Positions 1 to 64,000 of a stretch of DNA of 64,000 bases are shown here, one piece after another (within the stretch, counting starts at the first letter, position 1; each line of letters begins with the position of its first letter). The position numbers and the translations under genes are program-made. This DNA is from Paracoccus albus. Its GTDB lineage: Bacteria; Pseudomonadota; Alphaproteobacteria; Rhodobacterales; Rhodobacteraceae. The notes beneath the pieces were generated by a model. The model saw only the letters and a list, made by a program, of their open reading frames with translations. It was not told the DNA's origin and searched no databases. Location: assembly GCF_027913035.1 (NCBI RefSeq), contig NZ_CP115775.1:2626501-2690500 (forward strand). The letters run 5' to 3'.

Positions 1-658
1 CCCCGGGCATGGTTTGAGCACGACGCGTCGATGCTGCTTCCTTCGTAGCTTGGCCCATCTTGCGGTCGAGTTCCGCAATGCGTTCACTCAACCCTTCGAT
101 CGCGTTCAGATACATCTGGCCGAGGTCTCGGACCGTGGCGGGCAAGCGCGTGTTCACGTCGCCGATGGCGTCCGCAAGCTTCTTGAGCTGGGCAACTCCT
201 CGCGCAGCGACCAGGCCATGTTCGGCAAGATGCCCGCGAAGGGCGTTGATCATTTGAGTGCGCTGGCCGACAAACATCTGCCGCGTTCGAAACAGCATCG
301 CGCGGGCTTGCTGGTCTTCGGTCTTCAAAGCCACAAAGCGCATTGTCGGACGCACCGCAGCTTCCACGATCGCCTCGGCATCTGCGCAATCGTTCTTCTG
401 GCGTTTGACGAATGGCTTCACGTAGACCGGCGGGATCAGGCGCACTTCATGTCCAAGCTTCTCGAAGGCGCGGCCCCAGCCATGCGCCGTCGCACACGCC
501 TCCATGGCGACAACGCACCGCGGTACCTGAGACATGAACGCAAGCAGCTGGCCACGCGAAAGCCTTTTGCGAAATACGACGGACCCGTCGTGACCGGCAC
601 CGTGCAGGTGGAAAATGCGCTTTGCCAGATCGATCCCGATAATCGTAACCTCGGACAT
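1..658 (-). CDS. IS110-family transposase, 5' part (cut by the window edge)
   Basis: This is the N-terminal 219 codons of a DEDD-type transposase; the gene runs off the left edge. The start ATG at 658 follows a strong ribosome-binding site (AAGGAGGG). The RuvC-like catalytic residues are visible: D10 in GIDLAK, E53 in MEACA, and D90/D93 in the NDCADAEAI stretch. The last readable residues (QTMPG) are where the C-terminal transposase_20 domain normally begins, so that domain, with its conserved serine, lies outside the window. The wording around MEAC and YVKPFVK resembles the IS1111 subgroup. I cannot see the element ends, so whether the copy is intact is unknown. Confidence 0.88.
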   Translation of the reverse strand, partial: MSEVTIIGIDLAKRIFHLHGAGHDGSVVFRKRLSRGQLLAFMSQVPRCVVAMEACATAHGWGRAFEKLGHEVRLIPPVYVKPFVKRQKNDCADAEAIVEAAVRPTMRFVALKTEDQQARAMLFRTRQMFVGQRTQMINALRGHLAEHGLVAARGVAQLKKLADAIGDVNTRLPATVRDLGQMYLNAIEGLSERIAELDRKMGQATKEAASTRRAQTMPG

Positions 659-1040
659 GGATGCTCCCTCCTTCTGTGATGGCTTCAACACGCATCACAT
701 TGGCACATTGCGATGCCGTCAGGTGGGGGCATCCACGCCATCAACATGACCTAACCTGCGTAGAGGCTCCATCCTGTTGATTTGAGAGGTTTCGAGCGTG
801 CGCCCAATTGCGGAGACGCAAAGCGCGCTCGACTTTCCGCTTTATGATGCATGAACTACGCCCCACCGGTGGAACCGTGTTCATAACGAGAGCCTACCGG
901 TATGTGACCTGCTCGCAATATGCGCGACGACTGTCTGTCAGGTTATCGTCCGGCGCGATCATCCACAGGAGGGGGCACTGCCAATGTCGTGAACGTCCGC
1001 TTCCCCGTTATGCCGTAAATGCTATGCCACGCTTGCATCA

Positions 1041-1265
1041 GGCCGCTCTCCGCCCTTCGCGTCGGGTCAGGCGCCTGTAAGGCTGCGCTGAGGCCGAATG
1101 GCTGCTTTCGCGTCTTGAGGCCGCCAGTTCGCTGCGCTGCCGCAAGTCCGCTCTCCGCCGTTCGCGTCGGGTCAGGCGTCCGTGAGGCTGCGCCGAGGCC
1201 GAATGGCCGCTTTCGCGTTGTGAGGCCGCTAGTTCGCTGCACTGCCGAAAGGCCGCTCTCCGCCC
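1041..1265. repeat. 105-bp tandem repeat, two full copies plus the start of a third
   Basis: Unit 1 is 1041-1145 and unit 2 is 1146-1250; the first 15 bases of a third unit lie at 1251-1265. The copies are roughly 85-90% alike by eye. The period is exactly 105, a multiple of three, so the frames stay open and give spurious repeat peptides with PDPTR and FGLSAA blocks. The third copy is interrupted where the IS1182-like element begins. I recall similar GC-rich blocks dispersed in Rhodobacterales genomes, but I cannot check this here. The rest of 659-1040 shows no gene I can support. Confidence 0.8.
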
Positions 1266-1268
1266 AGG

Positions 1269-2862
1269 CTGTGTAAAAACCCCTGAATCTGCTATACTTC
1301 CTTATGTTTCGGGGGGATTGGCATGGTGGGTTTCATTGAGGGCGTGAACCGGGATCAGACGGTGCTTTTTCCTGAATGTCTGGGGGATTTGATCAGCGAG
1401 GATCATCTTGTCCGCGTCGTTGATCTCTTTGTCGATGACCTCGACCTCGCTGCCCTTGGCTTCCATCGTCATGCCGCTGCCCGGACCGGGCGACCTGGCT
1501 ATCATCCGGGGGTGCTGCTGAAGCTTTTCATCTATGCCTATCTGAACCGGTTTCCGTCCAGCCGCCGGCTGGAACGCGAAACGGGGCGCAATGTCGAGCT
1601 GATGTGGCTGACCGGGCGGCTGGTACCCGATCACAAGACCATCGCCGACTTCCGGCGTGAGAACGGACCCGCCATTCGGCGGACCTGCGCCGAGTTCGTG
1701 GAACTCTGCCGCCGGATCGGGGTGCTGAAAGGCGATATCGTCGCGGTTGATGGCAGCAAGTTCAAGGCGGTCAATAATCGCGACCGGAACTTCACCAAAG
1801 CCAAGATCGCCAGCCGTCTGGCACATCTCAAGAAGGAAGTCGGGCGTTATATAGAAGAAGCCGAGCGGGCGGACCGGCAGGAAACCGGCGATGCACGCGC
1901 GGAGAAGATCGCGCATTTGACCAGGCGTTATCACCGGGTTCGGCGGGAAATGGACCGCATGATCACATTACGCCGGGAACTGGAATCAGCGCCGGACGGG
2001 CAGATATCGCTGACCGACCCGGACGCCCGCGCCATGGCGACACGCGCGCAACACAGCGGGCATGTTGGTTATAACGCGCAAAGCGTGGTCGATGCCGAGA
2101 CCCATCTGATCGTGGCACATGAGGTTATCAACCAGGGCCATGATCGGGATCAGCTTACCCCGATGGCAAACGCCGCGAAGACCGCTCTCAAGCGCGACGA
2201 TCTGCAGATCCTTGCTGACAAGGGCTATTTCAGTGGTGGCGAAATCCTTGCCTGCCACGAGCAGGGCATCACGGCAACGGTGCCGCGACCGGACACCTCG
2301 GGAAGCCGGGCGCATGGGCGTTATGTCAAGGCGGACTTCGCCTATGATCCCGGTGCCGATGTCTATCGCTGCCCGGCCGGAGAGGAACTGATTTACCATT
2401 CGACCCTCGAACAGCAGGGCCTGCAGATGCGCCGCTACTGTACCACCACCTGTCCGGACTGTCCGCTTCGAAGCCGCTGTACGACGAATGTGGTGCGCCG
2501 GATCAGTCGATGGGAGCACGAGCATCTGGTCGAGGCGGCGGATGCCCGCAGGCGCGATACCTCGGCCCCGATGATGATCCGCCGCTCGACCGTCGAGCAT
2601 CCGTTCGGGACGATCAAGGCCTGGATGGGTCATACCCATTTCCTGACGCGACGCCTGCCGAACGTCCGCACGGAATGGCGCTGAATGTCCTTGCCTACAA
2701 CATCAAACGGATGGTTTCCCTTATCGGCATCCGGGGCCTGATGGCGGCGATACGGGCCTGAACGGCCACGGCATGGTCAGATCTGGCAGCCATGGTAATC
2801 AGTGACTTTCGTCTGCCCCCAAGAACCGTAAGTGTTTGCCAGAAATGAGAGTTTATACACAG
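1269..2862 (+). mobile_element. IS1182-like insertion sequence
   Basis: The outer ends form a short imperfect inverted repeat: CTGTGTAAAAAC at 1269-1280 and its near complement GTTTATACACAG at 2851-2862 (11 of 12 match). The element of about 1.6 kb has the expected size for this family and carries one transposase gene. The 9-bp sequence TCTCCGCCC occurs at 1257-1265 and again at 2863-2871, so it may be a target duplication; three extra bases (1266-1268) on the left make the exact boundary uncertain. The element sits between a 105-bp repeat array and the 3' end of a DUF2285 gene, whose stop codon at 2875 is just outside it. Confidence 0.75.
1323..2761 (+). pseudogene. IS1182-family DDE transposase, frameshifted near the C-terminus
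   Basis: The protein has the DUF772-type N-terminal domain followed by the DDE catalytic domain. The likely catalytic residues lie in VDGSKFK, LADKGYF and STVEHPFG. The frame stops at 2684 after RTEWR, but the family C-terminus (MALNVLAYNIKR through GLMAAIRA) continues in another frame to 2761. Reading GAAATGG instead of GAATGG at 2673-2677 restores RTEMALNV, so one A appears to be missing. The copy lacks only about the last 29 residues, so it is probably inactive unless the deletion is a sequencing error. The start ATG at 1323 follows GGGGGATTGGC. Confidence 0.85.
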
Positions 2863-2874
2863 TCTCCGCCCGTT

Positions 2875-3643
2875 TCACCTCTTCCGCCGATGCCGCAGCA
2901 GGCGACGATAACCACCCGTAACCAGAGCCTTGGCGTCTCTGAGCAATCCGATGACGGCATAGCGTGTCGAGTGAACCTGCCATTCATCACGGCTTAGATC
3001 ACCTGTTCGGAATATACCGCGCGCTATTTCCTTCTGTGTCGCCCCGGATTGTCGCGCATCATAGGCCTGCAACATGCGTTGGATACGGAGGCGCTGTTGT
3101 GGCGTCAGCCGCGTATCGGGAGGAATCGCGCGCCGGTGCAGCGATGCCAGCAATCTGTGGACGGCTTCCAATCGGTCGAAGCCTTCCAATCCAAGCGGCA
3201 CCACGGCAGCAGGAGTCTCAATTCCTGACGATGTCTCGGCATGAAACAGGCAGAGGTGCCCACCTCCGTCGATCATCAGGAATTTTGCCGGTTCACCATC
3301 ATCTGCCCCGAGAATGGCCTCGTCGGGCGACTGTGCCCCTTCTGATTTCAGCACGTCCGGCGCCTCGACCAGCACAACGCCGCCGGTATCGACCTCTGGC
3401 TCCCAGAAGACCAGCGCGCCCGGAGGTGCCAGGGACGGATCGAGCGGGAAATCGCAGCCCCCAGCGGTCGCGCATTTGCGCGAGCGTGGGGGCTCCTTCT
3501 TCCTGCGCCTCGTTCAGCGCTCTGTAATCCGCCGCATAGTCGTCATTGCGGCGCAGCCATTCCCATGCCAGATCAGATGCCGTCAGGTCTTCGACATGAT
3601 CGTAACCTGCTGAGGATCGCCAGCCGGAGGGATCGTGGGGCAT
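2875..3643 (-). pseudogene. DUF6499-DUF2285 domain protein, frameshifted
   Basis: The N-terminal part (from 3643) has the DUF6499 wording (DLAWEWLRRNDDYAADYR then RDRWGLRF), and the C-terminal part ends with the DUF2285 signature (GLLRDAKALVTGGYRRLL). They are in different frames. Deleting one base from the GGG run at 3446-3448 joins them as WGLRFPLDPSLAPP, so one extra base appears to have been inserted. Proteins of this kind, about 250 residues long, are common on alphaproteobacterial integrative elements and plasmids next to XRE regulators. A role in transcriptional control is assumed for the family but not shown. The IS1182-like element lies 12 bases beyond the stop. Assembly error in the homopolymer is the main alternative to true decay. 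Confidence 0.75.
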
Positions 3644-3760
3644 GGTCTACCTCGCTTTCAGCGCATGCCGTGATAATGCCAGCTAACATTCATGCGAAAG
3701 CCGAAGTTCGGAACCCCATTGTTTCGCAGAGGGTGATGCCGCAGCGGCATCACCGGCCGC

Positions 3761-4033
3761 TCAGCGCCGACTGTCGCGAAGCAATTCGCGATAGCCTTGT
3801 TTGCTGAGCCAGCGGGCACGTGCGAGATGGCTGTCATGAATACTGCGGCAGCGATCCGGTTCCGACCCTGGATCGAGGCCGAACAGGACCTCGACCACCT
3901 CGCGCCAGTCCGCGCCATCGCGATGGGCGTCGAGCAGGCGCAGATAGAGCGCCATATGCGCGCGATCATAAGGTGTCAGTGACTCGCCGGTCGGCGGCTC
4001 ATCCTGAAACGGCTCAACTGCTTCAGGCGTCAT
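3761..4033 (-). CDS. small DUF2285 domain protein
   Basis: This protein of about 90 residues contains TPYDRAHMALYLRLLDA, DWREVVEVLFGLDP and a C-terminal SHLARARWLSKQGYRELL, the pattern of stand-alone DUF2285 proteins. It is a paralogue of the C-terminal part of the neighbouring frameshifted gene. I place the start at 4033, just before the conserved part. The frame continues upstream to 4099, but those residues look non-conserved, and neither start has a clear ribosome-binding site. It probably forms an operon with the XRE gene upstream. It likely acts as a small DNA-binding or regulatory partner on the mobile element; this is inferred from context. Confidence 0.75.
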   Translation of the reverse strand: MTPEAVEPFQDEPPTGESLTPYDRAHMALYLRLLDAHRDGADWREVVEVLFGLDPGSEPDRCRSIHDSHLARARWLSKQGYRELLRDSRR

Positions 4034-4110
4034 GCCGACACTCTGGAATTTTTTGGAACGAACAATATAAGCGCCCGGACAATCGACACCGGAAACCATC
4101 TTCAGTGCGT

Positions 4111-4368
4111 CTAACCGCGTCGGGTTTTCTCATCAGCCAAGCCATGAAGCAACAACACCCCCTGCCCCTTGTCAGTCGATAGCAGAACGACCCCGGCGGT
4201 CTCCAGCGCCCGGCGCACCTGATCGCGCGTGCTTTCATAGACCTCGATCCCGCTTTCGGATTCGAGGCGCTTGAGCGCGGTCAGAGATACCCGGGCCTCA
4301 TCCGCGAGCCTCTCCTGCGTCCATCCCAGAAGCGCCCGCGCGGCCTCTGATTGTCGGGCGGTGATCAT
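4111..4368 (-). CDS. XRE-family helix-turn-helix regulator
   Basis: This 85-residue protein is essentially one HTH domain: ARALLGWTQERLADEARVS, then a recognition-helix region around TALKRLES. I chose the start at 4368 (MITARQSEAARALL) because the HTH wording begins there; the longer frame to 4395 adds nine unlike residues. XRE proteins in this position, beside DUF2285 genes, usually repress or activate the transfer or replication functions of the element. The target here is unknown. Confidence 0.82.
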   Translation of the reverse strand: MITARQSEAARALLGWTQERLADEARVSLTALKRLESESGIEVYESTRDQVRRALETAGVVLLSTDKGQGVLLLHGLADEKTRRG

Positions 4369-4522
4369 GATCACCGCCCATCCGGCCCGGCGCATGCACC
4401 AGAACTACGACTATAATCGTCGCTCTGGCAAGGATGCCAATCAAAAATGGCGCTGGCGGGTCAATCGGATGCAGGTCGGCGACCGGCGTCGACGCATCCG
4501 ATTCGGTTGCGGGCATGGCAAA

Positions 4523-4546
4523 GGCCCCGACCTTCCGGCCGGGGCC
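4523..4546 (-). terminator. hairpin downstream of the DUF736 gene
   Basis: A 10-bp GC-rich stem (arms 4523-4532 and 4537-4546, one G-U pair) lies 11 bases after the stop of the DUF736 gene. It is followed on the minus strand by only three T residues, so it is a weak intrinsic terminator at best. Confidence 0.5.
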
Positions 4547-4556
4547 CCTCGCGCTG

Positions 4557-4880
4557 TCAGTCGCCGCGGCGGCTGTTCGGACGGGACCAGATCAGCGAGA
4601 AGCCCTCCCCGTCTTCGCCGTCGAAGAGGTTGGCATAGATCGGGGCGGTGAAGCTCGGATCGTCGAGCTTGAGGCCCAGATAGTCGCGGCCCTCGTTCGA
4701 GCGCTTGGACCAGGCGGCGCCGATTTCGGCGCGGCCGACCAGAACCCGGTGGCTGGGGGCGTTCTCGCCGGTGGCGCGGGTATCGGGGATGATGCGTACG
4801 CCCTTGGCCTGAACGCTGAGGGTGACGATCTCGCCGGTGAACTCGTTGCCGGTCTTCTTGAAGGTGCCGATGGTAGCCAT
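4557..4880 (-). CDS. DUF736 domain protein
   Basis: A 107-residue protein with the family wording MATIGTFKKTGNEFTGEI at the start and DDPSFTAPIYANLF near the end. The start ATG at 4880 follows CGGAGACTGAAA. DUF736 proteins are small, probably beta-rich proteins of unknown function found almost only on alphaproteobacterial plasmids and integrative elements, which supports the island assignment. Its leader (about 4893-4960) contains GC-rich inverted segments loosely resembling the leader of the DUF2493 gene. Confidence 0.92.
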   Translation of the reverse strand: MATIGTFKKTGNEFTGEIVTLSVQAKGVRIIPDTRATGENAPSHRVLVGRAEIGAAWSKRSNEGRDYLGLKLDDPSFTAPIYANLFDGEDGEGFSLIWSRPNSRRGD

Positions 4881-5273
4881 TTTCAGTCTCCGTTTTTTCC
4901 GTTTCCGAGCCCGCACCATTGCGGCCTCGATGGCGATCGACCGGCCGGAGGCGATGGCTGGCGCACCCCGGAACGGGGCTGGACAGCAGAGGCGGAAGTT
5001 TCTTGTCCGCGCGAGGAATGGGCGCAGCCTAGGGGAAGAAAGTTGCGCCGCCGCTGTTGCGCCAAAGCCGTCGAAGCGCATGCGCTGTCCTTCGGCCAGA
5101 TCAGGCCATTGAAGAGGCCGTTTGGAGCGGTCGAGACACGGGGGCTTTAACGGAGGCGATGGCGACCAGACGGCGCGTCAGGCTAGACCGAACGGGTAAT
5201 TCCGGCGTATCTGTCACCCGCCTGTTCAGGCCCTGCGCATCCGTCCTTCCCGGCCCGCTCAGGGCAAAATGCC

Positions 5274-5891
5274 CTAACCGGGTTCAGAGTCGGCCCGCGC
5301 GTCACATCGCCGACTGTCCTGCGCTTTGACCGGGGCCGTGTCCGGGCCTCTACCTGATCCGAAACCAACACGCCGATATCGCCCGGAACCTTGTGACGGG
5401 GACGGCTGATTTTCTGCCAGCTTCTGACCCGCCAACAAGGGCCTGCGGCATAAACCACGCGCGGGGATTCCGTCCGCAGGGTCGGTGGCCGCCATGCCCG
5501 CAATGCGCAGAAAGGCGGTGACTCCGACAGCGACCGCACCGATCACCGCGAAGATGATCTGCCAGGTCTCGGAGGGCATCGTCTGCCGGATGATCCCAAG
5601 CGTGGCGTAGAAACCGGCCATGCCTGCCGGAGCGACAAAGGCCAGCGCAATCAGCAGCCGCGCCCAGACCGGACGGACCAGAATCAGCAAGGCCTGACCG
5701 GCCGCCAGCGTCAGGCCCGCACCGAGAAGCCCGGTGACAATAGCGCCCAGCCAGCCCGCACCCGTGCCATAGGCCCAGATACCCACGTTGACGCCAAGAA
5801 AGACCGGCAGCGCAACGACGGCGAGGTTGAACAGCAGCCAGCAAAGGGTCCCGATGGCTGTGATGGAGATGAGGATTCCGAAAATGATCAT
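5274..5891 (-). CDS. multi-pass membrane protein of unknown function
   Basis: About 205 residues with four or five predicted membrane segments in the first 150 (residues about 1-25, 30-50, 55-75, 80-100 and 115-135). I chose the start at 5891 (MIIFGILIS); the frame extends ten residues further upstream. Similar proteins travel with DUF736 and DUF2493 genes on mobile elements and, as I recall them, end soon after the last membrane segment. Here about 55 basic, low-complexity residues follow (GLCRRPLLAGQ onward), which suggests loss of the original stop or a downstream frameshift. Function unknown. Confidence 0.7.
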   Translation of the reverse strand: MIIFGILISITAIGTLCWLLFNLAVVALPVFLGVNVGIWAYGTGAGWLGAIVTGLLGAGLTLAAGQALLILVRPVWARLLIALAFVAPAGMAGFYATLGIIRQTMPSETWQIIFAVIGAVAVGVTAFLRIAGMAATDPADGIPARGLCRRPLLAGQKLAENQPSPSQGSGRYRRVGFGSGRGPDTAPVKAQDSRRCDARADSEPG

Positions 5892-6091
5892 GGTGGTGTC
5901 ACCGTGCAAGGAATGGAACAAGCGCGCCTTCCACCACCACCACAGGCGCGGGTTTCAGGATAACAGCCCCCGCGCTTTTGAGCGAGAGGGTGGAATGTTT
6001 GTTGGCGGCGAATCAGATATTGGTGATTGGACTCGACATTCAGAGCATCAGAAGTATGCTTATGTATGACGCGCCGCGAAGGAGATATGTC

Positions 6092-6355
6092 ATGGCTTCA
6101 GCCGAGCGAATGACCATCACAATGCCCTCGGATATGGCCGAGGCCCTGCGCCAGACCGTGGCCGGTGGTGAATATGCCTCGACCAGCGAAGTTGTCCGCG
6201 AGGCCCTGCGCGAGTGGACGCGCAACCGCGATACCGAGCGCCGCGAGCTTGAGGCCCTGCGGGACGCGATCAAGGCCGGGTTGAACAGCGGTCCGGGCAT
6301 TCCGGCCGATGAGGTCTTCGCCGAGTTGCGGGCGCGTTACGCTGACAAGTCCTGA
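6092..6355 (+). CDS. parD: ParD-like antitoxin
   Basis: An 87-residue protein with a ribbon-helix-helix N-terminus (MTITMPSDMAEALRQTV and TSEVVREALREW) and an acidic, flexible C-terminus expected to wrap the toxin. The ATG at 6092 has a textbook ribosome-binding site (AAGGAGATATGTC). It is followed after one base by the toxin start, so the two are translationally coupled. Antitoxins of this type neutralise ParE and repress their own promoter; the short palindrome GCATcagaagtATGC just upstream (about 6045-6059) could be part of the operator, which is my inference. Confidence 0.9.
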   Translation: MASAERMTITMPSDMAEALRQTVAGGEYASTSEVVREALREWTRNRDTERRELEALRDAIKAGLNSGPGIPADEVFAELRARYADKS

Positions 6356-6356
6356 C

Positions 6357-6647
6357 GTGGTAAAGCTGGTTATCCTGCCCGCCGCGCAGGCGGACCTGAT
6401 CGACATTGGCGACTTCATCGCGCTCGACAATCCGCCCCGCGCCGCGTCCTTCGTGGCCGAGATCGAGGCGAAGATCATGGAGATAGGCGAGCGCCCCGGC
6501 AGCTTCCAGAAGCGCGACGACCTGCACAAGGGGCTGCGCCACGCGCGCCATGGACGCTATCTGATCTTTTTCGTTGAGGACGGTGATGAGGTGCAAATCG
6601 TGCGCGTGCTCCAGGGCGCACGAGATTTGCCGGGATTGCTGCGATAG
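6357..6647 (+). CDS. parE: ParE-like toxin
   Basis: A 96-residue RelE/ParE-fold toxin. The wording VKLVILPAAQADLIDIGDFI is typical of the ParE N-terminal helices, and HARHGRYLIFF and IVRVLQGARD of the C-terminal strands. The start is taken as GTG at 6357, one base after the antitoxin stop; no ATG fits the alignment. ParE toxins generally poison DNA gyrase. The pair probably stabilises the island. It is the only plus-strand operon in an otherwise minus-strand block. Confidence 0.9.
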   Translation: MVKLVILPAAQADLIDIGDFIALDNPPRAASFVAEIEAKIMEIGERPGSFQKRDDLHKGLRHARHGRYLIFFVEDGDEVQIVRVLQGARDLPGLLR

Positions 6648-6659
6648 TCTGCAGAATTG

Positions 6660-6684
6660 GGGCGGCGCTCACGCGCCGCCCTTT
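6660..6684 (+). terminator. intrinsic terminator of parDE
   Basis: A perfect 9-bp GC stem (6660-6668 with 6673-6681, loop TCAC) followed by TTT. It overlaps the last codons of the convergent DUF2493 gene, so the two operons share this end. Confidence 0.7.
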
Positions 6685-7595
6685 GCCAGCCGATACACCG
6701 GGATGCCCATCTTGCGGGCTTTGTCGGCCAGGTTTTCCTGAATGCCGGTGCCGGGGAAGAGGATGACCCCGATCGGCAGCACATTCAGCATCGCATCGTT
6801 GCGCCGGAAGGGTGCCGCCTTGGCATGTTTCGTCCAATCGGGCTTGAAGGCGACCTGCGGCACTTTGCGGTTATCGGCCCAGGTGGCGGCGATACGCTCG
6901 GCACCTTTCGGCGATCCGCCATGCAGCAGCACCATATCCGGGTGCTTGGCATGAACCTGATCGAGCTTGGCCCAGATTGCGCGGTGATCGGTGGTGTCGC
7001 CGCCCGAGAAGGCAATCTTCGGCCCGGCGGGCAGCAGCACTTCATTGTCTGCCCGGCGTTTGGCGGCGAGGAAATCGCGGCTGTCGATCATGGCCGAGGT
7101 CATCTGGCGATGGTTGACCCGTGAGCCGGAGCGCGGCGACCAGGGCGTGCCGGTGGTACGCAGATAGATGTCGGCGGCGGTGTCGCGGAAGACCTCCATA
7201 CTATCACGGCGGGTAATCAGACTCTGGCCGATGTCGATCAGGATTTCCAATTGCACGGATTTGACCTCGCTGCCATCCTGTTCGCGCTGAAGGCGCTTCT
7301 GGGCCTGCTCGTTATCGTCGAGTTTGCGCTCGATCCGGTCTGCGGCGCGGTGGAAGGTATTGACGGTGGACCACATGATCTCGTCGAGATCGGCATCCAG
7401 GCTGGTATCGGCCATGGTGGCGATGAGTGCATCGAAGATATCGGCGACGGCGGTCTGGATGGTATGATCCTCGGGCGTGGTCCGGGGATCGGCTTCGCCC
7501 TCTGCGGGGTGGTAGCCATAGAGTTCGAGGGCGTCGGTGACATGGCCGGTCGAGGATGTGCTGTGATCGGGTTCGAAATTGTCATGGGCATACAT
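6669..7595 (-). CDS. DUF2493 domain protein (SLOG-like fold)
   Basis: A 308-residue protein. Residues about 190-305 hold the DUF2493/YspA-like domain: KIAFSGGDTTDHRAIW, then LLHGGSPKGAERIAATWA and a final GIPVYRLAKGG. This Rossmann-like fold belongs to the SLOG group, thought to bind nucleotides or nucleotide-derived ligands. The N-terminal half is a helical region of unknown role. DUF2493 genes are frequent on alphaproteobacterial plasmids and integrative elements. The start ATG at 7595 follows GAAGGACACATCCC. No partner effector is visible next to it. Confidence 0.85.
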   Translation of the reverse strand: MYAHDNFEPDHSTSSTGHVTDALELYGYHPAEGEADPRTTPEDHTIQTAVADIFDALIATMADTSLDADLDEIMWSTVNTFHRAADRIERKLDDNEQAQKRLQREQDGSEVKSVQLEILIDIGQSLITRRDSMEVFRDTAADIYLRTTGTPWSPRSGSRVNHRQMTSAMIDSRDFLAAKRRADNEVLLPAGPKIAFSGGDTTDHRAIWAKLDQVHAKHPDMVLLHGGSPKGAERIAATWADNRKVPQVAFKPDWTKHAKAAPFRRNDAMLNVLPIGVILFPGTGIQENLADKARKMGIPVYRLAKGGA

Positions 7596-7904
7596 GGGAT
7601 GTGTCCTTCGGCTGGACCGCGACCGTCGCGGCCTTCATGGCGACGACACGCCCACGGGCGATCCGGCCGGGCAGCCCGAGCCCTTGGCGAGAGCCTTGAT
7701 GGCAAAGCCCGGCTGATTTGCTTCGCGCTGTAAAGGCGGGCCTGCCCGCCGACGGAAATCAGTCGGGCGCCGCCATTGCCGGGCCGGAGCGCTTGTGGGC
7801 CGCTCGCCCCCTGAGAAGGCCAAGGCGCGGTCCCCTGCCGCTGGGGGTAATCACCTGTCGCATGACGGGACCTATCCCCGATCACATTCCCCGTTCCGGC
7901 CCCG
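7596..7904. other. 309-bp intergenic stretch, no supported gene
   Basis: GC-rich sequence between the toprim gene and the DUF2493 gene. It holds the DUF2493 leader, which contains a short hairpin of the form CCGCGA-loop-TCGCGG, and a near-perfect palindrome GGCGGGC-CT-GCCCGCC at 7735-7750. Open frames here are shadows without recognisable protein features. Confidence 0.6.
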
Positions 7905-8945
7905 TCACGAGATCATGAACCCGCTGACATCCTCGGGGGAGATCTGTACACGAATCTTCGCCCGCAGCGCATCCAGACCGACGCTCATGAGATCGTCGTT
8001 GAAATCCCCCAGCATGGGCGAGAGCGTGATCGCCTCGATCCCGGCCTCATAAGCCCGGTCCACCAGCCGATCCCGCGCGCTGTCGCCTGCCGGATCGTTG
8101 TCGCGGACGATATAGAGCCTGCGCAGATGCGGCGGGAACAGGATGGCGGCGAGATGCCCGGCCGAAAGGGCCGAAATCATCGGCATCGTCGGCAGTGCCT
8201 GACGCAGCGAGAGGATGGTCTCGATCCCCTCGCCTGCCGCCATGACATCCCTCGCACACCCGAACCGAACGCCGTGCCCGAGCAGATTTCCCATCGCCTT
8301 TCGCGGCGGATCGACAGGTGCTTTCCCGGAGCCGTCGCGCTTGAGCCAGGTGCGATGTGCCCCGGTGATTATGCCGTCGAGGTCAGTGACGACGGCGATC
8401 ATGGCGGGCCATGTCTCGGTCGCTCCATCGCCCTCGGGCCGCCAGTAGCAATTCGGATGGAAACGCAAATTGGCGGTTTCGCGCAGATCGGTAATGCCGC
8501 GATTGCGCAGATAGGTCGCTGCAATTGAGCCGGCCAGCGGTTGCGTCATGCGCCAGAGGCGGCGGGCCGCCTCGGAGGAGCCTGATGGTGCTGGCGGTTT
8601 TCCGGACCGGCGGGACCGTGGCCCCGGTTCGGGATGCTGCAGGCTGAGAAAGCGCCGGGCTTCCTCGGCAATATCGAAAAATTCGACCAGCCCGAGGCTG
8701 TCGCGAATGACATCGAGCAAATCGCCATGCTCCCCGGTGGCGGAATCTGTCCATTTCCCCGCCGCGCCCTTGCCGGCCTCCGATCCGGTCAGACGCACGA
8801 ACATCGAACGTCCCGGCGTGTTGCGCACATCGCCGACCTGCCAGTAATTGCCCTGCTTGCGCCCATTCGACAGATAATGGCGGCACACAGCCTCGGCCTC
8901 ACGGCCAAGACGCTGCGCCAGCTCCGAAGCGTTGAGACGCGCCAT
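7905..8945 (-). CDS. toprim domain protein (primase/helicase-like)
   Basis: A 346-residue protein. The N-terminal 90 residues contain a DUF7146-like region (AAGKWTDSATGEHGDLLDVI). The C-terminal half is a toprim domain with the acidic residues in AAGEGIETILSLRQ and IVRDNDPAGD. Proteins of this type are putative DNA primases of plasmids and integrative elements. The start ATG (8945-8943) shares one base with the stop of the upstream methylase/helicase (TAATG), so the two are translationally coupled and probably work together. The frame extends upstream to 9476, but that part is antisense-like and not conserved. No helicase domain is fused to it. Confidence 0.9.
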   Translation of the reverse strand: MARLNASELAQRLGREAEAVCRHYLSNGRKQGNYWQVGDVRNTPGRSMFVRLTGSEAGKGAAGKWTDSATGEHGDLLDVIRDSLGLVEFFDIAEEARRFLSLQHPEPGPRSRRSGKPPAPSGSSEAARRLWRMTQPLAGSIAATYLRNRGITDLRETANLRFHPNCYWRPEGDGATETWPAMIAVVTDLDGIITGAHRTWLKRDGSGKAPVDPPRKAMGNLLGHGVRFGCARDVMAAGEGIETILSLRQALPTMPMISALSAGHLAAILFPPHLRRLYIVRDNDPAGDSARDRLVDRAYEAGIEAITLSPMLGDFNDDLMSVGLDALRAKIRVQISPEDVSGFMIS

Positions 8946-11900
8946 TACGCCGCCTCCCGCTCGGAGATGTGCACGATCGGGAAACGCTCGAGGAGTTTGG
9001 CCGTGACCTCCGGGCCTACTGCCCCGACCGGCACGAAGAAACGCAGCTTCCAGGAAATGATCTCGCTGAAGAGGCCATAGGCCCTGAGCCGCTCGCGCAT
9101 CGCATCGGTGAAGCCGCAAAGTTCGATCCGGTTTGCGCCCATGACACGGGACCGGCGCAGTTGCAGCCCTTCGGCAAGATCGAGGATCGTGCGGGTTTCG
9201 ATCAGCGCGGCATAGGCCGCATCGGGCGTGATGCTGGTCGCACCCCCCATCGCAGAAGCGGTTGCAGCCCATGCCGGCGACACGCGGCGACCGATGATCC
9301 TCTCGCCCTCGTCGGTCTGAAGCCGATAGACGCGGGCGGAATCCTGCGGCAGGCGTTTCCAGATCGGCAGCAAAAGCCCCGTCACCATATGCAGGATGCT
9401 GTCTGTGAACTCCGGGACCTCGGCCAGTTCTGCCTCCCAGGCGGCGGTGAATGTGGCCTGCTCGGCCTCGACCCAATGAGTTTCATCTATCGCCCGCACG
9501 GAGATATTCATCGCTTCCATGGGCCGGATCAGCCGCACGCGCCGCTCGATCTCGCCATCATCCAGCATGATGCTGGTGGTCGGGATCTGCACAGCGGCGC
9601 GACCAGATCGTTCATTGACGAGCAGCCTCGCGCGCGGGTCATCCAGTTCCGCCAGCGCCGCTTCCAGCACCACCGGCTGATTGCGCTTGCGTTCGGTCAG
9701 GGTCAGAAGCCAGGTTTCCGCGCCCGTGCCAGGATGGGTATGGATTACTTGCCGGTCGGTGACGATGAAGCTCTCAGCGTGCAACGTCTCCAGCCCCATG
9801 TCATAGGCGCCGGAGGCCATCGCCCCGTCGATTCGAGCTTGCAGAAGCTGCTCGAAGGCCGAGAACAGGATGCCCTGCAACTCGCTGGTCAGGGCCAGCA
9901 GCCGATTGAGGAAGGTGGTGATCGGCGGCAGATCGTCCTTGATGCCATTACTGTCCATCAGCTTCAGACCGGTGGCGGATTCAAACCGCTCCAGCGAGCA
10001 TCCTTCGACCTTGCCGCGCACAATGAGAAGATAGAGCTGTCGCAGCGCGTCACGGGCATAGGGACTTTCCAGATTGTCCTCAGGGCGGAAGAGGCCCTGA
10101 CCGCCGGTCTGTCGCTGACCGCGGGTGATCGCGCCCAGCGTATCGAGGCGGCGGGCAATGGTCGACAGGAAGCGCTTTTCCGCCTTCACATCTGTGGCGA
10201 TGGGCCGGAAGAGTGGCGGCTGCGCCTGATTGGTGCGGTTGGTGCGCCCCAGCCCCTGAATGGCGGCGTCGGCTTTCCAGCCCGGCTCCAGCAGATAATG
10301 CACCCGCAGCCGCTGGTTTCTGGCGGAAAGTTCGGCATGATAGCTGCGCCCGGTGCCGCCGGCATCCGAGAAGATCAGGATGCGCTTCTGATCATCCATG
10401 AAGGCCGAGGTTTCGGCAAGGTTGGCGGAGGGAGCCCGGTTCTCGACCGCCAAACGCGCCGCCGGACCTTCACCCTTGCGCACGATCCGGCGCGAACGTC
10501 CTGTCACCTCGGCCACCATATCGGTGCCGAAACGCTGCACGATCTGATCAAGCGCGCCGGGAACGGGCGGTAGGCTGGCAAGCTGCTCGATCATCTCGTC
10601 ACGCCGGGCGACGGCTTCGCGGCTTTCGACGGGCTGGCCATCGCGGAAGACGGGCCGGGACGAGAGGTTGCCTTCGCCATCGGTGAAAGGCTCGTAAAGC
10701 TGGACCGGGAAGGAATGCTGCAAATACGAGCCGACATATTCCCGTGGGGTAATGTCCACGGCAATATCGTTCCATTCCTCGGTCGGGATCTCTGCCAGCC
10801 GGCGTTCCATCAGCGCCTCGCCGGTCGAGACGATCTGGATCACGGCGGCATGGCCTGCCTCCAGGTCGGATTCGATGGACCCGATCAGGGTCGGCGTTTT
10901 CATCGAGGTCAGCAGATGGCCGAAGAAGCGCTGCTTGGTGCTCTCGAAGGCCGAGCGAGCGGCGGATTTCGCCTGCCGGTTCAGCGTGCCTTCGCTGCCA
11001 GTGATGTTGGCGGCTTCCATGGCTGCGTCGAGATTGTTGTGAATGACGGCGAAAGCCCCGGCATAAGCATCATAGATGCGGCGCTGTTCGTCGGTCAGGC
11101 GGTGCTCGACCAGCTCATACTCCACGCCGTCATAGGAGAGCGAACGCGCTGCATAGAGGCCGAGCGATCGCAGATCGCGGGCCACCACCTCCATGGCAGC
11201 CACGCCGCCGGCCTCGATCGCCTCGACAAACTCGGCGCGGGTCTGGAACGGGAAACCCTCACCGCCCCAGAGCCCGAGCCGCTGCGCATAGGCGAGATTG
11301 TGAACCGTGGTAGCGCCGGTCGCCGAGACATAGGCCATGCGCGCATCCGGCAGCGCATGCTGAAGCCGCAGCCCGGCACGTCCCTGCTGCGAGGCGGCGA
11401 CATCGCCGCGTTCGCCCTTGCCGCCACCGGCATTCTGCATGGCATGGCTTTCGTCGAAAATGATGACCCCATCGAAACCCTCGCCCAACCAATCGACGAT
11501 CTGGCGCACACGCGAAACCTTTTCGCCACGCGCGTCGGAGCGCAGCGTGGCATAGGTTGTAAACAGGATGCCCTCCGACAGCGTGATCGGCTTGCCTTGC
11601 GGGAAGCGCGAGAGCGGCGTGACCAGCAGCCGCTCCATGCCGAGAGCCGACCAGTCGCGCTGCGCATCCTCGATCAGCTTGTCGGATTTCGAGATCCAGA
11701 CCGCCTTTCGCCGCCCGCGCAGCCAGTTGTCGAGGATGATCCCCGCCGATTGGCGTCCCTTGCCCGCACCAGTCCCGTCACCAAGCATGAAACCCCGGCG
11801 AAAGCGGACAACGCCCGCAGCATCCTCGGGTGCAGCACTCACTGTGTCGAAGGTTTCGTCCACGGTCCAGGCACCGGCCAGATGATCAGCATGGGCTTCG

Positions 11901-13264
11901 CCGGCATAGATCACGGTCTCCAGCTGCGCATCCGACAGACGGCCATGGATATCGGCGGGGAGCATCGGCCGGTAGGAGGGCTTGGGCGGCGCAACTGAGG
12001 CCATGGCGGCGGATTGCACCAGCCTGGTCGGATGCGGCGCAGCGCCCGGAATGCGCAGCGATTGCAGCGCATATTCCTCATAGATCGCGTCGGAGAGATG
12101 CGCGCCGTCAGGCGGCGTCCAGTCCACTGTCTCATAGGCGAGCTCCACGCCCCCGGGATCGTGGGCCGTAGGGGCGCCAGGCCGGGATGCGGCACGGGCG
12201 AGATAGCCCCGCACCGTCTTCGGCGTGGTGGCCGAAGCGGAGGCGACCGCCGTTGGCAGCGCCACCGGCAACCGCATTGGCACTTCAGCTTCGATCCAGC
12301 CGAGCAGCGTCGCGATATCGGGCGCAATACCCTTTGATGCCTGGAAAATGGCCGGATCACCGGCGGGAAGCTTGTCGATCACTGTCAGTCGTGTGTCGAA
12401 CGTCGTGCCGTGTTTTGCATAGACCGCACCTTCGATAGCCGCGGTGAACACCACGCGGCCGCGCTTCTGCAAACGGGTGAACGCATCGCGCCAGGCCGGA
12501 GCATCGGGGCTGAAATTTGCGCCAGTGATCGTGACCAGCCGCCCTCCCGGCGCAAGCCGGGCCAGCGCCGAGGCAACATGCCGGTAGGCTGCATCGGCCA
12601 CACGGCCGCTGACATTGGCCATGACCGAGAATGGTGGGTTCATCAACACCACAGACGGCACCGCGACCGGGGACAGATGATCATCAATTTGGGAGGCATC
12701 GAAACGGGTGACAGAAAGGGCCGGAAAGAGAGAGGACAGAAGATCGGCGCGGGTATCGGCGAGTTCGTTGAGGATCAGCGAACCGCCCATGGTCTGCGCC
12801 AGGATCGCCAGAAGGCCGGTGCCCGCCGATGGCTCCAGCACCCTGTCATCAGGTGTGATCGCAGCTGCTGTCAGAGCGGCAAGGCCCAATGGCAGAGGGG
12901 TGCTGAATTGCTGGAAGGTCTGGCTTTCTTCAGAACGGCGGGTCTGGCTCGGCAACAGTGCCGCGATCTTCGTCAGGTGATCCAGCCGCGCCACAGGGGA
13001 TTTCGCCTTGCTAAACAGCGCCTTTCCGTATTTGCGCAGAAACAGGACGGTGGCCATCTCGCAGGCCTCATAGGCCAGCTTCCAGTCCCAGGCGCCGCTG
13101 GCATCAGATGCGCCAAAGGCCTTTTCCATCGCATCGCGCAGGATCGTGGCGTCGACGCACTGGCCGCGTTCAAGATGGGGCAGCAGGAGATTGGCAGCAG
13201 CCAGGATCGCGGGCGCAGCCGCCAGCGGCGTGACCGGATCGGTCACGGGAGACGAAATATTCAT
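8945..13264 (-). CDS. strawberry notch-like helicase with an N-terminal methyltransferase domain
   Basis: A 1439-residue protein with two enzymatic parts. Residues about 120-300 form a class I methyltransferase with SAM motif EPSAGTG (144-150) and the N6-adenine/N4-cytosine active-site motif NPPF (209-212). Residues about 430-1100 form a superfamily 2 helicase of the strawberry notch type, with Walker A GDGTGAGKGRQ (495-505), DESH box (604-607) and a motif VI-like GLGRTNRTNQ. The remaining C-terminus is the SNO C-terminal domain. Such proteins are hallmark cargo of large plasmids, phages and ICEs and may modify or remodel incoming DNA; their exact role is not established. The gene is coupled to the toprim gene by TAATG. 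Confidence 0.92.
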   Translation of the reverse strand: MNISSPVTDPVTPLAAAPAILAAANLLLPHLERGQCVDATILRDAMEKAFGASDASGAWDWKLAYEACEMATVLFLRKYGKALFSKAKSPVARLDHLTKIAALLPSQTRRSEESQTFQQFSTPLPLGLAALTAAAITPDDRVLEPSAGTGLLAILAQTMGGSLILNELADTRADLLSSLFPALSVTRFDASQIDDHLSPVAVPSVVLMNPPFSVMANVSGRVADAAYRHVASALARLAPGGRLVTITGANFSPDAPAWRDAFTRLQKRGRVVFTAAIEGAVYAKHGTTFDTRLTVIDKLPAGDPAIFQASKGIAPDIATLLGWIEAEVPMRLPVALPTAVASASATTPKTVRGYLARAASRPGAPTAHDPGGVELAYETVDWTPPDGAHLSDAIYEEYALQSLRIPGAAPHPTRLVQSAAMASVAPPKPSYRPMLPADIHGRLSDAQLETVIYAGEAHADHLAGAWTVDETFDTVSAAPEDAAGVVRFRRGFMLGDGTGAGKGRQSAGIILDNWLRGRRKAVWISKSDKLIEDAQRDWSALGMERLLVTPLSRFPQGKPITLSEGILFTTYATLRSDARGEKVSRVRQIVDWLGEGFDGVIIFDESHAMQNAGGGKGERGDVAASQQGRAGLRLQHALPDARMAYVSATGATTVHNLAYAQRLGLWGGEGFPFQTRAEFVEAIEAGGVAAMEVVARDLRSLGLYAARSLSYDGVEYELVEHRLTDEQRRIYDAYAGAFAVIHNNLDAAMEAANITGSEGTLNRQAKSAARSAFESTKQRFFGHLLTSMKTPTLIGSIESDLEAGHAAVIQIVSTGEALMERRLAEIPTEEWNDIAVDITPREYVGSYLQHSFPVQLYEPFTDGEGNLSSRPVFRDGQPVESREAVARRDEMIEQLASLPPVPGALDQIVQRFGTDMVAEVTGRSRRIVRKGEGPAARLAVENRAPSANLAETSAFMDDQKRILIFSDAGGTGRSYHAELSARNQRLRVHYLLEPGWKADAAIQGLGRTNRTNQAQPPLFRPIATDVKAEKRFLSTIARRLDTLGAITRGQRQTGGQGLFRPEDNLESPYARDALRQLYLLIVRGKVEGCSLERFESATGLKLMDSNGIKDDLPPITTFLNRLLALTSELQGILFSAFEQLLQARIDGAMASGAYDMGLETLHAESFIVTDRQVIHTHPGTGAETWLLTLTERKRNQPVVLEAALAELDDPRARLLVNERSGRAAVQIPTTSIMLDDGEIERRVRLIRPMEAMNISVRAIDETHWVEAEQATFTAAWEAELAEVPEFTDSILHMVTGLLLPIWKRLPQDSARVYRLQTDEGERIIGRRVSPAWAATASAMGGATSITPDAAYAALIETRTILDLAEGLQLRRSRVMGANRIELCGFTDAMRERLRAYGLFSEIISWKLRFFVPVGAVGPEVTAKLLERFPIVHISEREAA

Positions 13265-13274
13265 GTCGGAAAAC

Positions 13275-13341
13275 CTCGGGAGAGCGGGAACAGGAAAGAC
13301 GGGCAGCGCTCTCTCTGGGCTGACCCGGCTTACCCGACCCC
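13275..13341 (-). promoter_or_regulatory. structured leader of the methylase/helicase gene (family 2)
   Basis: On the minus strand a GAGAGCG arm and a CGCTCTC arm enclose a loop of about 22 bases, and a ribosome-binding site (GAGG) follows the stem directly, 10-14 bases before the ATG. The same arrangement occurs before the DUF6878 gene at 16155-16226. It may modulate translation; this is inferred from similarity alone. Confidence 0.5.
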
Positions 13342-13600
13342 GGCGAAGCTCTGACTCTGGAAGGACAAGCCCAGACAGACCATGCGCCCGGATTGACCCG
13401 GCGCAGCCCGCGCAAGGGATCGTCGCCCGAAGGGAGGAGACTGCCGCGCAGGCTCCCGTCGTTCACGACCAGAGCCTGGTCACGGCTTGCCGGGAGGCGC
13501 CAAACATAGCGTGGTTCCAAGGCCCAGTGAACCCTATGCTGTCAGGCACAAAGCAGGGAAATCATCCCGAGCAGCACGCGACTGTTCATCGAATCTGACT
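13342..13600. other. intergenic stretch without a supported gene
   Basis: GC-rich sequence between two minus-strand genes. I see no coding pattern and no clear terminator. It probably contains the promoter of the methylase/helicase operon. Confidence 0.5.
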
Positions 13601-14245
13601 TCATCCGAAACGACGCCCGGCTTCGGTGAAGGTGTATCTGTTGGCAACGATGGCCCCATCAACCACCTCATCCGAGGTGAGATAATCGTATTCCCGCTCA
13701 AGCTGGCGGTACAGCCAGCGGGCCAGATCACGCAGTGCCTCGATGAGCAATCCCTCGGCATCGACGGTCATGTCCTGATATGTTGGACTGTCTCTCTCAA
13801 CCGAAATCGCCATGCAATATTCGTGGTAATAGCGACCCCGATGGCTGAGATCGGCGCAAAGCTCGTAGAAATTGCGCCGCTGAACGGCCTGCAAAGCATC
13901 GGCGATACGGTGTAGTTCCGCGTCCTGCGGCGCATATTCCCTGATCCGGCGCGGCGCGCCCTTTCGATAGGAATACCGCGATTCAAAGCAGGCGCCATCC
14001 CCTTGCGACCAGAAGCCCGTAAACCAGATGCAGGGGTCTTGACGCATGCCGCCACCCATCAGGCGAACGGATCGGGTCTTGAGATCAAGGCCGATGATTT
14101 CCGCGATGCGTTGGAAATCTTCATAGACGGCATCAAACCAGTCATAATCAAACCCGCCTTCGCGATACCAGGCGCGAGCCGCATCCTTTGCCGCGTCGGA
14201 CAGTTCATCAAGGCGGTAGACTGTCGTTTCGATGACCTCACTCAT
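13601..14245 (-). CDS. conserved island protein of unknown function
   Basis: A 214-residue, acidic, aromatic-rich protein with no signal peptide or membrane segment. The start is taken at 14245 (MSEVIETTVYRLDELSD), because upstream residues are not protein-like and the ATG overlaps the upstream stop by eight bases, a translational-coupling layout. The wording AKDAARAWYREGGFDYDWFDAVYEDF and IWFTGFWSQGDGACF resembles a widely distributed family sometimes labelled antitoxin of a toxin-antitoxin stability system. I cannot confirm that label, and no toxin partner is adjacent. Confidence 0.75.
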   Translation of the reverse strand: MSEVIETTVYRLDELSDAAKDAARAWYREGGFDYDWFDAVYEDFQRIAEIIGLDLKTRSVRLMGGGMRQDPCIWFTGFWSQGDGACFESRYSYRKGAPRRIREYAPQDAELHRIADALQAVQRRNFYELCADLSHRGRYYHEYCMAISVERDSPTYQDMTVDAEGLLIEALRDLARWLYRQLEREYDYLTSDEVVDGAIVANRYTFTEAGRRFG

Positions 14246-14654
14246 AAGGATCGCCTCCGGCCAGCACGGTGGCAAGCCAGCCATCGGTGTAGATCCAGTC
14301 CACCGTCTCGCCGGTGGCCAGATCGAAAACATGGGCGCCGCCGCCGAACCCGTCGATTCTCGGGCGAGAACAGGTGCAAGCATATTGCATCCCCCATAAT
14401 CCGGTCAGGCCGAATTCGGCGGCGCAGCGTTTGACGAACTGGATGACATGCTCGGGATCGCCACTGCCATCGTCGCGCATCCAGAGCTGCGTGCCGCCAT
14501 GCTCGGGCTGGATCGACAGCAGAAAGCCGTCCGAGGGCGGGTCTTCGGCGGCGTTTTCATCCGCCAGTGCATTGTAAAGTTCCAGCGCGCGGGCAACGTG
14601 TTCGGGCGTGCCCACGTCCAGCAGGCAGGAGAAATGGGTGAAGTAATCGGCCAT
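14238..14654 (-). CDS. conserved island protein of unknown function
   Basis: A 138-residue protein starting at 14654 (MADYFTHFSCLLDVGTPEHV). It contains GLWGMQYACTCSRPRIDGFGGG, a wording seen in small plasmid and ICE proteins of alphaproteobacteria, and a C-terminus GETVDWIYTDGWL. It is probably soluble and cytoplasmic. It overlaps the downstream gene by eight bases, so the two are likely co-translated. I do not recognise a catalytic motif. Confidence 0.75.
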   Translation of the reverse strand: MADYFTHFSCLLDVGTPEHVARALELYNALADENAAEDPPSDGFLLSIQPEHGGTQLWMRDDGSGDPEHVIQFVKRCAAEFGLTGLWGMQYACTCSRPRIDGFGGGAHVFDLATGETVDWIYTDGWLATVLAGGDPYE

Positions 14655-14693
14655 GGCGGCCTCCATGTAAGGCGAAGCGAGAGAAGAAAGGGG

Positions 14694-15218
14694 TCAAGCG
14701 GCCAGCGGCTGGCGCAGCAGCGTGGCGGCGGTTTCCCGCCAGAGCGGATCGACCAGTCGGCCATCAAGCGCGGCGGCGCGGAACCGCAGGGCCTGCGCCT
14801 CGGCGGGCGCATCGCGATCCAGCGCCACCATGGCCTGCGCCCGCAACTGGCAGGCTTCCTGCACGACATGACGGGCCTCGGCATCCGAGGCGACCGGATT
14901 GCACCAGACCAGCCCCGCAAGCGTGATCCGCCCGGCAAGGCAGAGCCGCTGCTGGCCATCCATGAGGATCAGAAGGTTTGGCGTGAAACCCGGCAGGAGA
15001 TCGGCGCGGATGCCGCCCTGCTGCCCCCGGCGCAGGGCGCAGGCCATGACCTCCCCAACCGCGCGGAACCGGCCGAGCAGGATGGAGGTCTGAACCGGCC
15101 AGACACCAAGGTCGGGGTCATGCGCAAGGGCTTCCCCCGCGCAAGACAGGCTGAATGGACAGCCAGCGGCCGTCACAGGCGTCACGCCGATTTTGATACG
15201 GGAAACATGGGTGTTCAT
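14694..15218 (-). CDS. hypothetical protein with a structured leader
   Basis: A 174-residue protein starting at 15218 (MNTHVSRIKIGVTPVTA). It has many alanines and arginines, no membrane segment and no motif I recognise. The start is supported by GGAGG nine bases upstream, which lies inside the 3' arm of a strong hairpin also found before the ArdC and ParB genes. Its place in the same minus-strand series suggests a shared regulatory regime. Function unknown. Confidence 0.65.
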   Translation of the reverse strand: MNTHVSRIKIGVTPVTAAGCPFSLSCAGEALAHDPDLGVWPVQTSILLGRFRAVGEVMACALRRGQQGGIRADLLPGFTPNLLILMDGQQRLCLAGRITLAGLVWCNPVASDAEARHVVQEACQLRAQAMVALDRDAPAEAQALRFRAAALDGRLVDPLWRETAATLLRQPLAA

Positions 15219-15225
15219 GGCAAAA

Positions 15226-15282
15226 GCCTCCGCGACGGGCGGCGGAGGCCTTTCCTCCACCCTTGCAACCCGTCACGGAAAC
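15226..15282 (-). promoter_or_regulatory. Shine-Dalgarno-sequestering leader (family 1, copy B)
   Basis: The arms at 15269-15279 and 15229-15239 form an 11-bp stem with one G-U pair; the loop contains a second hairpin (GGAGG-loop-CCTCC). The downstream arm CCCGTCGCGGA runs into GGAGG, the ribosome-binding site of the 174-residue protein. The arm sequences are identical to those before the ArdC gene. Confidence 0.6.
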
Positions 15283-15300
15283 CCCGGCCTGCCACTGCCT

Positions 15301-15663
15301 CTATCGCGCCGCCATCGCCGGATCGACCAGCGCCTCGATCTTTTGCGTCCGGCCCATCCACGGCTCCGACCGGATGGCGCGTGCCCAGTCCGCGAAGCTG
15401 GGAATGAAGCCCAGATCCTCGCGCACATGCTGCTTGCCCACCCAGCGGGTCGGGATCACCCGGCCCGTGGAGAGGCTGAGTATCGGTCCAAAAATCGTCT
15501 CCAGCATGAACACGCCCTCGGCATGATGGCGAAGCGCGCGATGCCGGAAATCCGCTGTGATTTCCTTGCTTTGATCGAACCACGCATGCAGAGACATGAA
15601 GTCATAGACCTCGCCGCCCCATTTCTTCACCGAGGACAGGGAATGATGATAAGGATGCGCCAT
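15301..15663 (-). CDS. DUF6915-like protein
   Basis: A 120-residue protein starting MAHPYHHSLSSVKKWGG and containing DFRHRALRHHAEGVFMLE and EDLGFIPSFADWARAI. I recall this wording as the DUF6915 family, small histidine-rich proteins of unknown role on alphaproteobacterial mobile elements. The ribosome-binding site AGGACGGAAAG lies inside the end of the upstream DUF6878-like gene, which overlaps it by 62 bases, so the pair is an operon. The dense His residues (HPYHH, HHAEG) could bind metal; that is inference. Confidence 0.75.
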   Translation of the reverse strand: MAHPYHHSLSSVKKWGGEVYDFMSLHAWFDQSKEITADFRHRALRHHAEGVFMLETIFGPILSLSTGRVIPTRWVGKQHVREDLGFIPSFADWARAIRSEPWMGRTQKIEALVDPAMAAR

Positions 15664-16147
15664 CTTTCCGTCCTAAGAAGGTGTGTTGATGGGAGTCGGC
15701 GGCAGTGTAGCGCTCGTTATAGTCGAGCGTGATTTCCCGTTCCGCCACGTCGAAGGTGAATTCGCCATAGGTGCCGTCGTTGTTCTCCCAGCCGCCATGG
15801 GTTTCCGCGAGGAAGTCATAGGCAAGCTGTTCGACGGCCTCGGCGACCGTCATGGCCTGTTCAACGATCGCGTCATCGCCCCAGCTGGTGGTAGCGATGA
15901 TGATCTGCGCCTCGGGCAGGTTCACGGTCTCGCCGCCGGTGAGCGCCGAGATATCCTCGACCTGGCCGCTGTCGCCATAGCCATCGAAGGTGACGATGAC
16001 CTGCGTGACGCCGACGGCAACCAGCGTATCGAACAGGGCGGTCTTGTTGGCCGGGCGGAGGATGGCGGCGCGGGCCTCATAGGCGGCGTGATCCGCCTGA
16101 ACGCGCGCCATGGAGGCGGCGAAGTCGAACGGTTTGGGATCGGTCAT
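15602..16147 (-). CDS. DUF6878-like protein
   Basis: A 181-residue protein starting at 16147 (MTDPKPFDFAASMARVQ). The core has TQVIVTFDGYGDSGQVEDI and LAETHGGWENNDGTYGEF followed by ITLDYNERY, typical of the DUF6878 family of mobile-element proteins with no known function. Relatives as I recall them end near the HQHTF position; here the frame continues about 23 residues into the next gene, so the original stop may have been lost. The ribosome-binding site CGGAGATCCCGC follows a hairpin leader like that of the methylase/helicase gene. Confidence 0.78.
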   Translation of the reverse strand: MTDPKPFDFAASMARVQADHAAYEARAAILRPANKTALFDTLVAVGVTQVIVTFDGYGDSGQVEDISALTGGETVNLPEAQIIIATTSWGDDAIVEQAMTVAEAVEQLAYDFLAETHGGWENNDGTYGEFTFDVAEREITLDYNERYTAADSHQHTFLGRKDGASLSSFPVLGEEMGRRGL

Positions 16148-16154
16148 GCGGGAT

Positions 16155-16226
16155 CTCCGGGAGAGCGGTGAAAGGATGAACCGACCGGCGCTCTCTCAAA
16201 CCGATAGGCTCGCCCCCTCCCGACCC
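16155..16226 (-). promoter_or_regulatory. structured leader of the DUF6878-like gene (family 2)
   Basis: GAGAGAGCG and CGCTCTCCC arms with a pyrimidine-rich loop; the Shine-Dalgarno CGGAG follows the second arm directly. It is closely similar to the leader at 13275-13341. Confidence 0.5.
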
Positions 16227-16292
16227 GCCTTTTCCTCTCGCGGCCCCGGCGGAATCGCACCGCCGGGCGCGGGGATGAGGCGCTGTTGCGCC

Positions 16293-16457
16293 TCACTCGA
16301 ACGGATCTATTTCCAGCCGAACCATGTCGTCATCGCCATCCCATTCGGCGGCTGGGCATGCGGCATGGGTGCCGTCCCCGGCCTGGAACACGACGATCTC
16401 GACCATCAGCGTGGCGGCGAGGCTGGCGGCGAAGGCGGTGACATCTGCGTAGGACAT
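16293..16457 (-). CDS. 54-residue hypothetical protein
   Basis: A short protein (MSYADVTAFAASLAATLMVE ... DDDMVRLEIDPFE) starting at 16457 with a good ribosome-binding site (AGGAGCCGAACAA). It is probably soluble, with a helical N-terminus and an acidic end. A decayed copy lies head-to-head at 16665-16800, homologous in leader, start region and the final MV-LEIDP block, which supports it being a real gene. A GC-rich hairpin (16245-16252 with 16260-16267) follows its stop. Confidence 0.65.
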   Translation of the reverse strand: MSYADVTAFAASLAATLMVEIVVFQAGDGTHAACPAAEWDGDDDMVRLEIDPFE

Positions 16458-16537
16458 TTGTTCGGCTCCTGTCTTGGAGGCGGAGGACCATCCCCCGCGT
16501 GACAGGCGCCCGATGTGTCTGACGGGATCTGCAATCA

Positions 16538-16555
16538 CCCTCGGGTCCCCGAGGG
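16538..16555. repeat. perfect 8-bp palindrome between divergent gene copies
   Basis: CCCTCGGG-TC-CCCGAGGG lies close to the midpoint between the start of the 54-residue gene (16457) and the start of its inverted decayed copy (16665). It could form a cruciform or serve as a shared operator. Confidence 0.6.
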
Positions 16556-16664
16556 CGGCACGCTTGCGTAGACCGACCCCCTGCGGGTTGACTGCAAAGA
16601 AACGGATCAGACCAGGGTTTGCGATTGGACGCGGGGGAGGACATTTGCATCAGACAGGAGTCGG

Positions 16665-16800
16665 ATGTCCGCAGATGCCGCCGCGCCAGCCGTGCCGCCC
16701 TGCCGGCGCTAGACATGTGTTTCCCTCATGCCGGGGAATGGAACCAGAGGCCCTGCTATCAGGATGGCGTTGACATGGTGAAGCTGGAAATTGATCCGCG
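16665..16800 (+). pseudogene. decayed inverted copy of the 54-residue gene
   Basis: On the plus strand the sequence begins ACAGGAGTCGG-ATGTCC-GCAGATG, which aligns with the ribosome-binding site and start of the minus-strand gene. It also shares the interior GCCGGGGA and the end, readable as DMVKLEIDP. Small deletions shift the frame, and the first frame stops after 15 codons. It is therefore a remnant of an inverted duplication. No other gene is visible in 16458-16839. Confidence 0.6.
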
Positions 16801-16839
16801 AGACGGCAACCTGCAGCCCGCGCGCCGTTCCGGCAGGCA

Positions 16840-17145
16840 TCAATCCCAGAGCCCTTCGGCGATCTCTCGCGCGACCATGGCGCGGGCCTTCATCATCACA
16901 TCGTCACCCGAGGTGTCGATATGCCCGTAGAACCGCGCCCGACCGCCATGCGCTATCCAGTCGGCATAGTAACAGTATTCGCGGGCATTGAGGCGAAAGG
17001 CGTGTAAATCTGCCGCCCAATGGGGTTTCGGCTCGATCACGACCGTGACGTCATCCCGGGTTTCTTCCCAAGGCAGGGATCGCTCAGCAGGCAGATTGCG
17101 GCGGTCATCGCGGAATATCTCATCAATGTCGATGGATGCGGACAT
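16840..17145 (-). CDS. hypothetical protein, 101 residues
   Basis: The start is at 17145 (MSASIDIDEIFRDD) with ribosome-binding site TTTGGAGAACCCCA. The protein is acidic at its N-terminus, with an aromatic middle (ARFYGHIDTSGDDV) and an alanine-rich end (ARAMVAREIAEGLWD). I do not recognise a family. The terminator of the ParB-like gene ends only about 12 bases before this start, so the gene either has its own promoter within the terminator region or depends on readthrough. Confidence 0.6.
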   Translation of the reverse strand: MSASIDIDEIFRDDRRNLPAERSLPWEETRDDVTVVIEPKPHWAADLHAFRLNAREYCYYADWIAHGGRARFYGHIDTSGDDVMMKARAMVAREIAEGLWD

Positions 17146-17156
17146 TGGGGTTCTCC

Positions 17157-17186
17157 AAAGAAAAAGCCCGGTCACGAGGACCGGGC
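17157..17186 (-). terminator. intrinsic terminator after the ParB-like gene
   Basis: A perfect 8-bp stem GCCCGGTC/GACCGGGC with a 5-base loop (17166-17186), followed on the minus strand by TTTTTCTTT. This is the strongest intrinsic terminator in the island. Confidence 0.85.
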
Positions 17187-17236
17187 GAGTGTCGGAAACG
17201 GAACGGAGGGGGCGGTCATTGTCGCCCCATCTTGCC

Positions 17237-19351
17237 CTATTCGGCGGCGACGGCGTGCTGCGGGTCGTCTTCATCCTCCTCGCCGTCACCGGTGAGGAAA
17301 TCCGGCAGATCTTCGGCTTCAACATCGACAGCATCCGCCGCACCGGCCCCCACATCGGGATCAACCATGCGCAGCGGTTCGGGCAGCCAGACGGTTTCGG
17401 CCAGCAGACGTTCGGCCTCCTGCGCCATGTCGCCCTTCTTCAGGTGGTCTATCAGTTGCGCCGCCCGTTCGCCCGCGCCCTCGCGCACCGCCTCGATGAT
17501 GCGTGGCTTGGTCACCCGACCGAGATAGTTGCCGACGGTCGGCCGCCAGCCCACCGCTACCATGTCGAGCCCGGTCGCGCCCGCCAGCCGGTCGGCCTGT
17601 GATAGCCGCACGTCGAGACCATGCTGACTGACGCCCATGCCGCTATAGGGGTTCGGCTTTTCATGCAGCGCATTGACGCCGAAGCTGACGCAATGGGCGA
17701 GCAACTCCATACGGGTGCCATTGTCCTGCCCCTCAAGCCAGTCCCAGAGCGCGGCGTCATCCGCCGGGATGTGATCACCCCAGCGTTCCTGCCGCTCCTG
17801 GATGGACTTTGCCGAAGCGCTCTCGCCCAGCCCCTCGGCCTGAACGGGGAAATGCACCTCGCGGATATGGGCCTCAAGGCATCCCTTACTGGAATGCGGC
17901 AGGAAGCAATCGCTGACCAGCCGGTGCAGCAGCGCGGTCATGGCAACATGCGGATATTGCGCAACGGCGTCGCGTAGGGCCAGCGTGCGATGCGCAGTGA
18001 GTTCGCTGACAAGACGGTCCGGCAGCGGTTTGATGGCATCGGTCTCATCGTCCTCGTCGGCCTCCGGCACTACGCCGCCCACGGTGATAACGGCGCGTTG
18101 GACGCTGCCGGGCTCATCACCTTCGACAGGCAACCCATCGGCGCCATCGCCCTCCCCGCCTTTCACCACCTCCTCCTCGGGGCGGACAAAGCCACGCTCG
18201 ACGGCAAGCCCACCATCATGGCAAATACTGACAAAAACACCGGCGCGGGCCATCTGATCCGCGTCATAGCGCATGGGCCGATCCTCGAAGGCATCCAGCG
18301 CTTCCTCGATCTCACCCAGGCGCGCATCCACCTCATCGGGGAATTCGTCGGCCTCGGCATATTCCGCCTCGAGCGCGTCGAATTCGTCGCGCAGCTTTTC
18401 GCGTGCGGCACGCTCCGCATCGCTCAGGTCAATGGTGGTGCCGGTCAGACGGCGCAGACCATTGCTGTGGCCAGAGGGGAAATCCGCGGCGACCTTGATC
18501 CACTTCCAACCCTCGGCGGCGATGGTCTCAGCCTCGGCCTTCAGCTTCTCGCTCACCAGCCGGTCGAGCAGCACCGGATCCTGCAGCCAGCCGCCATCAT
18601 CCTGCTGGAAGAGATCGCGCAGCACAGTGCCGCCCGCCGCTTCATAGGCCTCAATGCCAACAAACAGCGCCCGTTTGTCGGCGGCGCGGACCCTGGTTTC
18701 GGTCAGCAGACGGCGGATATGATACGGTTCCTTCTGCCAATTGTCCTTGATCGCATCCCAGACCTGTTCCTGCCGCGCCTGATCCTGGGTGACAGTGAAC
18801 GCCATCAGCTGCTCCAGCGTCATGCCGTCCTCGGCATAGACCTCCAGCAAGGACGATGCGACCGCGGCCAGACGCAGGCGCTGTTTCACCACCTTGGCGT
18901 CGACGAAGAAGGCCGCGGCGATCTCCTCCTCGCCCATGCCCTTGTCTCGCAGGGTCTGGAAGGCGCGGAACTGATCCAGCGGATGCAGCGGCGCGCGTTC
19001 GATATTCTCGGCCAGCGACACCTCGTCGATCAGCACATTGCCGGCCTCCGAGACGACGCAGGGCACCGGCGCGGTCTTGTTCAGGCGTTTTTGCTTCACC
19101 AGCTGCTCCAGCGCCCGGAACCGCCGGCCCCCGGCAGGCACTTCGAAAAACCCGGTCTCCTTGCCCTCGGCGTCGAGTTCGGGCCGCACATGCAGCGACT
19201 GGATCAGCCCGCGACGGGCGATGGAATCGGCCAGTTCCTCGACCGAGATCCCGGCCTTGATCCGCCGGACATTGGCCTGGCTCAGCACCAGTTTGTTGAA
19301 GGGAATATCGCGCGCGGACGCGAGGGTGATTTTCTGAGTGGCATTAACCAT
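17237..19351 (-). CDS. large ParB-like partition/nuclease-family protein
   Basis: A 704-residue protein. Residues about 10-115 are a ParB/sulfiredoxin-type domain (LVLSQANVRRI, VPAGGRRFRAL and SLAENIERAPLHPLDQFRAF), followed by a helix-turn-helix-like region (GMGEEEIAAAFFVDAKVVKQRL). The rest is a long acidic region of unknown fold. Proteins of this size are standard on alphaproteobacterial plasmids and ICEs and are annotated as ParB-like; a partner ParA is not visible here. The start is taken at 19351 (MVNATQKITL) because GGAG lies eight bases upstream and upstream residues are not conserved. Its leader carries a hairpin of the same type as those before the ArdC gene and the 174-residue gene. 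Confidence 0.9.
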   Translation of the reverse strand: MVNATQKITLASARDIPFNKLVLSQANVRRIKAGISVEELADSIARRGLIQSLHVRPELDAEGKETGFFEVPAGGRRFRALEQLVKQKRLNKTAPVPCVVSEAGNVLIDEVSLAENIERAPLHPLDQFRAFQTLRDKGMGEEEIAAAFFVDAKVVKQRLRLAAVASSLLEVYAEDGMTLEQLMAFTVTQDQARQEQVWDAIKDNWQKEPYHIRRLLTETRVRAADKRALFVGIEAYEAAGGTVLRDLFQQDDGGWLQDPVLLDRLVSEKLKAEAETIAAEGWKWIKVAADFPSGHSNGLRRLTGTTIDLSDAERAAREKLRDEFDALEAEYAEADEFPDEVDARLGEIEEALDAFEDRPMRYDADQMARAGVFVSICHDGGLAVERGFVRPEEEVVKGGEGDGADGLPVEGDEPGSVQRAVITVGGVVPEADEDDETDAIKPLPDRLVSELTAHRTLALRDAVAQYPHVAMTALLHRLVSDCFLPHSSKGCLEAHIREVHFPVQAEGLGESASAKSIQERQERWGDHIPADDAALWDWLEGQDNGTRMELLAHCVSFGVNALHEKPNPYSGMGVSQHGLDVRLSQADRLAGATGLDMVAVGWRPTVGNYLGRVTKPRIIEAVREGAGERAAQLIDHLKKGDMAQEAERLLAETVWLPEPLRMVDPDVGAGAADAVDVEAEDLPDFLTGDGEEDEDDPQHAVAAE

Positions 19352-19357
19352 GGGGAT

Positions 19358-19414
19358 TGCTCCGCGACGTGCGCCGAAAGCCTCTCTCTCGGCAACCAAC
19401 CCGTCGCGACGCAC
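19358..19414 (-). promoter_or_regulatory. Shine-Dalgarno-sequestering leader (family 1, copy C)
   Basis: The arms at 19402-19408 and 19363-19369 form a perfect 7-bp stem (CGCGACG/CGTCGCG). Inside lies a second hairpin (GCCGA-loop-TCGGC). The 3' arm continues straight into the GGAG ribosome-binding site of the ParB-like gene. Confidence 0.6.
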
Positions 19415-19473
19415 AGCGCCGCCCTCTTCCTCGAAAGTGAGCGGCGCCGGATCACGGGGGCAGCGGTTGAGGA

Positions 19474-19860
19474 TCAGGGCCTTCCGATATTCTCATCGGA
19501 AGGCCTTTGACCGGCGCGAGCATAAAGCAACTGCTCAGCGCCCCGGATACTGCCGGTTTCCCGTGCGGCCTCAGCCCAAATCGAAATCGGAAGGTCGCTG
19601 GCGAAATGCAGGTCCCGCTCGATCCCCATGCCGAAGGGCAAGCGGATGGAGCGCAATTCGTCAAAGGACCAGAAACCCAATTCGGGATAGCCGAGATCGG
19701 CAAGGCCGAACATGACATCGCCCCCGGCATCCAGTTCGGTGGCGAGCCACACACCCGCGCCGAAAGGATTGAAGAATTTCACCACCGGGACGTGGTCGGT
19801 GTCGGGTTCACGGCCATTGGCGAGGAGGCGGTCACGGTGTTGGGATGTCAGGAGGATCAT
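19474..19860 (-). CDS. DUF2958 domain protein
   Basis: A 128-residue protein whose wording MILLTSQHRDRLLANG, PVVKFFNPFGAGVWLATELD and FGLADLGYPELG is typical of DUF2958, a small protein family of mobile elements with unknown function. Its start overlaps the stop of the ArdC-like gene by four bases (ATGA), so the two are translationally coupled, an arrangement seen in many alphaproteobacterial elements. No signal peptide or membrane segment. Confidence 0.92.
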   Translation of the reverse strand: MILLTSQHRDRLLANGREPDTDHVPVVKFFNPFGAGVWLATELDAGGDVMFGLADLGYPELGFWSFDELRSIRLPFGMGIERDLHFASDLPISIWAEAARETGSIRGAEQLLYARAGQRPSDENIGRP

Positions 19861-20813
19861 GCGGCTGCCCTCCCGTCAGCGCCGACGTTAGCCGTCTCGC
19901 CATCCGCTTCGGGCAGATGCTCCAGCAGCCAATTCGCCGCCTTGCTGGCTTGCGACGCGGCGCGGACAATGGCGCGATTGTCTTTGCTGAGCACCTCCAG
20001 CCAGGATCCGATATAGTCGGCATGGCGGAAGGTCGGCACGATACCGAGCGACGCACAGCAAAAGGCGGCGTTCATCTCGGCAACCAATTCTTCGAAGGCG
20101 TATGTCTTTGTGCCGAAGCCACCGGTGAGATCACGACCCAAACGAGACGCATGGCCCGAGGCATGACCCAGCTCATGCAGCGCTGTCCGGTGCCAGTTGA
20201 TCGGCTCGAAATAAGCCTGCGGCGGTGGCACCTGCACATAGTCATGTGCAGGAACATAGAAAGCCCTATTGCCGCCGATGCGGAAATCGATGTCGATGGC
20301 TTTGATCAGCGCCTCGACCCTTGGTTCGATCATGCCGGGCGGCGGTGGCGGGGCCTGGGCGGCGATGTCCTCAGGTAAACCTTGGCATTGGGCGGCGTTG
20401 AAGACAATGAAGCGTTTCAGGAAGGGGATGCGCCCCGGTTCCTCTCCAGTCTCGCGGGCGCGGCGCCTTTCCTCTTCGGGCGTGAAACGGTCTGCATAGA
20501 CGACCGTCGTGCCGCGCTCGCCCTTGCGGACATTGCCGCCAAGCGCCAGCGCCTGGCGGAAGGTCAGCCACGCCTGCGTCGGATAGCCATGCTGCACCAC
20601 CGCGCCCCAAAGAATCAGCACGTTGATCCCGGAATACTGCCGGGTGGTCGCCGCATTCCTTGGCATCGCCAGTGGCGCCTTCGCCGCCGCCGTCCCCCAA
20701 GGCTGGACCCAGGGTAGCCGCCCCGCCTCCAGCTCGGCGATGATCTTGTCGGTGATATCGTCATAAAGGTTGCTGCGCGCACCGCCGCGTGCAGCGCGGG
20801 TCTGTCTGGCCAT
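19857..20813 (-). CDS. ArdC-like antirestriction protein (ssDNA-binding domain plus metallopeptidase)
   Basis: A 318-residue protein. Residues about 15-140 form the ArdC N-terminal single-strand-DNA-binding domain (PWVQPWG, YSGINVLILWG, RKGERGTTVVYAD). Residues about 165-300 form the zincin-like metallopeptidase domain with HELGH at 213-217. ArdC-type proteins protect incoming conjugative DNA from host restriction. The start at 20813 has GGAG 11 bases upstream inside a hairpin leader. It is the last gene before the island's right end and is followed by coupled DUF2958. Confidence 0.92.
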   Translation of the reverse strand: MARQTRAARGGARSNLYDDITDKIIAELEAGRLPWVQPWGTAAAKAPLAMPRNAATTRQYSGINVLILWGAVVQHGYPTQAWLTFRQALALGGNVRKGERGTTVVYADRFTPEEERRRARETGEEPGRIPFLKRFIVFNAAQCQGLPEDIAAQAPPPPPGMIEPRVEALIKAIDIDFRIGGNRAFYVPAHDYVQVPPPQAYFEPINWHRTALHELGHASGHASRLGRDLTGGFGTKTYAFEELVAEMNAAFCCASLGIVPTFRHADYIGSWLEVLSKDNRAIVRAASQASKAANWLLEHLPEADGETANVGADGRAAA

Positions 20814-20821
20814 CGGAATAT

Positions 20822-20875
20822 TCTCCGCGACGGGCGCCGGAGGCCACTCCCCCGACCCTCAACCCGTCACGGAAC
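20822..20875 (-). promoter_or_regulatory. Shine-Dalgarno-sequestering leader (family 1, copy A)
   Basis: The arms at 20863-20873 and 20824-20834 form an 11-bp stem with a single G-U pair (TCCGTGACGGG with CCCGTCGCGGA). The loop has an inner GGAG...CTCC pairing. The downstream arm overlaps the start of the GGAG ribosome-binding site of the ArdC-like gene. Confidence 0.6.
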
Positions 20876-21298
20876 ACCCCGCCAATCTCGAACTCTCACA
20901 AGGGACGTTGCCGAGGGAATCCCTTGCTTGAAGTGGTCGGCTGAGACGCCAGGCTCGGCCCCAGGGGAAGTGCCCGCCTCCTTCGTTCATCTTCCAGATC
21001 GCGATATTCAAAGCTTCAATTAGCGGGTCTTCGACCTCCGATCAGTCGATTAGAATAGATTCAGTTGCCGAAGACTCGGGGGCAGCATGTTCAAGCGGTT
21101 TGTAGGGCGACTGACAGAGGAAGCCCTTTCGGATGGGCCTTTGTTTCTAGTTGTTAGGCCACACGGCGGGCGGGCAAAACCACGCAGCCCGATGCTCTCG
21201 AAGGCCATAGGTCCTGTGCGTTTCATCACGAGGCCGTAGACCGTCCGATCCTCAACGGTTGCTCCAAGGCATAGGCGCGACCGGTCCCGCTATCGGGG
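20876..21298. other. island right-end intergenic stretch
   Basis: No open frame here has protein-like features, and I see no integrase, excisionase or RNA gene. Base composition drops toward the right, where the junction with dusA lies. It may carry the promoter of the ArdC operon. Confidence 0.5.
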
Positions 21299-21598
21299 CT
21301 ACCTGACCACGAGAACGCCACATTGGAAGAGATCGTAGGCACAGAATTGCGGCAGCGCGACCCACAAGTGATTATCGGCAATGCCAACCCGTCCAGTCAT
21401 CTCAAAAGCCGACACGCAAGTTGCGCCGCAGCTCGCCAGAGCACGATATTTTACCATTAGGACGTGAACATCAACTGCACACGAGACCAGATAAAGTACT
21501 GTTATTAAAATAAAATATGCCCAGTCCATCATCGGCGCAACCGAAAGCCGCGCCGAATCGCGGACGTGATCAGTTGGTATGTTGGACGACGTTTGCAT
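21299..21598 (-). pseudogene. dusA: 5' fragment of dusA fused to island sequence
   Basis: The frame starting at 21598 begins with 26 residues ending RLSVAPMMDW, which is the conserved N-terminus of tRNA-dihydrouridine synthase A (family continuation TDRHCR). After codon 26 (21521) the sequence changes to unrelated AT-rich DNA encoding a hydrophobic stretch (FILITVLYLVSCAV) and stops at 21299. So the host copy of the dusA start is cut from the rest of the gene, which must lie beyond the left end of the window. The hybrid frame is probably not functional. An ATG further upstream (21664) is in frame but lacks dusA similarity. Confidence 0.85.
21511..21545. other. attachment-site junction within dusA
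   Basis: Here the dusA codons for APMMDW give way to sequence beginning GCATATTTTATTTTA (minus strand). Genomic islands and prophages that integrate into the 5' end of dusA are a described class, and their crossover lies in this conserved stretch. The element side is markedly AT-rich. The matching att copy should precede an intact dusA at the other end of the element. Confidence 0.75.
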
Positions 21599-21673
21599 GT
21601 CAGCGCCTGTAGCAAAGCCCGATGGCAGAGTCACCATCGCCTGGCTTTCTACAGGCGCAGGCATGGCGGCCGA

Positions 21674-22141
21674 TCAGGCGGCAGCCTGAACCGAGGGCCG
21701 CAGCGACGCGTGAGTCGTTGCCGCAGCAATCGCGGCATCCGCCGCCTCACGGCCCTTCTTCAAAAAGTGGTCGCTAAAGAAACCAATATGCTCAGCAGTC
21801 GGCTGGAAATGGTGCGGCGTCAGCGAAACCGACAGCACCGGCACGCCGGTTTTAAGCCCGGCCTCCATCAAGCCGGAAACGACCGCCTGTGCGACGAAAT
21901 CGTGGCGGTAAATGCCGCCATCGACGACCAATGCGGCAGCGGCAACCGCATCATAAGCCCCGGTCGCTGCCAGCTTTTGCGCCAACAACGGCATTTCGAA
22001 AGCACCGGGAACGTCGAAAACCTCGACCTCGGCGCTCTGGTCCAGTTCGGCCAGACGCGCGCGGAAGCCCTCTAACGCCTGATTGACGATATCTGCATGC
22101 CAGCCAGCCTTGATGAAGGCGAATTTTGGGGATTTTGTCAC
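21674..22141 (-). CDS. ribH: 6,7-dimethyl-8-ribityllumazine synthase (type II)
   Basis: This enzyme condenses 5-amino-6-ribitylamino-uracil with dihydroxybutanone phosphate in riboflavin synthesis. The 155-residue protein has KAGWHADIVNQALEGF, FDVPGAFEMPLLA and YRHDFVAQAVVSGLM with the catalytic His, and VLTP-like VSLTPHHFQPT, as in RibH2 of Brucella and rhizobia. I take GTG at 22141 as the start because AAAGGA lies about ten bases upstream; an in-frame ATG at 22162 would place the ribosome-binding site inside the gene. An FMN riboswitch precedes it. Other rib genes are not in the window, which fits a stand-alone RibH2-type gene. Confidence 0.93.
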   Translation of the reverse strand: MTKSPKFAFIKAGWHADIVNQALEGFRARLAELDQSAEVEVFDVPGAFEMPLLAQKLAATGAYDAVAAAALVVDGGIYRHDFVAQAVVSGLMEAGLKTGVPVLSVSLTPHHFQPTAEHIGFFSDHFLKKGREAADAAIAAATTHASLRPSVQAAA

Positions 22142-22211
22142 AGCTCTGGTTCCTTTCCACATGACAAGATCCCAGAGCGTCAGAAACGCGCGGGGCCAGC
22201 CCCGTTCGTCC

Positions 22212-22337
22212 CATTCTCTACCATCCGGACTTTAACCGTCGGCCCCGGAATTTCACCGGATCTGCTGACCTGCTCCGAAGAGCAGCGCTCGCGGGCTTTC
22301 ACCGCCGGTGGGGAGTTTCGCCCCGCCCTGAGAATAA
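22212..22337 (-). ncRNA. FMN riboswitch (RFN element)
   Basis: The minus strand shows the conserved RFN pieces in order: TTATTCTCAGGGCGGGG, ACTCCCCACCGGCGGT, AGCCCGCGAGCG, GATCCGGTGAAATTCCGG, CCGACGGTTAAAGTCCGGATG and a closing AGAGAAT. The P1 arms (GAGAAT region 22330-22337 and ATTCTCT 22212-22218) pair. It lies 71 bases before the ribH start. A 6-bp hairpin CGGGGC-TG-GCCCCG (22191-22204) in between is a likely part of the expression platform. FMN binding should lower ribH expression. Confidence 0.95.
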
Positions 22338-22405
22338 ACCAGAAATATGAAGCTGGATGGGCCATGTCAACGGCAGCGCCTGTGGGGACGTAACGTAGGC
22401 GCGGA

Positions 22406-23320
22406 CTATTCCGTCGCCAGAAATGCCTCGACAGCCGCGCGACGCGGCATCGGGCCGACAGCCCCATAGCCCTGCGTCGTCAGCGCCGCCGCCGCGTTCG
22501 CGTATCGCGCGGCCTGGAACGGCGTGTCGCCTGCGGCTATCCGTGCAAGGAATGCGCCGTCAAATGTATCGCCCGCCGCCGTCGCATCTACTGCCTTTAC
22601 CTTGCGCCCGCTGATCTTGCGCCGCTCATCAGCGGTCGCCACCAGCGTTCCATCAGCACCGAGCGTCAACGCAACGATTTCCGCGCCGAGCGAAAGGTAA
22701 AAATCAACAATCGCGTCGGGTTGGGTCAGGCCGGTCAGCTGCCGGGCGTCATCAAGTCCCGGCAACGCGATATGGCAGCGCGACATGGCGGCATGGGTCA
22801 CGGCGCGTGCACGCTCCAGCGGCCAAAGCTTCAAGCGCAGGTTGGTATCATAGGAAACCTTGCCGCCCGCCGAACGGACCGCCTCGATTGCCGCAAATAC
22901 GGCGTCTGCAGCGCTGTCAGAGATGGCCTGACTGATGCCTGAAACATGCAGGATCTTGGTCGTGCCCAACGTGTCAAACGGCAGGTCTTCCGGGCGCATC
23001 CTGCTGCTGGCAGAGCCCGCGCGGAGATAGCTGAACTCATGTCCCTCGGGCCCGTGCGTGACGAAATAGACGCCTGTATGGGCGTCGTCGACTTGCCTGA
23101 CCGTCGAGGTATCGACCCCTTCTGCCTTCCAAAGCTGCATGAAGGAATCGCCGAACGTATCCGCACCGATAGTCGTAATATAGCCAACCTTGGCGCCTTG
23201 CCGCGCCGCTGCAATTGCGCAGTTCGACGTGTCACCACCATGTCCCGAAAGATAGCATCCATCAGCCTGTTGGTTAAACTCAAGCAATGGCTCCCCAAGG
23301 CAAAGAATGTCCTGTGACAT
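22406..23320 (-). CDS. kdgK: PfkB-family sugar kinase, probable 2-dehydro-3-deoxygluconokinase
   Basis: A 304-residue ribokinase-family enzyme. It starts MSQDILCLGEPLLEF, with the substrate-binding GGDTSNCAIAAARQGAKV and the C-terminal PfkB motif VDATAAGDTFDGAFL, whose Asp is the catalytic base. The wording SGISQAIS and YDTNLRLKLW is typical of KdgK, which phosphorylates KDG in uronate and Entner-Doudoroff-type catabolism. The start at 23320 is supported by GGAGG 12-16 bases upstream. It is not in an operon with other sugar genes here, so substrate identity is inferred from family resemblance. Confidence 0.82.
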   Translation of the reverse strand: MSQDILCLGEPLLEFNQQADGCYLSGHGGDTSNCAIAAARQGAKVGYITTIGADTFGDSFMQLWKAEGVDTSTVRQVDDAHTGVYFVTHGPEGHEFSYLRAGSASSRMRPEDLPFDTLGTTKILHVSGISQAISDSAADAVFAAIEAVRSAGGKVSYDTNLRLKLWPLERARAVTHAAMSRCHIALPGLDDARQLTGLTQPDAIVDFYLSLGAEIVALTLGADGTLVATADERRKISGRKVKAVDATAAGDTFDGAFLARIAAGDTPFQAARYANAAAALTTQGYGAVGPMPRRAAVEAFLATE

Positions 23321-23453
23321 CGATGACGATCCTCCAATCATTCCAGCCCCTTATAAGCACTGGAACCCTCTGCGCCAGCCTAAGTGGCGGAATTCCGGCG
23401 ACGACAGCCGCAGATTGACCCGCGCTTAAGATTTTCAAACTAGCTTCGGCACC

Positions 23454-24434
23454 ATGCGATTCTTGCTGGCGATTTCGCTGATAGTTTTACCCGGACTGGC
23501 ATGCGCGGTTGAGCGCGATCCATCGGCACTTTGCGAGTGGGCAGCGCAACAAGCGGCGGTGGAAAGTGGCGTCCCTCCGGATATCCTTGCTGCGCTGACA
23601 CTGACAGAGACAGGCCGCAACCGGAAGGGCGTCACAAGACCATGGCCGTGGAGCGTCAATGATGCCGGCACGGGCAGTTGGTTCGACGACGCGTCAAGCG
23701 CGCTGTCTTACGCAGAAGCCGCAGTTTCGGGCGGAAAACGAAACCTGGATATCGGCTGCTTCCAACTCAACTACCGCTGGCATGGGATGCATTTCGGGTC
23801 GCTTGACGAAATGTTCGATCCCCTGAGCAATGCCCGCTACGCCGCGCGCTTCGTCGGACAATTGAAACTGGAGATGGGCGATTGGCGCAGCGCTGCCGGT
23901 GCGTTTCATTCCCGAACGCCCGCACATGCCAAGCGCTATCTGGCGAGATTCGACACATTTCGGGCAGGCCTGCAAGCAACCGGCCTGACGGGTGCTTGGG
24001 GGCAGCCGGAAACCTACAACCGTTTCACATCCGTAATTCACCCATCGGGGCAGCCGAGTCCGCGCGGCCCGCGTCGCGCAAGGCAACCCGATGGGCGGAT
24101 GCTGCTGGGGGCGCCGCAGGGAACTGGGCGCACCGGGATGCCCGGTTCGCTTGCGACGCTTGCCGATGCTCGTGCAACGCTGCTCGTCGATGGCCACAGC
24201 CTTATCAATGGGGGGCGAGGTCCGCTGTTTGGGCCCAAGGCGCGGGCTGTGACCCTTCCCCGTGACCGAAGGACAATGCGGTCTCATCCCGATTCCGAAA
24301 TACCGCAAATAAATGAAGAGGCGTTGCGTGAGTTGATGGCCGCCCCGCCACAAGGCAGTTCCTACCCTGCCGGAATTCCGGATGGCGGCAGGGCCAGAAA
24401 CGATCTTGTTATGCTTGGCGAGACGCCACTTTGA
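23454..24434 (+). CDS. secreted lytic transglycosylase (SLT domain)
   Basis: A 326-residue exported protein. Residues 1-18 look like a signal peptide (FLLAISLIVLPGLACA). The SLT domain spans about 25-170 with the probable catalytic Glu52 in LTLTETGR and the downstream NLDIGCFQLNYRWHG motif. It should cleave peptidoglycan in the periplasm with formation of 1,6-anhydro ends. The C-terminal half is proline- and arginine-rich, low in order and without a domain I recognise. The gene stands alone between two minus-strand genes, and no flagellar or secretion genes are near. Confidence 0.85.
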   Translation: MRFLLAISLIVLPGLACAVERDPSALCEWAAQQAAVESGVPPDILAALTLTETGRNRKGVTRPWPWSVNDAGTGSWFDDASSALSYAEAAVSGGKRNLDIGCFQLNYRWHGMHFGSLDEMFDPLSNARYAARFVGQLKLEMGDWRSAAGAFHSRTPAHAKRYLARFDTFRAGLQATGLTGAWGQPETYNRFTSVIHPSGQPSPRGPRRARQPDGRMLLGAPQGTGRTGMPGSLATLADARATLLVDGHSLINGGRGPLFGPKARAVTLPRDRRTMRSHPDSEIPQINEEALRELMAAPPQGSSYPAGIPDGGRARNDLVMLGETPL

Positions 24435-24556
24435 TGGGGTGTCTTAAGGCGAGGATGCGCGACATAAGACGGGCCGAACAGGCAATCGGTCAGTTACGAG
24501 TGGACATGGTCGCCGCCCTAGTTCCGTAAGGGCGACAGCCATTCACATCAGCTGGA

Positions 24557-25471
24557 TCAAGCCCGCCAGTCCGGCGCAATGGACGCGGCGATAGAGGCAT
24601 CAAGCGCCTCGAACTCGTTCAGCCCGATGGTATCGTACAGCTCCTGCCGGGTCTGCATCTCGTCCAGCATTGCCGTTGTCGCACCATCGCGGGCCAGCGT
24701 TGCATACAGCTTTTCCTGCGCCTTGTTCGCGACGCGGAGCGAGGACACCGGCCAGATCACCATATCATAGCCAAGATCCTCAAATTCCTGCGCCGTAAGC
24801 GCCGGGGTCCTTCCGAACTCTGTCATGTTGGCCAGAAGCCTGACGCCGGGCAACGCGGCACGAACTTCCTTGAACATCTCGACCGAGGTCAGCGCCTCGG
24901 GAAAAATCGCATCGGCCCCGGCCTCGACATACATCTTTGCCCGCGCCACAGCGCCTTCGATCCCCTCGCTTGCAGCCGCATCGGTTCGGGCAATGATGCG
25001 CAGATGGCGACGCGCCTTGGCGGCTGCGGCGACCTTGGCGGCCATGTCTTCGGCGCGGGCCAGTTTCTTGTCGTTCAGGTGGCCGCACTTCTTCGGCAGA
25101 AGCTGGTCCTCCAGATGCACTGCGCCTGCGCCCGCATCTTCGAACGTGCGGACCATATGCATGACGTTCAGCGCCTCGCCATAGCCGGTATCACCATCGA
25201 CCAGCAGCGGCAGTTGGCTGGCGCGCGCTATCTGGCGGATGAAGAACGCAACCTCATCGACCGTGATGATCCCCAGATCCGGCAGCCCCATCGACGCAGT
25301 CATCGCCGCACCCGAAAGATACAGTGCGTCAAACCCCGCCGCCTTTGCCTGTAGCGCCGACTGACCGTTATGTGCACCCGGAAGGCGTAGAATGCCGGGC
25401 GCGTCCAGCAATTCCTGAAAGCGTTCGCCCGCCGGACGGTCGGGATATTCGGCCCCGATGAGATATGGCAT
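24557..25471 (-). CDS. prpB: 2-methylisocitrate lyase
   Basis: A 304-residue enzyme of the isocitrate lyase/PEP mutase superfamily. It splits 2-methylisocitrate into pyruvate and succinate, the last step of the methylcitrate cycle for propionate. The signature KKCGH lies at 127-131 with the active-site Cys, and the Mg-binding stretch VDGDTGYGE at 91-99. It is the last gene of the prpD-prpC-prpB operon, 94 bases after prpC. An imperfect hairpin at about 24514-24534 follows the stop, but without a T tract. Confidence 0.96.
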   Translation of the reverse strand: MPYLIGAEYPDRPAGERFQELLDAPGILRLPGAHNGQSALQAKAAGFDALYLSGAAMTASMGLPDLGIITVDEVAFFIRQIARASQLPLLVDGDTGYGEALNVMHMVRTFEDAGAGAVHLEDQLLPKKCGHLNDKKLARAEDMAAKVAAAAKARRHLRIIARTDAAASEGIEGAVARAKMYVEAGADAIFPEALTSVEMFKEVRAALPGVRLLANMTEFGRTPALTAQEFEDLGYDMVIWPVSSLRVANKAQEKLYATLARDGATTAMLDEMQTRQELYDTIGLNEFEALDASIAASIAPDWRA

Positions 25472-25565
25472 TTTCTGTTTCCTTATCTGGTCGCCTGAAG
25501 CGATAAAGTTATGCCCGGCAGTCGCGCCAGCGGCAACCGGGCGTCCGGCTGCCTTAGCAAGATAG

Positions 25566-26702
25566 TCAGCCCCGCTTCGTCAGTGGCACGAACTCGCGGT
25601 TTTCTGGCCCGGTGTAATGCGCCGAGGGTCGGATGATCTTGCCGTCCTCTCTCTGTTCGATCACATGCGCACCCCAGCCAGAGGTTCGCGAGATCACGAA
25701 CAAGGGCGTGAACATCGCCGTCGGCACGCCCATCTGGTAATAGGACACCGCGCTGAACCAGTCGAGATTGGGGAACATCTTACGTTCCTCGTCCATAACG
25801 GTCTCGATCCGCTCGGCAATGTCGAACATCCGCGTATCGCCGGCCTCATCCGAAAGCTGTCTGGCGACGCGCTTGATGACTTCGTTCCGCGGGTCGGCGA
25901 CGGTATAGACCGGATGGCCGAAGCCGATCACGATCTGCTTTTCAGCGACACGTTTGCGGATATCCTCTGCCGCCTCATCGGGCGTCGAATAGCGCGACTG
26001 GATTTCCAACGCGACTTCATTCGCGCCGCCATGTTTCGGCCCACGCAGTGCGCCAATCGCAGCGGTGATTGCGGAATACATGTCCGAACCTGTGCCTGCG
26101 ACCATGCGGCCCGTGAAGGTCGATGCGTTGAACTCATGTTCTGCATACAGGATCAGCGAGGTCTGCATCGCCCTGACCTGCGTGTCAGATGGCGTCTTGC
26201 CATGCAGCAACCGAAGGAAATGTTCGGCGATGCTGGTCTCATCCCCCTCCACTTCGATGCGGCGGCCGTTATGGCTGTAATGATACCAATAGAGTAGCAT
26301 CGAGCCTAAAGACGCCATCAGCCGGTCGATAATGTCCCGCGCACCGGCTGCGTTGTGATCATGCGCCTCTGGCAGTGCGCAACCAAGCGCCGAAACGCCC
26401 GTCCGCATGACATCCATCGGGTGCGACGAGGCGGGAAGCTGTTCCAGCACCACCTTGACAGAGGCAGGCAGACCGCGCAGCCGCATCAGCTTGGCCTCAT
26501 AGGCTGAAAGCTGCGCTTTGGTGGGCAGCTCGCCGTGGACCAGCAGATGCGCGATTTCTTCGAATGTCGCGGCTTCCGCGATATCGAGAATATCATAGCC
26601 GCGATAGTGAAGGTCGTTGCCGGTTTCGCCCACGGTGCAAAGCGCAGTATTGCCAGCCTCGACCCCCGAAAGGGCCACGGATTTCTTGGCTTTCTTGGCC
26701 AT
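25566..26702 (-). CDS. prpC: 2-methylcitrate synthase
   Basis: A 378-residue citrate synthase-family enzyme that joins propionyl-CoA and oxaloacetate. Family motifs include [14 protein letters not shown] near the N-terminus, the active-site stretch [15 protein letters not shown] and [14 protein letters not shown], and a C-terminal [27 protein letters not shown] split over the last 50 residues. The length fits PrpC rather than the longer housekeeping citrate synthase. It lies 11 bases downstream of prpD, so the genes are in one transcript. Confidence 0.95.
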
Positions 26703-26713
26703 CTCTTCCTCCC

Positions 26714-28228
26714 TTATTTCTTGTAGTCGAATATCCCTGTCGGACGCGGGTCGCCCAGCTTTCCAGCCTCTACCACAAAGTTCAGCGCCGCCAGATCGCC
26801 CGCCTTCAGATCGCGCAGCGCTTCCGCAGCCTGCAGGAAGCGGGTCTGTTCCGCCCCGGACAGGATGCCCTCGGACAGCGTCAGGAACTTGTTCTTGTAG
26901 TTTTCACGCACAAAGGGCCGGGCACCATCCGGGTGGGCGTCGGCAAGGGCAAGCTCATCCTCGATCACGCTGCCATCCTTCATGGTGATGACGACGCGGC
27001 CCCCGAAGGCTTTTTCCTTCGGGTCCTTGGAATGATAGCGGCGCGTCCATTCCTTGTCTTCCGTCGTGGTGATCTTGTGCCACAATTCGACGGTTTCCGG
27101 GCGGTTCGCGCGTTCCGGCGCATAGGATTTTTCGTGATGCCAGCCGCCATCTTCAAGCGCGACGGCAAAGATATACATGATGGAATGGTCCAGCGTTTCG
27201 CGGCTGGCCTTCGGGTCCATCTTCTGCGGGTCATTCGCACCGGTGCCGATCACATAATGGGTGTGGTGGCTGGTATGGATGACGATGTTGTCAACCTTGG
27301 ACAGATCGCCCACCTTCGGCCCCATCCGGCGGGCCAGGTCGATCAGCGCCTGGGACTGGTATTCCGCCGAGTGTTCCTTGGTATAGGTGTCCAGAATGGC
27401 CCGCTTGGCCTCACCCTTACCCGGCAGCGGCACGTTATAGATCGTGCCGGGACCGGACAGCAGATAGGCGATAAAGCCGTCTTCGCCTTCCCATGCCGGG
27501 GACGGCGCGCCTTCGCCGCGCATCACGCGGTCCACAGCCTCAATCGCCATTTTGCCAGCAAAGGCGGGGGCATAGGCTTTCCAGGACGAAATCTCGCCCT
27601 TGCGCGACTGGCGGGTGGTGGTGGTGACATGCAGGGCCTGTTGCACGGCCTGATAAATCACCTCGGTCGGCAGCCCCAGAAGCGTGCCGATACCGGCTGC
27701 GGCTGACGGGCCGAGATGGGCGATATGGTCGATCTTGTGTTCATGCAGGCAGATGCCGGTGACCAGATCGACCTGAATTTCATAGCCCGTCGCAAGACCC
27801 CGGATCAGATCGGCGCCCGATTTTCCGGTATGCTGTGCGACAGCAAGGATCGGCGGGATGTTGTCACCGGGATGCGAATAATCGGCTGCCAGATAGGTGT
27901 CGTGGAAATCAAGTTCCCGCACCGCCACGCCATTTGCATAGGCTGCCCATTCCGGAGAAATCGTCGTGCCGCTGTCGACGCCGAATACGGTCGCGCCGGG
28001 GGTATAGGGATGCGCCATCGCCTGCGCACGGGCCGAGGCAACCGGACGGCGGGCCACTGACGCCGCCGCGACCGAGGCATTGTCGATGATGCGGTTGATG
28101 ATCATCTCGGTCACGTCGTCGTCGACAGCCACATCATCGGCGGCCACCTCGGCGATTTTCCACGCAAGCTGATCATCACGGTCAAGCTTTTCGGCTGACT
28201 TATAGGTGCGGACTTCGTGGGTGTTCAT
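26714..28228 (-). CDS. prpD: 2-methylcitrate dehydratase
   Basis: A 504-residue MmgE/PrpD-family protein that dehydrates 2-methylcitrate to 2-methyl-cis-aconitate. Typical stretches are [26 protein letters not shown] and the C-terminal [11 protein letters not shown]. The start is at 28228 ([17 protein letters not shown]), preceded by a perfect AGGAGGT seven bases upstream; the frame open to 28249 is not used. It is the first gene of prpDCB. Aconitase must supply the following hydration, since no acnD is present. The 171-bp gap to the divergent regulator carries several TTGCRAA-type motifs. Confidence 0.95.
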
Positions 28229-28286
28229 CGGGGACCTCCTGTAAGGCAAGGGCTGGCGGCGGACCTTTGCCGGTCACGCGGGAGCC

Positions 28287-28394
28287 TTCGCAAAAATTGC
28301 ACGGGCAGCTTCCCACATTGCGTGACAGCCAGTAAAGGTTGAAGTTGTACAGAGTTGCAAAGCCACCCGCTTCACGCTGCGAAGATTGCGAAGG
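28287..28394. promoter_or_regulatory. candidate operators between prpD and its divergent regulator
   Basis: The gap contains TTCGCAAAAATTGCA (28287-28301), GTTGCAAAGC (28354-28363) and CTGCGAAGATTGCGAAGG (28377-28394), all built on TTCGCAA/TTGCRAA half-sites. The last overlaps the ribosome-binding site of the regulator, which would allow autoregulation. RamB-type proteins are known to bind TTTGCAAA-like sites in Corynebacterium; use here is inferred. Confidence 0.5.
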
Positions 28395-28399
28395 TCCGA

Positions 28400-29803
28400 A
28401 TGCGAAATACCTATCAGGGCGGCCAGTTGCGCCGTCTGCGCGAGACGCATGGCATGACACAAGCCGCCCTTGCCAAGCTTCTGGGACTGTCGCCCAGCTA
28501 CCTTAACCAGATAGAGCGGAACCAGCGTCCGCTAAGCCGCGCGGTCCTGCAGAAGCTGGATGATTCGTTCGGGGCCGAGGCGCAGCCTTTTCACGATGCC
28601 GGTGACGGTCGGCTTGCTTCTCGGTTGCGGGCGGCGCTTGCAGATCAGGGCGCGGCGCCAAGCCTCGCCGAGCTTCATGATTTCGCGGACAACTCGCCGG
28701 CGCTTGCAAAGCTTATTCTGGATATGCGGCGACGGTTGCGCTCTGCGACCGAACGGGCCGATCTGTTGGCGGAACAGGTTTCCGGACAACCGGGCACCCC
28801 AATCGCGCCGACCGCGTTCGAGGCCGTGCGCGATTATTTCTACAGCCGCCGCAATTACATCGCCGAACTCGACCGGGCGGCGGAACCGCTTGGGACGCTG
28901 CTGCCGATCAACACCCGCGCCGATGCGCTGACAACCTATCTATCAGATCGGCACGGCATTCGGGTCGAACAGCGCAACGGAACGGACTCCCTTCGCAATT
29001 TCGATGCGAATGCCCGTGTTCTGCATGTGTCTTCACACTTAACGGATTCGCAGCAAGCCTTTCAGATGGGCACACAGCTGGCATTGCTGGAGGAAGCGAA
29101 AACCATCGATCGCCTTTGCGCCGAATCCGGCCTCTCGGAAGAGGACCAGACTTTGCTGCGCATCGGGCTTGCGAACTATTATGCCGGCGCGCTGATCCTG
29201 CCCTATGGCGAATTCCTGGCAGCAGCCGAGGCCGCGCGATACGATATCGAACTGCTTTCACACCGCTTTGGTGTCGGGTTTGAGACGACCTGTCACCGGC
29301 TTTCCACCCTGCAACGGCAAGGCGCTACCGGGGTGCCATTCTTCTTCATACGCGTCGATCGCGCCGGCAATATTTCAAAAAGACAATCCGCGACGGATTT
29401 TCACTTCTCTCGTTTTGGCGGATCCTGCCCGCTCTGGACGATCTATGATGCATTCTCCCGACCCGGCGAGGTCTTGCGCCAGGTCGCCCAAATGCCGGAT
29501 GGCAGGCGCTATCTTTGGGTCGCCCGAACCGTCCAGCATGGCGGCGGCAGGTTTGGCGCGCCGGTAAAAAGCTTCGCCATCGCATTGGGATGCGACGTCG
29601 CCCATGCAGATCGTCTGGTCTATGCAGAGGGTCTGGACCTGCTGGGCCCAGAGGCCGCAACGCCCATAGGACCCGGCTGCAAACTATGCGACAGACCGTC
29701 CTGCCCGCAACGCGCCTTTCCCATGATCGGCCAGCCGGTCAGGGCGACACCCGGCCGCACCAGCTTCGCGCCCTATTCGTTCGACGCGTCGTCCTTGCCG
29801 TAG
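28400..29803 (+). CDS. RamB/ScfR-type XRE regulator, probable activator of prpDCB
   Basis: A 467-residue protein: XRE helix-turn-helix at about 8-62 ([27 protein letters not shown]), an ImmA/IrrE-like DUF955 region around 240-300, and the DUF2083 short-chain acyl region ending in a Cys cluster [15 protein letters not shown]. Regulators of this architecture govern acetate and propionate genes (RamB, ScfR, PrpR of actinobacteria), probably by sensing acyl-CoA intermediates. Divergence from prpDCB makes that operon the likely target. The start at 28400 ([15 protein letters not shown]) follows GAAGG; upstream in-frame residues are not conserved. The 3' end overlaps convergent queH by 31 bases. 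Confidence 0.88.
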
Positions 29804-30441
29804 AACATCGTCCCGATTTCAATCGGACCACGCCCGACCTCTCGCCGATGGCGGTTGGTATCACGCAGGCTGTAAACACAACCACAATATTCCTGCATGT
29901 AGAATTCTTCGCGCTTCGATATTTCAATCATGCGGTTCGCGCCGCCGCCCTTGCGCCAGTTGAAATCCCAATAGTCGAGCCCGTCATAGGGCTTTACCGC
30001 ACGTTCGCCGCAGCCATTGATCTGCTTCATGTCCTTCCAGCGGGAAATCCCCAGGCTGGAGGTCATGACAGGAAAGCCGTGCTCATGCGCATAAAGCGCC
30101 GTGCGCTCAAACCGCATGTCGAAACACATGGTGCAGCGGATTCCCCGCTCTGGCTCCCACTCCATCCCTTTGGCGCGGGCGAACCAGTTGTCGCTGTCAT
30201 AATCCGCATCGACGAATGGAACATCGTGCTGTTCAGCGAAGCGGATGTTTTCATCCTTGCGCAGAAGGTATTCCTTATGGGGATGGATGTTCGGGTTATA
30301 AAAAAAGATCGTATAGTCGATCCCCGATGCCGTCATCGCCTCCATCACCTCTCCCGAACAGGGGGCGCAGCAGGAATGCAGCAGCACTTTTTTCTCGCCT
30401 TTAGGCGGGGTCAGGACAGGGCGTTCGATTTGTTCCGACAT
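29773..30441 (-). CDS. queH: epoxyqueuosine reductase QueH
   Basis: A 222-residue enzyme for the last step of queuosine tRNA modification, the non-homologous replacement of cobalamin-dependent QueG. Conserved cysteines are seen in [11 protein letters not shown] (24, 25, 28), in CTMCFDMR and in the C-terminal [13 protein letters not shown]; they bind an iron-sulfur cluster and a mononuclear metal in the family. The start is at 30441 (MSEQIERPV); the ten further residues to 30471 are unlike the family. Its 3' end overlaps the regulator gene on the other strand. Confidence 0.92.
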
Positions 30442-30735
30442 GGCGGCAGCCTTGCAAATGCGAGGGATCAAGCGGGCTACCTATCGCAATATTGCCCGAA
30501 AAAAAAGGGGAAGTCGTTTTTGCGGTCAGAGCGTCACCTGACAGGTTGCAACTGTGACCAATTAGCAAACAAACCGTATTTCCTGCACAGCGCAGGTCGC
30601 GTTTTGTCTTGAAGCATCCGTCAGAGATGAAACTCTGAACCGATTATCGTCCGACCCCGGCGGCCAGCGGTGCCAGCAACTGACTGAGGCCCGGCCGCTT
30701 CCACCAAGCTTGACGCATCAAGGTAACGGTGAGGC
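30442..30735. other. divergent intergenic region queH/cfa
   Basis: 294 bases with an A run (30500-30507) and a short hairpin CTGC-acag-GCAG near 30578-30590. It must carry the promoters of both genes. In Rhodobacter sphaeroides cfa is controlled by the singlet-oxygen sigma factor RpoE, but I do not see a convincing RpoE-type promoter here. Confidence 0.4.
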
Positions 30736-32013
30736 ATGAACGCATTATTACGCTCGTTTCTTGAAAAATATATGACCAAGGGCAGCCTGACCGTCATCAG
30801 CAGCTCTGGCGAAGAATTGGTCCTGGGCGACGGAACGGGCGCGCCCGTGAAGGTTCGCTTCAACACTGCCCGCGCCGAACGCGGGACTGCGACAGACCCC
30901 GCCTTGAAAGTAGGCGAATATTATATGGAAGGAGAGATCGACCTGCTTGAAGGTTCGATCTACGATTTCATCATGCTGGGCTATGCCAATGCCGGGCGTG
31001 GATTGATGCCGGCCATGTGGATGAAGGCGTTTGAGCGGCTGCGGATCGTTGCCCGCCGCCTGCATCAAATCAACACTTTGCCGAAATCGCGCGGTAACGT
31101 GCAGCGCCACTATGATCTGTCGGCAGAACTGTATCGCCTGTTTCTTGATCCAGACATGCAGTATTCCTGCGCCTACTTTCCAACGCCCGACACGCCTTTG
31201 GCGGAGGCCCAGCTTCTGAAAAAGCGTCACATCGCGGCAAAACTGGATCTGTCGGACGGGTGCGAGGTGCTGGATATCGGCTGCGGCTGGGGCGGAATGG
31301 GCCTTTATCTTGCGCGGGTGGCGGGTGCGAATCTCACGGGCGTGACCTTGTCGGACGAACAATTGGCCGTCGCACAGCGAAGGGCCGCGTCAGAGAGCCT
31401 GACCGAACGCGTCGATTTCCGCATTCAGGATTATCGGGAAATCGAGGCAGATTTCGATCGCATTGTTTCTGTTGGCATGTTCGAACATGTCGGCATCAAC
31501 CACTTCGACACTTTTTTCCACAAAAGCGCCGAGATGCTTCGGCATGACGGGATCATGCTGCTACACACAATCGGTCGCGCCGATCCCCCCGGCGCAACAA
31601 ACCCTTTCCTGCAACGCTATATCTTCCCGGGCGGGTATATTCCGGCCCTGTCGGAAATCATGCGCTCGGTCGAGAAATCGGGCCTTGTCGTCACCGATAT
31701 TGAGGTGCTGCGGCTGCACTATGCCGAGACGCTGAAAGCATGGCGCAAGAATTTCATGGCGCGGCGTGAAGCGGCAAAGGAGATCTACGACGAAGCATTC
31801 TGCCGCATGTGGGAATTCTATCTCGCCGGCAGCGAAGCATCCTTTCGCGAAGGCGGGATGGTCGTCTACCAGCTGCAACTGGCGCATCGGGTAGATTCCG
31901 TGCCGGTCACGCGCGACTATCTGGAAGCGGCAGAGGGTCGGCTTGAAGAGCTTGAAAGTCAGCGCGGCATCCCCGGCCCCGCGTGGCCGGAAGACCCGCC
32001 GGCGTTGGATTAA
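30736..32013 (+). CDS. cfa: cyclopropane-fatty-acyl-phospholipid synthase
   Basis: A 425-residue enzyme that transfers a methylene group from SAM to unsaturated acyl chains of membrane lipids. The N-terminal lipid-binding region spans about 1-130; the methyltransferase domain starts near residue 175 with VLDIGCGWGGMGLYLAR, then VSVGMFEHVG and a C-terminal MVVYQLQLAHR. The start at 30736 follows GGTGAGGC. The family is associated with membrane stress response. A bidirectional terminator follows 67 bases downstream. Confidence 0.93.
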   Translation: MNALLRSFLEKYMTKGSLTVISSSGEELVLGDGTGAPVKVRFNTARAERGTATDPALKVGEYYMEGEIDLLEGSIYDFIMLGYANAGRGLMPAMWMKAFERLRIVARRLHQINTLPKSRGNVQRHYDLSAELYRLFLDPDMQYSCAYFPTPDTPLAEAQLLKKRHIAAKLDLSDGCEVLDIGCGWGGMGLYLARVAGANLTGVTLSDEQLAVAQRRAASESLTERVDFRIQDYREIEADFDRIVSVGMFEHVGINHFDTFFHKSAEMLRHDGIMLLHTIGRADPPGATNPFLQRYIFPGGYIPALSEIMRSVEKSGLVVTDIEVLRLHYAETLKAWRKNFMARREAAKEIYDEAFCRMWEFYLAGSEASFREGGMVVYQLQLAHRVDSVPVTRDYLEAAEGRLEELESQRGIPGPAWPEDPPALD

Positions 32014-32079
32014 GCGTCAGGCAAAGCCGTCGGGCATTCATAGCGCGCACTGGTTACGACTACGCACGGAATCAGACGA

Positions 32080-32109
32080 AAAAGGGCGGACCAATCGGCC
32101 CGCCCTTTT
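32080..32109. terminator. bidirectional intrinsic terminator
   Basis: A perfect 10-bp stem AAAAGGGCGG/CCGCCCTTTT (32080-32089 with 32100-32109). Its A and T ends provide a T tract on either strand, serving cfa on the plus strand and the 81-residue gene on the minus strand. Confidence 0.9.
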
Positions 32110-32126
32110 CGAAGTGTGGTCAGATG

Positions 32127-32372
32127 TCAGTCTTTGGCATCGTCCGATTTGTCGCCGGTACCACGGATCGTGGGCACGACCTGATCGCCCCATGCGCCTG
32201 CACCGTTGTGAAAGCGGGACACGCGGATCACCTCGACCGAAACGCCTTCGTTCACGGCGCGCTGAACCGCGTCATTCAGGCGGTGGACGGCCTCGGCCAC
32301 ACGGTGGATTGCGCGGGTTTCGCGGTCACCTTCGGGAAGGTCGATTCGCTGGAATTCGGTGTCTGCGTTCAT
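32127..32372 (-). CDS. small conserved hypothetical protein
   Basis: An 81-residue hydrophilic protein (MNADTEFQRIDLPEGDRE), acidic at both ends, with a helical middle (IHRVAEAVHRLNDAVQRAV) and GAGAWGDQVVPTIRG. The start at 32372 is preceded by AGGAGGAGCGAG, a very strong ribosome-binding site. It lies 64 bases downstream of aceA on the same strand and ends at a good terminator, so it is probably co-transcribed with isocitrate lyase. I do not recognise a domain; a role linked to the glyoxylate shunt is only a guess from position. Confidence 0.75.
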   Translation of the reverse strand: MNADTEFQRIDLPEGDRETRAIHRVAEAVHRLNDAVQRAVNEGVSVEVIRVSRFHNGAGAWGDQVVPTIRGTGDKSDDAKD

Positions 32373-32436
32373 GTCTCGCTCCTCCTTTAAGGGGTCCCCG
32401 CCACATTAGCCGCGGGGACCGGAAGTTTACAGCGCC

Positions 32437-34047
32437 TTATTCGGCTGCGAACTGGTTCATCGTGTTTGCGTGGCCGCCCGCTTTCAGCGCACGGTCGCCG
32501 CCGACCATTTCCTTGAACGTGTCGCCAAGGTCCGAACCGACCTCGTGCTGGTGCTTGACCGCCGAGATACCGCGACGGATTTCCTCGCGCTGAACGGTTT
32601 TGACATAGGCCAGCATCTTGTCGTCGCCGAAGTAGCCGCGCGACAGCTCGTCCACCGATTTCGCGGTCAGGTGGAAGGTCGGCAGGGTGATCAGGTTGTG
32701 GAACACGCCAGCCTGGGTCGAGATGTCGTGCTGGAAGCGCTGCAGACGCGCATCGGCTTCCTGACCCAGTTCCGAGGCATCGAATTCCGCCTTCATCAGC
32801 TCATTCCCTTCCGGGTAATCGCTGGCCTGGATCTTGCCGTCATTGATCCACTCATCCCGGACCTGCTTGCGCAGGTTCAGCGTCCAGTTGAACGAGGGCG
32901 AGTTGTTATAGACCAGCTTGGCATTCGGAACCGCCTCGCGGACTTCGTTCACCATACCGGCGATTTCGGCCACGTTCGGCGTGTCGGTTTCGATCCAGAG
33001 CATGTCGGCGCCGCCCTGCGTCAGGTTGGCGATGCAGTCTTCGACAACACGCGCCCGGCCCGAGCCCTTCTTGAACGGGAACAGACCGTTCGGCAGGCGC
33101 TTCGGCTTGACGAATTCGCCATCCTGCATGATCGCAAGCTCACCGTCGCGGACCGGGTTCTGGTCGCTGATCGCCTCGGTATCCAGCCATTTGATGTATT
33201 CTGCGGCCAGATCGCCCGGCTCCTGGCTGACCGGAACCTTCTGGGTCAGACCTGCGCCAAGGCTGTCGGTGCGCGCGACGATCACGCCGTCATCGACGCC
33301 CAGCTCCTCGAATGCCAGGCGGCAGGCGCGCAGCTTTTCGATGAAGTCCTCGCGCGGCACGGTAACCTTGCCGTCCTGGTGGCCGCATTGCTTGGCGTCC
33401 GAGACCTGGTTTTCGATCTGAAGGCAGCAGGCACCGGCCTGGATCAGCTCTTTCGCCAGCAGATAGGTCGCGTGCTCGTTGCCGAAACCGGCGTCGATAT
33501 CGGCGATGATCGGGACGACATGCGATTCGAAATTGTCGATCTTCTCGATCACGGCATTACGCGCTTCGTCATTGCCCGCAGCTTTCAGTTCCTTGAACAG
33601 GTCGTTAATGGCGACTTCATCGGCCTGACGCAGCGAGACATAGATCTCGCGGATCAGATCGGCGACGGCAGTCTTTTCGTGCATCGACTGGTCCGGCAGG
33701 TGGCCCCAGGTGTTGCGCAGACCGGCGACCATCCAGCCCGACAGGTAGACATAGGCGCGCTTGGTGGTGCCACGCAGGCGCTTGACCGATTTGATCATCT
33801 GCTGGGCGTGGAAGCCCGACCAGCAACCCAGCGATTGCGTGGACAGCGTCGGATCTGCGTCATAGGCGGCCATATCTTCGCGCATGACGACGGCCATGTC
33901 GCGGGCGATGTCCAGATGGGTGTCATAGCTGTTCTGCAGCTTCAGCTGAACGATGTCGTCGATGGTGACACCGCCAGCGGTTTGACCTGAAGGATAGCGC
34001 TTCTCCAGATCGGCGCGAAGCTCGGCATAGGTTTTACGGTTGGTCAT
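32437..34047 (-). CDS. aceA: isocitrate lyase
   Basis: A 536-residue isocitrate lyase that cleaves isocitrate to glyoxylate and succinate in the glyoxylate shunt. The signature KQCGH is at 219-223, with GYFGDDKMLAYVKTVQREE near the C-terminus. The length fits the long class found in many Proteobacteria and fungi. The start at 34047 (MTNRKTYAELRADLEK) follows GGAAGGAGTGATC; the five residues to 34062 are not needed. It is divergent from a RamB-like regulator across an AT-rich 270-bp gap with repeated motifs. No malate synthase is next to it. Confidence 0.97.
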   Translation of the reverse strand: MTNRKTYAELRADLEKRYPSGQTAGGVTIDDIVQLKLQNSYDTHLDIARDMAVVMREDMAAYDADPTLSTQSLGCWSGFHAQQMIKSVKRLRGTTKRAYVYLSGWMVAGLRNTWGHLPDQSMHEKTAVADLIREIYVSLRQADEVAINDLFKELKAAGNDEARNAVIEKIDNFESHVVPIIADIDAGFGNEHATYLLAKELIQAGACCLQIENQVSDAKQCGHQDGKVTVPREDFIEKLRACRLAFEELGVDDGVIVARTDSLGAGLTQKVPVSQEPGDLAAEYIKWLDTEAISDQNPVRDGELAIMQDGEFVKPKRLPNGLFPFKKGSGRARVVEDCIANLTQGGADMLWIETDTPNVAEIAGMVNEVREAVPNAKLVYNNSPSFNWTLNLRKQVRDEWINDGKIQASDYPEGNELMKAEFDASELGQEADARLQRFQHDISTQAGVFHNLITLPTFHLTAKSVDELSRGYFGDDKMLAYVKTVQREEIRRGISAVKHQHEVGSDLGDTFKEMVGGDRALKAGGHANTMNQFAAE

Positions 34048-34064
34048 GATCACTCCTTCCATGA

Positions 34065-34305
34065 CAAATGCGAAAATTCCGGGACCGAACGGCAGTCGCT
34101 TCCACCGCCAAACGCAGTGAACGAAAACTCCGCTTTCGTCTGCATCTGAGGTGTCCGCATTTGCGCTGCCTTTCGTTACAAATCAGGTGGCGATTCCGCC
34201 CTCTCACATTTGTCACTCTAGTAATGTCATTCGCAAAGTGCAGCATATCTTTACAAAAATGGGGTAATCATGTCACATTTGTCAGATTAGTTACTTTTGT
34301 AATGT
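34065..34305. promoter_or_regulatory. aceA/regulator intergenic region with repeated candidate operators
   Basis: An exact 12-bp direct repeat TCACATTTGTCA lies at 34204-34215 and 34273-34284. Each copy is followed by GTAATGT (34221-34227 and 34299-34305). CAAATGCGAAAATT (34065-34078), GCATTTGCGC (34157-34166) and ATTCGCAAAGTGCA (34229-34242) share the TTTGCGAA/TTCGCAAA core seen in the prp region. The region is notably AT-rich for this genome. Confidence 0.6.
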
Positions 34306-34317
34306 AAGGATTGTAAC

Positions 34318-35751
34318 ATGGCGCCGCGCAGCGAAAAGCTGATCATCGGCCAACGGCTGAAGGTTTTACGTACCACGCTGGGGCTCACTCAGGCGCAGAT
34401 GGCCGACCAGCTTGGCGTGTCTGCAAGCTATATTACGCTGATCGAAGCTGATCAGCGACCCGCCTCGGCAAAGCTGCTGATGCGGTTGGCGCAGGTCTAT
34501 GACATCAATGTGGCCGAGCTGGCACCCGGAACTGATTCGCAGCTTGCTGCCGATTTCGAAGCGGTGCTCAAAGACCCCTCGCTGGAGACAGAGGGCGTCG
34601 GCCGCGCCGAGATCGAAGCAGTTCTGCAAGCCTCTCCGCGCATTGCATCTGCTCTGGTCAAACTGCAAGGCCGGCTGAGCGATGTGCTCATGCGCGGCCA
34701 GGTAGAGGCCAATCCCCTGACCGACCGCAACAAGGTCGAGGCTCTTGCACAGGTCGCCAAACCGGTCGAACTGGTCCACGACTGGTTTTACGAAAACCGC
34801 AACTATATAGACGAACTCGACCGCGTAGCCGAAGGCGTGGCCGAAGAACACAGGTTGCATCGCGACGAATCCGGCGTGCGCCTGAATGGCCTGCTTGCCG
34901 CGCATAACATCCGGGTTCGCAGGCTTCCTGCCTCTGTCATGGCGGGAACGCTGCGCCGGTATGACCCCCACCGCAAAGAGTTATTGCTGTCCGAACGGCT
35001 GGACGTCGCAAGCCGCCGCTTTCAGATCGCCGTCCTCATCGCAAGGCTGGACTATCAGGACCTGATTGATGAGGTGATGGGCAATGCGTTTGATGGCGAC
35101 GCGACGCGCAGTCTGGCCCGCGTCAGCCTGTCGAATTATTTCGCCGCCGCGATGCTGATGCCCTATGGTCCCTTCCTCGCCGCATGTGAGACAGAGCGTT
35201 ATGATATCGACGTTGTCGGCCACCGTTTTGGCACCAGCTTCGAACAAACGGCCCACCGCATGACGACATTGCAGCGACAGGAAGCGCGGGGGATACCTTT
35301 CTTCTTCGTACGCGTGGACCGAGCCGGGAACGTGTCGAAACGCTTCAGCGCCGGACGCTTCCCCTTCTCGCGCTTTGGTGGAACCTGCCCACTTTGGAAT
35401 ATTCACAGCGCGTTCGAGACTCCGGGCAAGGTCACGACGCAATTGATACGGATGCCAGAGGGCGCGCGTTACTATTCCATCGCGCGAACTGTCACGCGCG
35501 CGGGCGGCAGTTATACCGATCCGGCTCCCAGGCTGGCCGTTGGGCTTGGCTGCGATGTCGCCTTTGCGCCAAGGCTGATCTACGCTGACAGCGCCGATCC
35601 AGAGCGGACAGAGCCAACGGATATCGGCCTGAATTGCTACCTCTGTGAAAGGCAGAATTGCGCGTCGCGTGCTCAGGCGCCGATCAATCGCAATCTTGCT
35701 GTGAACGAACTGGAACGCTCGGTCGCGCTGTTCAGCTTTGATCCGGAATAG
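34318..35751 (+). CDS. ramB: RamB-type XRE regulator, probable regulator of aceA
   Basis: A 477-residue paralogue of the regulator at 28400. XRE helix-turn-helix at about 10-65 (GLTQAQMADQLGVSASYITLIEADQRPAS), DUF955 region near 240-300, and a C-terminal Cys cluster CYLCERQNCASRA. RamB controls isocitrate lyase in Corynebacterium and, to my knowledge, in Paracoccus denitrificans, where it ties glyoxylate-shunt expression to acyl-CoA metabolism. Divergence from aceA supports the same role. The start ATG at 34318 has only a weak ribosome-binding site (AAGGATTGTAAC). Six bases separate its stop from that of the convergent permease gene. Confidence 0.88.
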   Translation: MAPRSEKLIIGQRLKVLRTTLGLTQAQMADQLGVSASYITLIEADQRPASAKLLMRLAQVYDINVAELAPGTDSQLAADFEAVLKDPSLETEGVGRAEIEAVLQASPRIASALVKLQGRLSDVLMRGQVEANPLTDRNKVEALAQVAKPVELVHDWFYENRNYIDELDRVAEGVAEEHRLHRDESGVRLNGLLAAHNIRVRRLPASVMAGTLRRYDPHRKELLLSERLDVASRRFQIAVLIARLDYQDLIDEVMGNAFDGDATRSLARVSLSNYFAAAMLMPYGPFLAACETERYDIDVVGHRFGTSFEQTAHRMTTLQRQEARGIPFFFVRVDRAGNVSKRFSAGRFPFSRFGGTCPLWNIHSAFETPGKVTTQLIRMPEGARYYSIARTVTRAGGSYTDPAPRLAVGLGCDVAFAPRLIYADSADPERTEPTDIGLNCYLCERQNCASRAQAPINRNLAVNELERSVALFSFDPE

Positions 35752-35757
35752 GCTTGC

Positions 35758-37080
35758 TTACCCGCGCAGCTCTTGTGTCACGGGGCGGCGCAACGCTAGC
35801 GCCGCAGGCAGCAGCGCGACAAGCATCGAAAGCGAGAAGCAAGCGGCAACAAGATGAAGTTCAGCCCAGCCCAGATGTGGCTCGATCAGCAGACCTGACC
35901 GCGCGGAAAGCACGGCCGACATAGCCCTGACAGCTATGATGGCAACCGCCAGACCAAGCAACGATCCCAGACCCAGCAGAATGGCGGCGTAGGACCATAG
36001 CAGCGCAAATATCATCCGAGCCGGGGCGCCGAGTGCCTGCAAAAGTGCCAGCCGTCGCGCGAACAAACGCGACAGGATGATCAGGCCGGTCAGAACCGCC
36101 GCCGCAACAAGAACCTGTGTGACAATCGACAGAACCGACATGACTTCCCGAATACTGCCGAGAAGTCCATGCAGTCGGGCCAGTACAGCACCGGGGAAGA
36201 ATGCCATTGTCCGGTCAGTCGAGAAAGCCGACTGAAGGCCATATGCGGCCGCCAGATCCGGCGTGCTGATCAGCGCCGCAGGGGTTCCCGGAAAGAACTC
36301 CGGATCAAATGGCGGTCCGAGTGTTTCGTCCTCTGCATCGCTGTGCCCATTGCCCAAGCCGTGGGTCAGCCACACAGATTCGATCGCGGTCACAATGGCG
36401 TCGTCCCAAGGGCTGCCAGTCGGGGCCATCCGCCCGACAACCGTAAGGTGCTCGCCAGCATGTGCGTCGTGTTCTGCCGCTTCACCCGTGCCATGCGCGG
36501 GTGAGATCTCATCGCCGATCTTCAGTGGGACTCGCGCACCTACCACCACCTGTTCATGCGTCGAAAACATCCCGCCCTCAGCAAGCTCGCCTGACAGATG
36601 GGTCACAAATTCGGCCGTGGTTCCGACGATGCCGTGACCCTGCCAACTGTCGCCATAGGCAATGGGTGCTATCACCGCGCCATCAACCTCACGAACTGCC
36701 GCAGTCAAGGACTTCCAATCGTCGCCACCCAGAAGCGGAGCAGCGGTTGGCTGCAGATAAACCGTGGAAAGCAGCATCGAGACTTCATCGCCGGGTGCGG
36801 TGACGACAAGGTCGAATTTTTCCGCAACACGCGCCGTTGCCTGCCTTAGCCCAAGTTCTTGCGCGATCAGCCCTGCGCCGATCCCGACCGACAATGCAAC
36901 TAGCAGGATAAATGCCAGATTCGTCCATCGATAGCGGACCAGAAGGCTGCGCAAAATCGTCAACAGCGCCAAGCCCCTGCATATGACGAACCCCAGAAGC
37001 AGCGACGGGGCAAGGATAGCCAATGCCAAAATCAAATCCTGCGCCAAAGATGGCAGTGAGATCCAGAAATCGCCGATCAT
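35758..37080 (-). CDS. FtsX/MacB-like ABC transporter permease
   Basis: A 440-residue inner-membrane protein. Two N-terminal membrane segments (about 12-35 and 50-70) precede a periplasmic domain of about 230 residues; three C-terminal segments (about 310-330, 350-378, 405-428) complete the FtsX-type layout. The periplasmic domain has His-rich loops (HGTGEAAEHDAHAGEH and HGLGNGHSDAED), which suggests metal binding. It overlaps the ATPase gene by four bases (ATGA), and that gene overlaps the small secreted protein gene in the same way. The module probably acts in envelope transport or mechanotransmission; substrate unknown. Confidence 0.85.
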   Translation of the reverse strand: MIGDFWISLPSLAQDLILALAILAPSLLLGFVICRGLALLTILRSLLVRYRWTNLAFILLVALSVGIGAGLIAQELGLRQATARVAEKFDLVVTAPGDEVSMLLSTVYLQPTAAPLLGGDDWKSLTAAVREVDGAVIAPIAYGDSWQGHGIVGTTAEFVTHLSGELAEGGMFSTHEQVVVGARVPLKIGDEISPAHGTGEAAEHDAHAGEHLTVVGRMAPTGSPWDDAIVTAIESVWLTHGLGNGHSDAEDETLGPPFDPEFFPGTPAALISTPDLAAAYGLQSAFSTDRTMAFFPGAVLARLHGLLGSIREVMSVLSIVTQVLVAAAVLTGLIILSRLFARRLALLQALGAPARMIFALLWSYAAILLGLGSLLGLAVAIIAVRAMSAVLSARSGLLIEPHLGWAELHLVAACFSLSMLVALLPAALALRRPVTQELRG

Positions 37081-37736
37081 GCTGCGTGCAGCCTTCCGTC
37101 ACGGATTGTCAGCACCTGATCCATTGCAGACCAGACGTTCTCGTCATGGCTGACCACGACGACAGTCCTCCCATCGCGCCGCGCTTGATTGCTCAGGTCC
37201 TCAATCAGCCGGTCCGCTGCGGCGCGATCAAGGCTCGCCGTTGGCTCATCCGCCAGCAAAACCGGCGGGTCATGCGCAAGCGCACGTACGACCGCGATGC
37301 GCTGCCTTTCGCCACCTGAAAGCAAATCTGCCCTGCGTGCAGATAGACCGGCGATGCCCATTTCCTGCATCATCCGGTCAACCCGCGCCGCCAGAACGGC
37401 ACGCTCGGGACGGAATGCGGTTGAGATCAGCGCATTTTCCCGACCTGAAAGTTCCTCGAAAAGCAGGAAATCCTGAAAGATCATTCCCAGATTTTCGCGC
37501 CGGAACTGTGTGCGTTGCGACTGTGAGAGCCGGGTGAGATCATACCGCCCCCAGGAAAGCTGCCCCTTCGCAGGCACCAGCCCGGCCAGAGCGTGAAGAG
37601 CAGTTGTTTTTCCTGCGCCGGATGGCCCCCGGATCGCCGTCAGGCTGCCGGCGGCCAGTTCCAACCGCGGGATTGTCAGCAGCACCCTGCCCTTGGCGCT
37701 GACGCTCAGTTCGCGCACATCCAGCGGCAGGCTCAT
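37077..37736 (-). CDS. ABC transporter ATP-binding protein (LolD/MacB type)
   Basis: A 219-residue nucleotide-binding subunit with Walker A GPSGAGKTT (about 38-46), Q-loop MIFQDFLLFEE, signature LLSGGERQR and Walker B VLLADEPTASLD. This matches the MacB/LolD/FtsE class that energises FtsX-like permeases. It is the middle gene of a three-gene operon with four-base overlaps on both sides. No MacA-like adaptor or outer-membrane partner is adjacent. Confidence 0.9.
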   Translation of the reverse strand: MSLPLDVRELSVSAKGRVLLTIPRLELAAGSLTAIRGPSGAGKTTALHALAGLVPAKGQLSWGRYDLTRLSQSQRTQFRRENLGMIFQDFLLFEELSGRENALISTAFRPERAVLAARVDRMMQEMGIAGLSARRADLLSGGERQRIAVVRALAHDPPVLLADEPTASLDRAAADRLIEDLSNQARRDGRTVVVVSHDENVWSAMDQVLTIRDGRLHAA

Positions 37737-38164
37737 ACCCGTTCATAAACCGCATCAACCAGCCGCACGCGACTGACAAACCCCAGATCCTCGTCACGAT
37801 GCGTCCCAAGTTCCAACACGCCGGTGACACCGATTGGAATATTGAACGCAAGCACCTTCACAAGCCGTTTGGTATAGATAGCGACGATATCGGTCGGCCA
37901 GTCAGCGGCGCTGCTGCAGAACGGACAAACCGACATCGGACGCCGTGTCAGCACAAAGAACTTGCTTTCCGCGCGCAAAGGCGGCGCCATGAACCCTTCA
38001 ACCGTGATCCGCTGACCTTTAAGACCTTCGGCGAGTTCGGAAAAGCTGCGATCCTTGTTATAGAGGTCGCGCAGCAGAATGGGCTCATCCGATGCGAAGG
38101 CCCGACCCGCACAGCCAAACGCCGCCATCGAGAGTATCGCATTGCGTCGGGTAAATGGATGCAT
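37733..38164 (-). CDS. secreted protein with a Cys-x-x-Cys motif, first gene of the ABC module
   Basis: A 143-residue protein. The start is ATG at 38164 (AGG eight bases upstream; an in-frame TTG at 38170 is an alternative). A twin-Arg-like start (TRRNAILSMAAFGCAGRAFAS) suggests Tat or Sec export. The mature part has RITVEGFMAPPLRAESKFFVLTRRP in pieces and VCPFCSSAADWPTDIVAIY, then an OB-like beta pattern. It is translationally coupled to the ABC ATPase, so it is likely the periplasmic partner. The CxxC pair with nearby Asp and His-rich permease loops points to metal handling, which is inference only. I do not recognise a named family with certainty. Confidence 0.75.
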   Translation of the reverse strand: MHPFTRRNAILSMAAFGCAGRAFASDEPILLRDLYNKDRSFSELAEGLKGQRITVEGFMAPPLRAESKFFVLTRRPMSVCPFCSSAADWPTDIVAIYTKRLVKVLAFNIPIGVTGVLELGTHRDEDLGFVSRVRLVDAVYERV

Positions 38165-38175
38165 AACCAACCTGT

Positions 38176-38216
38176 AAAAAAATGAAAGCGGGGCGGGCCG
38201 CGAACGGCCCTGCCCC
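38176..38216 (-). terminator. intrinsic terminator of phoA
   Basis: A GC-rich stem GGGGC-a-GGGCCG / CGGCCC-g-CCCC with a TTCG tetraloop and one internal mismatch (38190-38216), followed on the minus strand by GCTTTCATTTTTTT. Placed 18 bases after the alkaline phosphatase stop. Confidence 0.88.
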
Positions 38217-38233
38217 TTGTTTCTTTGCCAAAG

Positions 38234-39811
38234 TTACTCGGCAGTTACTGCTTGATACATGACGTGGAAGATCAGGTTCTGCTCTATCACGCCGCGGAAC
38301 AGATGCGACCACGGACCGTCGGCCAAGACGGCAACATCCTCGCCCGAGTGGGTTTCTGATGTCATCGGGATCAGTGCCTGCTGAAGATAGTCGATATCCG
38401 TTGCCTCTTCCTGCGTCAGGTCGGGGCGCGAGCCACCATATTCCGGCGTTGCGGGCTCTTCCGCTGCTTCCTGCTCGGCCGAGTCGTCGGCCTGCCCATC
38501 GACATTTGCGTGATCGGCAGTAGCCTCTTCCGGTACGATCTCATGCATGACCGAACCCGCACCGTTCAGGTAGCCAGCGACGGTGTAGGGCTTGCCGTCC
38601 AGACCGATATTCGGCTCTTCTGTATGGGCGTTTCCGTTGTCATCCACCTGATAGCAAAGACCGGTGATCGGCGTGCCAAGGCCGCAATATCCGTTGAAAG
38701 CAATCGCGTGTTCATGGTCGGCGGTGACGATAATCAGCGTCTCTTCCATATCGACCATCGAAACCGCTTTTTCGATCGCTTCCGCGAAGGCGGCGCCATC
38801 GGTTACGGCGCGGTGCAGGTTGCCGTCGTGATTGGCGTGGTCGACACGGCCACCCTCAACCTCCAGGTAGAAGCCCTCTTCGTTGTTCGAGAGGTTGTTG
38901 ATGGCCATCTCGGTCATCTCTGCCAGTGAAGGCTCGCCGCTGCGGTCTTCTTCATACATCATGTGGCTGGCTTCGAAGAGACCAAGAACCGGTTTCGTCT
39001 GATCGGCAGCGGCGGCGGTCTCGTCATTCCAGACATACTGCCAGCCCTTGCCTTCGATTTCCTCGATCAGGTTGCGGTCATCGGTGCGCCGACCGTCATT
39101 GCCTTCTTCATCGGTGATGCCGTTGGGCAGGAAGTGACGGCGGCCACCACCCATGACGAAATCAATCGTGCCGGCGTCGACCGCGTCGACCAACTGCGCC
39201 GCGATGTCTTTCTGTGCGCAGTTCTCTGGCAGCGCGGTATTGTCTTCCCAATTGCGGTTGGCCGTTTTGGCGTAGACGGCAGCCGGGGTCGCATGGGTGA
39301 TCCGCGCCGTCGACACGACCCCAACCGACTTGCCCATATCGCTTACGATTTCGGCGAATGTCGTCAGACCCGCATTCGCGGCGGCATCGCAGCTGTCATA
39401 GGCACCTGCGTCGTCGATGTTGATCGTGCCATTGCGCGACTTGATGCCGGTGTTCATGGCACTGGCGGTCGGTGCCGAGTCGGGCGTCTGTCCGTTGGTG
39501 GTATAAGTTTTCACCAAAGCCAGGTTCGGAAACTGTTCCTGCGGCAGAACATGATCCTCGCCCGAACCGCCGGCCTGCTGACCAACCCACAGACGTGTGG
39601 CATAGTTCGTGCCCACACCGTTACCGTCTGCAACGAACAGGATGACATTCTTGGCGCGATTGGTGTTGGGCTGGACGGCGGCCAGTTCATCAATGCGCGC
39701 CTGCGCGTCGGTGAACCACTGGCTGTCCTGCTGGCTGATCGATACCTGCGCAGTTGCCGCAGAAGCAAGCAACATGGAAGCGACGCTAAGGGGGATAATG
39801 CAGTTTCGCAT
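38234..39811 (-). CDS. phoA: alkaline phosphatase (PhoA family)
   Basis: A 525-residue periplasmic phosphomonoesterase. Residues 1-22 are a signal peptide (CIIPLSVASMLLASAATA). The metal ligand Asp62 lies in FVADGNGVG, and the nucleophile Ser112 in TPDSAPTASAMNTG; later ligands are in GGRVDHANHDG and VTADHEH and near the end in THSGEDVAV. An acidic low-complexity insert (residues about 430-455) precedes the last catalytic block. The start at 39811 follows GGAGCTTCTC. A plausible Pho box lies about 65 bases upstream, so induction by phosphate starvation is expected. Confidence 0.93.
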   Translation of the reverse strand: MRNCIIPLSVASMLLASAATAQVSISQQDSQWFTDAQARIDELAAVQPNTNRAKNVILFVADGNGVGTNYATRLWVGQQAGGSGEDHVLPQEQFPNLALVKTYTTNGQTPDSAPTASAMNTGIKSRNGTINIDDAGAYDSCDAAANAGLTTFAEIVSDMGKSVGVVSTARITHATPAAVYAKTANRNWEDNTALPENCAQKDIAAQLVDAVDAGTIDFVMGGGRRHFLPNGITDEEGNDGRRTDDRNLIEEIEGKGWQYVWNDETAAAADQTKPVLGLFEASHMMYEEDRSGEPSLAEMTEMAINNLSNNEEGFYLEVEGGRVDHANHDGNLHRAVTDGAAFAEAIEKAVSMVDMEETLIIVTADHEHAIAFNGYCGLGTPITGLCYQVDDNGNAHTEEPNIGLDGKPYTVAGYLNGAGSVMHEIVPEEATADHANVDGQADDSAEQEAAEEPATPEYGGSRPDLTQEEATDIDYLQQALIPMTSETHSGEDVAVLADGPWSHLFRGVIEQNLIFHVMYQAVTAE

Positions 39812-39874
39812 GAGAAGCTCCGATTGTTTCGGGCTGGTCATGGCAGAGGAGTGTAAACCTTCATTAACGTTTCT

Positions 39875-39892
39875 GTGCAGCTATTGTGACAG
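39875..39892 (-). promoter_or_regulatory. candidate Pho box upstream of phoA
   Basis: On the minus strand CTGTCAC-AATA-GCTGCAC matches the PhoB layout of two 7-bp direct half-sites separated by four AT bases; the first half is near-perfect, the second weaker. It lies 64-81 bases before the start codon, a suitable distance. Confidence 0.5.
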
Positions 39893-39951
39893 CGCGGAAG
39901 GGCGCCGGTTGCCCTGCACAGGCATAGGCGGCGCGCACCATGTCCGTTCGG

Positions 39952-40926
39952 TCAGCCCCGATTGTGCGGCTCATCCCAGTCAATGACCGGATTGATCGGG
40001 ATGATCCTGTGGGGGTTTATCGTATCGTGGCTGTAATGATAGTGGCGCACGATGTGATCGAAATTGACCGTCTCTGCCACGCCGGGGAGCTGATAAAGCT
40101 CTCGCGTCCAGCCCCACAGGTTGGGATATTCGCGCAGCCATTTCCGGTTGCATTTGAAATGCGTGTGATAGACCGGGTCAAAGCGAAGCATGGTCGTGAA
40201 AAGCCGCCAATCCGCTTCTGTCAGCCTGTCGCCCGCCAGATAGCGGTTGCTTCCCAGCAGGTCCTCCAGCCAGTCCAGGCTATCAAACAGCGGAACAATC
40301 GCCTCGTCATAGGCTTCCTGGCTGGTGGCAAAGCCTGCCTTGTAGACCCCGTTATTCACCGTGTCATAGATGCGGTCATTCAATGCGTGAATCTGATCGT
40401 GCAGTTCTTCGGGGTAATAGTCGTCATCATTTCCCGTCAGCCCGTTGAAGGCTGCGTTGAACATGCGGATGATCTCGGCGCTTTCGTTGCTGACGATGGT
40501 ATTGCGCTGCTTGTCCCAGAGCACAGGCACAGTCACACGGCCAGAGGCTTTCGGATCAGCGCGAAGGTATACGTCGCGCAGATGGGGCAGGCCGAACAAT
40601 GTATCGCCGGTTGCGCCAGGGAAATCGGTCCGAAACTCCCACCCTTCCTTCAGCATGTCCGGATGCACGGCGGAAATGTCGATATGTGGTGCCAGACCTT
40701 TGATCTGCCGGAAAATCAGGGCGCGATGGGCCCAGGGGCAGGCATAGCAGACATACAGATGGTAGCGCCCGCTTTCGGCGGCAAAGCCACCCTCGCCGCT
40801 TGGCCCGGCCGAGCCATCAGCCGTGATCCAGTTGCGCCAAGACGTCGTCGTGCGCTTGAAGCGTCCGCCAGTGCTTTCGGTGTCATACCAGACGTCATGC
40901 CAAACGCCGTCAACGAGTTGTCCCAT
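39952..40926 (-). CDS. glutathionyl-hydroquinone reductase (xi-class GST, YqjG/ECM4 family)
   Basis: A 324-residue cytoplasmic enzyme that reduces glutathionyl-hydroquinones. The family active-site motif is present as VCYACPWAHR with Cys63, preceded by GRYHLYV and followed by the GST alpha-helical domain (about 165-310), including EADWRLFTTMLRFDPVY and NRKWLREYPNLWGW. Length and motifs match the family well. It lies 26 bases downstream of a GNAT gene on the same strand and may share its transcript. Confidence 0.92.
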   Translation of the reverse strand: MGQLVDGVWHDVWYDTESTGGRFKRTTTSWRNWITADGSAGPSGEGGFAAESGRYHLYVCYACPWAHRALIFRQIKGLAPHIDISAVHPDMLKEGWEFRTDFPGATGDTLFGLPHLRDVYLRADPKASGRVTVPVLWDKQRNTIVSNESAEIIRMFNAAFNGLTGNDDDYYPEELHDQIHALNDRIYDTVNNGVYKAGFATSQEAYDEAIVPLFDSLDWLEDLLGSNRYLAGDRLTEADWRLFTTMLRFDPVYHTHFKCNRKWLREYPNLWGWTRELYQLPGVAETVNFDHIVRHYHYSHDTINPHRIIPINPVIDWDEPHNRG

Positions 40927-40952
40927 ATTTCAACCTTCCGTGTGAATGCCGT

Positions 40953-41267
40953 CTAAGGATCTTCGCCCGGCTTCGTCGTGAACAGATCGGACCATTCGGG
41001 ATGGCGCTGATACTGCGCACGGATAAACGGGCAGACCGGAACGATACGAAAGCCATTCTGGCGCGCATCATCCAACATATAGTCAAGCAGCGCCTTCGCG
41101 ACGCCCTTGCCGCCCAGTTCATCGGGAACACCCGTGTGATCCGCGCTGATGACCCCGTCACCACGATGGGTAAAGGTGATCTCGCCCTCTGCATCAATGC
41201 CGTCAAGCGCGGCAACGTAACGGCCCCGGCGGTCGCCGTCTTCTTTCGTGATCGTAAGTTCGGTCAT
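40953..41267 (-). CDS. GNAT-family N-acetyltransferase (NATD1/YjdJ-like)
   Basis: A 104-residue protein with the short GNAT fold: EGEITFTHRGDGVISADHTGVPDELGGKGVAKALLDYMLDDA in pieces, containing the acetyl-CoA-binding GGKGVAKALL, and a C-terminal IVPVCPFIRAQYQRHPEW typical of the NATD1/YjdJ group. Substrate unknown. It is followed by the GST-family gene. Confidence 0.88.
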   Translation of the reverse strand: MTELTITKEDGDRRGRYVAALDGIDAEGEITFTHRGDGVISADHTGVPDELGGKGVAKALLDYMLDDARQNGFRIVPVCPFIRAQYQRHPEWSDLFTTKPGEDP

Positions 41268-41371
41268 TGAAAAGCCTCTCCTACCATTGATCTGATAACA
41301 GAATGTGCCAGACCGTCCGTTCGTTCCAGCCAGCCATCAACGAACCCGGTGTTCGTTTGAGAGGAACGGGG

Positions 41372-43000
41372 TCAGACCCGTATCCGACCGGACAGCAGAA
41401 CCACGGGTATCATGCCGATGAAAACGATCATCAGTGCTGCGATCGAGGCATCTTCATAGGTGCCCCGCGCAGCCTCTCCGTAAAGATGCGTAGCCAGCGT
41501 CTCGACGTTGAGCGGCCGCAGCAACAGTGTGGCGGGAAGCTCTTTCACGCAGTCGACGAAGATCAGCAGACCGGCCGCCGTCATGGAGGCGCGCGACAGT
41601 GGCAGATGTATCTGTCTGAACACGCCCGACGGGCTACGTCCAAGGCTGCGGGCCGCATGATCGAAGCTGGCGGGCACGCGGGTCATGCCAGCCTCTATCC
41701 CGCCGGCGGCAATCGCCAGAAAACGCGCGACATAGGCGTAGATCATGCCTGCCCCCGCACCCAGCAAGATCAATTGCGGTGCATCCGCCATGAACCAGCC
41801 GAGCACCGCCGAAATTTGCCGGTCGGCGAAAATGATCACCGGCAGCAACCCAATCGCAAGGATCGTTCCGGGCAGGGCGTAGCCTAGTGTCGACAGACGA
41901 ACAGCCGCCCTTGTTACCGGGCCGGAGGAAAAGCGCGGCGCCACGCTGACCAGCATCCCAAGACAGACCGCAATGACCGTCGCCGACATCGCCAGAACCG
42001 CCGTCTGCCAAGTCTCTGTCCAGATACGTTCGGGAATGCCGGCGAATTGATACCTGCGCCATGCCTGATGGATCAGATAGGTGGCGGGGGCGACGAAGCC
42101 GATCAGGACGGGGATCAGGCAGACTGCCATCGCAGTCAGTCCGGCCACACCACCCAGCTTTACCCGCGCCAATGGCACCTGCCGTCGTGACCCGCTGGCA
42201 TAGACCTGCCCGCTTCGCGCCGCACGCTCCATCACCACAAGTGCGATCACAACCAGCAGCATGACAAGCGCAATCTGTGCGGCCCCCGGCAGGTCGGTCC
42301 GGTTCAGCCATGTCGAATAGACCGTGACTGTCAGGGTGCGGACACCCAGAAACTCTGCCGCGCCAATGTCATTCAGCGTTTCCATCAATGCAAGCGCCAT
42401 ACCCGCCGCAATCGCTGGCCGCGCGAGTGGCACGACGACACGCCAGAAAATACGCAGCGGTCCCGCGCCAAGCGTGCGGCTTGCCTCCAGCATGTTCGCC
42501 GCCTGCGTCGCGAAAAGGGCACGCACGGGAAGGTAAACATAAGGATACAGCACAAAGCCCAGCAGGATGATGCAGCCGGTCATCGACCGGATGTCAGGCA
42601 GCCTGAAATCCCGCGGGCTGGAATAGCCCAGCACATTGCGGATCAGCGACTGAACCGGACCGATGGGGTGCAAGATGTCCAGATAGGCGTAAGCAACGAT
42701 ATAGGTCGGCACCGCCAGCGGCAGCAGCAATGCCCAGCCCAGGACGCGGCGACCGGGAAAATCGAAACCGGCAATCAGCCACGCCGTTACGGTCCCCAGC
42801 AACGCCACGATAATCCCAACGCCGCACAGCAGAATCACTGTCTGGGTCAGCGCATTGGCAAGCACATTGCGGAAAAGGTGCGACCACAGCCCGACGCTGC
42901 CCTGAAGGGCAAAACCGAAAAGCGCAACGACCGGCAGAACGACAATCGCCGCGATCAGGACTGCGATCAGGCGCCATCCACTGCCCGGCGTCAGGGACAT
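41372..43000 (-). CDS. fbpB: ferric iron ABC transporter permease (FbpB/FutB type)
   Basis: A 542-residue protein with about 12 membrane segments arranged as two tandem permease domains. Each carries an EAA-like loop (EASRTLGAGPLRIFWRVVVPLARPA and DHAARSLGRSPSGVFRQIHLPLSR). This fused-permease layout is typical of Fe(3+) importers. The start at 43000 (MSLTPGSGWR) follows GGAGGTTACCC; the frame to 43033 is not used. It lies 66 bases downstream of the binding-protein gene. Together with the divergent ATPase it should import ferric iron delivered to the periplasm. Confidence 0.92.
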   Translation of the reverse strand: MSLTPGSGWRLIAVLIAAIVVLPVVALFGFALQGSVGLWSHLFRNVLANALTQTVILLCGVGIIVALLGTVTAWLIAGFDFPGRRVLGWALLLPLAVPTYIVAYAYLDILHPIGPVQSLIRNVLGYSSPRDFRLPDIRSMTGCIILLGFVLYPYVYLPVRALFATQAANMLEASRTLGAGPLRIFWRVVVPLARPAIAAGMALALMETLNDIGAAEFLGVRTLTVTVYSTWLNRTDLPGAAQIALVMLLVVIALVVMERAARSGQVYASGSRRQVPLARVKLGGVAGLTAMAVCLIPVLIGFVAPATYLIHQAWRRYQFAGIPERIWTETWQTAVLAMSATVIAVCLGMLVSVAPRFSSGPVTRAAVRLSTLGYALPGTILAIGLLPVIIFADRQISAVLGWFMADAPQLILLGAGAGMIYAYVARFLAIAAGGIEAGMTRVPASFDHAARSLGRSPSGVFRQIHLPLSRASMTAAGLLIFVDCVKELPATLLLRPLNVETLATHLYGEAARGTYEDASIAALMIVFIGMIPVVLLSGRIRV

Positions 43001-43066
43001 GGGTAACCTCCTCAGGGGCGTATCACCGCGCAAGACAGCGCGGAGATACGCATAGCGGAGCCGGGA

Positions 43067-44086
43067 TCAGTTGTCGAAGCCGACTTCGTCGGTCAACTCG
43101 CTGGCCGCCTTACGCTCGCGCGCGATTTCGGTCAGGTCGGTGGAATCGATCTGCAATTCGCCGAACTCGCCGACAAGCGGGTTCACCTCGACGCCGGCTT
43201 TCACCGGATATTCGAAATTGGCATCGGCATAGATCTTCTGCGCCTCATCCGAGACCAGATATTCCAGAAGCTGAACGGCCTGATCCTTGTTCGGCGCATA
43301 TTTCGCAACGGCCGCACCCGAAATATTGACCTGCGTTCCGCCGTCTTCGAAGGTCGGCAGGATGAGCTTCATCGCCTTGGCCCATTCTTCCTGCTCGGGC
43401 CCGCCTGCGCCGCTGCGCATCAGTCCGACATAATAGGTGTTGGCAATGCCGATATCACAGATACCGCCCATGATGTCGCGCGCAACGTCACGGTCGCCGC
43501 CACCGGCGGTCCGGGCAAGGTTTGCCTTCACACCCTCAAGCCACGCCTTGGTCTCTTCAGCGCCATGATGCGTGATATAGGCCGCCGTCAGTGCGATATT
43601 ATACGGGTGCTGGCCCGAACGGATGCAGACCTTGCCCTTCCATGCCGGATCGGAGAGCTCTTCATATTTGAAGCTGTCCAGTTCCAGATCTTTTGCCGCG
43701 TAAAGGGCGCGTGCGCGCAACGACAGGGCGAACCAGTTTCCGTCCTTGTCACGCAAGTTCGCCGGAATTGCCTCGTTCAGGACGGCGGAATCGACGGGTT
43801 GCGTCAGATCGCGGTCAACCAGATCAACAAGGTTGCCGATATCGACGGTCATCAGGATATCAGCGGGCGAGGCCTCGCCTTCCTGCTCCACGCGCTCGGG
43901 CATCCCGTCCTTCAGGAAGATCGTATTGACCTCGATCCCGGTTTCCTCGCTGAAAGCGTCCAGCAGCGGCTCAACCAGCTTGGGCTCACGCGTGGTATAC
44001 AGGTTAATTTCATCCGAAAACGCGGCCAGCGGCGCCGATTGAAAAGCAACGCCGAGACCGGCTGCGACCAATATCTTGATATTCAC
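43067..44086 (-). CDS. fbpA: periplasmic ferric iron-binding protein (FbpA/FutA type)
   Basis: A 339-residue extracytoplasmic binding protein. The start is GTG at 44086 (VNIKILVAAGLGVAF), because GAGGAG lies just upstream and a signal peptide follows directly; the longer frame to 44209 overlaps the divergent promoter region. The mature protein begins near FSDEINLYTTREPKLVEP. The adjacent tyrosines in GIANTYYVGLM (about residues 217-219) are the usual iron ligands. It delivers Fe(3+) to the FbpB permease. Confidence 0.92.
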   Translation of the reverse strand: MNIKILVAAGLGVAFQSAPLAAFSDEINLYTTREPKLVEPLLDAFSEETGIEVNTIFLKDGMPERVEQEGEASPADILMTVDIGNLVDLVDRDLTQPVDSAVLNEAIPANLRDKDGNWFALSLRARALYAAKDLELDSFKYEELSDPAWKGKVCIRSGQHPYNIALTAAYITHHGAEETKAWLEGVKANLARTAGGGDRDVARDIMGGICDIGIANTYYVGLMRSGAGGPEQEEWAKAMKLILPTFEDGGTQVNISGAAVAKYAPNKDQAVQLLEYLVSDEAQKIYADANFEYPVKAGVEVNPLVGEFGELQIDSTDLTEIARERKAASELTDEVGFDN

Positions 44087-44238
44087 GTATTTTCTCCTCT
44101 GACTTTTTTTCTCTTCTATTAATCCTACAGAATAAGTAAAGATTGAATCTGAACGTCTAGCCAGTTGCCACGACCGAAATGAAACAGATGGAAATGCTAT
44201 CCCCAGCAAGGCTCTGTAACGCGCAAAGCGTTGTCCCG
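44087..44238. promoter_or_regulatory. AT-rich divergent promoter region of the iron transporter
   Basis: The stretch 44095-44155 is strongly AT-rich (TTTTTTTCTC, CTATTAATCC, AATAAGTAAAG) and must hold promoters for fbpAB and fbpC. An iron-responsive operator (Fur, Irr or IscR type) is expected, but I cannot identify one with confidence. Confidence 0.4.
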
Positions 44239-45285
44239 ATGCTGCAGATCAAAAACGCAGAGCGGCGGTTTGCCGCGACTCCAGCGGTTCAGGGGCTATC
44301 CCTCGACGTCGCCGGCGGTGGTGTGACCTGCCTGCTGGGCCCGTCTGGCTGCGGCAAATCCACGACGCTGCGCCTGATCGCGGGTATCGAAAAGCTCGAT
44401 CAGGGCGAAATCCGTATTGACGGACAGGTCGTCAGCGACGCCAGCTTCACAACGCCGCCAGAGCGTCGGCCCGTTGGGATGGTGTTTCAGGACCTTGCCC
44501 TGTTTCCCCACATGACCATCGCGCAGAATATTGCCTTCGGTATCCCAAAGGCAAAGCGGGCAGAGGTTCAGGTTGGCCAATTGCTCGACCGCGTGGGGCT
44601 GACCGGATACGGCCAGAAGTATCCGCATATGCTGTCTGGCGGCGAACAACAGCGTATCGCGCTGATCCGCGCGCTCGCAGCACAGCCGAAAATCATGATG
44701 CTGGACGAGCCTTTCTCAAGCCTCGATCAACGCCTGCGCGCTGAAATGCGAGAGTTCACGCTTGATCTGCTGCGTGAAAGCGGCACGACTGCAATTCTGG
44801 TGACGCATGACCCGGATGAGGCCATGATGATGGCCGACCGCATCGCTGTGATGGACCGGGGCCGCATCCTGCAAGAGGGGACCCCCCAGAACCTTTACCA
44901 CCGGCCTGCGGCACTGCCGGTCGCGCAACTCCTTGCAGATCTGAACATGCTGCAGGGCAATGTCCGCGACGGTCATGTCGAAACCAAGCTTGGGATGATC
45001 CCGGCACATGGCGTGGCTGAGGGCAGCAATATCACCTGTGCCATCCGGCCAGAACACCTGCGTCCCTGCCGGTGCCGCCCGCAGACGGGGAATGCACAGG
45101 TCCTGCGCGTTCATAGTCTTGGGCGCGAAAGTGTTATCGAACTGGGGCTAGCCGGTCACGCCCACCGACTACGGTGCAATGCGCCGGGATCGAGCGACCT
45201 TGTGCCGGGTGAAACGGTGGGTCTCAGCTTCGATCCGGCACATGTCATGATGTTTGCGGAAAACAGCGGACTGCGGCTTAGCTGA
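44239..45285 (+). CDS. fbpC: ferric iron ABC transporter ATP-binding protein (FbpC type)
   Basis: A nucleotide-binding subunit of about 348 residues with Walker A GPSGCGKSTT, Q-loop MVFQDLALFPHM, signature MLSGGEQQRIAL and Walker B IMMLDEPFSSLD, then a C-terminal TOBE-like regulatory region (from about 240). I chose ATG at 44239 (MLQIKNAERRF) because the conserved part begins there; in-frame ATGs at 44179, 44188 and 44194 are possible and no start has a clear ribosome-binding site. It is divergent from fbpAB, so the transporter is encoded by two transcripts from one promoter region. Confidence 0.88.
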   Translation: MLQIKNAERRFAATPAVQGLSLDVAGGGVTCLLGPSGCGKSTTLRLIAGIEKLDQGEIRIDGQVVSDASFTTPPERRPVGMVFQDLALFPHMTIAQNIAFGIPKAKRAEVQVGQLLDRVGLTGYGQKYPHMLSGGEQQRIALIRALAAQPKIMMLDEPFSSLDQRLRAEMREFTLDLLRESGTTAILVTHDPDEAMMMADRIAVMDRGRILQEGTPQNLYHRPAALPVAQLLADLNMLQGNVRDGHVETKLGMIPAHGVAEGSNITCAIRPEHLRPCRCRPQTGNAQVLRVHSLGRESVIELGLAGHAHRLRCNAPGSSDLVPGETVGLSFDPAHVMMFAENSGLRLS

Positions 45286-45384
45286 ATAGGCAACCAACAG
45301 CAGCGACTGCGCCGCCCTTTGGCTGGTCTGGTAAGATGCTTCTGCCTCAGCGAAAGCTTGAACCGCTGAAGCAGAGTGGGCCCG

Positions 45385-45633
45385 TCACATGCCCAAGGCG
45401 GCTTTATACATATCCAGAATCGCCTCTTCCTCGGCAATATCGTCCCGGTCGCGTTTGCGCAGGGCGATGACCTTTTTCATCACCTTGGTGTCATAGCCGC
45501 GTGCCTTCGCCTCGGCCATAATCTCCTTCTGACGCTCCGTTACGTCTTTTTTCTCTGCCTCAAGCTGCTCATACTGCTCGATGAACTGGCGCAACTCTTC
45601 GGCTGCAACGTTGTAGACCTGATCGTCCTGCAT
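45385..45633 (-). CDS. gapR: GapR-family nucleoid-associated protein (DUF2312)
   Basis: An 82-residue coiled-coil protein: AAEELRQFIEQYEQLEAEKK, DVTERQKEIMAEAKARGYD and IALRKRDRDDIAEEEAILDMY, the full GapR pattern. GapR binds overtwisted AT-rich DNA ahead of replication and transcription in alphaproteobacteria. The start at 45633 follows GAGGGAAATC; an in-frame ATG at 45645 is less well placed. It is divergent from a small membrane-protein gene. Confidence 0.93.
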   Translation of the reverse strand: MQDDQVYNVAAEELRQFIEQYEQLEAEKKDVTERQKEIMAEAKARGYDTKVMKKVIALRKRDRDDIAEEEAILDMYKAALGM

Positions 45634-45719
45634 GATTTCCCTCATTCTCGGCGCGGCAGACATAGGCCGTCTTGCCGGGTTCTGCAATCGCGGCTATGCC
45701 AGCCCGGAAAGAGGACGGC

Positions 45720-45947
45720 ATGGATATATTTGATATTGTGATCTGGTGCGGCGCTTTGCTGACACTGCTCGGGCTTACCGGTATTCTGTGGTGCATCTTC
45801 ACTGTCTGGCAGGCGCGGCGCAGCGGGCTGGATGAGGTGCAGTTCCGCGCACGGATGCAGCGGGTGGTTGCCGTCAACATGGCAGCCCTTGGCGCGTCTG
45901 TCATCGGCCTGATGGCCGTTGTCATCGGGATCATGCTGGCGAACTAA
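45720..45947 (+). CDS. small two-pass membrane protein
   Basis: A 75-residue protein with two membrane segments (about 4-28 and 51-72) separated by a basic, hydrophilic loop (QARRSGLDEVQFRARMQR). The start at 45720 follows GGAAAGAGGACGGC. It is conserved in style with small unnamed proteins of Rhodobacterales; I cannot assign a function. It ends nine bases before the convergent mnmH stop. Confidence 0.75.
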   Translation: MDIFDIVIWCGALLTLLGLTGILWCIFTVWQARRSGLDEVQFRARMQRVVAVNMAALGASVIGLMAVVIGIMLAN

Positions 45948-45956
45948 GTCGTTCGA

Positions 45957-47018
45957 TTAGCTGTCGACAATTTGCGACAACCCATCCTCGACCTTCGCTG
46001 CCGCCTGATCCAGATCGCGAAGGTCCGCCAGACTGACTCTTCCGGCCTCCTGGGACGCATATCGGGCACGATGCTTCGCGTAGCGCGGATCGTAATGGGC
46101 CCGCATCAGGCCTTCGGCAAGCTTCTTCCAGTCCCGCGTCGCTGCCAGTTTCTGCCACGCTTCAATTCGGTCGACCGCGTGTAAGGGGGCGAGTTTACGT
46201 ATGATCGCCTGAATACGATCAGTGTCATGCGCGATGTCGGCATAATCACTTGCCGAATAGGCGGCTCTTGCCTCAAGCGGGACCTCAAGGGTCAGGCGGC
46301 GGGCTTGCGCGATGCCGTGCCACACGGCCCGAGGCAGCGACAGCTGCCCGATCCGAGAGCTTTCGGCTTCCAGTAGCACGGGGCGCGACAGATCAAGCGC
46401 CTCCATCGCGCTTGCAAGCCGACCCTCAAACATCTTCTGGCTCGGCTGATCGCCCATTGCACCGAAAAGGCTGCCCCGATGGTTCGCCAGGTCTTCCAGA
46501 TCAATGACCTGATGCCCGCGTGCAGCCAGCCGGTTCAGGATCGCTGTTTTCGCGCTGCCGGTGTTGCCGTCGAGCACAAGAACCTGGGAAGGAAACCCCT
46601 GCTCCTGAACGCGTCGGACAACCAGATTTCGCCACGATTTATACCCACCTTCGACCCGGGCGACGCGCCAACCAACTTGCGACAGGATTGTGGCCATCGC
46701 GCCGGACCGCTGCCCACCGCGCCAGCAATAGACCACAGGCCGCCATCCCCCCGGACGGTCCGCCAAGGGCCCTGCGATGTGGCGGGCAACGTTGGCTGCC
46801 ACCAAGGCCGCACCGACCTTCCGCGCATCGAAAGGCGAAACCTGCTTGTAGATTGTTCCGACCTGAGCACGTTCGTCATCGTCGAGCACGGGAAGATTTA
46901 TCGAACCCGGCAGATGATCCACGGCGAATTCCGACGGTGCACGGACGTCGATAACGTCATCAAAACGGCCCGAAACGGCGTTAACCGAATCGAGCCGCAG
47001 CGTGGTTCGACCGTTCAA
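45957..47018 (-). CDS. mnmH: tRNA 2-selenouridine/geranyl-2-thiouridine synthase
   Basis: A 353-residue enzyme (SelU/MnmH) acting on 2-thiouridine at the tRNA wobble position. The N-terminal rhodanese domain holds Cys98 in VYCWRGGQRSG; the C-terminal P-loop domain begins with GNTGSAKT (151-158). MnmH geranylates 2-thiouridine and exchanges it for selenium from selenophosphate; a selD gene is not in the window. It is 18 bases downstream of the L,D-transpeptidase gene on the same strand. Confidence 0.93.
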   Translation of the reverse strand: MNGRTTLRLDSVNAVSGRFDDVIDVRAPSEFAVDHLPGSINLPVLDDDERAQVGTIYKQVSPFDARKVGAALVAANVARHIAGPLADRPGGWRPVVYCWRGGQRSGAMATILSQVGWRVARVEGGYKSWRNLVVRRVQEQGFPSQVLVLDGNTGSAKTAILNRLAARGHQVIDLEDLANHRGSLFGAMGDQPSQKMFEGRLASAMEALDLSRPVLLEAESSRIGQLSLPRAVWHGIAQARRLTLEVPLEARAAYSASDYADIAHDTDRIQAIIRKLAPLHAVDRIEAWQKLAATRDWKKLAEGLMRAHYDPRYAKHRARYASQEAGRVSLADLRDLDQAAAKVEDGLSQIVDS

Positions 47019-47036
47019 TCGGAAACTCTTTCCCGA

Positions 47037-47582
47037 TCAGAAAACGTAGACCGGAGTGCCAACCGGCACCTGCTCGAACAGAGCCATGACGGCATGGTTA
47101 CGCATCCGGATACAGCCATTCGATACCGCGCGACCGATCGACCCCGGCTCTGTCGTGCCGTGAATCCGGATTGCGGTATCATTGCCGTTGGCATCGTAGA
47201 GATACAGCGCACGCGCGCCCAACGGGTTGCGCGGACCGCCGGGCATACCGTCCTTGTACTGGCCGTATTGTTCCGGTTTACGCTCGATCATGTCGGGTGT
47301 CGGCGTCCAGCTTGGCCATTCGGCCTTTCGACCGATCCGCGCCTTGCCCTTCCAGACCAGTTCCGCCTGACCGACGGCAACGCCGTAGCGGATGGCGCGA
47401 TCCGGCGCAATCACATGGTAAAGAAAGAAATCGTCAGAAACGACGACGATGGACCCGACCTCGAAACCTTCGCGGATCGGAACTTCTGTCGGCTCATACT
47501 GATCGGTCTTTGCTTGAGACAGGGCCAAAGAGGGCGCTGCGATAAGGGGCACTGCAAGCCCGAAAACCTGACGACGGTTCAT
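47037..47582 (-). CDS. L,D-transpeptidase (YkuD domain)
   Basis: A 181-residue exported enzyme that crosslinks peptidoglycan or attaches proteins to it. A signal peptide (RRQVFGLAVPLIAAPSLALS) with two arginines covers 1-22. The YkuD catalytic motif is complete: His141 in IHGTTEPGSIGR and Cys157 in SNGCIRM. It lacks a LysM or other binding domain. It is upstream of mnmH with a short gap, so they may be co-transcribed. Confidence 0.92.
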   Translation of the reverse strand: MNRRQVFGLAVPLIAAPSLALSQAKTDQYEPTEVPIREGFEVGSIVVVSDDFFLYHVIAPDRAIRYGVAVGQAELVWKGKARIGRKAEWPSWTPTPDMIERKPEQYGQYKDGMPGGPRNPLGARALYLYDANGNDTAIRIHGTTEPGSIGRAVSNGCIRMRNHAVMALFEQVPVGTPVYVF

Positions 47583-47991
47583 GGAAAATCATCCTGTAAC
47601 TGCTCGTTTGCGCCAATCTACAGGGATCGCTGCCGCAACTCAATCCCGGCTTGTCGCCGGGGGCTTGACGCGGGCCATATCAGTTCACATGTTCGCGATA
47701 TGGAACGCGCCGCCACCCATATGCGCCCAGTTGCGCCACGCAAAGCCGCCACAAGGCCCGCACATCTGTGCCGTGGTCGTGGTGGTCGCGGCTGTCGCTG
47801 TCACATGGGTGGCGGGCGTTTCAGGATGGCGGCAGACGCCGTGATCGGCCAAAGTGCGGGGCTGCCGCCCCTGCTGTTGCATGCCAGCTGGCCCGCGACC
47901 GATCCACACATCGTGCTGCCACAGCACCCGCAGGCCCCGCCTGCCCTGATCTCTGGACCTTTTGCGATTCAGATCAGATCAGGACAAAGAA
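47583..47991. other. intergenic region upstream of the copper ATPase
   Basis: 409 bases with several open frames but none that I can support: the frames are low-complexity (runs of Val, Thr, His) and show no start with a ribosome-binding site. It should contain the promoters of the transpeptidase and copA genes. I see no clear CueR-type operator. Confidence 0.4.
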
Positions 47992-48183
47992 ATGAGCACC
48001 ACTGCTGACTTAGCTGCCGGTCACAACCGGCAATCGCCCGCATCCGGGCAAAACATTGAACTCTCGCTTTCTGGATTAAGCTGCGCCTCATGCGTGGGGC
48101 GAGTGGAACGTGCGCTTTCGGCTGTGCCGGGCGTATCAGAGCCGCAGGTCAACCTTGCCACCGGGCGGGCGCAATGCGGCTGA
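47992..48183 (+). CDS. copA: CopA N-terminal metal-binding domain, ends at a frameshift (CopZ-like)
   Basis: The frame starts at 47992 ([13 protein letters not shown]) after AGGACAAAGAA and encodes one heavy-metal-associated domain with the ligand motif [15 protein letters not shown], then stops at 48183 after GRAQCG. The rest of a Cu(+) P-type ATPase follows in the -1 frame. Inserting one G (CAA-GTG-CGG instead of CAA-TGC-GGC, near 48173) restores [14 protein letters not shown]. As it stands the product is a 63-residue CopZ-like copper chaperone. Either one base is missing from copA (mutation or assembly error) or the short product is real. Confidence 0.75.
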
Positions 48184-50474
48184 CAGAACCCACAGCCCTT
48201 CCATTGGTGACCGAAGCCCTGCAACGCGCCGGTTATCCGGCCATTGACCAGACAACCACGCTGAATGTCGAGGGTATGACCTGTGCCTCCTGCGTCGGGC
48301 GGGTGGAGCGCACCCTGTCCGCGGTGGATGGTGTGGCAAGTGCCGAAGTGAACCTTGTCACCGGCCGTGCAGAAATCACCCATAGCCCGGCAGTGACTGC
48401 GGATCTGCTTGCGAAAGCTGTCAGTGACAGCGGCTATCCTGCGCGCGCGCTGCAGGCCGATACGGGCAAAGCCGCGGCTTCGCACGATCATCATGAGGAT
48501 GACGCCGAAACACTTCGTCGAGCCTTCATTACCTCGCTTTTGCTGACGCTCCCCATCTTCATCGTTGAAATGGGCGGCCATGCGGTCCCGGCCTTCCATC
48601 ACTGGTTGGCCGGTGTGATGCCCAATCAGATCCTATGGATCATCGAGTTTCTGCTTACCACCGCGGTGTTGGTCGGTCCGGGGCGCATATTCTACCGTCA
48701 TGGCGTCCCGGCCTTGATGCGCGGCGCGCCAGAGATGAACAGCCTGGTTGTGCTGGGGGCATCGGCGGCTTTCCTTTATTCAGCCGTGACCACTTTCGCA
48801 CCGGGGCTGCTGCCCGAAGACGCACGGCACGTCTACTATGAAAGCGCGGCCGTGATTGTGACGCTGATCCTGCTGGGTCGCTGGCTGGAGGCCCGCGCCA
48901 AGGGTCAGGCGGGTCAGGCGATCCGGCGGTTGATGGACCTGTCGCCCGATTCCGCGCAAGTCGAACGCGACGGTTCGGTGCAAGACCTTCCGGTGGCTGA
49001 TATTCGCCCCGGCGATATCGTCCGCCTGCGCCCCGGAGAGCGTGTGGCCGTAGATGGAGAGGTTATCGAGGGGCAAGGCACCGTCGATGAATCCATGCTG
49101 ACGGGCGAACCCGTTCCGGCAACGAAGTCCGCAGGCGCCCCGCTCACCGGCGGGACGGTTAACGGCAATTCGCCGCTGCGCTACCGGGTGACCGCAACCG
49201 GTGCGGATACGCGGCTGGCTGGCATTGTCCGGCTGGTCGAGCAGGCGCAGGCTGGCAAATTGCCGGTTCAGGCGCTCGTTGATCGGGTGACCCGCATTTT
49301 TGTGCCGGTCGTGATGGTTCTTGCGTTGCTGGCCTTCGCGCTCTGGATGATGCTTGCGCCTTCTCCGGCCCTGCCGCAGGCCGTTGTTGCTGCGATATCA
49401 GTGCTGATCATCGCATGTCCCTGTGCGATGGGTCTTGCGGTGCCAGTGTCGATTCTGGTCGGCACCGGACGCGGGGCGCAGCTTGGCATTCTGTTCCGGC
49501 GCGGCGATGCCCTGCAACGGCTGTCAGAGGCCAGGATCGTGGCGTTTGACAAAACCGGTACGCTGACTGAAGGTCGCCCGAAACTCACCCATATCGAAGC
49601 GCCCACGCAGAAACGCGAAGAGGTTCTGCGTCTGGCCGCAGCGGTCGAGGCCGGTTCAGAGCATCCGCTGGCCCGTGCAATTATCGAAGCGGCGGATGCT
49701 GAGGGCATTGCAACACCAACGCCAAGTAACGTCGAGGCCAAGCCGGGTCACGGCATTGCCGGTCTGGTTGACGGGCAAAAGGTCCTGCTTGGCAACCTCG
49801 CAGCATTAAAGACCGCAGGAATCGTGGCGAGGGAGGACTTGGTTGCTGCGGCCGAACAGGCAGCGTCAAAAGGACAGACGCCCATTTTCATGGCCATCGA
49901 TGACGTGCATGTCGCCTGCTTTCTCGTATCAGATCAGCCGCGCGCAGAGTCTAAACCGGCCATATCCCGCCTGCACGAACTGGGACTGCGCACGGCCCTG
50001 CTGTCGGGCGACGTGCCACGCGCTGCCGCTGCTGTCGGCCAGTCGCTGGGGATTGATGATGTGCAGGGCGGCGTTTCGCCCGAGGCAAAACTTGCATCCG
50101 TGGGTCAGATGGGCAAAGGCACCGTGTTTGTGGGTGACGGGATAAACGATGCGCCCGTTCTCGCGGGGGCGGATACCGGCATCGCCATGGGCTCAGGAAC
50201 CGATATCGCGATAGAGGCCGCCGAGGTGGTGCTGATGCGCCCCGATCCGACGCTGGTGCCATTAACGATCCGTCTGAGTCGGGCGGTCATGCGCAATATC
50301 AGGCAGAACCTGTTCTGGGCGTTCGCCTATAACGCCTTGCTGATTCCGGTTGCGATGGGTGTGCTTGTCCCATTTGGCGGACCGCAGCTTTCGCCGATGC
50401 TTGCGGCGGCTGCGATGGCAATGTCCTCTGTCTTTGTCGTCAGCAATGCATTAAGACTTCGCCGCTTTTTGTGA
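48174..50474 (+). CDS. copA: copper-translocating P1B-type ATPase, main body
   Basis: The 766 residues from ATG 48174 hold a second heavy-metal-associated domain ([15 protein letters not shown]), eight membrane segments, the actuator TGEPVP, the ion-channel CPC (IIACPCAMG), the phosphorylation site DKTGTLTEG, the HP motif (SEHPLA) and the hinge [13 protein letters not shown] and HP mark Cu(+) exporters. The ATG overlaps the end of the upstream frame, so re-initiation could give a functional pump with one metal-binding domain; a -1 shift would give the usual two-domain form. There is no copper chaperone or cueR gene next to it. Confidence 0.9.
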
Positions 50475-50581
50475 ACTGAACGACGCGACGCTCGCGGTCT
50501 CTTGGCTGGTCATGCCGGGAGACCGCGTATATATCTGCCCCTGCCCGGGAAGGGCCGGAAGGGCATTGGCAGGAAGGCAGT

Positions 50582-51766
50582 ATGGCCGAAACACAAGTGA
50601 ACACAACACGTCGGTCGGCCCCCGCGAAGCGCGTGCGCGCCACTGGCAAAAGCAAAGGTCAGCGTCTGACACGGACACTGATCCTTGCATCGTTGCTTTT
50701 TCTGGTTTTTTTGCCAACCGCTGTCTGGGGCTGGTACCTGTGGGCTCGGGCGCAGGATCAGTATATTTCGACGGTCGGTTTCTCTGTCCGCAAGGAAGAG
50801 GCAAACCCGACGCTTGATCTTCTGGGCGGTCTGACCCAGTTGACCGGATCAAACAGTGCTTCGGACCCGGATATTCTTTATGACTTTCTGCGCAGTCAGG
50901 ACATCGTCGCAACCATAAATGAGCGCGTCGATCTTGTGGGCAAATTTTCCAAGGCCAACGAAATTGATCCAATCTTCGGCTACGACCCGAGCGGATCGCT
51001 GGAAGATTTGACAGATTACTGGCGCAAACAGGTCAGGGTCGACTACGACTCTGCCAGCCAGCTTATCACTTTGGAAGTTATGGCTTTCACCGCTGAAGAT
51101 GCATTGGAAATTGCGCAGGCTGCATTTGACGAATCCAGCAAAACTATCAACCGCCTGTCCGATATCGCCCGCGACGACGCAACGCGGTTCTCACGCGGTG
51201 AACTGGAAAAGGCACAGGAGAACCTGACGATAGCGCGCCAGGCGATGACTGCGTTCAGAATGCAGACACAAATCGTCGATCCTGAAGCTGACCTTGAAGG
51301 CCAGATGACGGTGCTAAGCACGCTGCAATCGCAACTGGTCGAGGCGATGATCGCACTGGACACCCTGCGCGAAACCGCACAGGAAAATGACGCTCGCGTC
51401 ATTCAGGGCCAACGCAAGGTGGATGCAATTCAGGCGCAGATCGACGCCGAACGCTCGAAGTTCGGCGAAGGCGGCGAAGGTCCGAACGGCGAAAGCTATG
51501 CCCAGATGGTCGCCCAGTTTGAGGAATTGGCCGCCGATATGGAATTCGCCGAAACCACCTATCGTGCAGCCCAATCCTCATACGAAACCGCGCTTGCCGA
51601 AGGTCAGCGCCAGTCTCGCTATCTGGCAGCTCATATAGAACCGCGGCTTGCGGAATCCGCCGAATTACCGAACCGCCCGATGCTCTTGCTGAGAATATTC
51701 GGCATCCTGCTGCTTGGCTGGGCTGTTCTGCTGCTGTTCTATTACAGCGTCCGCGACCGCCGCTGA
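50582..51766 (+). CDS. capsule export inner-membrane protein (KpsE/CtrB type), copy 1
   Basis: A 394-residue polysaccharide co-polymerase-like protein. Membrane segments flank a long periplasmic domain: one near 35-55 (ILASLLFLVFLPTAVWGWYLW) and one near 365-387. The periplasmic part has coiled-coil stretches around 185-300 (FSRGELEKAQENLTIARQAM). This is the PCP-3 layout of KpsE, BexC and CtrB, which link the ABC exporter to the outer-membrane channel. It is on the plus strand, convergent with the KpsT-KpsE-KpsM operon that encodes a second, different KpsE-like protein. No outer-membrane Wza/KpsD gene is visible. Confidence 0.88.
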   Translation: MAETQVNTTRRSAPAKRVRATGKSKGQRLTRTLILASLLFLVFLPTAVWGWYLWARAQDQYISTVGFSVRKEEANPTLDLLGGLTQLTGSNSASDPDILYDFLRSQDIVATINERVDLVGKFSKANEIDPIFGYDPSGSLEDLTDYWRKQVRVDYDSASQLITLEVMAFTAEDALEIAQAAFDESSKTINRLSDIARDDATRFSRGELEKAQENLTIARQAMTAFRMQTQIVDPEADLEGQMTVLSTLQSQLVEAMIALDTLRETAQENDARVIQGQRKVDAIQAQIDAERSKFGEGGEGPNGESYAQMVAQFEELAADMEFAETTYRAAQSSYETALAEGQRQSRYLAAHIEPRLAESAELPNRPMLLLRIFGILLLGWAVLLLFYYSVRDRR

Positions 51767-51775
51767 TGGCAGAAC

Positions 51776-51796
51776 GGGGCGGCTTCGAGTCGCCCC
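51776..51796. terminator. hairpin between convergent capsule genes
   Basis: Stem GGGGCG/CGCCCC extended by inner pairs around a TTCGA loop. It lies ten bases after the KpsE-like stop and 31 bases after the KpsT-like stop on the other strand. The T tract is weak on both sides. Confidence 0.6.
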
Positions 51797-51826
51797 TTCG
51801 TGCCCAGCCGGCTTCAGAAGCCAAGC

Positions 51827-52501
51827 TTAATCGTTGTTGATGTCGCTTGCCTTGATATTTTCGTGGTGGGCCCGGATCGCCTCTTCAAGGTCTTCGTAGT
51901 AGGTGATCCGCCCGTTCTCCAGCACTGCGCCTGCCGTACACATGCGCCGCACCAATGCCATGGAGTGACTGATGAACACGGCACCCGACTGCTTCATCCG
52001 CTCCTTAAAAAGAGCTTCGCTTTTTTCGCGGAAGCTGGCATCACCAACCGCCGACACCTCATCAACCAGATAGGTGTCAAACTTCAGGCCCATATTGATC
52101 CCGAACATCAGTCGAGATCGCATACCCGACGAATATGTGCGGATAGGCAGATAGAATTTCTCGTCCAGTTCGGCAAAATCTTCGACAAAATCCTTTAGAG
52201 AATCCGTGTCGGCGCCGTAGATACGGGCTATGAACTTGGTGTTTTGCGCACCGCTCATGAACGGGTGCAGCGACGAGGCGAGACCGATCGGGAAAGAGAT
52301 ATTCCCGTCAGACAGAACCCGGCCCGAGTTCGGGATCAGCGCGCCAGACATGACCTGCAGAAGCGTCGACTTACCTGCCCCGTTCCTGCCAAGAAGTGCG
52401 ACGGATGTTTGGCTGGGAAACACCGCGTTCAGGTCCTGAAACACCACGTTCTTGACGTGGCGCGAATAGAAAATCTTGGTGACGTTATCGAGGACGATCA
52501 T
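51827..52501 (-). CDS. kpsT: capsule polysaccharide ABC exporter ATPase (KpsT type)
   Basis: A 224-residue nucleotide-binding subunit. Walker A is LLGRNGAGKSTLL, the signature is YSSGMRSRL and Walker B YLVDEVSAVGD; the DEVxxVGD wording is typical of polysaccharide exporters. The start at 52501 (MIVLDNVTKIFY) overlaps the upstream KpsE-like stop by four bases; the frame to 52543 is not used. With KpsM it forms the ABC-2 pump that moves a lipid-linked polysaccharide across the inner membrane. Confidence 0.93.
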   Translation of the reverse strand: MIVLDNVTKIFYSRHVKNVVFQDLNAVFPSQTSVALLGRNGAGKSTLLQVMSGALIPNSGRVLSDGNISFPIGLASSLHPFMSGAQNTKFIARIYGADTDSLKDFVEDFAELDEKFYLPIRTYSSGMRSRLMFGINMGLKFDTYLVDEVSAVGDASFREKSEALFKERMKQSGAVFISHSMALVRRMCTAGAVLENGRITYYEDLEEAIRAHHENIKASDINND

Positions 52502-53712
52502 TTCCGGTCCCGGATTGCATAGAAGGTCAGCAGAACAAGGCACCAGACGGTGAATGTGCCGATGAAAACGACGATGAGGGTGGGTCCGAACTGCGGGAAA
52601 ACCTGGATCGTTGAAGAGTTTCCGCCTGTCACACTGGTCAGAAACACCTTGTTCGATTCCAGTTCACGGTTGTAATGCAGAATCGACAGTTCCGCCACGC
52701 GCAAGGAAAGGCCGGAAATCTCCGCCTCGGTAATCAGCGGATGATACTCAGCGATCAGTTCCGAGGCCTCCTTAGGGGTGACGACGCGCCCCTGACTCGA
52801 TTCTGGGTTTTCGAGATAATACTGAAGTGCGGCGATACGATCTTCGCTGCGGCGCGTCAGTGTCTCGTCCTGACTGACGGACGCAGAAGCCTCGGCAATG
52901 GCGATTTCCTCTTCAGCCTGCATGGAACGAAGGACATTTCGGAACTCGGCGTTCAGTTCTCCCAGCAGGGAGGGGTCGATGGATTCGCTTCTCAGCCTGA
53001 ATTCCAGCAGAGCCTGACGGTTCTTCTCGTCTGTTACCCGCAGCTCCTCCACGCGCTTCTCAGCCTCGGCCCGTGCTGCGGTCAGTGTCGCGGTGCGCGC
53101 AAGATTAAGACGGCGCTCGGCCTCTGCCTGAATAGCGCGAAGCAGGCGCTCCGCCGATTGCTGATCGAAGGCTGTCACCGTGATACGGATAATGTTGTCC
53201 CGCGATCCCAGATTCACAGAGACCATGTTCAGCCAATATGAATGCCCTTCCTCGACCGGGGCGTCGGCGTCGTATCGCGGCGGCAAAAAGGGAACGACCC
53301 GATCATGTGGCCAGATCGCAGTCAGATCGATTTCGTCTCTGATGGTACGATAGAAATCCTCGCTGTTGACAAGCTGGCGGACAATCGCGGTTTCTTCAGC
53401 CCCGCTGCCCGTCACAGCAGTGCGCAGCGCGTCGCTGCCGGTGGGCGATTCGCCCAACACACCAAGCGATTGCTCTTGCACCGTCACCGAGAAGGTCACC
53501 TGTCGAAGTGTACCGGCAAAGCTCCACGACAGCCAGGCACTCAGCCCGACAGGCACGACCACAATGATAATGAAGGTCAGAATCAGAAAGGCGTGACGCG
53601 GCCGCAGGCGCGCCGGGCCGACATCGTTGTAGTCAAAGGTGATCTCTGGCGCTTTTAGCGCCTCGGGTGGTTTTGCAGGTTGGCCAGGCGGGCTTTTGAC
53701 GGGCTGGTTCAT
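52498..53712 (-). CDS. capsule export inner-membrane protein (KpsE/CtrB type), copy 2
   Basis: A 404-residue protein with a proline-rich cytoplasmic N-terminus (PPGQPAKPPEALKAPE), one membrane segment near 42-65, a coiled-coil periplasmic region (about 200-310, TAARAEAEKRVEELRV and QAEEEIAIAEASASV) and a second membrane segment near 375-397. It has the same general layout as the plus-strand copy but little visible sequence identity. It overlaps kpsT and kpsM by four bases each, so it is the cognate partner of this exporter. Confidence 0.9.
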   Translation of the reverse strand: MNQPVKSPPGQPAKPPEALKAPEITFDYNDVGPARLRPRHAFLILTFIIIVVVPVGLSAWLSWSFAGTLRQVTFSVTVQEQSLGVLGESPTGSDALRTAVTGSGAEETAIVRQLVNSEDFYRTIRDEIDLTAIWPHDRVVPFLPPRYDADAPVEEGHSYWLNMVSVNLGSRDNIIRITVTAFDQQSAERLLRAIQAEAERRLNLARTATLTAARAEAEKRVEELRVTDEKNRQALLEFRLRSESIDPSLLGELNAEFRNVLRSMQAEEEIAIAEASASVSQDETLTRRSEDRIAALQYYLENPESSQGRVVTPKEASELIAEYHPLITEAEISGLSLRVAELSILHYNRELESNKVFLTSVTGGNSSTIQVFPQFGPTLIVVFIGTFTVWCLVLLTFYAIRDRK

Positions 53713-54530
53713 GTATCCAACAACTCACGCGCAAACAGCCGGATGCCAGCCAGACCGATAAAGGTCGATATCAGCGCAAGTTCCAGCGGGAAGCGCAGAT
53801 CGGTATAGCTGCCGACATAGTCGACATAAAACGCCTCGCGCATACGGCCGGTGATATGCACCAGTGGATTCCACAAAAGCCATTCGCTGTAAGGGCGCGG
53901 CAAGCTTTCGACCAGAATAATAACGCCGGAAATCAGCAGTAACGGGCGGCTGACAAAGTTCCAGACCATCTCCCACAGCGGGAATTTGGTCTTCACCGCA
54001 CAGTTCATTACCCCGATTCCGAAGCCGAGCAATGCCGCCACAGAAAAGGACTGCAGCACCTGCATGATGTGAAAGGTCGTGTCCGGCCTGAAAACATACA
54101 GGATATAGGAAAGCACGATCACCGAAATGGCTGCCTGTGTTATCAGCGCCATAATGAATTTTGAGATCAACACATCAAAGATCGTTACGCGCGGAAAGTT
54201 CAGCAAGTTGCGTGAGGACCGGATCGAGAATTCGACCCGTGCGCAGACGCTGCGAAACATTGTGAAGGGTAACAGGCCAGTGGCATAGAAAACCGCAAAA
54301 TTCTCGCCAAGCGGCGGCGTTCTGAAGCCCGCCGAAAAGATATAGGTCAGACCGATGATACCGATGACGGGCGAAACGACGGACCAAAGATAGCCGCCCG
54401 CCGTATCGCCGTTGGAAGTCGTGACCTCACGCAGGCACAGCGCAACGACGGTGCGCAGTGTCGAAAAACGCGGCAGGACGCGTCCCCCAACCGTCGTCTG
54501 AACCGGACGAAGCTCTCTGGCGCTTTCCAT
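53709..54530 (-). CDS. kpsM: capsule polysaccharide ABC exporter permease (KpsM type)
   Basis: A 273-residue ABC-2 permease with six membrane segments. The start of the fold shows LCLREVTTSNGDTAGGYLWSVVSPV, as in KpsM/Wzm proteins, and the later WNPLVHITGRMREAFY stretch is typical of polysaccharide exporters. It is the first gene of the kpsM-kpsE-kpsT operon, with four-base overlaps throughout. It is divergent from the sulfotransferase/glycosyltransferase operon. Confidence 0.92.
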   Translation of the reverse strand: MESARELRPVQTTVGGRVLPRFSTLRTVVALCLREVTTSNGDTAGGYLWSVVSPVIGIIGLTYIFSAGFRTPPLGENFAVFYATGLLPFTMFRSVCARVEFSIRSSRNLLNFPRVTIFDVLISKFIMALITQAAISVIVLSYILYVFRPDTTFHIMQVLQSFSVAALLGFGIGVMNCAVKTKFPLWEMVWNFVSRPLLLISGVIILVESLPRPYSEWLLWNPLVHITGRMREAFYVDYVGSYTDLRFPLELALISTFIGLAGIRLFARELLDT

Positions 54531-54929
54531 CTGCGTTTACCTGCTAAACCTGCTTGCTACGCGCAGGTAACAGTGTCGTACCGTGTTCGCAAATGATCTG
54601 GTCCGCTCGATACGTTTCTTCATTTTCATACTGCGCATCTCGGCGACAAGGCACAAGCCATGTGCCGCCAGGCTGCGACTTCGTTGAGGACGCTCGGACA
54701 TAATCCGCAGCGGTAATCTGGGAAACCTAACCACGTCCAAGCGCCGCGTCGAGAGGGTTGGCATTGATGGCACCCCAAATGGTCGTGATCACTGCATTGA
54801 CTAATTAAACCTAACAGATAGTATATATCAATAACACACCCTATGGTTGTTTTCATATTAAACAGTGCGCATAAGAACCCGTTGATCGCGGAACAAACAC
54901 GGGGCGCCGCAAAGCTGGATAAACTCCCC
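54531..54929. other. divergent intergenic region between capsule export and glycan modification genes
   Basis: About 400 bases, AT-rich from 54780 to 54860 (AATTAAACC, ATAGTATATATCAATAAC), where promoters for the rightward operon are likely. Short inverted segments ACCTGC...GCAGGT lie near 54538-54570. No gene is supported unless the sulfotransferase starts at 54843. Confidence 0.5.
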
Positions 54930-55673
54930 ATGCATTCGGACTCGCGGCCAAGAAATTTCATGATCATCGCGCAGGCACGCTCAGGATCGACCTTTCTAAG
55001 CAAATTGCTCAACAAGCAAAATGATATCATCTGCCATGGAGAGGTGTTCAGCCGCATCTGGATCGACCGTCTCATACCTCCGCCGGGCGAAAAGCCGCTA
55101 CCGCCGCAGCGAATTCGCGAGATCCTGCCAGATCGAAATGCGAACCCGATAGGTTTCATGTCGACGCATGTCATGACATTTCCCAGCCGTACGACAGGCT
55201 TCAAGATTATCTATGATGACTTTATCGACCCGCGATTTCAGGATGCGTTGATCGCATACGCCAATGAAAACGAAGTTCGGACAATCCACCTGCGCCGGTT
55301 GAATCACCTTGCTGCGTTCGCATCCCGCGCAAGAATGACCCGATTTGGGATACGGCACAGCGACAGACCGTTCGGCAAGAACGGTGAGGTCCAGACCGGC
55401 AGCATCAAGGTCTGCCCCCGGGAACTGAAGCGATATATCGCACGGCAATCGGTGCTGGCAGCGCATATCGACGCGACCTTCCCCGACGCGTTGCAGCTTG
55501 AATACGAAAATTTACGCGAAGATTTTCCCTTGTTGCTGGACCATCTGGCTATTGATCCAAGCCGTCCCTTCCACGCACCGCTTCGCAAACTGGCGCCGCC
55601 TGACCTGTCGGATGTGATCGAAAACTACGCCGAGCTGCGTGAGTTCGATCATCCTGCGCAGCCTGCCTGGTAA
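54930..55673 (+). CDS. sulfotransferase-like protein
   Basis: About 247 residues. The N-terminal FMIIAQARSGSTFLSKLL is the P-loop-like PAPS 5'-phosphosulfate-binding motif, and RTIHLRRLNHLAAFASRARM has the look of the 3'-phosphate-binding strand and helix. It probably transfers sulfate from PAPS to a glycan. The start is uncertain: ATG 54930 is used here, ATG 54843 and 54960 are in frame, and none has a good ribosome-binding site. It is the first of three plus-strand genes, beside the capsule exporter, which points to a sulfated surface polysaccharide. Confidence 0.75.
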   Translation: MHSDSRPRNFMIIAQARSGSTFLSKLLNKQNDIICHGEVFSRIWIDRLIPPPGEKPLPPQRIREILPDRNANPIGFMSTHVMTFPSRTTGFKIIYDDFIDPRFQDALIAYANENEVRTIHLRRLNHLAAFASRARMTRFGIRHSDRPFGKNGEVQTGSIKVCPRELKRYIARQSVLAAHIDATFPDALQLEYENLREDFPLLLDHLAIDPSRPFHAPLRKLAPPDLSDVIENYAELREFDHPAQPAW

Positions 55674-55732
55674 CCGGCGCGACGTAAGCACCCGATGATA
55701 ACGCAATCGACCCTGTCACCCCCGGAAGCATA

Positions 55733-58700
55733 ATGACGCGACGCAAGAATATCCTCATCATCCTCGGAATGCACAGAAGCGGCACGTCCTTTCTCGCCAG
55801 TTGCATGAGGGATCTTGGGTTCGCGCTCCCAAGCGACCGCTCTGGTCCGTCTGCAGACAATGCCTACGGACATTTTGAGCCTAGGGCGGTCGTAGAACTG
55901 AACGACGAGGTTCTTGGTCAAGACGGTGCTGTTTGGGCACGGATCGGCGAGGTCGCTACTGGACCCACCGCCGAACAGATGGGTGCCGCAATGCGACAGA
56001 GCTTCGGTGACTGCGAGCGTCTTGTATTCAAAGACCCCAGAATGTGCATGTTGCTGAAAGAGTGGCGGAAATTCCTGGAAGAGCATGGCGAAATGACCAC
56101 AGTCATTACCCTGCGCCACCCCGCCGAGGTCGCGGCCTCTTTGGCAAAGCGTGACGGCCTAAGCGCTGATCATGCTTACCTTTGCTGGATTGCGCACAAC
56201 CTTGCGGCGATCAACAACAGCGACGGGATGAAGCGGGCATTGGTTCTCTTTCCCGATTGGACAAAGGATGTTCCCGCGACTTTGCGCCGGATTGCGTCGC
56301 TTTCAGAATCGGACTTTTCATATAGCGCTGTGGAAGGCGCTGCCATGCAGTTCGATCGCAGCATCCTGGGATATTCAGGAGAGTTGATCGCCGATGATCC
56401 GGAAATTGCGGCTCTTGCAGGCGACCTTTTTGAGCTACTGAAACTCCACTCGAAGAACTGCACCGTTCCCGAAGCGGAGGAGTTGCTACCATTCATGCGT
56501 CGCTTTGAGACTGCGTCGAGGACTGCGCGCGGTGTCGAAACCTTTTTGCAAACCAAATTAACCCAATTGGGCGCGTACGCAGCCCAGTGTCGACAGGATG
56601 CGCTCTCGCTGCAGAACCAGGTTCGCGACACAACGGCGGAACGCAATTTGGTGGTCGCCGAATTGGAAGCACAACGTGACGCCGCAAATGAGAGACTGGC
56701 GCAGCTACAGCAGTCCGTCGGGGACGGAGGTCAGGATATTCGCGAGGCTAAGGTTCAACTCGATCACATGAAGGCGGAACTTGATCGCAACAATAAGCTC
56801 GTCACACATCTGACAACGCTTTTAAACCGGGAACGTCACACTGTTCTAAAGCCAATCTATCGACACCTGCACCGCCACGGGGGGCGGTTACTGCGTCTCC
56901 TTTTGCCGCCGCGCGCTTTTGACTGGATAAAACGCAGCCTGCCCTATCCCGGCAGCATTCCCGGTTATCTTGCCTACGCTCCCTCGCACAGCATCGCGTC
57001 AGCAACGCACGGCTACGGCGCGGTTCCAGCCGCTGCCGGCAACAAGCCGGATATCTTCATCATGTCCATCATCAACTGGGATTTCCGCATCCAGCGCCCT
57101 CAACATCTGGCGACGGCATTCGGCCGGGCCGGTCACAGGGTCTTTTATGTCGAAATGGAAACCGTATCCGGAAGCGGTTCGGCCCGCGAAGTTGCTCAAA
57201 ACGTATTTGTCTTGCGCCTGCCCGCGCGCGGGATGCATGGCGTCACCCCCTATTGCGGGACAGTTTCGCCCGCCAGCATTCGCGCATGGGTCGATCATTT
57301 TTATGACGCGGCGGATGCAATCGGCAGCAGCCAATATGCCCATATCGTTGTTGAGCATCCTTACTGGTGGAATTTCGTGCGACACCTGTCGCCCCAGTTC
57401 CAGATCACCTTCGATTGCATGGACGATATCTCTGGCTTCTCGAATACGGACGAGGCTTTGCTGAAGCTGGAGGCCGATATGGCCGAACATGCCGACCGGA
57501 TGATCGTTTCATCGCAATATCTATTCGACAAGTACTCGGAAAACCGGCCTGTCAAACTGATACGAAATGGTGCCGATATCGACCACTTCATGCACCGGGA
57601 CGATACACTTCCAATCCCTTCCTTTCTTAACGGCAAGTTGCGCGGCGACACCATCCGCGTCGGCTATGTCGGTGCGATTGCAGAGTGGTTCGACGCGGAA
57701 CTGATCGCGGCGGTAGCCAAAGCAAACCCGGATTTCGATTTTCATCTTTGTGGTGCCGTTACGGCGCCCGAGCCGGCCCGCCTGGCCGACGCCCCCAATA
57801 TAAGCATGTATGGCGAGATCCCCTATGATGAGGTGCCGGGATTCCTGAAGGCTATGGACGTGCTGATCATCCCTTTCCGCCTTTTACCGATCATCAAGGC
57901 TTGCGACCCGGTCAAGTTCTACGAATATTCGGCCATGCAGCGTCCCACGGTTGCGACGGCGCTGCCAGAACTCGCGCGCGCAGGTGACTTGGTTACCACC
58001 GCGTCTGAGCCGGAGGAATTTGCGAAGGGAATACGAAATGCCGCAGTGGCAGGTAGCGACGCAGCCTTGCGGGCCGATCTCGTCGCCTATGCAAATCGCA
58101 ATACCTGGGGGCACCGTGCAACAGATTTTCTGGAAGAAATCGAGGACGCAGCACTGGTTTCGGTGGTCATCCTGTCTTTCGGGTCTGCCGATCTTACGCT
58201 GAACTGCATTCAGTCTCTGACGGGAAAGGGTGACACATATCCCAACCTTGAAATTCTGATCGTAGACAACGGATCTTCGCCTTGTGAACTCGCTAAAATA
58301 AGACAAGAGGCAGCACGGCACCCGGGCATTCAACTGATCGAGAATGGGGAGAATCTTGGTTTTGCCGCGGGTAACAACGTCGGAATTAAGGCGGCCAAGG
58401 GTGAATATGTCCTGCTACTGAACAACGATACATATATCGCCCCCGGCGCAATCGCGGCGATGGTCCGGCACCTGCAACGCAATGCCCGGATCGGAATCGT
58501 TGGTCCGTTGACCAACAACATCGGTAATGAGGCCCGGATCGTCGTCGAATACAACAATATTTCAGAGATGGCGTGCTGCGCCCGAGAGATCGTCACCGGC
58601 TATCGCGGTCTGTGGACCGAAATAAACGTCGCGGCATATTTCTGCGCGATGTTCCGAAAAGCCGATCTTGAACGCCTTGGCGGGCTTTCGACCGATTACG

Positions 58701-58945
58701 GGCTCGGGATGTTCGAAGACGACGATCATTGCGCACATTTTCGCGCCTCAGGGCTGATCCCGGCATTGGCCGAAGATGCCTTTGTTCACCACGACCTTTC
58801 GGCAACCTTCGACGCGATGCCCGAACCTGAGAAAACCGCGCTCTTCGAAAAGAACCGAAAGATCTACGAAGCCCGCTGGGGGGAGTGGCGACCACACAGC
58901 TATCGTGACACGCGCCCCAAACCAAGCCTGCCCAAACCGAAATGA
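55733..58945 (+). CDS. three-domain fusion: sulfotransferase, GT4-like and GT2 glycosyltransferases
   Basis: A 1070-residue protein. Residues 1-260 form a sulfotransferase-like domain with IILGMHRSGTSFLAS as the PAPS-binding loop and LVFKDPRMCMLLKEW. A coiled coil (about 280-370) acts as a linker. Residues about 435-800 form a GT-B glycosyltransferase (FRIQRPQHLATAFGRAGHRV, VGYVGAIAEWFDAELI and KFYEYSAMQRPTVAT, the GT4 donor-binding region). Residues about 808-1050 form a GT2 domain (SVVILSFGSADLTLNCI, LIVDNGSS and the DxD-like LLLNNDTYI). The start follows CCGGAAGCATA. Such a fusion suggests that one polypeptide both extends and sulfates a glycan. Confidence 0.88.
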   Translation: MTRRKNILIILGMHRSGTSFLASCMRDLGFALPSDRSGPSADNAYGHFEPRAVVELNDEVLGQDGAVWARIGEVATGPTAEQMGAAMRQSFGDCERLVFKDPRMCMLLKEWRKFLEEHGEMTTVITLRHPAEVAASLAKRDGLSADHAYLCWIAHNLAAINNSDGMKRALVLFPDWTKDVPATLRRIASLSESDFSYSAVEGAAMQFDRSILGYSGELIADDPEIAALAGDLFELLKLHSKNCTVPEAEELLPFMRRFETASRTARGVETFLQTKLTQLGAYAAQCRQDALSLQNQVRDTTAERNLVVAELEAQRDAANERLAQLQQSVGDGGQDIREAKVQLDHMKAELDRNNKLVTHLTTLLNRERHTVLKPIYRHLHRHGGRLLRLLLPPRAFDWIKRSLPYPGSIPGYLAYAPSHSIASATHGYGAVPAAAGNKPDIFIMSIINWDFRIQRPQHLATAFGRAGHRVFYVEMETVSGSGSAREVAQNVFVLRLPARGMHGVTPYCGTVSPASIRAWVDHFYDAADAIGSSQYAHIVVEHPYWWNFVRHLSPQFQITFDCMDDISGFSNTDEALLKLEADMAEHADRMIVSSQYLFDKYSENRPVKLIRNGADIDHFMHRDDTLPIPSFLNGKLRGDTIRVGYVGAIAEWFDAELIAAVAKANPDFDFHLCGAVTAPEPARLADAPNISMYGEIPYDEVPGFLKAMDVLIIPFRLLPIIKACDPVKFYEYSAMQRPTVATALPELARAGDLVTTASEPEEFAKGIRNAAVAGSDAALRADLVAYANRNTWGHRATDFLEEIEDAALVSVVILSFGSADLTLNCIQSLTGKGDTYPNLEILIVDNGSSPCELAKIRQEAARHPGIQLIENGENLGFAAGNNVGIKAAKGEYVLLLNNDTYIAPGAIAAMVRHLQRNARIGIVGPLTNNIGNEARIVVEYNNISEMACCAREIVTGYRGLWTEINVAAYFCAMFRKADLERLGGLSTDYGLGMFEDDDHCAHFRASGLIPALAEDAFVHHDLSATFDAMPEPEKTALFEKNRKIYEARWGEWRPHSYRDTRPKPSLPKPK

Positions 58946-59718
58946 GACACGTCCTTGTCCACTATCATATCTACAAAAACTCCGGCACCTCCTTTGAGAA
59001 TGTTCTGGATGCCAGCTTCGGCGCCAAGCACGAGCGGTTTGATGGCCCATATCCTTTCTTCACCATCAACCAGGATCAGCTGGACCAGATCATAGAGCGC
59101 CGGAAGGATGCCATCGCATTTTCCACGCATCAGGCGCTGTTACCGCAACCGAGCAGCACCAACTTTCGCGTCGTCGCAGCCATGTTTCTGCGTCACCCGA
59201 TCCTGCGGCTTGGGTCGATCTACCGCTATAAGCGCGGCTCTGGTGACGGGACATTGACGGCCCGACTTGCGACAAAGCACGGCTTCGCGGGCTGGATAGA
59301 AGAGAGTTTTTCTCACCCGACTGAACTGACCCAAATATCCAATCCGCAAACCCGCTATCTGGCTGGCGTTTACGGACGGCAGGCAATTGTCGATGTCCGA
59401 AACGACCTTCTCAACTATGATCTGGTTACTGCCAAACGAAATCTCTCGAACGTAGAGATGTTGGGCCGCACGGAATTTTTCGACGGAGATATTCATCGCT
59501 TTGCCAAAATCGCCGCGGGTTTTGGGATCAGGCTACGCATTCCCGAAAACTGCCACCACAACGCGACCGACGTATCAACCGAACCAGTCGATCTGAGGGC
59601 CGAGGCATTATTGTCGAAGCTGCCCCCGACCGTGCGTGCTCGCTTGCTGGCGGCGAACCGACAGGATTTCGAACTGTATGGGCTGGCGCGCGACCTTATA
59701 GAGACGCGGCAAACCTAA
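58942..59718 (+). CDS. sulfotransferase family protein
   Basis: A 258-residue protein whose start overlaps the stop of the three-domain gene by four bases (ATGA). VHYHIYKNSGTSFENVLD is the PAPS-binding loop of the heparan/chondroitin-type sulfotransferases (HxxxxKNSGTS), and FLRHPILRLGSIYRYKRG matches the 3'-phosphate site (RHPxxRxxSxY). It probably sulfates or otherwise modifies the glycan exported by the adjacent KpsMT system. It is the third enzyme with a sulfotransferase fold in a row. Confidence 0.85.
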   Translation: MRHVLVHYHIYKNSGTSFENVLDASFGAKHERFDGPYPFFTINQDQLDQIIERRKDAIAFSTHQALLPQPSSTNFRVVAAMFLRHPILRLGSIYRYKRGSGDGTLTARLATKHGFAGWIEESFSHPTELTQISNPQTRYLAGVYGRQAIVDVRNDLLNYDLVTAKRNLSNVEMLGRTEFFDGDIHRFAKIAAGFGIRLRIPENCHHNATDVSTEPVDLRAEALLSKLPPTVRARLLAANRQDFELYGLARDLIETRQT

Positions 59719-60050
59719 GCCGCTAAACGCCGTTGCCACAGACGGCTGAGGAGTGAATTGGACATGCCGAGCCGCAGAAAAATTGACGCCTCCTGTTCGG
59801 CTTACTCTATCCGGGCAGCGCGGCCCCGGCATTGGCGCGCACATCCTCCGTCTAGAACAGGTCGCGGCTGGATGAAGTTCAATGGCAGGTTGCACCCTTT
59901 GGCGAAATTTGTACTGCGCATATCTGCACGAGATAACCATCGCCTTCCCGGAAACCGTCGGTTATTGCATCAACCCTAAACACCTCAGGGTCATCGGCGC
60001 AGAAATGACGGGCAAGCGTTTGAGATGAACGGTGCGGTCACAGTGCGGTT
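59719..60050. other. intergenic stretch without a supported gene
   Basis: About 330 bases downstream of the sulfotransferase and PCu(A)C genes, which converge here. Open frames are short and not protein-like. No RNA gene recognised. Confidence 0.5.
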
Positions 60051-60084
60051 TAAACGTCCCGGCAGGCAAATGACTGCCGGGACG
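60051..60084 (-). terminator. terminator-like hairpin after the PCu(A)C gene
   Basis: A perfect 11-bp stem CGTCCCGGCAG/CTGCCGGGACG (60055-60065 with 60074-60084) lies 16 bases after the stop and is followed on the minus strand by TTTA. Confidence 0.75.
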
Positions 60085-60100
60085 GCTGCACAGAAAGCGG

Positions 60101-60592
60101 TCAGTGCGACATTTGCGCTGCATCGGTCTTTTCCGCATGCGTCTCGGGTGCGGCGGTGCCCATGCGTTCGTTGTCGACCGGCAGCAGAAGCTCAACCTTG
60201 CCGCATTCGCCGAAATCCAGCGTTACCGGCGTCTCATCGCCTTGCTGCAAGGGTTCGGTCACACCCATAAGCATCACATGGTCGCCACCACGGGCAAGGG
60301 TATGCGAACCCTGCGCAGGAATTGCAATGCCACCCTCAATCGGCAGCATTTCCATCATTCCCTCCGCATTTTCTTTGCTGGTGTGCAGTTCGGCCTTTGC
60401 GGCCGCCGGTGTCTCAACAGCGGCCAATGTGCAAACCTCCGCGCTGTCATTCTGGATCGTCATGAAAGCGGCGGCAGATTTCGGGTTCGAACTGCGGACG
60501 AAACCGTCGGTAACCTCAATCACGTGATCTTGGGCAAAGGCGGTGGCCGGCAGGGTGAAGGCGGCAGCAGCCGCGAGAATCAGATATTTCAT
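60101..60592 (-). CDS. periplasmic copper chaperone PCu(A)C
   Basis: A 163-residue exported protein; residues 1-20 are a signal peptide. The copper-binding pattern of the family is visible: His70 (ELHTS), Met80/82 (EGMMEM), His105 and Met107 (GDHVMLMG). PCu(A)C proteins carry Cu(I) to the CuA or CuB centre of cytochrome oxidase. A Met/His-containing tail (ERMGTAAPETHAEKTDAAQMSH) extends the core. The upstream gene encodes a small DUF2946-like protein. Confidence 0.92.
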   Translation of the reverse strand: MKYLILAAAAAFTLPATAFAQDHVIEVTDGFVRSSNPKSAAAFMTIQNDSAEVCTLAAVETPAAAKAELHTSKENAEGMMEMLPIEGGIAIPAQGSHTLARGGDHVMLMGVTEPLQQGDETPVTLDFGECGKVELLLPVDNERMGTAAPETHAEKTDAAQMSH

Positions 60593-60625
60593 TTCTGGTT
60601 TCCTATATGTGAGGTAGATTTTGGT

Positions 60626-60970
60626 TCAGGAAAACCAGACAGTTGGCGGATCGCGCGCCTGGGCGGTTGGCGCATCACATCCCGTCCCGTGCAGAGCAGC
60701 TATGGGTTTCGGTAGTTGATGAAGCTTGTCGCGAACCGGCGCGACAGGCGTTGCGACCGCAACCGCCGACATCAGATTCAGCGCCATATCGGGGCAGATC
60801 GTCACCCGCTCGACAGGGCGGCCGTTCTGATCAACTGTGAGGGTAACGACCTCGCCCCCGGCGCAAAGGATAAGCTCCCCTGCAATATGTGCCTGCCCGC
60901 GCGCAGCTGCCAACCCCTGCGAGGTCAGAAGCAACAGGGCAATCAGGACGGCGCGAAAGCAGGCACTCAT
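60626..60970 (-). CDS. small secreted DUF2946-like protein
   Basis: A 114-residue protein with a signal peptide (CFRAVLIALLLLTSQGLAAA). The mature part has two cysteines flanking a short beta region (LCAGGEVVTLTV and TICPDMALNLM) and a third near the end (GTGCDAP). The pattern LILCAGG...CPDM resembles the DUF2946 family, often beside copper genes. It lies 33 bases upstream of the PCu(A)C gene in one operon, so a role in copper delivery is likely but unproven. Confidence 0.7.
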   Translation of the reverse strand: MSACFRAVLIALLLLTSQGLAAARGQAHIAGELILCAGGEVVTLTVDQNGRPVERVTICPDMALNLMSAVAVATPVAPVRDKLHQLPKPIAALHGTGCDAPTAQARDPPTVWFS

Positions 60971-61022
60971 GGGTGCTTCCTTAGCGGCTCGGGAGGCACA
61001 TCGCCAGAGACAAAACAGCGCA

Positions 61023-61049
61023 GGCCCCGCCGGCCGAACCGACGGGGCC
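61023..61049 (-). terminator. hairpin downstream of rpmB
   Basis: A 7-bp GC stem (GGCCCCG/CGGGGCC) extended by three inner pairs after one mismatch; a T-rich TGTTTTGTC follows a few bases later. It lies 24 bases beyond the rpmB stop. Confidence 0.65.
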
Positions 61050-61072
61050 CATCAAATCATTGTTCAGTAAGA

Positions 61073-61375
61073 TCAGGCGCGCAGGTTAGCGGCGGTATCG
61101 CCGGCTTCCGCGATTTCTTTCTTGATCTTCAGCGCACGGCCAGACAGCTCGGCATCCTTGGCTTTCGCCAGGAATGCATCCAGACCACCACGATGATCGA
61201 CCGAGCGCAGAGCAGCAGCCGAAATCCGCAGCGAGTAGCTGCGACCGGTCTTCTCCGAGGTCAGGGTGACATCGTTCAGGTTCGGCAGGAACCGGCGACG
61301 GGTCTTGTTGTTGGCATGGCTGACATTGTTCCCGCTCATCGGGCCCTTGCCGGTCAGTTCGCAGACGCGCGACAT
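61073..61375 (-). CDS. rpmB: 50S ribosomal protein L28
   Basis: A 100-residue ribosomal protein with the family start [29 protein letters not shown] (residues 1-29) and the alphaproteobacterial C-terminal extension ([18 protein letters not shown]). It binds 23S rRNA in the large subunit. It is transcribed alone, followed by a hairpin terminator. Confidence 0.98.
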
Positions 61376-61518
61376 GGTGTTATCCTCGTTTAACTATCGC
61401 GGGACGGCCGAAGCTGACGACGCTATCCCAATGTGAAAAGGCGCCGCGAGGCAGCGCCCGAAATTCTGTTCGCGGGTGAATACTGGCTTACCCCCACAAG
61501 GTCAAGCCCTGTTGAACA

Positions 61519-62247
61519 TTATCCGCCGCACTGCTCGCGATAGGCATCGCCCAGCCCCTGCATGGCATCGCGCCACGGAAAGGGGCCAAAGCTGACCCGG
61601 GCGACGCCCAGCGAGGCCAGCTTGGCCAGTGAAGGGGCAGAAGGCGACTTCATGATGTTCACGGGCAAGGATGATTCGTCGCAGATCGTTCGAATCAGCT
61701 CGGGCTGTGTCAGCCCCGGCACGAAAAAGCCATCAGCCCCGCTGGCAGCGTATGCGTGCCCGCGTTCGACCGCCTCGGCAACAAGCGCCTTATGTTCATC
61801 GGCATCGTCTTGCAGGAACAGATCCGTTCGCGCGTTAATGAACAAAGAGGTCCGTTCGCGGATAGCAGCGATGAAGCCCGCCTGCTCTGCGCTCGGGCGC
61901 ATGCCAGAGCCGGGGGGAATGCCATCCTCGATATTGATCCCGGCAACGCCAAGTGCTTCAAGCCGCGCGGCATTGGCCGCGACGCTGGCCACATCATCGG
62001 CATAGCCTGCCTCAAAGTCGACGCTCAGCGGCAGGTCCGATACCGCGCGGATTCGTTCGACAACATTTAACAATTGCGCGAAGGGAAACGCCTGCCCATC
62101 GGGATAGCCTAGCGATCCGGCCACGGACGCGCTGCCCGTCGCCAATGCCACAGCCCCGGCATCCGCCACGGCACGCGCCGAACCCGCGTCCCAAATGTTG
62201 AACAGAACCAGCGGATTGCCGCGTTCGTGCAATGATCTGAAGCTCAT
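61519..62247 (-). CDS. isocitrate lyase/PEP mutase-family protein
   Basis: A 242-residue TIM-barrel protein: LVLFNIWDAGSARAVADAGA, LPLSVDFEAGY and GVAGINIEDG give the family core with the Mg-binding Asp and Glu. The catalytic loop Cys of true lyases (KKCGH) is absent, so this is a stand-alone member of the superfamily of uncertain substrate (possibly oxaloacetate hydrolase-like or phosphonate-related). Its start overlaps the ada stop by four bases, so it is translated with the alkylation-repair protein, an odd pairing seen in some alphaproteobacteria. Confidence 0.85.
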   Translation of the reverse strand: MSFRSLHERGNPLVLFNIWDAGSARAVADAGAVALATGSASVAGSLGYPDGQAFPFAQLLNVVERIRAVSDLPLSVDFEAGYADDVASVAANAARLEALGVAGINIEDGIPPGSGMRPSAEQAGFIAAIRERTSLFINARTDLFLQDDADEHKALVAEAVERGHAYAASGADGFFVPGLTQPELIRTICDESSLPVNIMKSPSAPSLAKLASLGVARVSFGPFPWRDAMQGLGDAYREQCGG

Positions 62248-63299
62248 GGCTCACCTGCATATCTGCGTTCTGCGGCGATAAGCTTCTCTTTCCTCCACAG
62301 ACCGCCCGCATATCCGGTCAGCGTTCCATCGGCGCCGATAACACGGTGGCAGGGAATAATGATCGCAATGCCGTTTGTCGCATTGGCGCGGGCAACCGCG
62401 CGGGTGGCGTTTGGCTTGCCGATTGCCTGCGCAACCTCGCTGTAGCTGCGGGTCTGACCAGCTGGAATCTGACACAGGGCATCCCATACATCGCGTTGAA
62501 AAGCGGTACCATGCGGGGCAAGCGGCAAATCAAAGCGGGAACGATCACCTGCAAAGAATTCTGCAATTTGCTGCGCGGTCATGCCGGTGATATCTGACTG
62601 CCCAAGCCCTATCTTGCCTTTCATATCCTTCGATACGCGATTGATTTGCGATTTCAGCGCTTTGCGGTCTGTAAACTCCAGCAAATGCAGGGCCTGATCG
62701 TCAGAGATCGCAATCATCCCGCCAAGCGGCGTATCAATCCAGTCGGCGACCAATCCCTGCTCCGCCCGCATCGCGGCGGGCGGATGGCCAAACAGCTTGG
62801 CAAACGCCTGACGAAAACCCGATGCAGAATCAAAACCGGCATCCAGTTGCGCGTCTATCACGGCATCACCGTCAGCAACGCGCCTTGCGCCCTGCCGCAA
62901 ACGGATATTCCGGGCCATTTGCAGGAAGGTCATGCCGAAGTGACGGCGGAAAGCCCTTCGGATGGTTGAAGGGTCGTAGCCCATCTTCTCAATATCGAGT
63001 TCGGTCCAACGCCGACCCGGATCCGCCTCTATCGCGCTGCGAAGCGCGACGACGGCCTTGTCCCCCTCTGCTGTAGCGCCTGCCGGGTGGCAGCGTTTGC
63101 AGGGGCGGAATCCGTCGGCCTCTGCCTCGCGCGCGGTTGCGAACCAGCGACAATTCTCTGGTCGCGGCTTGCGTGCGGGACAGGTGAGACGGCAGAAAAT
63201 ACCAGTTGAGGTCACGCCGACATAGGCGCGGCCTTCGTAAGCAGGATCACGAGAACTCAGTGCCGCATATAAAACGGCATCATCGGGCAGATCGAACAT
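62244..63299 (-). CDS. ada: Ada: methylphosphotriester sensor, AraC activator and O6-methylguanine methyltransferase
   Basis: A 351-residue protein with the three Ada parts. The N-terminal zinc site uses Cys36, Cys40, Cys67 and Cys70 (FCRLTCPARKP and CKRCHPAG); an AraC-type helix-turn-helix follows (about 85-180); the C-terminal methyltransferase has the nucleophile Cys317 in IPCHRVIG. It repairs O6-methylguanine and, once methylated on the sensor Cys, activates the adaptive response. The start at 63299 (MFDLPDD) follows GAGGAACCGACC. The downstream PEP mutase-family gene overlaps by four bases. Confidence 0.95.
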   Translation of the reverse strand: MFDLPDDAVLYAALSSRDPAYEGRAYVGVTSTGIFCRLTCPARKPRPENCRWFATAREAEADGFRPCKRCHPAGATAEGDKAVVALRSAIEADPGRRWTELDIEKMGYDPSTIRRAFRRHFGMTFLQMARNIRLRQGARRVADGDAVIDAQLDAGFDSASGFRQAFAKLFGHPPAAMRAEQGLVADWIDTPLGGMIAISDDQALHLLEFTDRKALKSQINRVSKDMKGKIGLGQSDITGMTAQQIAEFFAGDRSRFDLPLAPHGTAFQRDVWDALCQIPAGQTRSYSEVAQAIGKPNATRAVARANATNGIAIIIPCHRVIGADGTLTGYAGGLWRKEKLIAAERRYAGEP

Positions 63300-63475
63300 G
63301 GTCGGTTCCTCTTTCATCTGTCCTTAACCTAGCTGAGACCCCGCCTCCCTGAGGCGCCAATTCGGGCGTTTACTTCGCCCAGTGGGTTGCACAATCGGCA
63401 TCGTGAACGACAAATTCAACCATTCTTGTGCGCGGGCCGGTTTGCCGGGCGGATCAATGCGGATATGCTGCGCGC

Positions 63476-63844
63476 ATGCGCCCGCTTCTTGCAAACCTCT
63501 TTCTGTGCCTTTTGGTCATCAACCCGGTCAGGGCTGCGGCCTCAAACCTGCAGCTACTGGTCGCACACGACACCTCATGCGGCGATTTTGCCCGCTGGCA
63601 ATCGGAAATCGGGCCGGGCTATGCCGAAAGCAATGTCGGTCGGGCCGCACCGTTGTTGAGCGTGAACATTCAAGGACCCTGGCCAAACGGGCTGGCGCTT
63701 GCCAGTGCTCCGCGCCAAACCCCGACCTTCATCTTGCTGCGCAACGGGCAGGAAATCGGCCGTATCGAAGGCTATGGCGATGCGAACCGCTTCTTGGCTC
63801 AGCTTAACAGCTTGATGAAACAGGACCATAGTGCCGCCCGCTGA
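63476..63844 (+). CDS. secreted thioredoxin-fold protein with a single Cys
   Basis: A 122-residue protein with a signal peptide (LLANLFLCLLVINPVRA). The mature part has the order of a thioredoxin fold: LQLLVAHDTSCGDFARW, then APRQTPTFILLRNGQEIGRIEGY with the cis-Pro. In place of CxxC the motif reads SCGDF, so only one active-site Cys remains; it may bind substrates or act as a monothiol reductase. It resembles the SoxS/SoxW-like proteins of Rhodobacterales in length and signal peptide. The start at 63476 (MRPLLANLF) is chosen for the signal peptide. Confidence 0.78.
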   Translation: MRPLLANLFLCLLVINPVRAAASNLQLLVAHDTSCGDFARWQSEIGPGYAESNVGRAAPLLSVNIQGPWPNGLALASAPRQTPTFILLRNGQEIGRIEGYGDANRFLAQLNSLMKQDHSAAR

Positions 63845-63916
63845 TCACAGCAGATATTCCCATATGCCATCGCTTCCGCTAACACGCTGGGGCATAAAGC
63901 AAGACAGGTACCACCA

Positions 63917-64000
63917 ATGCATGATATCCGTGCCATCCGCGAAAACCCGGACGCGTTCGACGCCGCGCTGAAACGCCGCGGTGCCGACGCTGTGTCGGCG
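63917..64000 (+). CDS. serS: seryl-tRNA synthetase, N-terminal 28 codons
   Basis: The frame [20 protein letters not shown] then RGADAVSA is the conserved start of SerS, which charges tRNA-Ser; the N-terminal coiled-coil arm would follow beyond the window. The ATG at 63917 is preceded by a weak AGGTACCACCA. The gene is cut by the right edge. Confidence 0.93.

Follow-up and report, generated by a model that had tools for sequence, protein, structure and literature searches.

A conserved RNA hairpin leader before ardC, parB-like and other genes of alphaproteobacterial mobile elements: a probable post-transcriptional regulon

To our knowledge, the switching-on of establishment genes on arrival is understood mainly in F-like plasmids, which use single-stranded DNA promoters, and in a few Bacillus plasmids. 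At the RNA level, leaders of the CsrA/RsmA type carry several copies of a short purine motif, ANGGA, one of them in a hairpin loop near the Shine-Dalgarno (SD) sequence. The leader described here is similar to these in its multi-copy purine motif, although the motif is AGAGK (K = G or U) and not ANGGA. The pertinent sections of PMC8708921 describe EGeRS1 of the Bacillus plasmid pLS20 as an inverted-repeat region that ardC shares with other establishment operons and that lies upstream of each. EGeRS1 is the closest functional precedent; here too, ardC and further genes of a single element have the same upstream element. The two differ in build: EGeRS1 is Gram-positive, multi-branched and 420-750 bp long, whereas the present leader comprises a covarying hairpin and AGAG boxes within about 75 nt, and covariation evidence is absent from those sections on EGeRS1 (PMC8708921). 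Frpo/ssi elements, in the part of PMC11541004 that concerns them, likewise place regulatory secondary structure before leading-region genes. They are DNA promoters acting in transcription, whereas the pairing reported below overlaps the SD and shows selection on the sense strand, and its bias of G-U over A-C pairs is not that of a fold selected on the template strand. STAXI, a candidate structured nucleic acid, also lies near antirestriction and other DNA-handling genes but, unlike the present leader, is a repeated pseudoknot according to the STAXI section of PMC2864571. No Rfam family named after STAXI or the radC motif (PMC2864571) matches 13.6 kb of the DNA studied here (E<=10) or seven related loci (E<=5).

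The DNA in question, hereafter the window, is the whole stretch of 64,000 nt from Paracoccus albus that was analysed. A preliminary description knew of no family to which the leaders belong, and the searches agree: the leaders have no Rfam 15 match at the gathering cut-off, and the open-licence PMC papers searched yielded no described match. At that cut-off, the window contains only an FMN riboswitch elsewhere (22209-22339, minus strand, 116.8 bits), which lies outside the module and just 5' of a 162-residue ORF (22162-21674) that resembles lumazine synthase RibH. Relaxed searches gave nothing above chance in the 13.6 kb of window (E up to 10) and no match at E<=5 in the seven related loci. 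The only relaxed match overlapping one of the leaders, to Corio-PBP RNA (RF02945) before the 174-residue gene, reached 23 bits against a cut-off of 63.5 with an E-value of 1.5, which is chance level.

We consider it probable, if far from certain, that this leader is an undescribed cis-acting RNA and that it unites the establishment genes of DUF3363/Trb-type conjugative plasmids and integrated elements of Alphaproteobacteria in a post-transcriptional regulon. If true, a common RNA-level control would extend over this family on rhizobial, Paracoccus and sphingomonad replicons. The leader would also serve as a sequence tag for finding further establishment and anti-defence genes (p397, p182, DUF6878), and with it the quest for a regulator that binds AGAG becomes open to direct testing. 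The features of the window are listed below; family 1 denotes the leader itself and family 2 a longer sister form.

20887-20896, minus strand: AGAG box AGAGTTCGAG in the leader of ardC, differing from AGAGNNAGAG at one position and lying 12 nt 5' of the hairpin
20823-20874, minus strand: family-1 leader hairpin before ardC (79.0 bits), with outer stem, TTG bulge, inner hairpin, AGUGG loop and GGAG at 20826-20823
19857-20813, minus strand: ArdC (ArdcN and MPTase-PolyVal), ATG at 20813, 9 nt after GGAG
19424-19433, minus strand: AGAG box CGAGGAAGAG in the leader of the ParB-like gene, with one mismatch
19360-19411, minus strand: family-1 leader hairpin before the ParB-like gene (71.9 bits), AGAGG loop
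17237-19351, minus strand: ParB-like protein of 704 residues (ParB_N), ATG at 19351, 8 nt after GGAG
16145-16238, minus strand: probable family-2 leader before the DUF6878 gene, with AGAGGAAAAG at 16238-16229 (box by inspection), AGAGAGCG...CGCTCTCCCGGAG and ATG
15602-16147, minus strand: DUF6878 protein
15293-15302, minus strand: AGAG box of the 174-residue gene leader, AGAGGCAGTG, one mismatch
15228-15280, minus strand: family-1 leader hairpin before the 174-residue gene (76.1 bits), AAAGG loop
14694-15218, minus strand: u174 (ATG at 15218), a divergent member of the p182 family with 42% identity to the p182 protein of locus L137; no Pfam or NCBIfam match
13262-13358, minus strand: family-2 leader before the strawberry-notch gene, with AGAG box at 13358-13349, hairpin region, CGCTCTC, GAGG and ATG
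8945-13264, minus strand: strawberry-notch helicase (AAA_34, Helicase_C_4)

The preliminary description had proposed that one two-hairpin leader precedes three unrelated genes of this island. Alignment and a covariance model (R1, built from the three window leaders, ending at GGAG and leaving the ATG outside) bear this out. The arms of an 11-position outer stem, TCCGTGACGGG and CCCGTCGCGGA, are fully paired in the ardC and u174 leaders. The ParB leader has two G/A mismatches within this stem, one of them at the base; it had been taken for a shorter version and is in fact a full-length copy. A bulge of 6-7 nt on the 5' side, starting with TTG, is followed by an inner hairpin of 8 bp. When the leaders are aligned without structure, the letters of this hairpin differ and its pairing is intact in all three, as had been noted. 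The apical loop of 5 nt reads AGTGG (ardC), AAAGG (u174) or AGAGG (ParB). Most of the SD lies in the 3' arm of the outer stem, GGAG stands directly 3' of the hairpin, and the ATG follows it at 9, 9 and 8 nt for ardC, u174 and ParB, in keeping with the 8-11 bases first reported. Minimum free energies (MFE) of the 91-101 nt leader stretches are -46.8, -54.9 and -38.0 kcal/mol, and each copy has an upstream AGAGNNAGAG box with one mismatch. Across the host genome (3.76 Mb), the model gives three matches at E<=1, all within the window, with E-values from 2e-14 to 1e-12. A chance origin of the resemblance is excluded, because these are the only matches in the genome and relatives carry the element before the same genes.

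Further leaders came from two samples. Sample (a) was a pattern scan of GTDB contigs in which loop, TTG and stem letters were fixed, and the loop letters are hence ascertained in most of the set; it returned at least 120 stretches, 80 of which were used. Together with the window and two plasmid stretches, these made up 83 sources with 144 R1 matches. Among the stretches listed, all were alphaproteobacterial or unresolved by organism name except one labelled Gammaproteobacteria. This contig of a metagenome-assembled genome (L118) carries p397 and ParB leader copies, by transfer or by mis-binning. Sample (b) was model-chosen and consisted of 38 stretches (L202-L239) picked by hand from the matching genomes rather than of all matches. 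Searching it and the window with R2 produced 86 matches, of which 76 were kept after 10 antisense shadows had been dropped.

Pairing is maintained across these leaders with marked sequence change. In the alignment fitted to the model (A4; 144 rows, 117 distinct), 95.7% of cells in 19 pairs are paired, compared with 37.6-53.7% in slid controls. Two-sided changes occur in 13 of the 19 pairs, and on each of five measures none of 500 shuffles reaches the observed value; the outermost stem pair is missing in 44 of the 117 rows. To avoid fitting bias, leaders were also realigned with MAFFT without structure (62 of 89 ParB leaders and 54 of 93 ArdC/p397 leaders). The ParB set retained 94.8% pairing with nine two-sided pairs (slid controls, 38.2-48.5%), and the ArdC/p397 set 96.6% with eight (32.1-48.2%). 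All shuffle controls for these sets stood at 0/500, except for further pair types in the ArdC/p397 set (14/500). G-U cells number 275 against 25 A-C cells (192 against 23 in the model-only set), as counts that are not corrected for phylogeny and come from leaders with shared ancestry, whose cells are not independent events. The pairing is under selection, and the sense strand is the selected molecule, since a cruciform or the complementary strand would give no such excess of G-U over A-C. The preliminary description had suspected selection on structure and had asked whether homologous leaders might lack covariation or merely reflect DNA duplication; covariation is strong in both kinds of alignment. 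Self-palindromic arms acting as a double-stranded DNA operator were considered and rejected, as pairing within an arm tends to be lost where the outer stem changes, whereas the stem is kept.

The conserved pairing is predicted to include the SD of the downstream gene. Over 116 distinct leaders, the GGA of GGAG has a mean unpaired probability of 0.148 (median 0.024), compared with 0.384 in shuffled sequences that keep GGAG, and the value is below 0.1 in 72 leaders. Mean MFE is -45.8 kcal/mol against -35.6 kcal/mol for shuffles, with a mean z-score of -3.6. Little sequestration is predicted for the p182 class, at 0.312 compared with 0.354 in shuffles. Folding models thus support the earlier description of a ribosome-binding site locked in a hairpin.

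A second conserved part, AGAGNNAGAG, lies about 12 nt 5' of the hairpin upstream of all gene classes. Within sample (b) and the window, it is exact in 52 of 76 leaders and within one mismatch in 75, whereas shuffles contain it exactly in 3 of 1520 cases; in 72 of those 75 leaders, 11-13 nt separate its end from the hairpin. In sample (b), the apical loop most often reads GAGAGGC (47 of 76), followed by GAGAGTC (10) and GAGTGGC (7), with AGAGG in most leaders. Because the tandem box carries two copies and the loop usually repeats it, AGAGK occurs about three times per leader. By inspection, about half of 62 ParB leaders have an extra hairpin around the box and the others lack it, and a constant extra hairpin at this site was therefore rejected.

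The position of the leader relative to coding sequence is nearly invariant. An ATG follows 143 of the 144 matches in sample (a), 141 of them 7-9 nt after GGAG; in sample (b), it follows all 76, 74 at that distance, even though the ATG is absent from the model. Five of the 76 downstream frames are shorter than 100 residues, and public CDS starts coincide with the ATG after the leader in eight of eight cases. By N-terminal patterns, the genes of sample (a) are ParB (60), ArdC (44), p397 (19), p182 (17), other (3) and none (1), and those of sample (b) are ParB (36), ArdC (19), p397 (16), p182 (1) and other (4). Hence, the sharing of the leader by unrelated genes, first described for this island, holds well beyond it.

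Counting from the genes leads to the same picture. BLAST (at least 40% coverage) was used to identify ORFs across the unbiased loci and two plasmids; the leader precedes 19/19 ArdC, 29/32 ParB, 16/18 p397, 2/2 p182 and 3/3 u174 ORFs. It precedes 0/30 toprim and 0/30 DUF2493 ORFs in the same loci. The proposed association with ardC and parB is thus upheld. The three ParB ORFs without a leader (L204, L207 and L221) come from frame-broken genes: each is the C-terminal piece, and the leader stands before the 5' piece. As for p397, the exception in L206 is a fragment, and the gene in L207 keeps only the 3' half of the leader. This last case, upstream of 5113, has kept the SD arm and lost the 5' arm and is a natural stem-less variant. 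ArdC and p397 both carry the leader, yet none of 38 loci has the two together; in modules that are otherwise similar, either one behaves as the first gene behind this leader. The p397 protein (397 residues) is DUF932-like, matching DUF932 weakly and short of the Pfam cut-off, and may be an alternative anti-defence protein. The u174 and p182 proteins form one family. An AlphaFold model of the p182 family (mean pLDDT 75) had no PDB match at E<=0.001, and its fold was set aside as a clue to the factor on these grounds.

Strawberry-notch (SNO) genes had also been suggested as partners, and they are associated, via the longer sister leader and not the family-1 leader. The sister form has the same AGAGNNAGAG, a long hairpin with AGAGAGAG at its apex, a complementary CGCTCTC, GAGG and ATG; the DUF6878 gene of the window probably carries it as well. 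The set used to study its hairpin was selected by those very letters. A leader-independent check gave the box 91-100 nt before the ATG in 13 of 13 ORFs longer than 1200 residues (11 exact, two with one mismatch), all of them among 14 strawberry-notch matches of the unbiased loci and two plasmids. Across 32 family-2 leaders, hairpin z-scores average -2.0, with 16 below -2, and that of the window is +0.1, no more stable than shuffles. The pairing between loop and CUCUC hardly varies, so covariation is uninformative there. The hiding mechanism cannot be identical to that of family 1, because the SD lies outside the hairpin.

The matches fall almost entirely within one class. The R1 search found it in 19 of 289 genomes of the class Alphaproteobacteria, and all 33 matching genomes among 398 from a phylum-level draw (R2) belong to the window organism's own class or closer. 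One of 274 genomes sampled from a different class of the phylum had a match, and this sequence resembles a ParB remnant in decay. Building a covariance model of the three leaders and searching with it, as the preliminary description had advised, has thus recovered the same element, nearly always in Alphaproteobacteria. A short-pattern genome search gave counts near control level. The family-1 and family-2 patterns were not found in viral contigs, nor was the window ardC leader in phage records, and a phage origin was rejected on both counts. Loci of distant ArdC/ParB homologues were also rejected as leader carriers. In ten of 12, among them the locus of a Kozakia ArdC with 55% identity, nothing matched at E<1, and the two with the leader are alphaproteobacterial with ParB identity above 50%; beta- and gammaproteobacterial ArdC/ParB loci have it in 0 of 4 cases. 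As distant homologues mostly lack it, the leader is, on these sequences, a property of this element lineage and not of the ArdC and ParB families at large.

On plasmid pYP1 of Ketogulonicigenium vulgare, the module runs ArdC-DUF2958-ParB-p182-SNO-toprim-DUF736-repA-parA. Across the record start, it continues with an S26 peptidase, a DUF3363 relaxase (two annotated CDS), TraG and trb genes, all in one direction. DUF3363 was looked for in 24 of 49 leader-bearing genomes and was present in 18. Of 35 leader clusters, 20 have the relaxase within 50 kb, and in each of these it is found 12.8-33.2 kb downstream and on the same strand. Transcription toward the relaxase would be in line with a leading region that is read off the incoming strand. 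The window island may be a remnant or decayed element, since no DUF3363 relaxase was found in its host genome. An IS1182-family transposase (1323-2684) adjoins the module in the window. ProQ/FinO-family proteins occur beside ParB or ArdC on two rhizobial/agrobacterial plasmids (L242, 1-146; L249, 358-753).

How the leader might work can be outlined from its fixed parts, namely the AGAGNNAGAG box, a spacer of mostly 11-13 nt, the two-part hairpin, an AGAGG-type apical loop and an SD-bearing 3' arm. It would act directly before ArdC or the DUF932-like p397, the ParB-like protein and p182/u174, and in its longer sister form before the strawberry-notch helicase. We infer that it is transcribed as part of the mRNA, where the outer stem would cover the SD and keep default translation low. 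A putative trans-acting factor for AGAGK would read the two boxes and the loop together. Such a factor could govern the translation of all leader genes jointly; they might, for example, be off in a settled cell and on following transfer. It would more likely lock the off state than open it, because the folded hairpin displays the loop box. The favoured candidate is a repressor of this kind, possibly the element's own protein, that would shut the genes off after establishment. The ParB-like protein, toprim, DUF2493, p397, p182, a host factor or an antisense RNA remain candidates. Two proteins were rejected as general factors on the basis of 35 of the 49 leader-bearing genomes found: ProQ/FinO, which the neighbouring genes in L242 and L249 had suggested, is encoded in 1 of the 35, and CsrA in 3 of them. 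A more specific form of the proposal, which we regard as tentative and short of probable, is a class-wide, post-transcriptional zygotic switch in which AGAG-box RNA and a new RNA-binding factor of element or host would let the anti-restriction, ParB-like and helicase proteins of alphaproteobacterial conjugative elements be made on arrival and then turned off once the element has settled.

The box itself could act as DNA, because it cannot covary. On this basis, a mixed system is conceivable, if unlikely, in which the hairpin works as RNA, while a transcription regulator encoded by the element acts at the AGAGNNAGAG direct repeat, which would be its DNA operator or belong to an unusual promoter. 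The box is conserved in sequence without a constant surrounding structure, and its nearly fixed distance from the hairpin would then reflect a fixed transcription start; one plasmid of such elements also encodes helix-turn-helix proteins. The recurrence of AGAGK in the apical loop, however, argues for reading as RNA. Moreover, the box is not AT-rich, and inspection of profiles over 75 nt upstream revealed no promoter or partner promoter element common to the gene classes.

The predicted SD pairing would equally suit an insulator, for which IS10 provides the precedent: read-through transcripts fold and hide the SD, while the gene's own promoter starts inside the leader and its transcript escapes. 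EGeRS1-B of pLS20 blocks read-through expression, according to the sections of PMC8708921 that deal with it. Such a role would make the inner hairpin, the loop and the upstream box needless if the own transcript lacks the 5' arm, yet all three are conserved, and we regard this reading as quite improbable. Less probable still is a positive element without any switch, whose stable 5' structure protects the mRNA and whose AGAG boxes form a ribosome standby site. The stable fold and the purine-rich boxes beside a structured SD are compatible with it, but the GGA of the SD is mostly predicted to be paired. The boxes pair with the 3' tail of 16S rRNA no better than shuffles do (-8.8 against -9.1 kcal/mol), and standby through such pairing was rejected. 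Finally, the structure might act in single-stranded DNA during transfer, as a Frpo-like promoter for early expression. This recalls the leading-region genes of other plasmids (in the part of PMC11541004 cited above), and among the matches listed, enterobacterial conjugative plasmids commonly carry relatives of the window ParB, most of them with less than 60% identity. We regard this reading as very improbable, given that the sense-strand G-U pairs would be mismatches on the template strand, that the hairpin overlaps the SD and that inspection of the upstream profile showed no -10/-35 elements. The same bias disfavours single-stranded template DNA as the working molecule.

Other leader forms occur as well. 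Two loci from the window organism's own family (L203 and L205) have further AGAG boxes followed by variant hairpins, SD and ATG, and more leader architectures of the AGAG-box class may exist. A GC-rich hairpin with a T-run and GGAG precedes a 101-residue gene at 17145 in the window (17158-17196, minus strand). A similar hairpin with T-run and GGAG occurs in K. vulgare (L031, upstream of 18802); this terminator-like leader is of a third kind.
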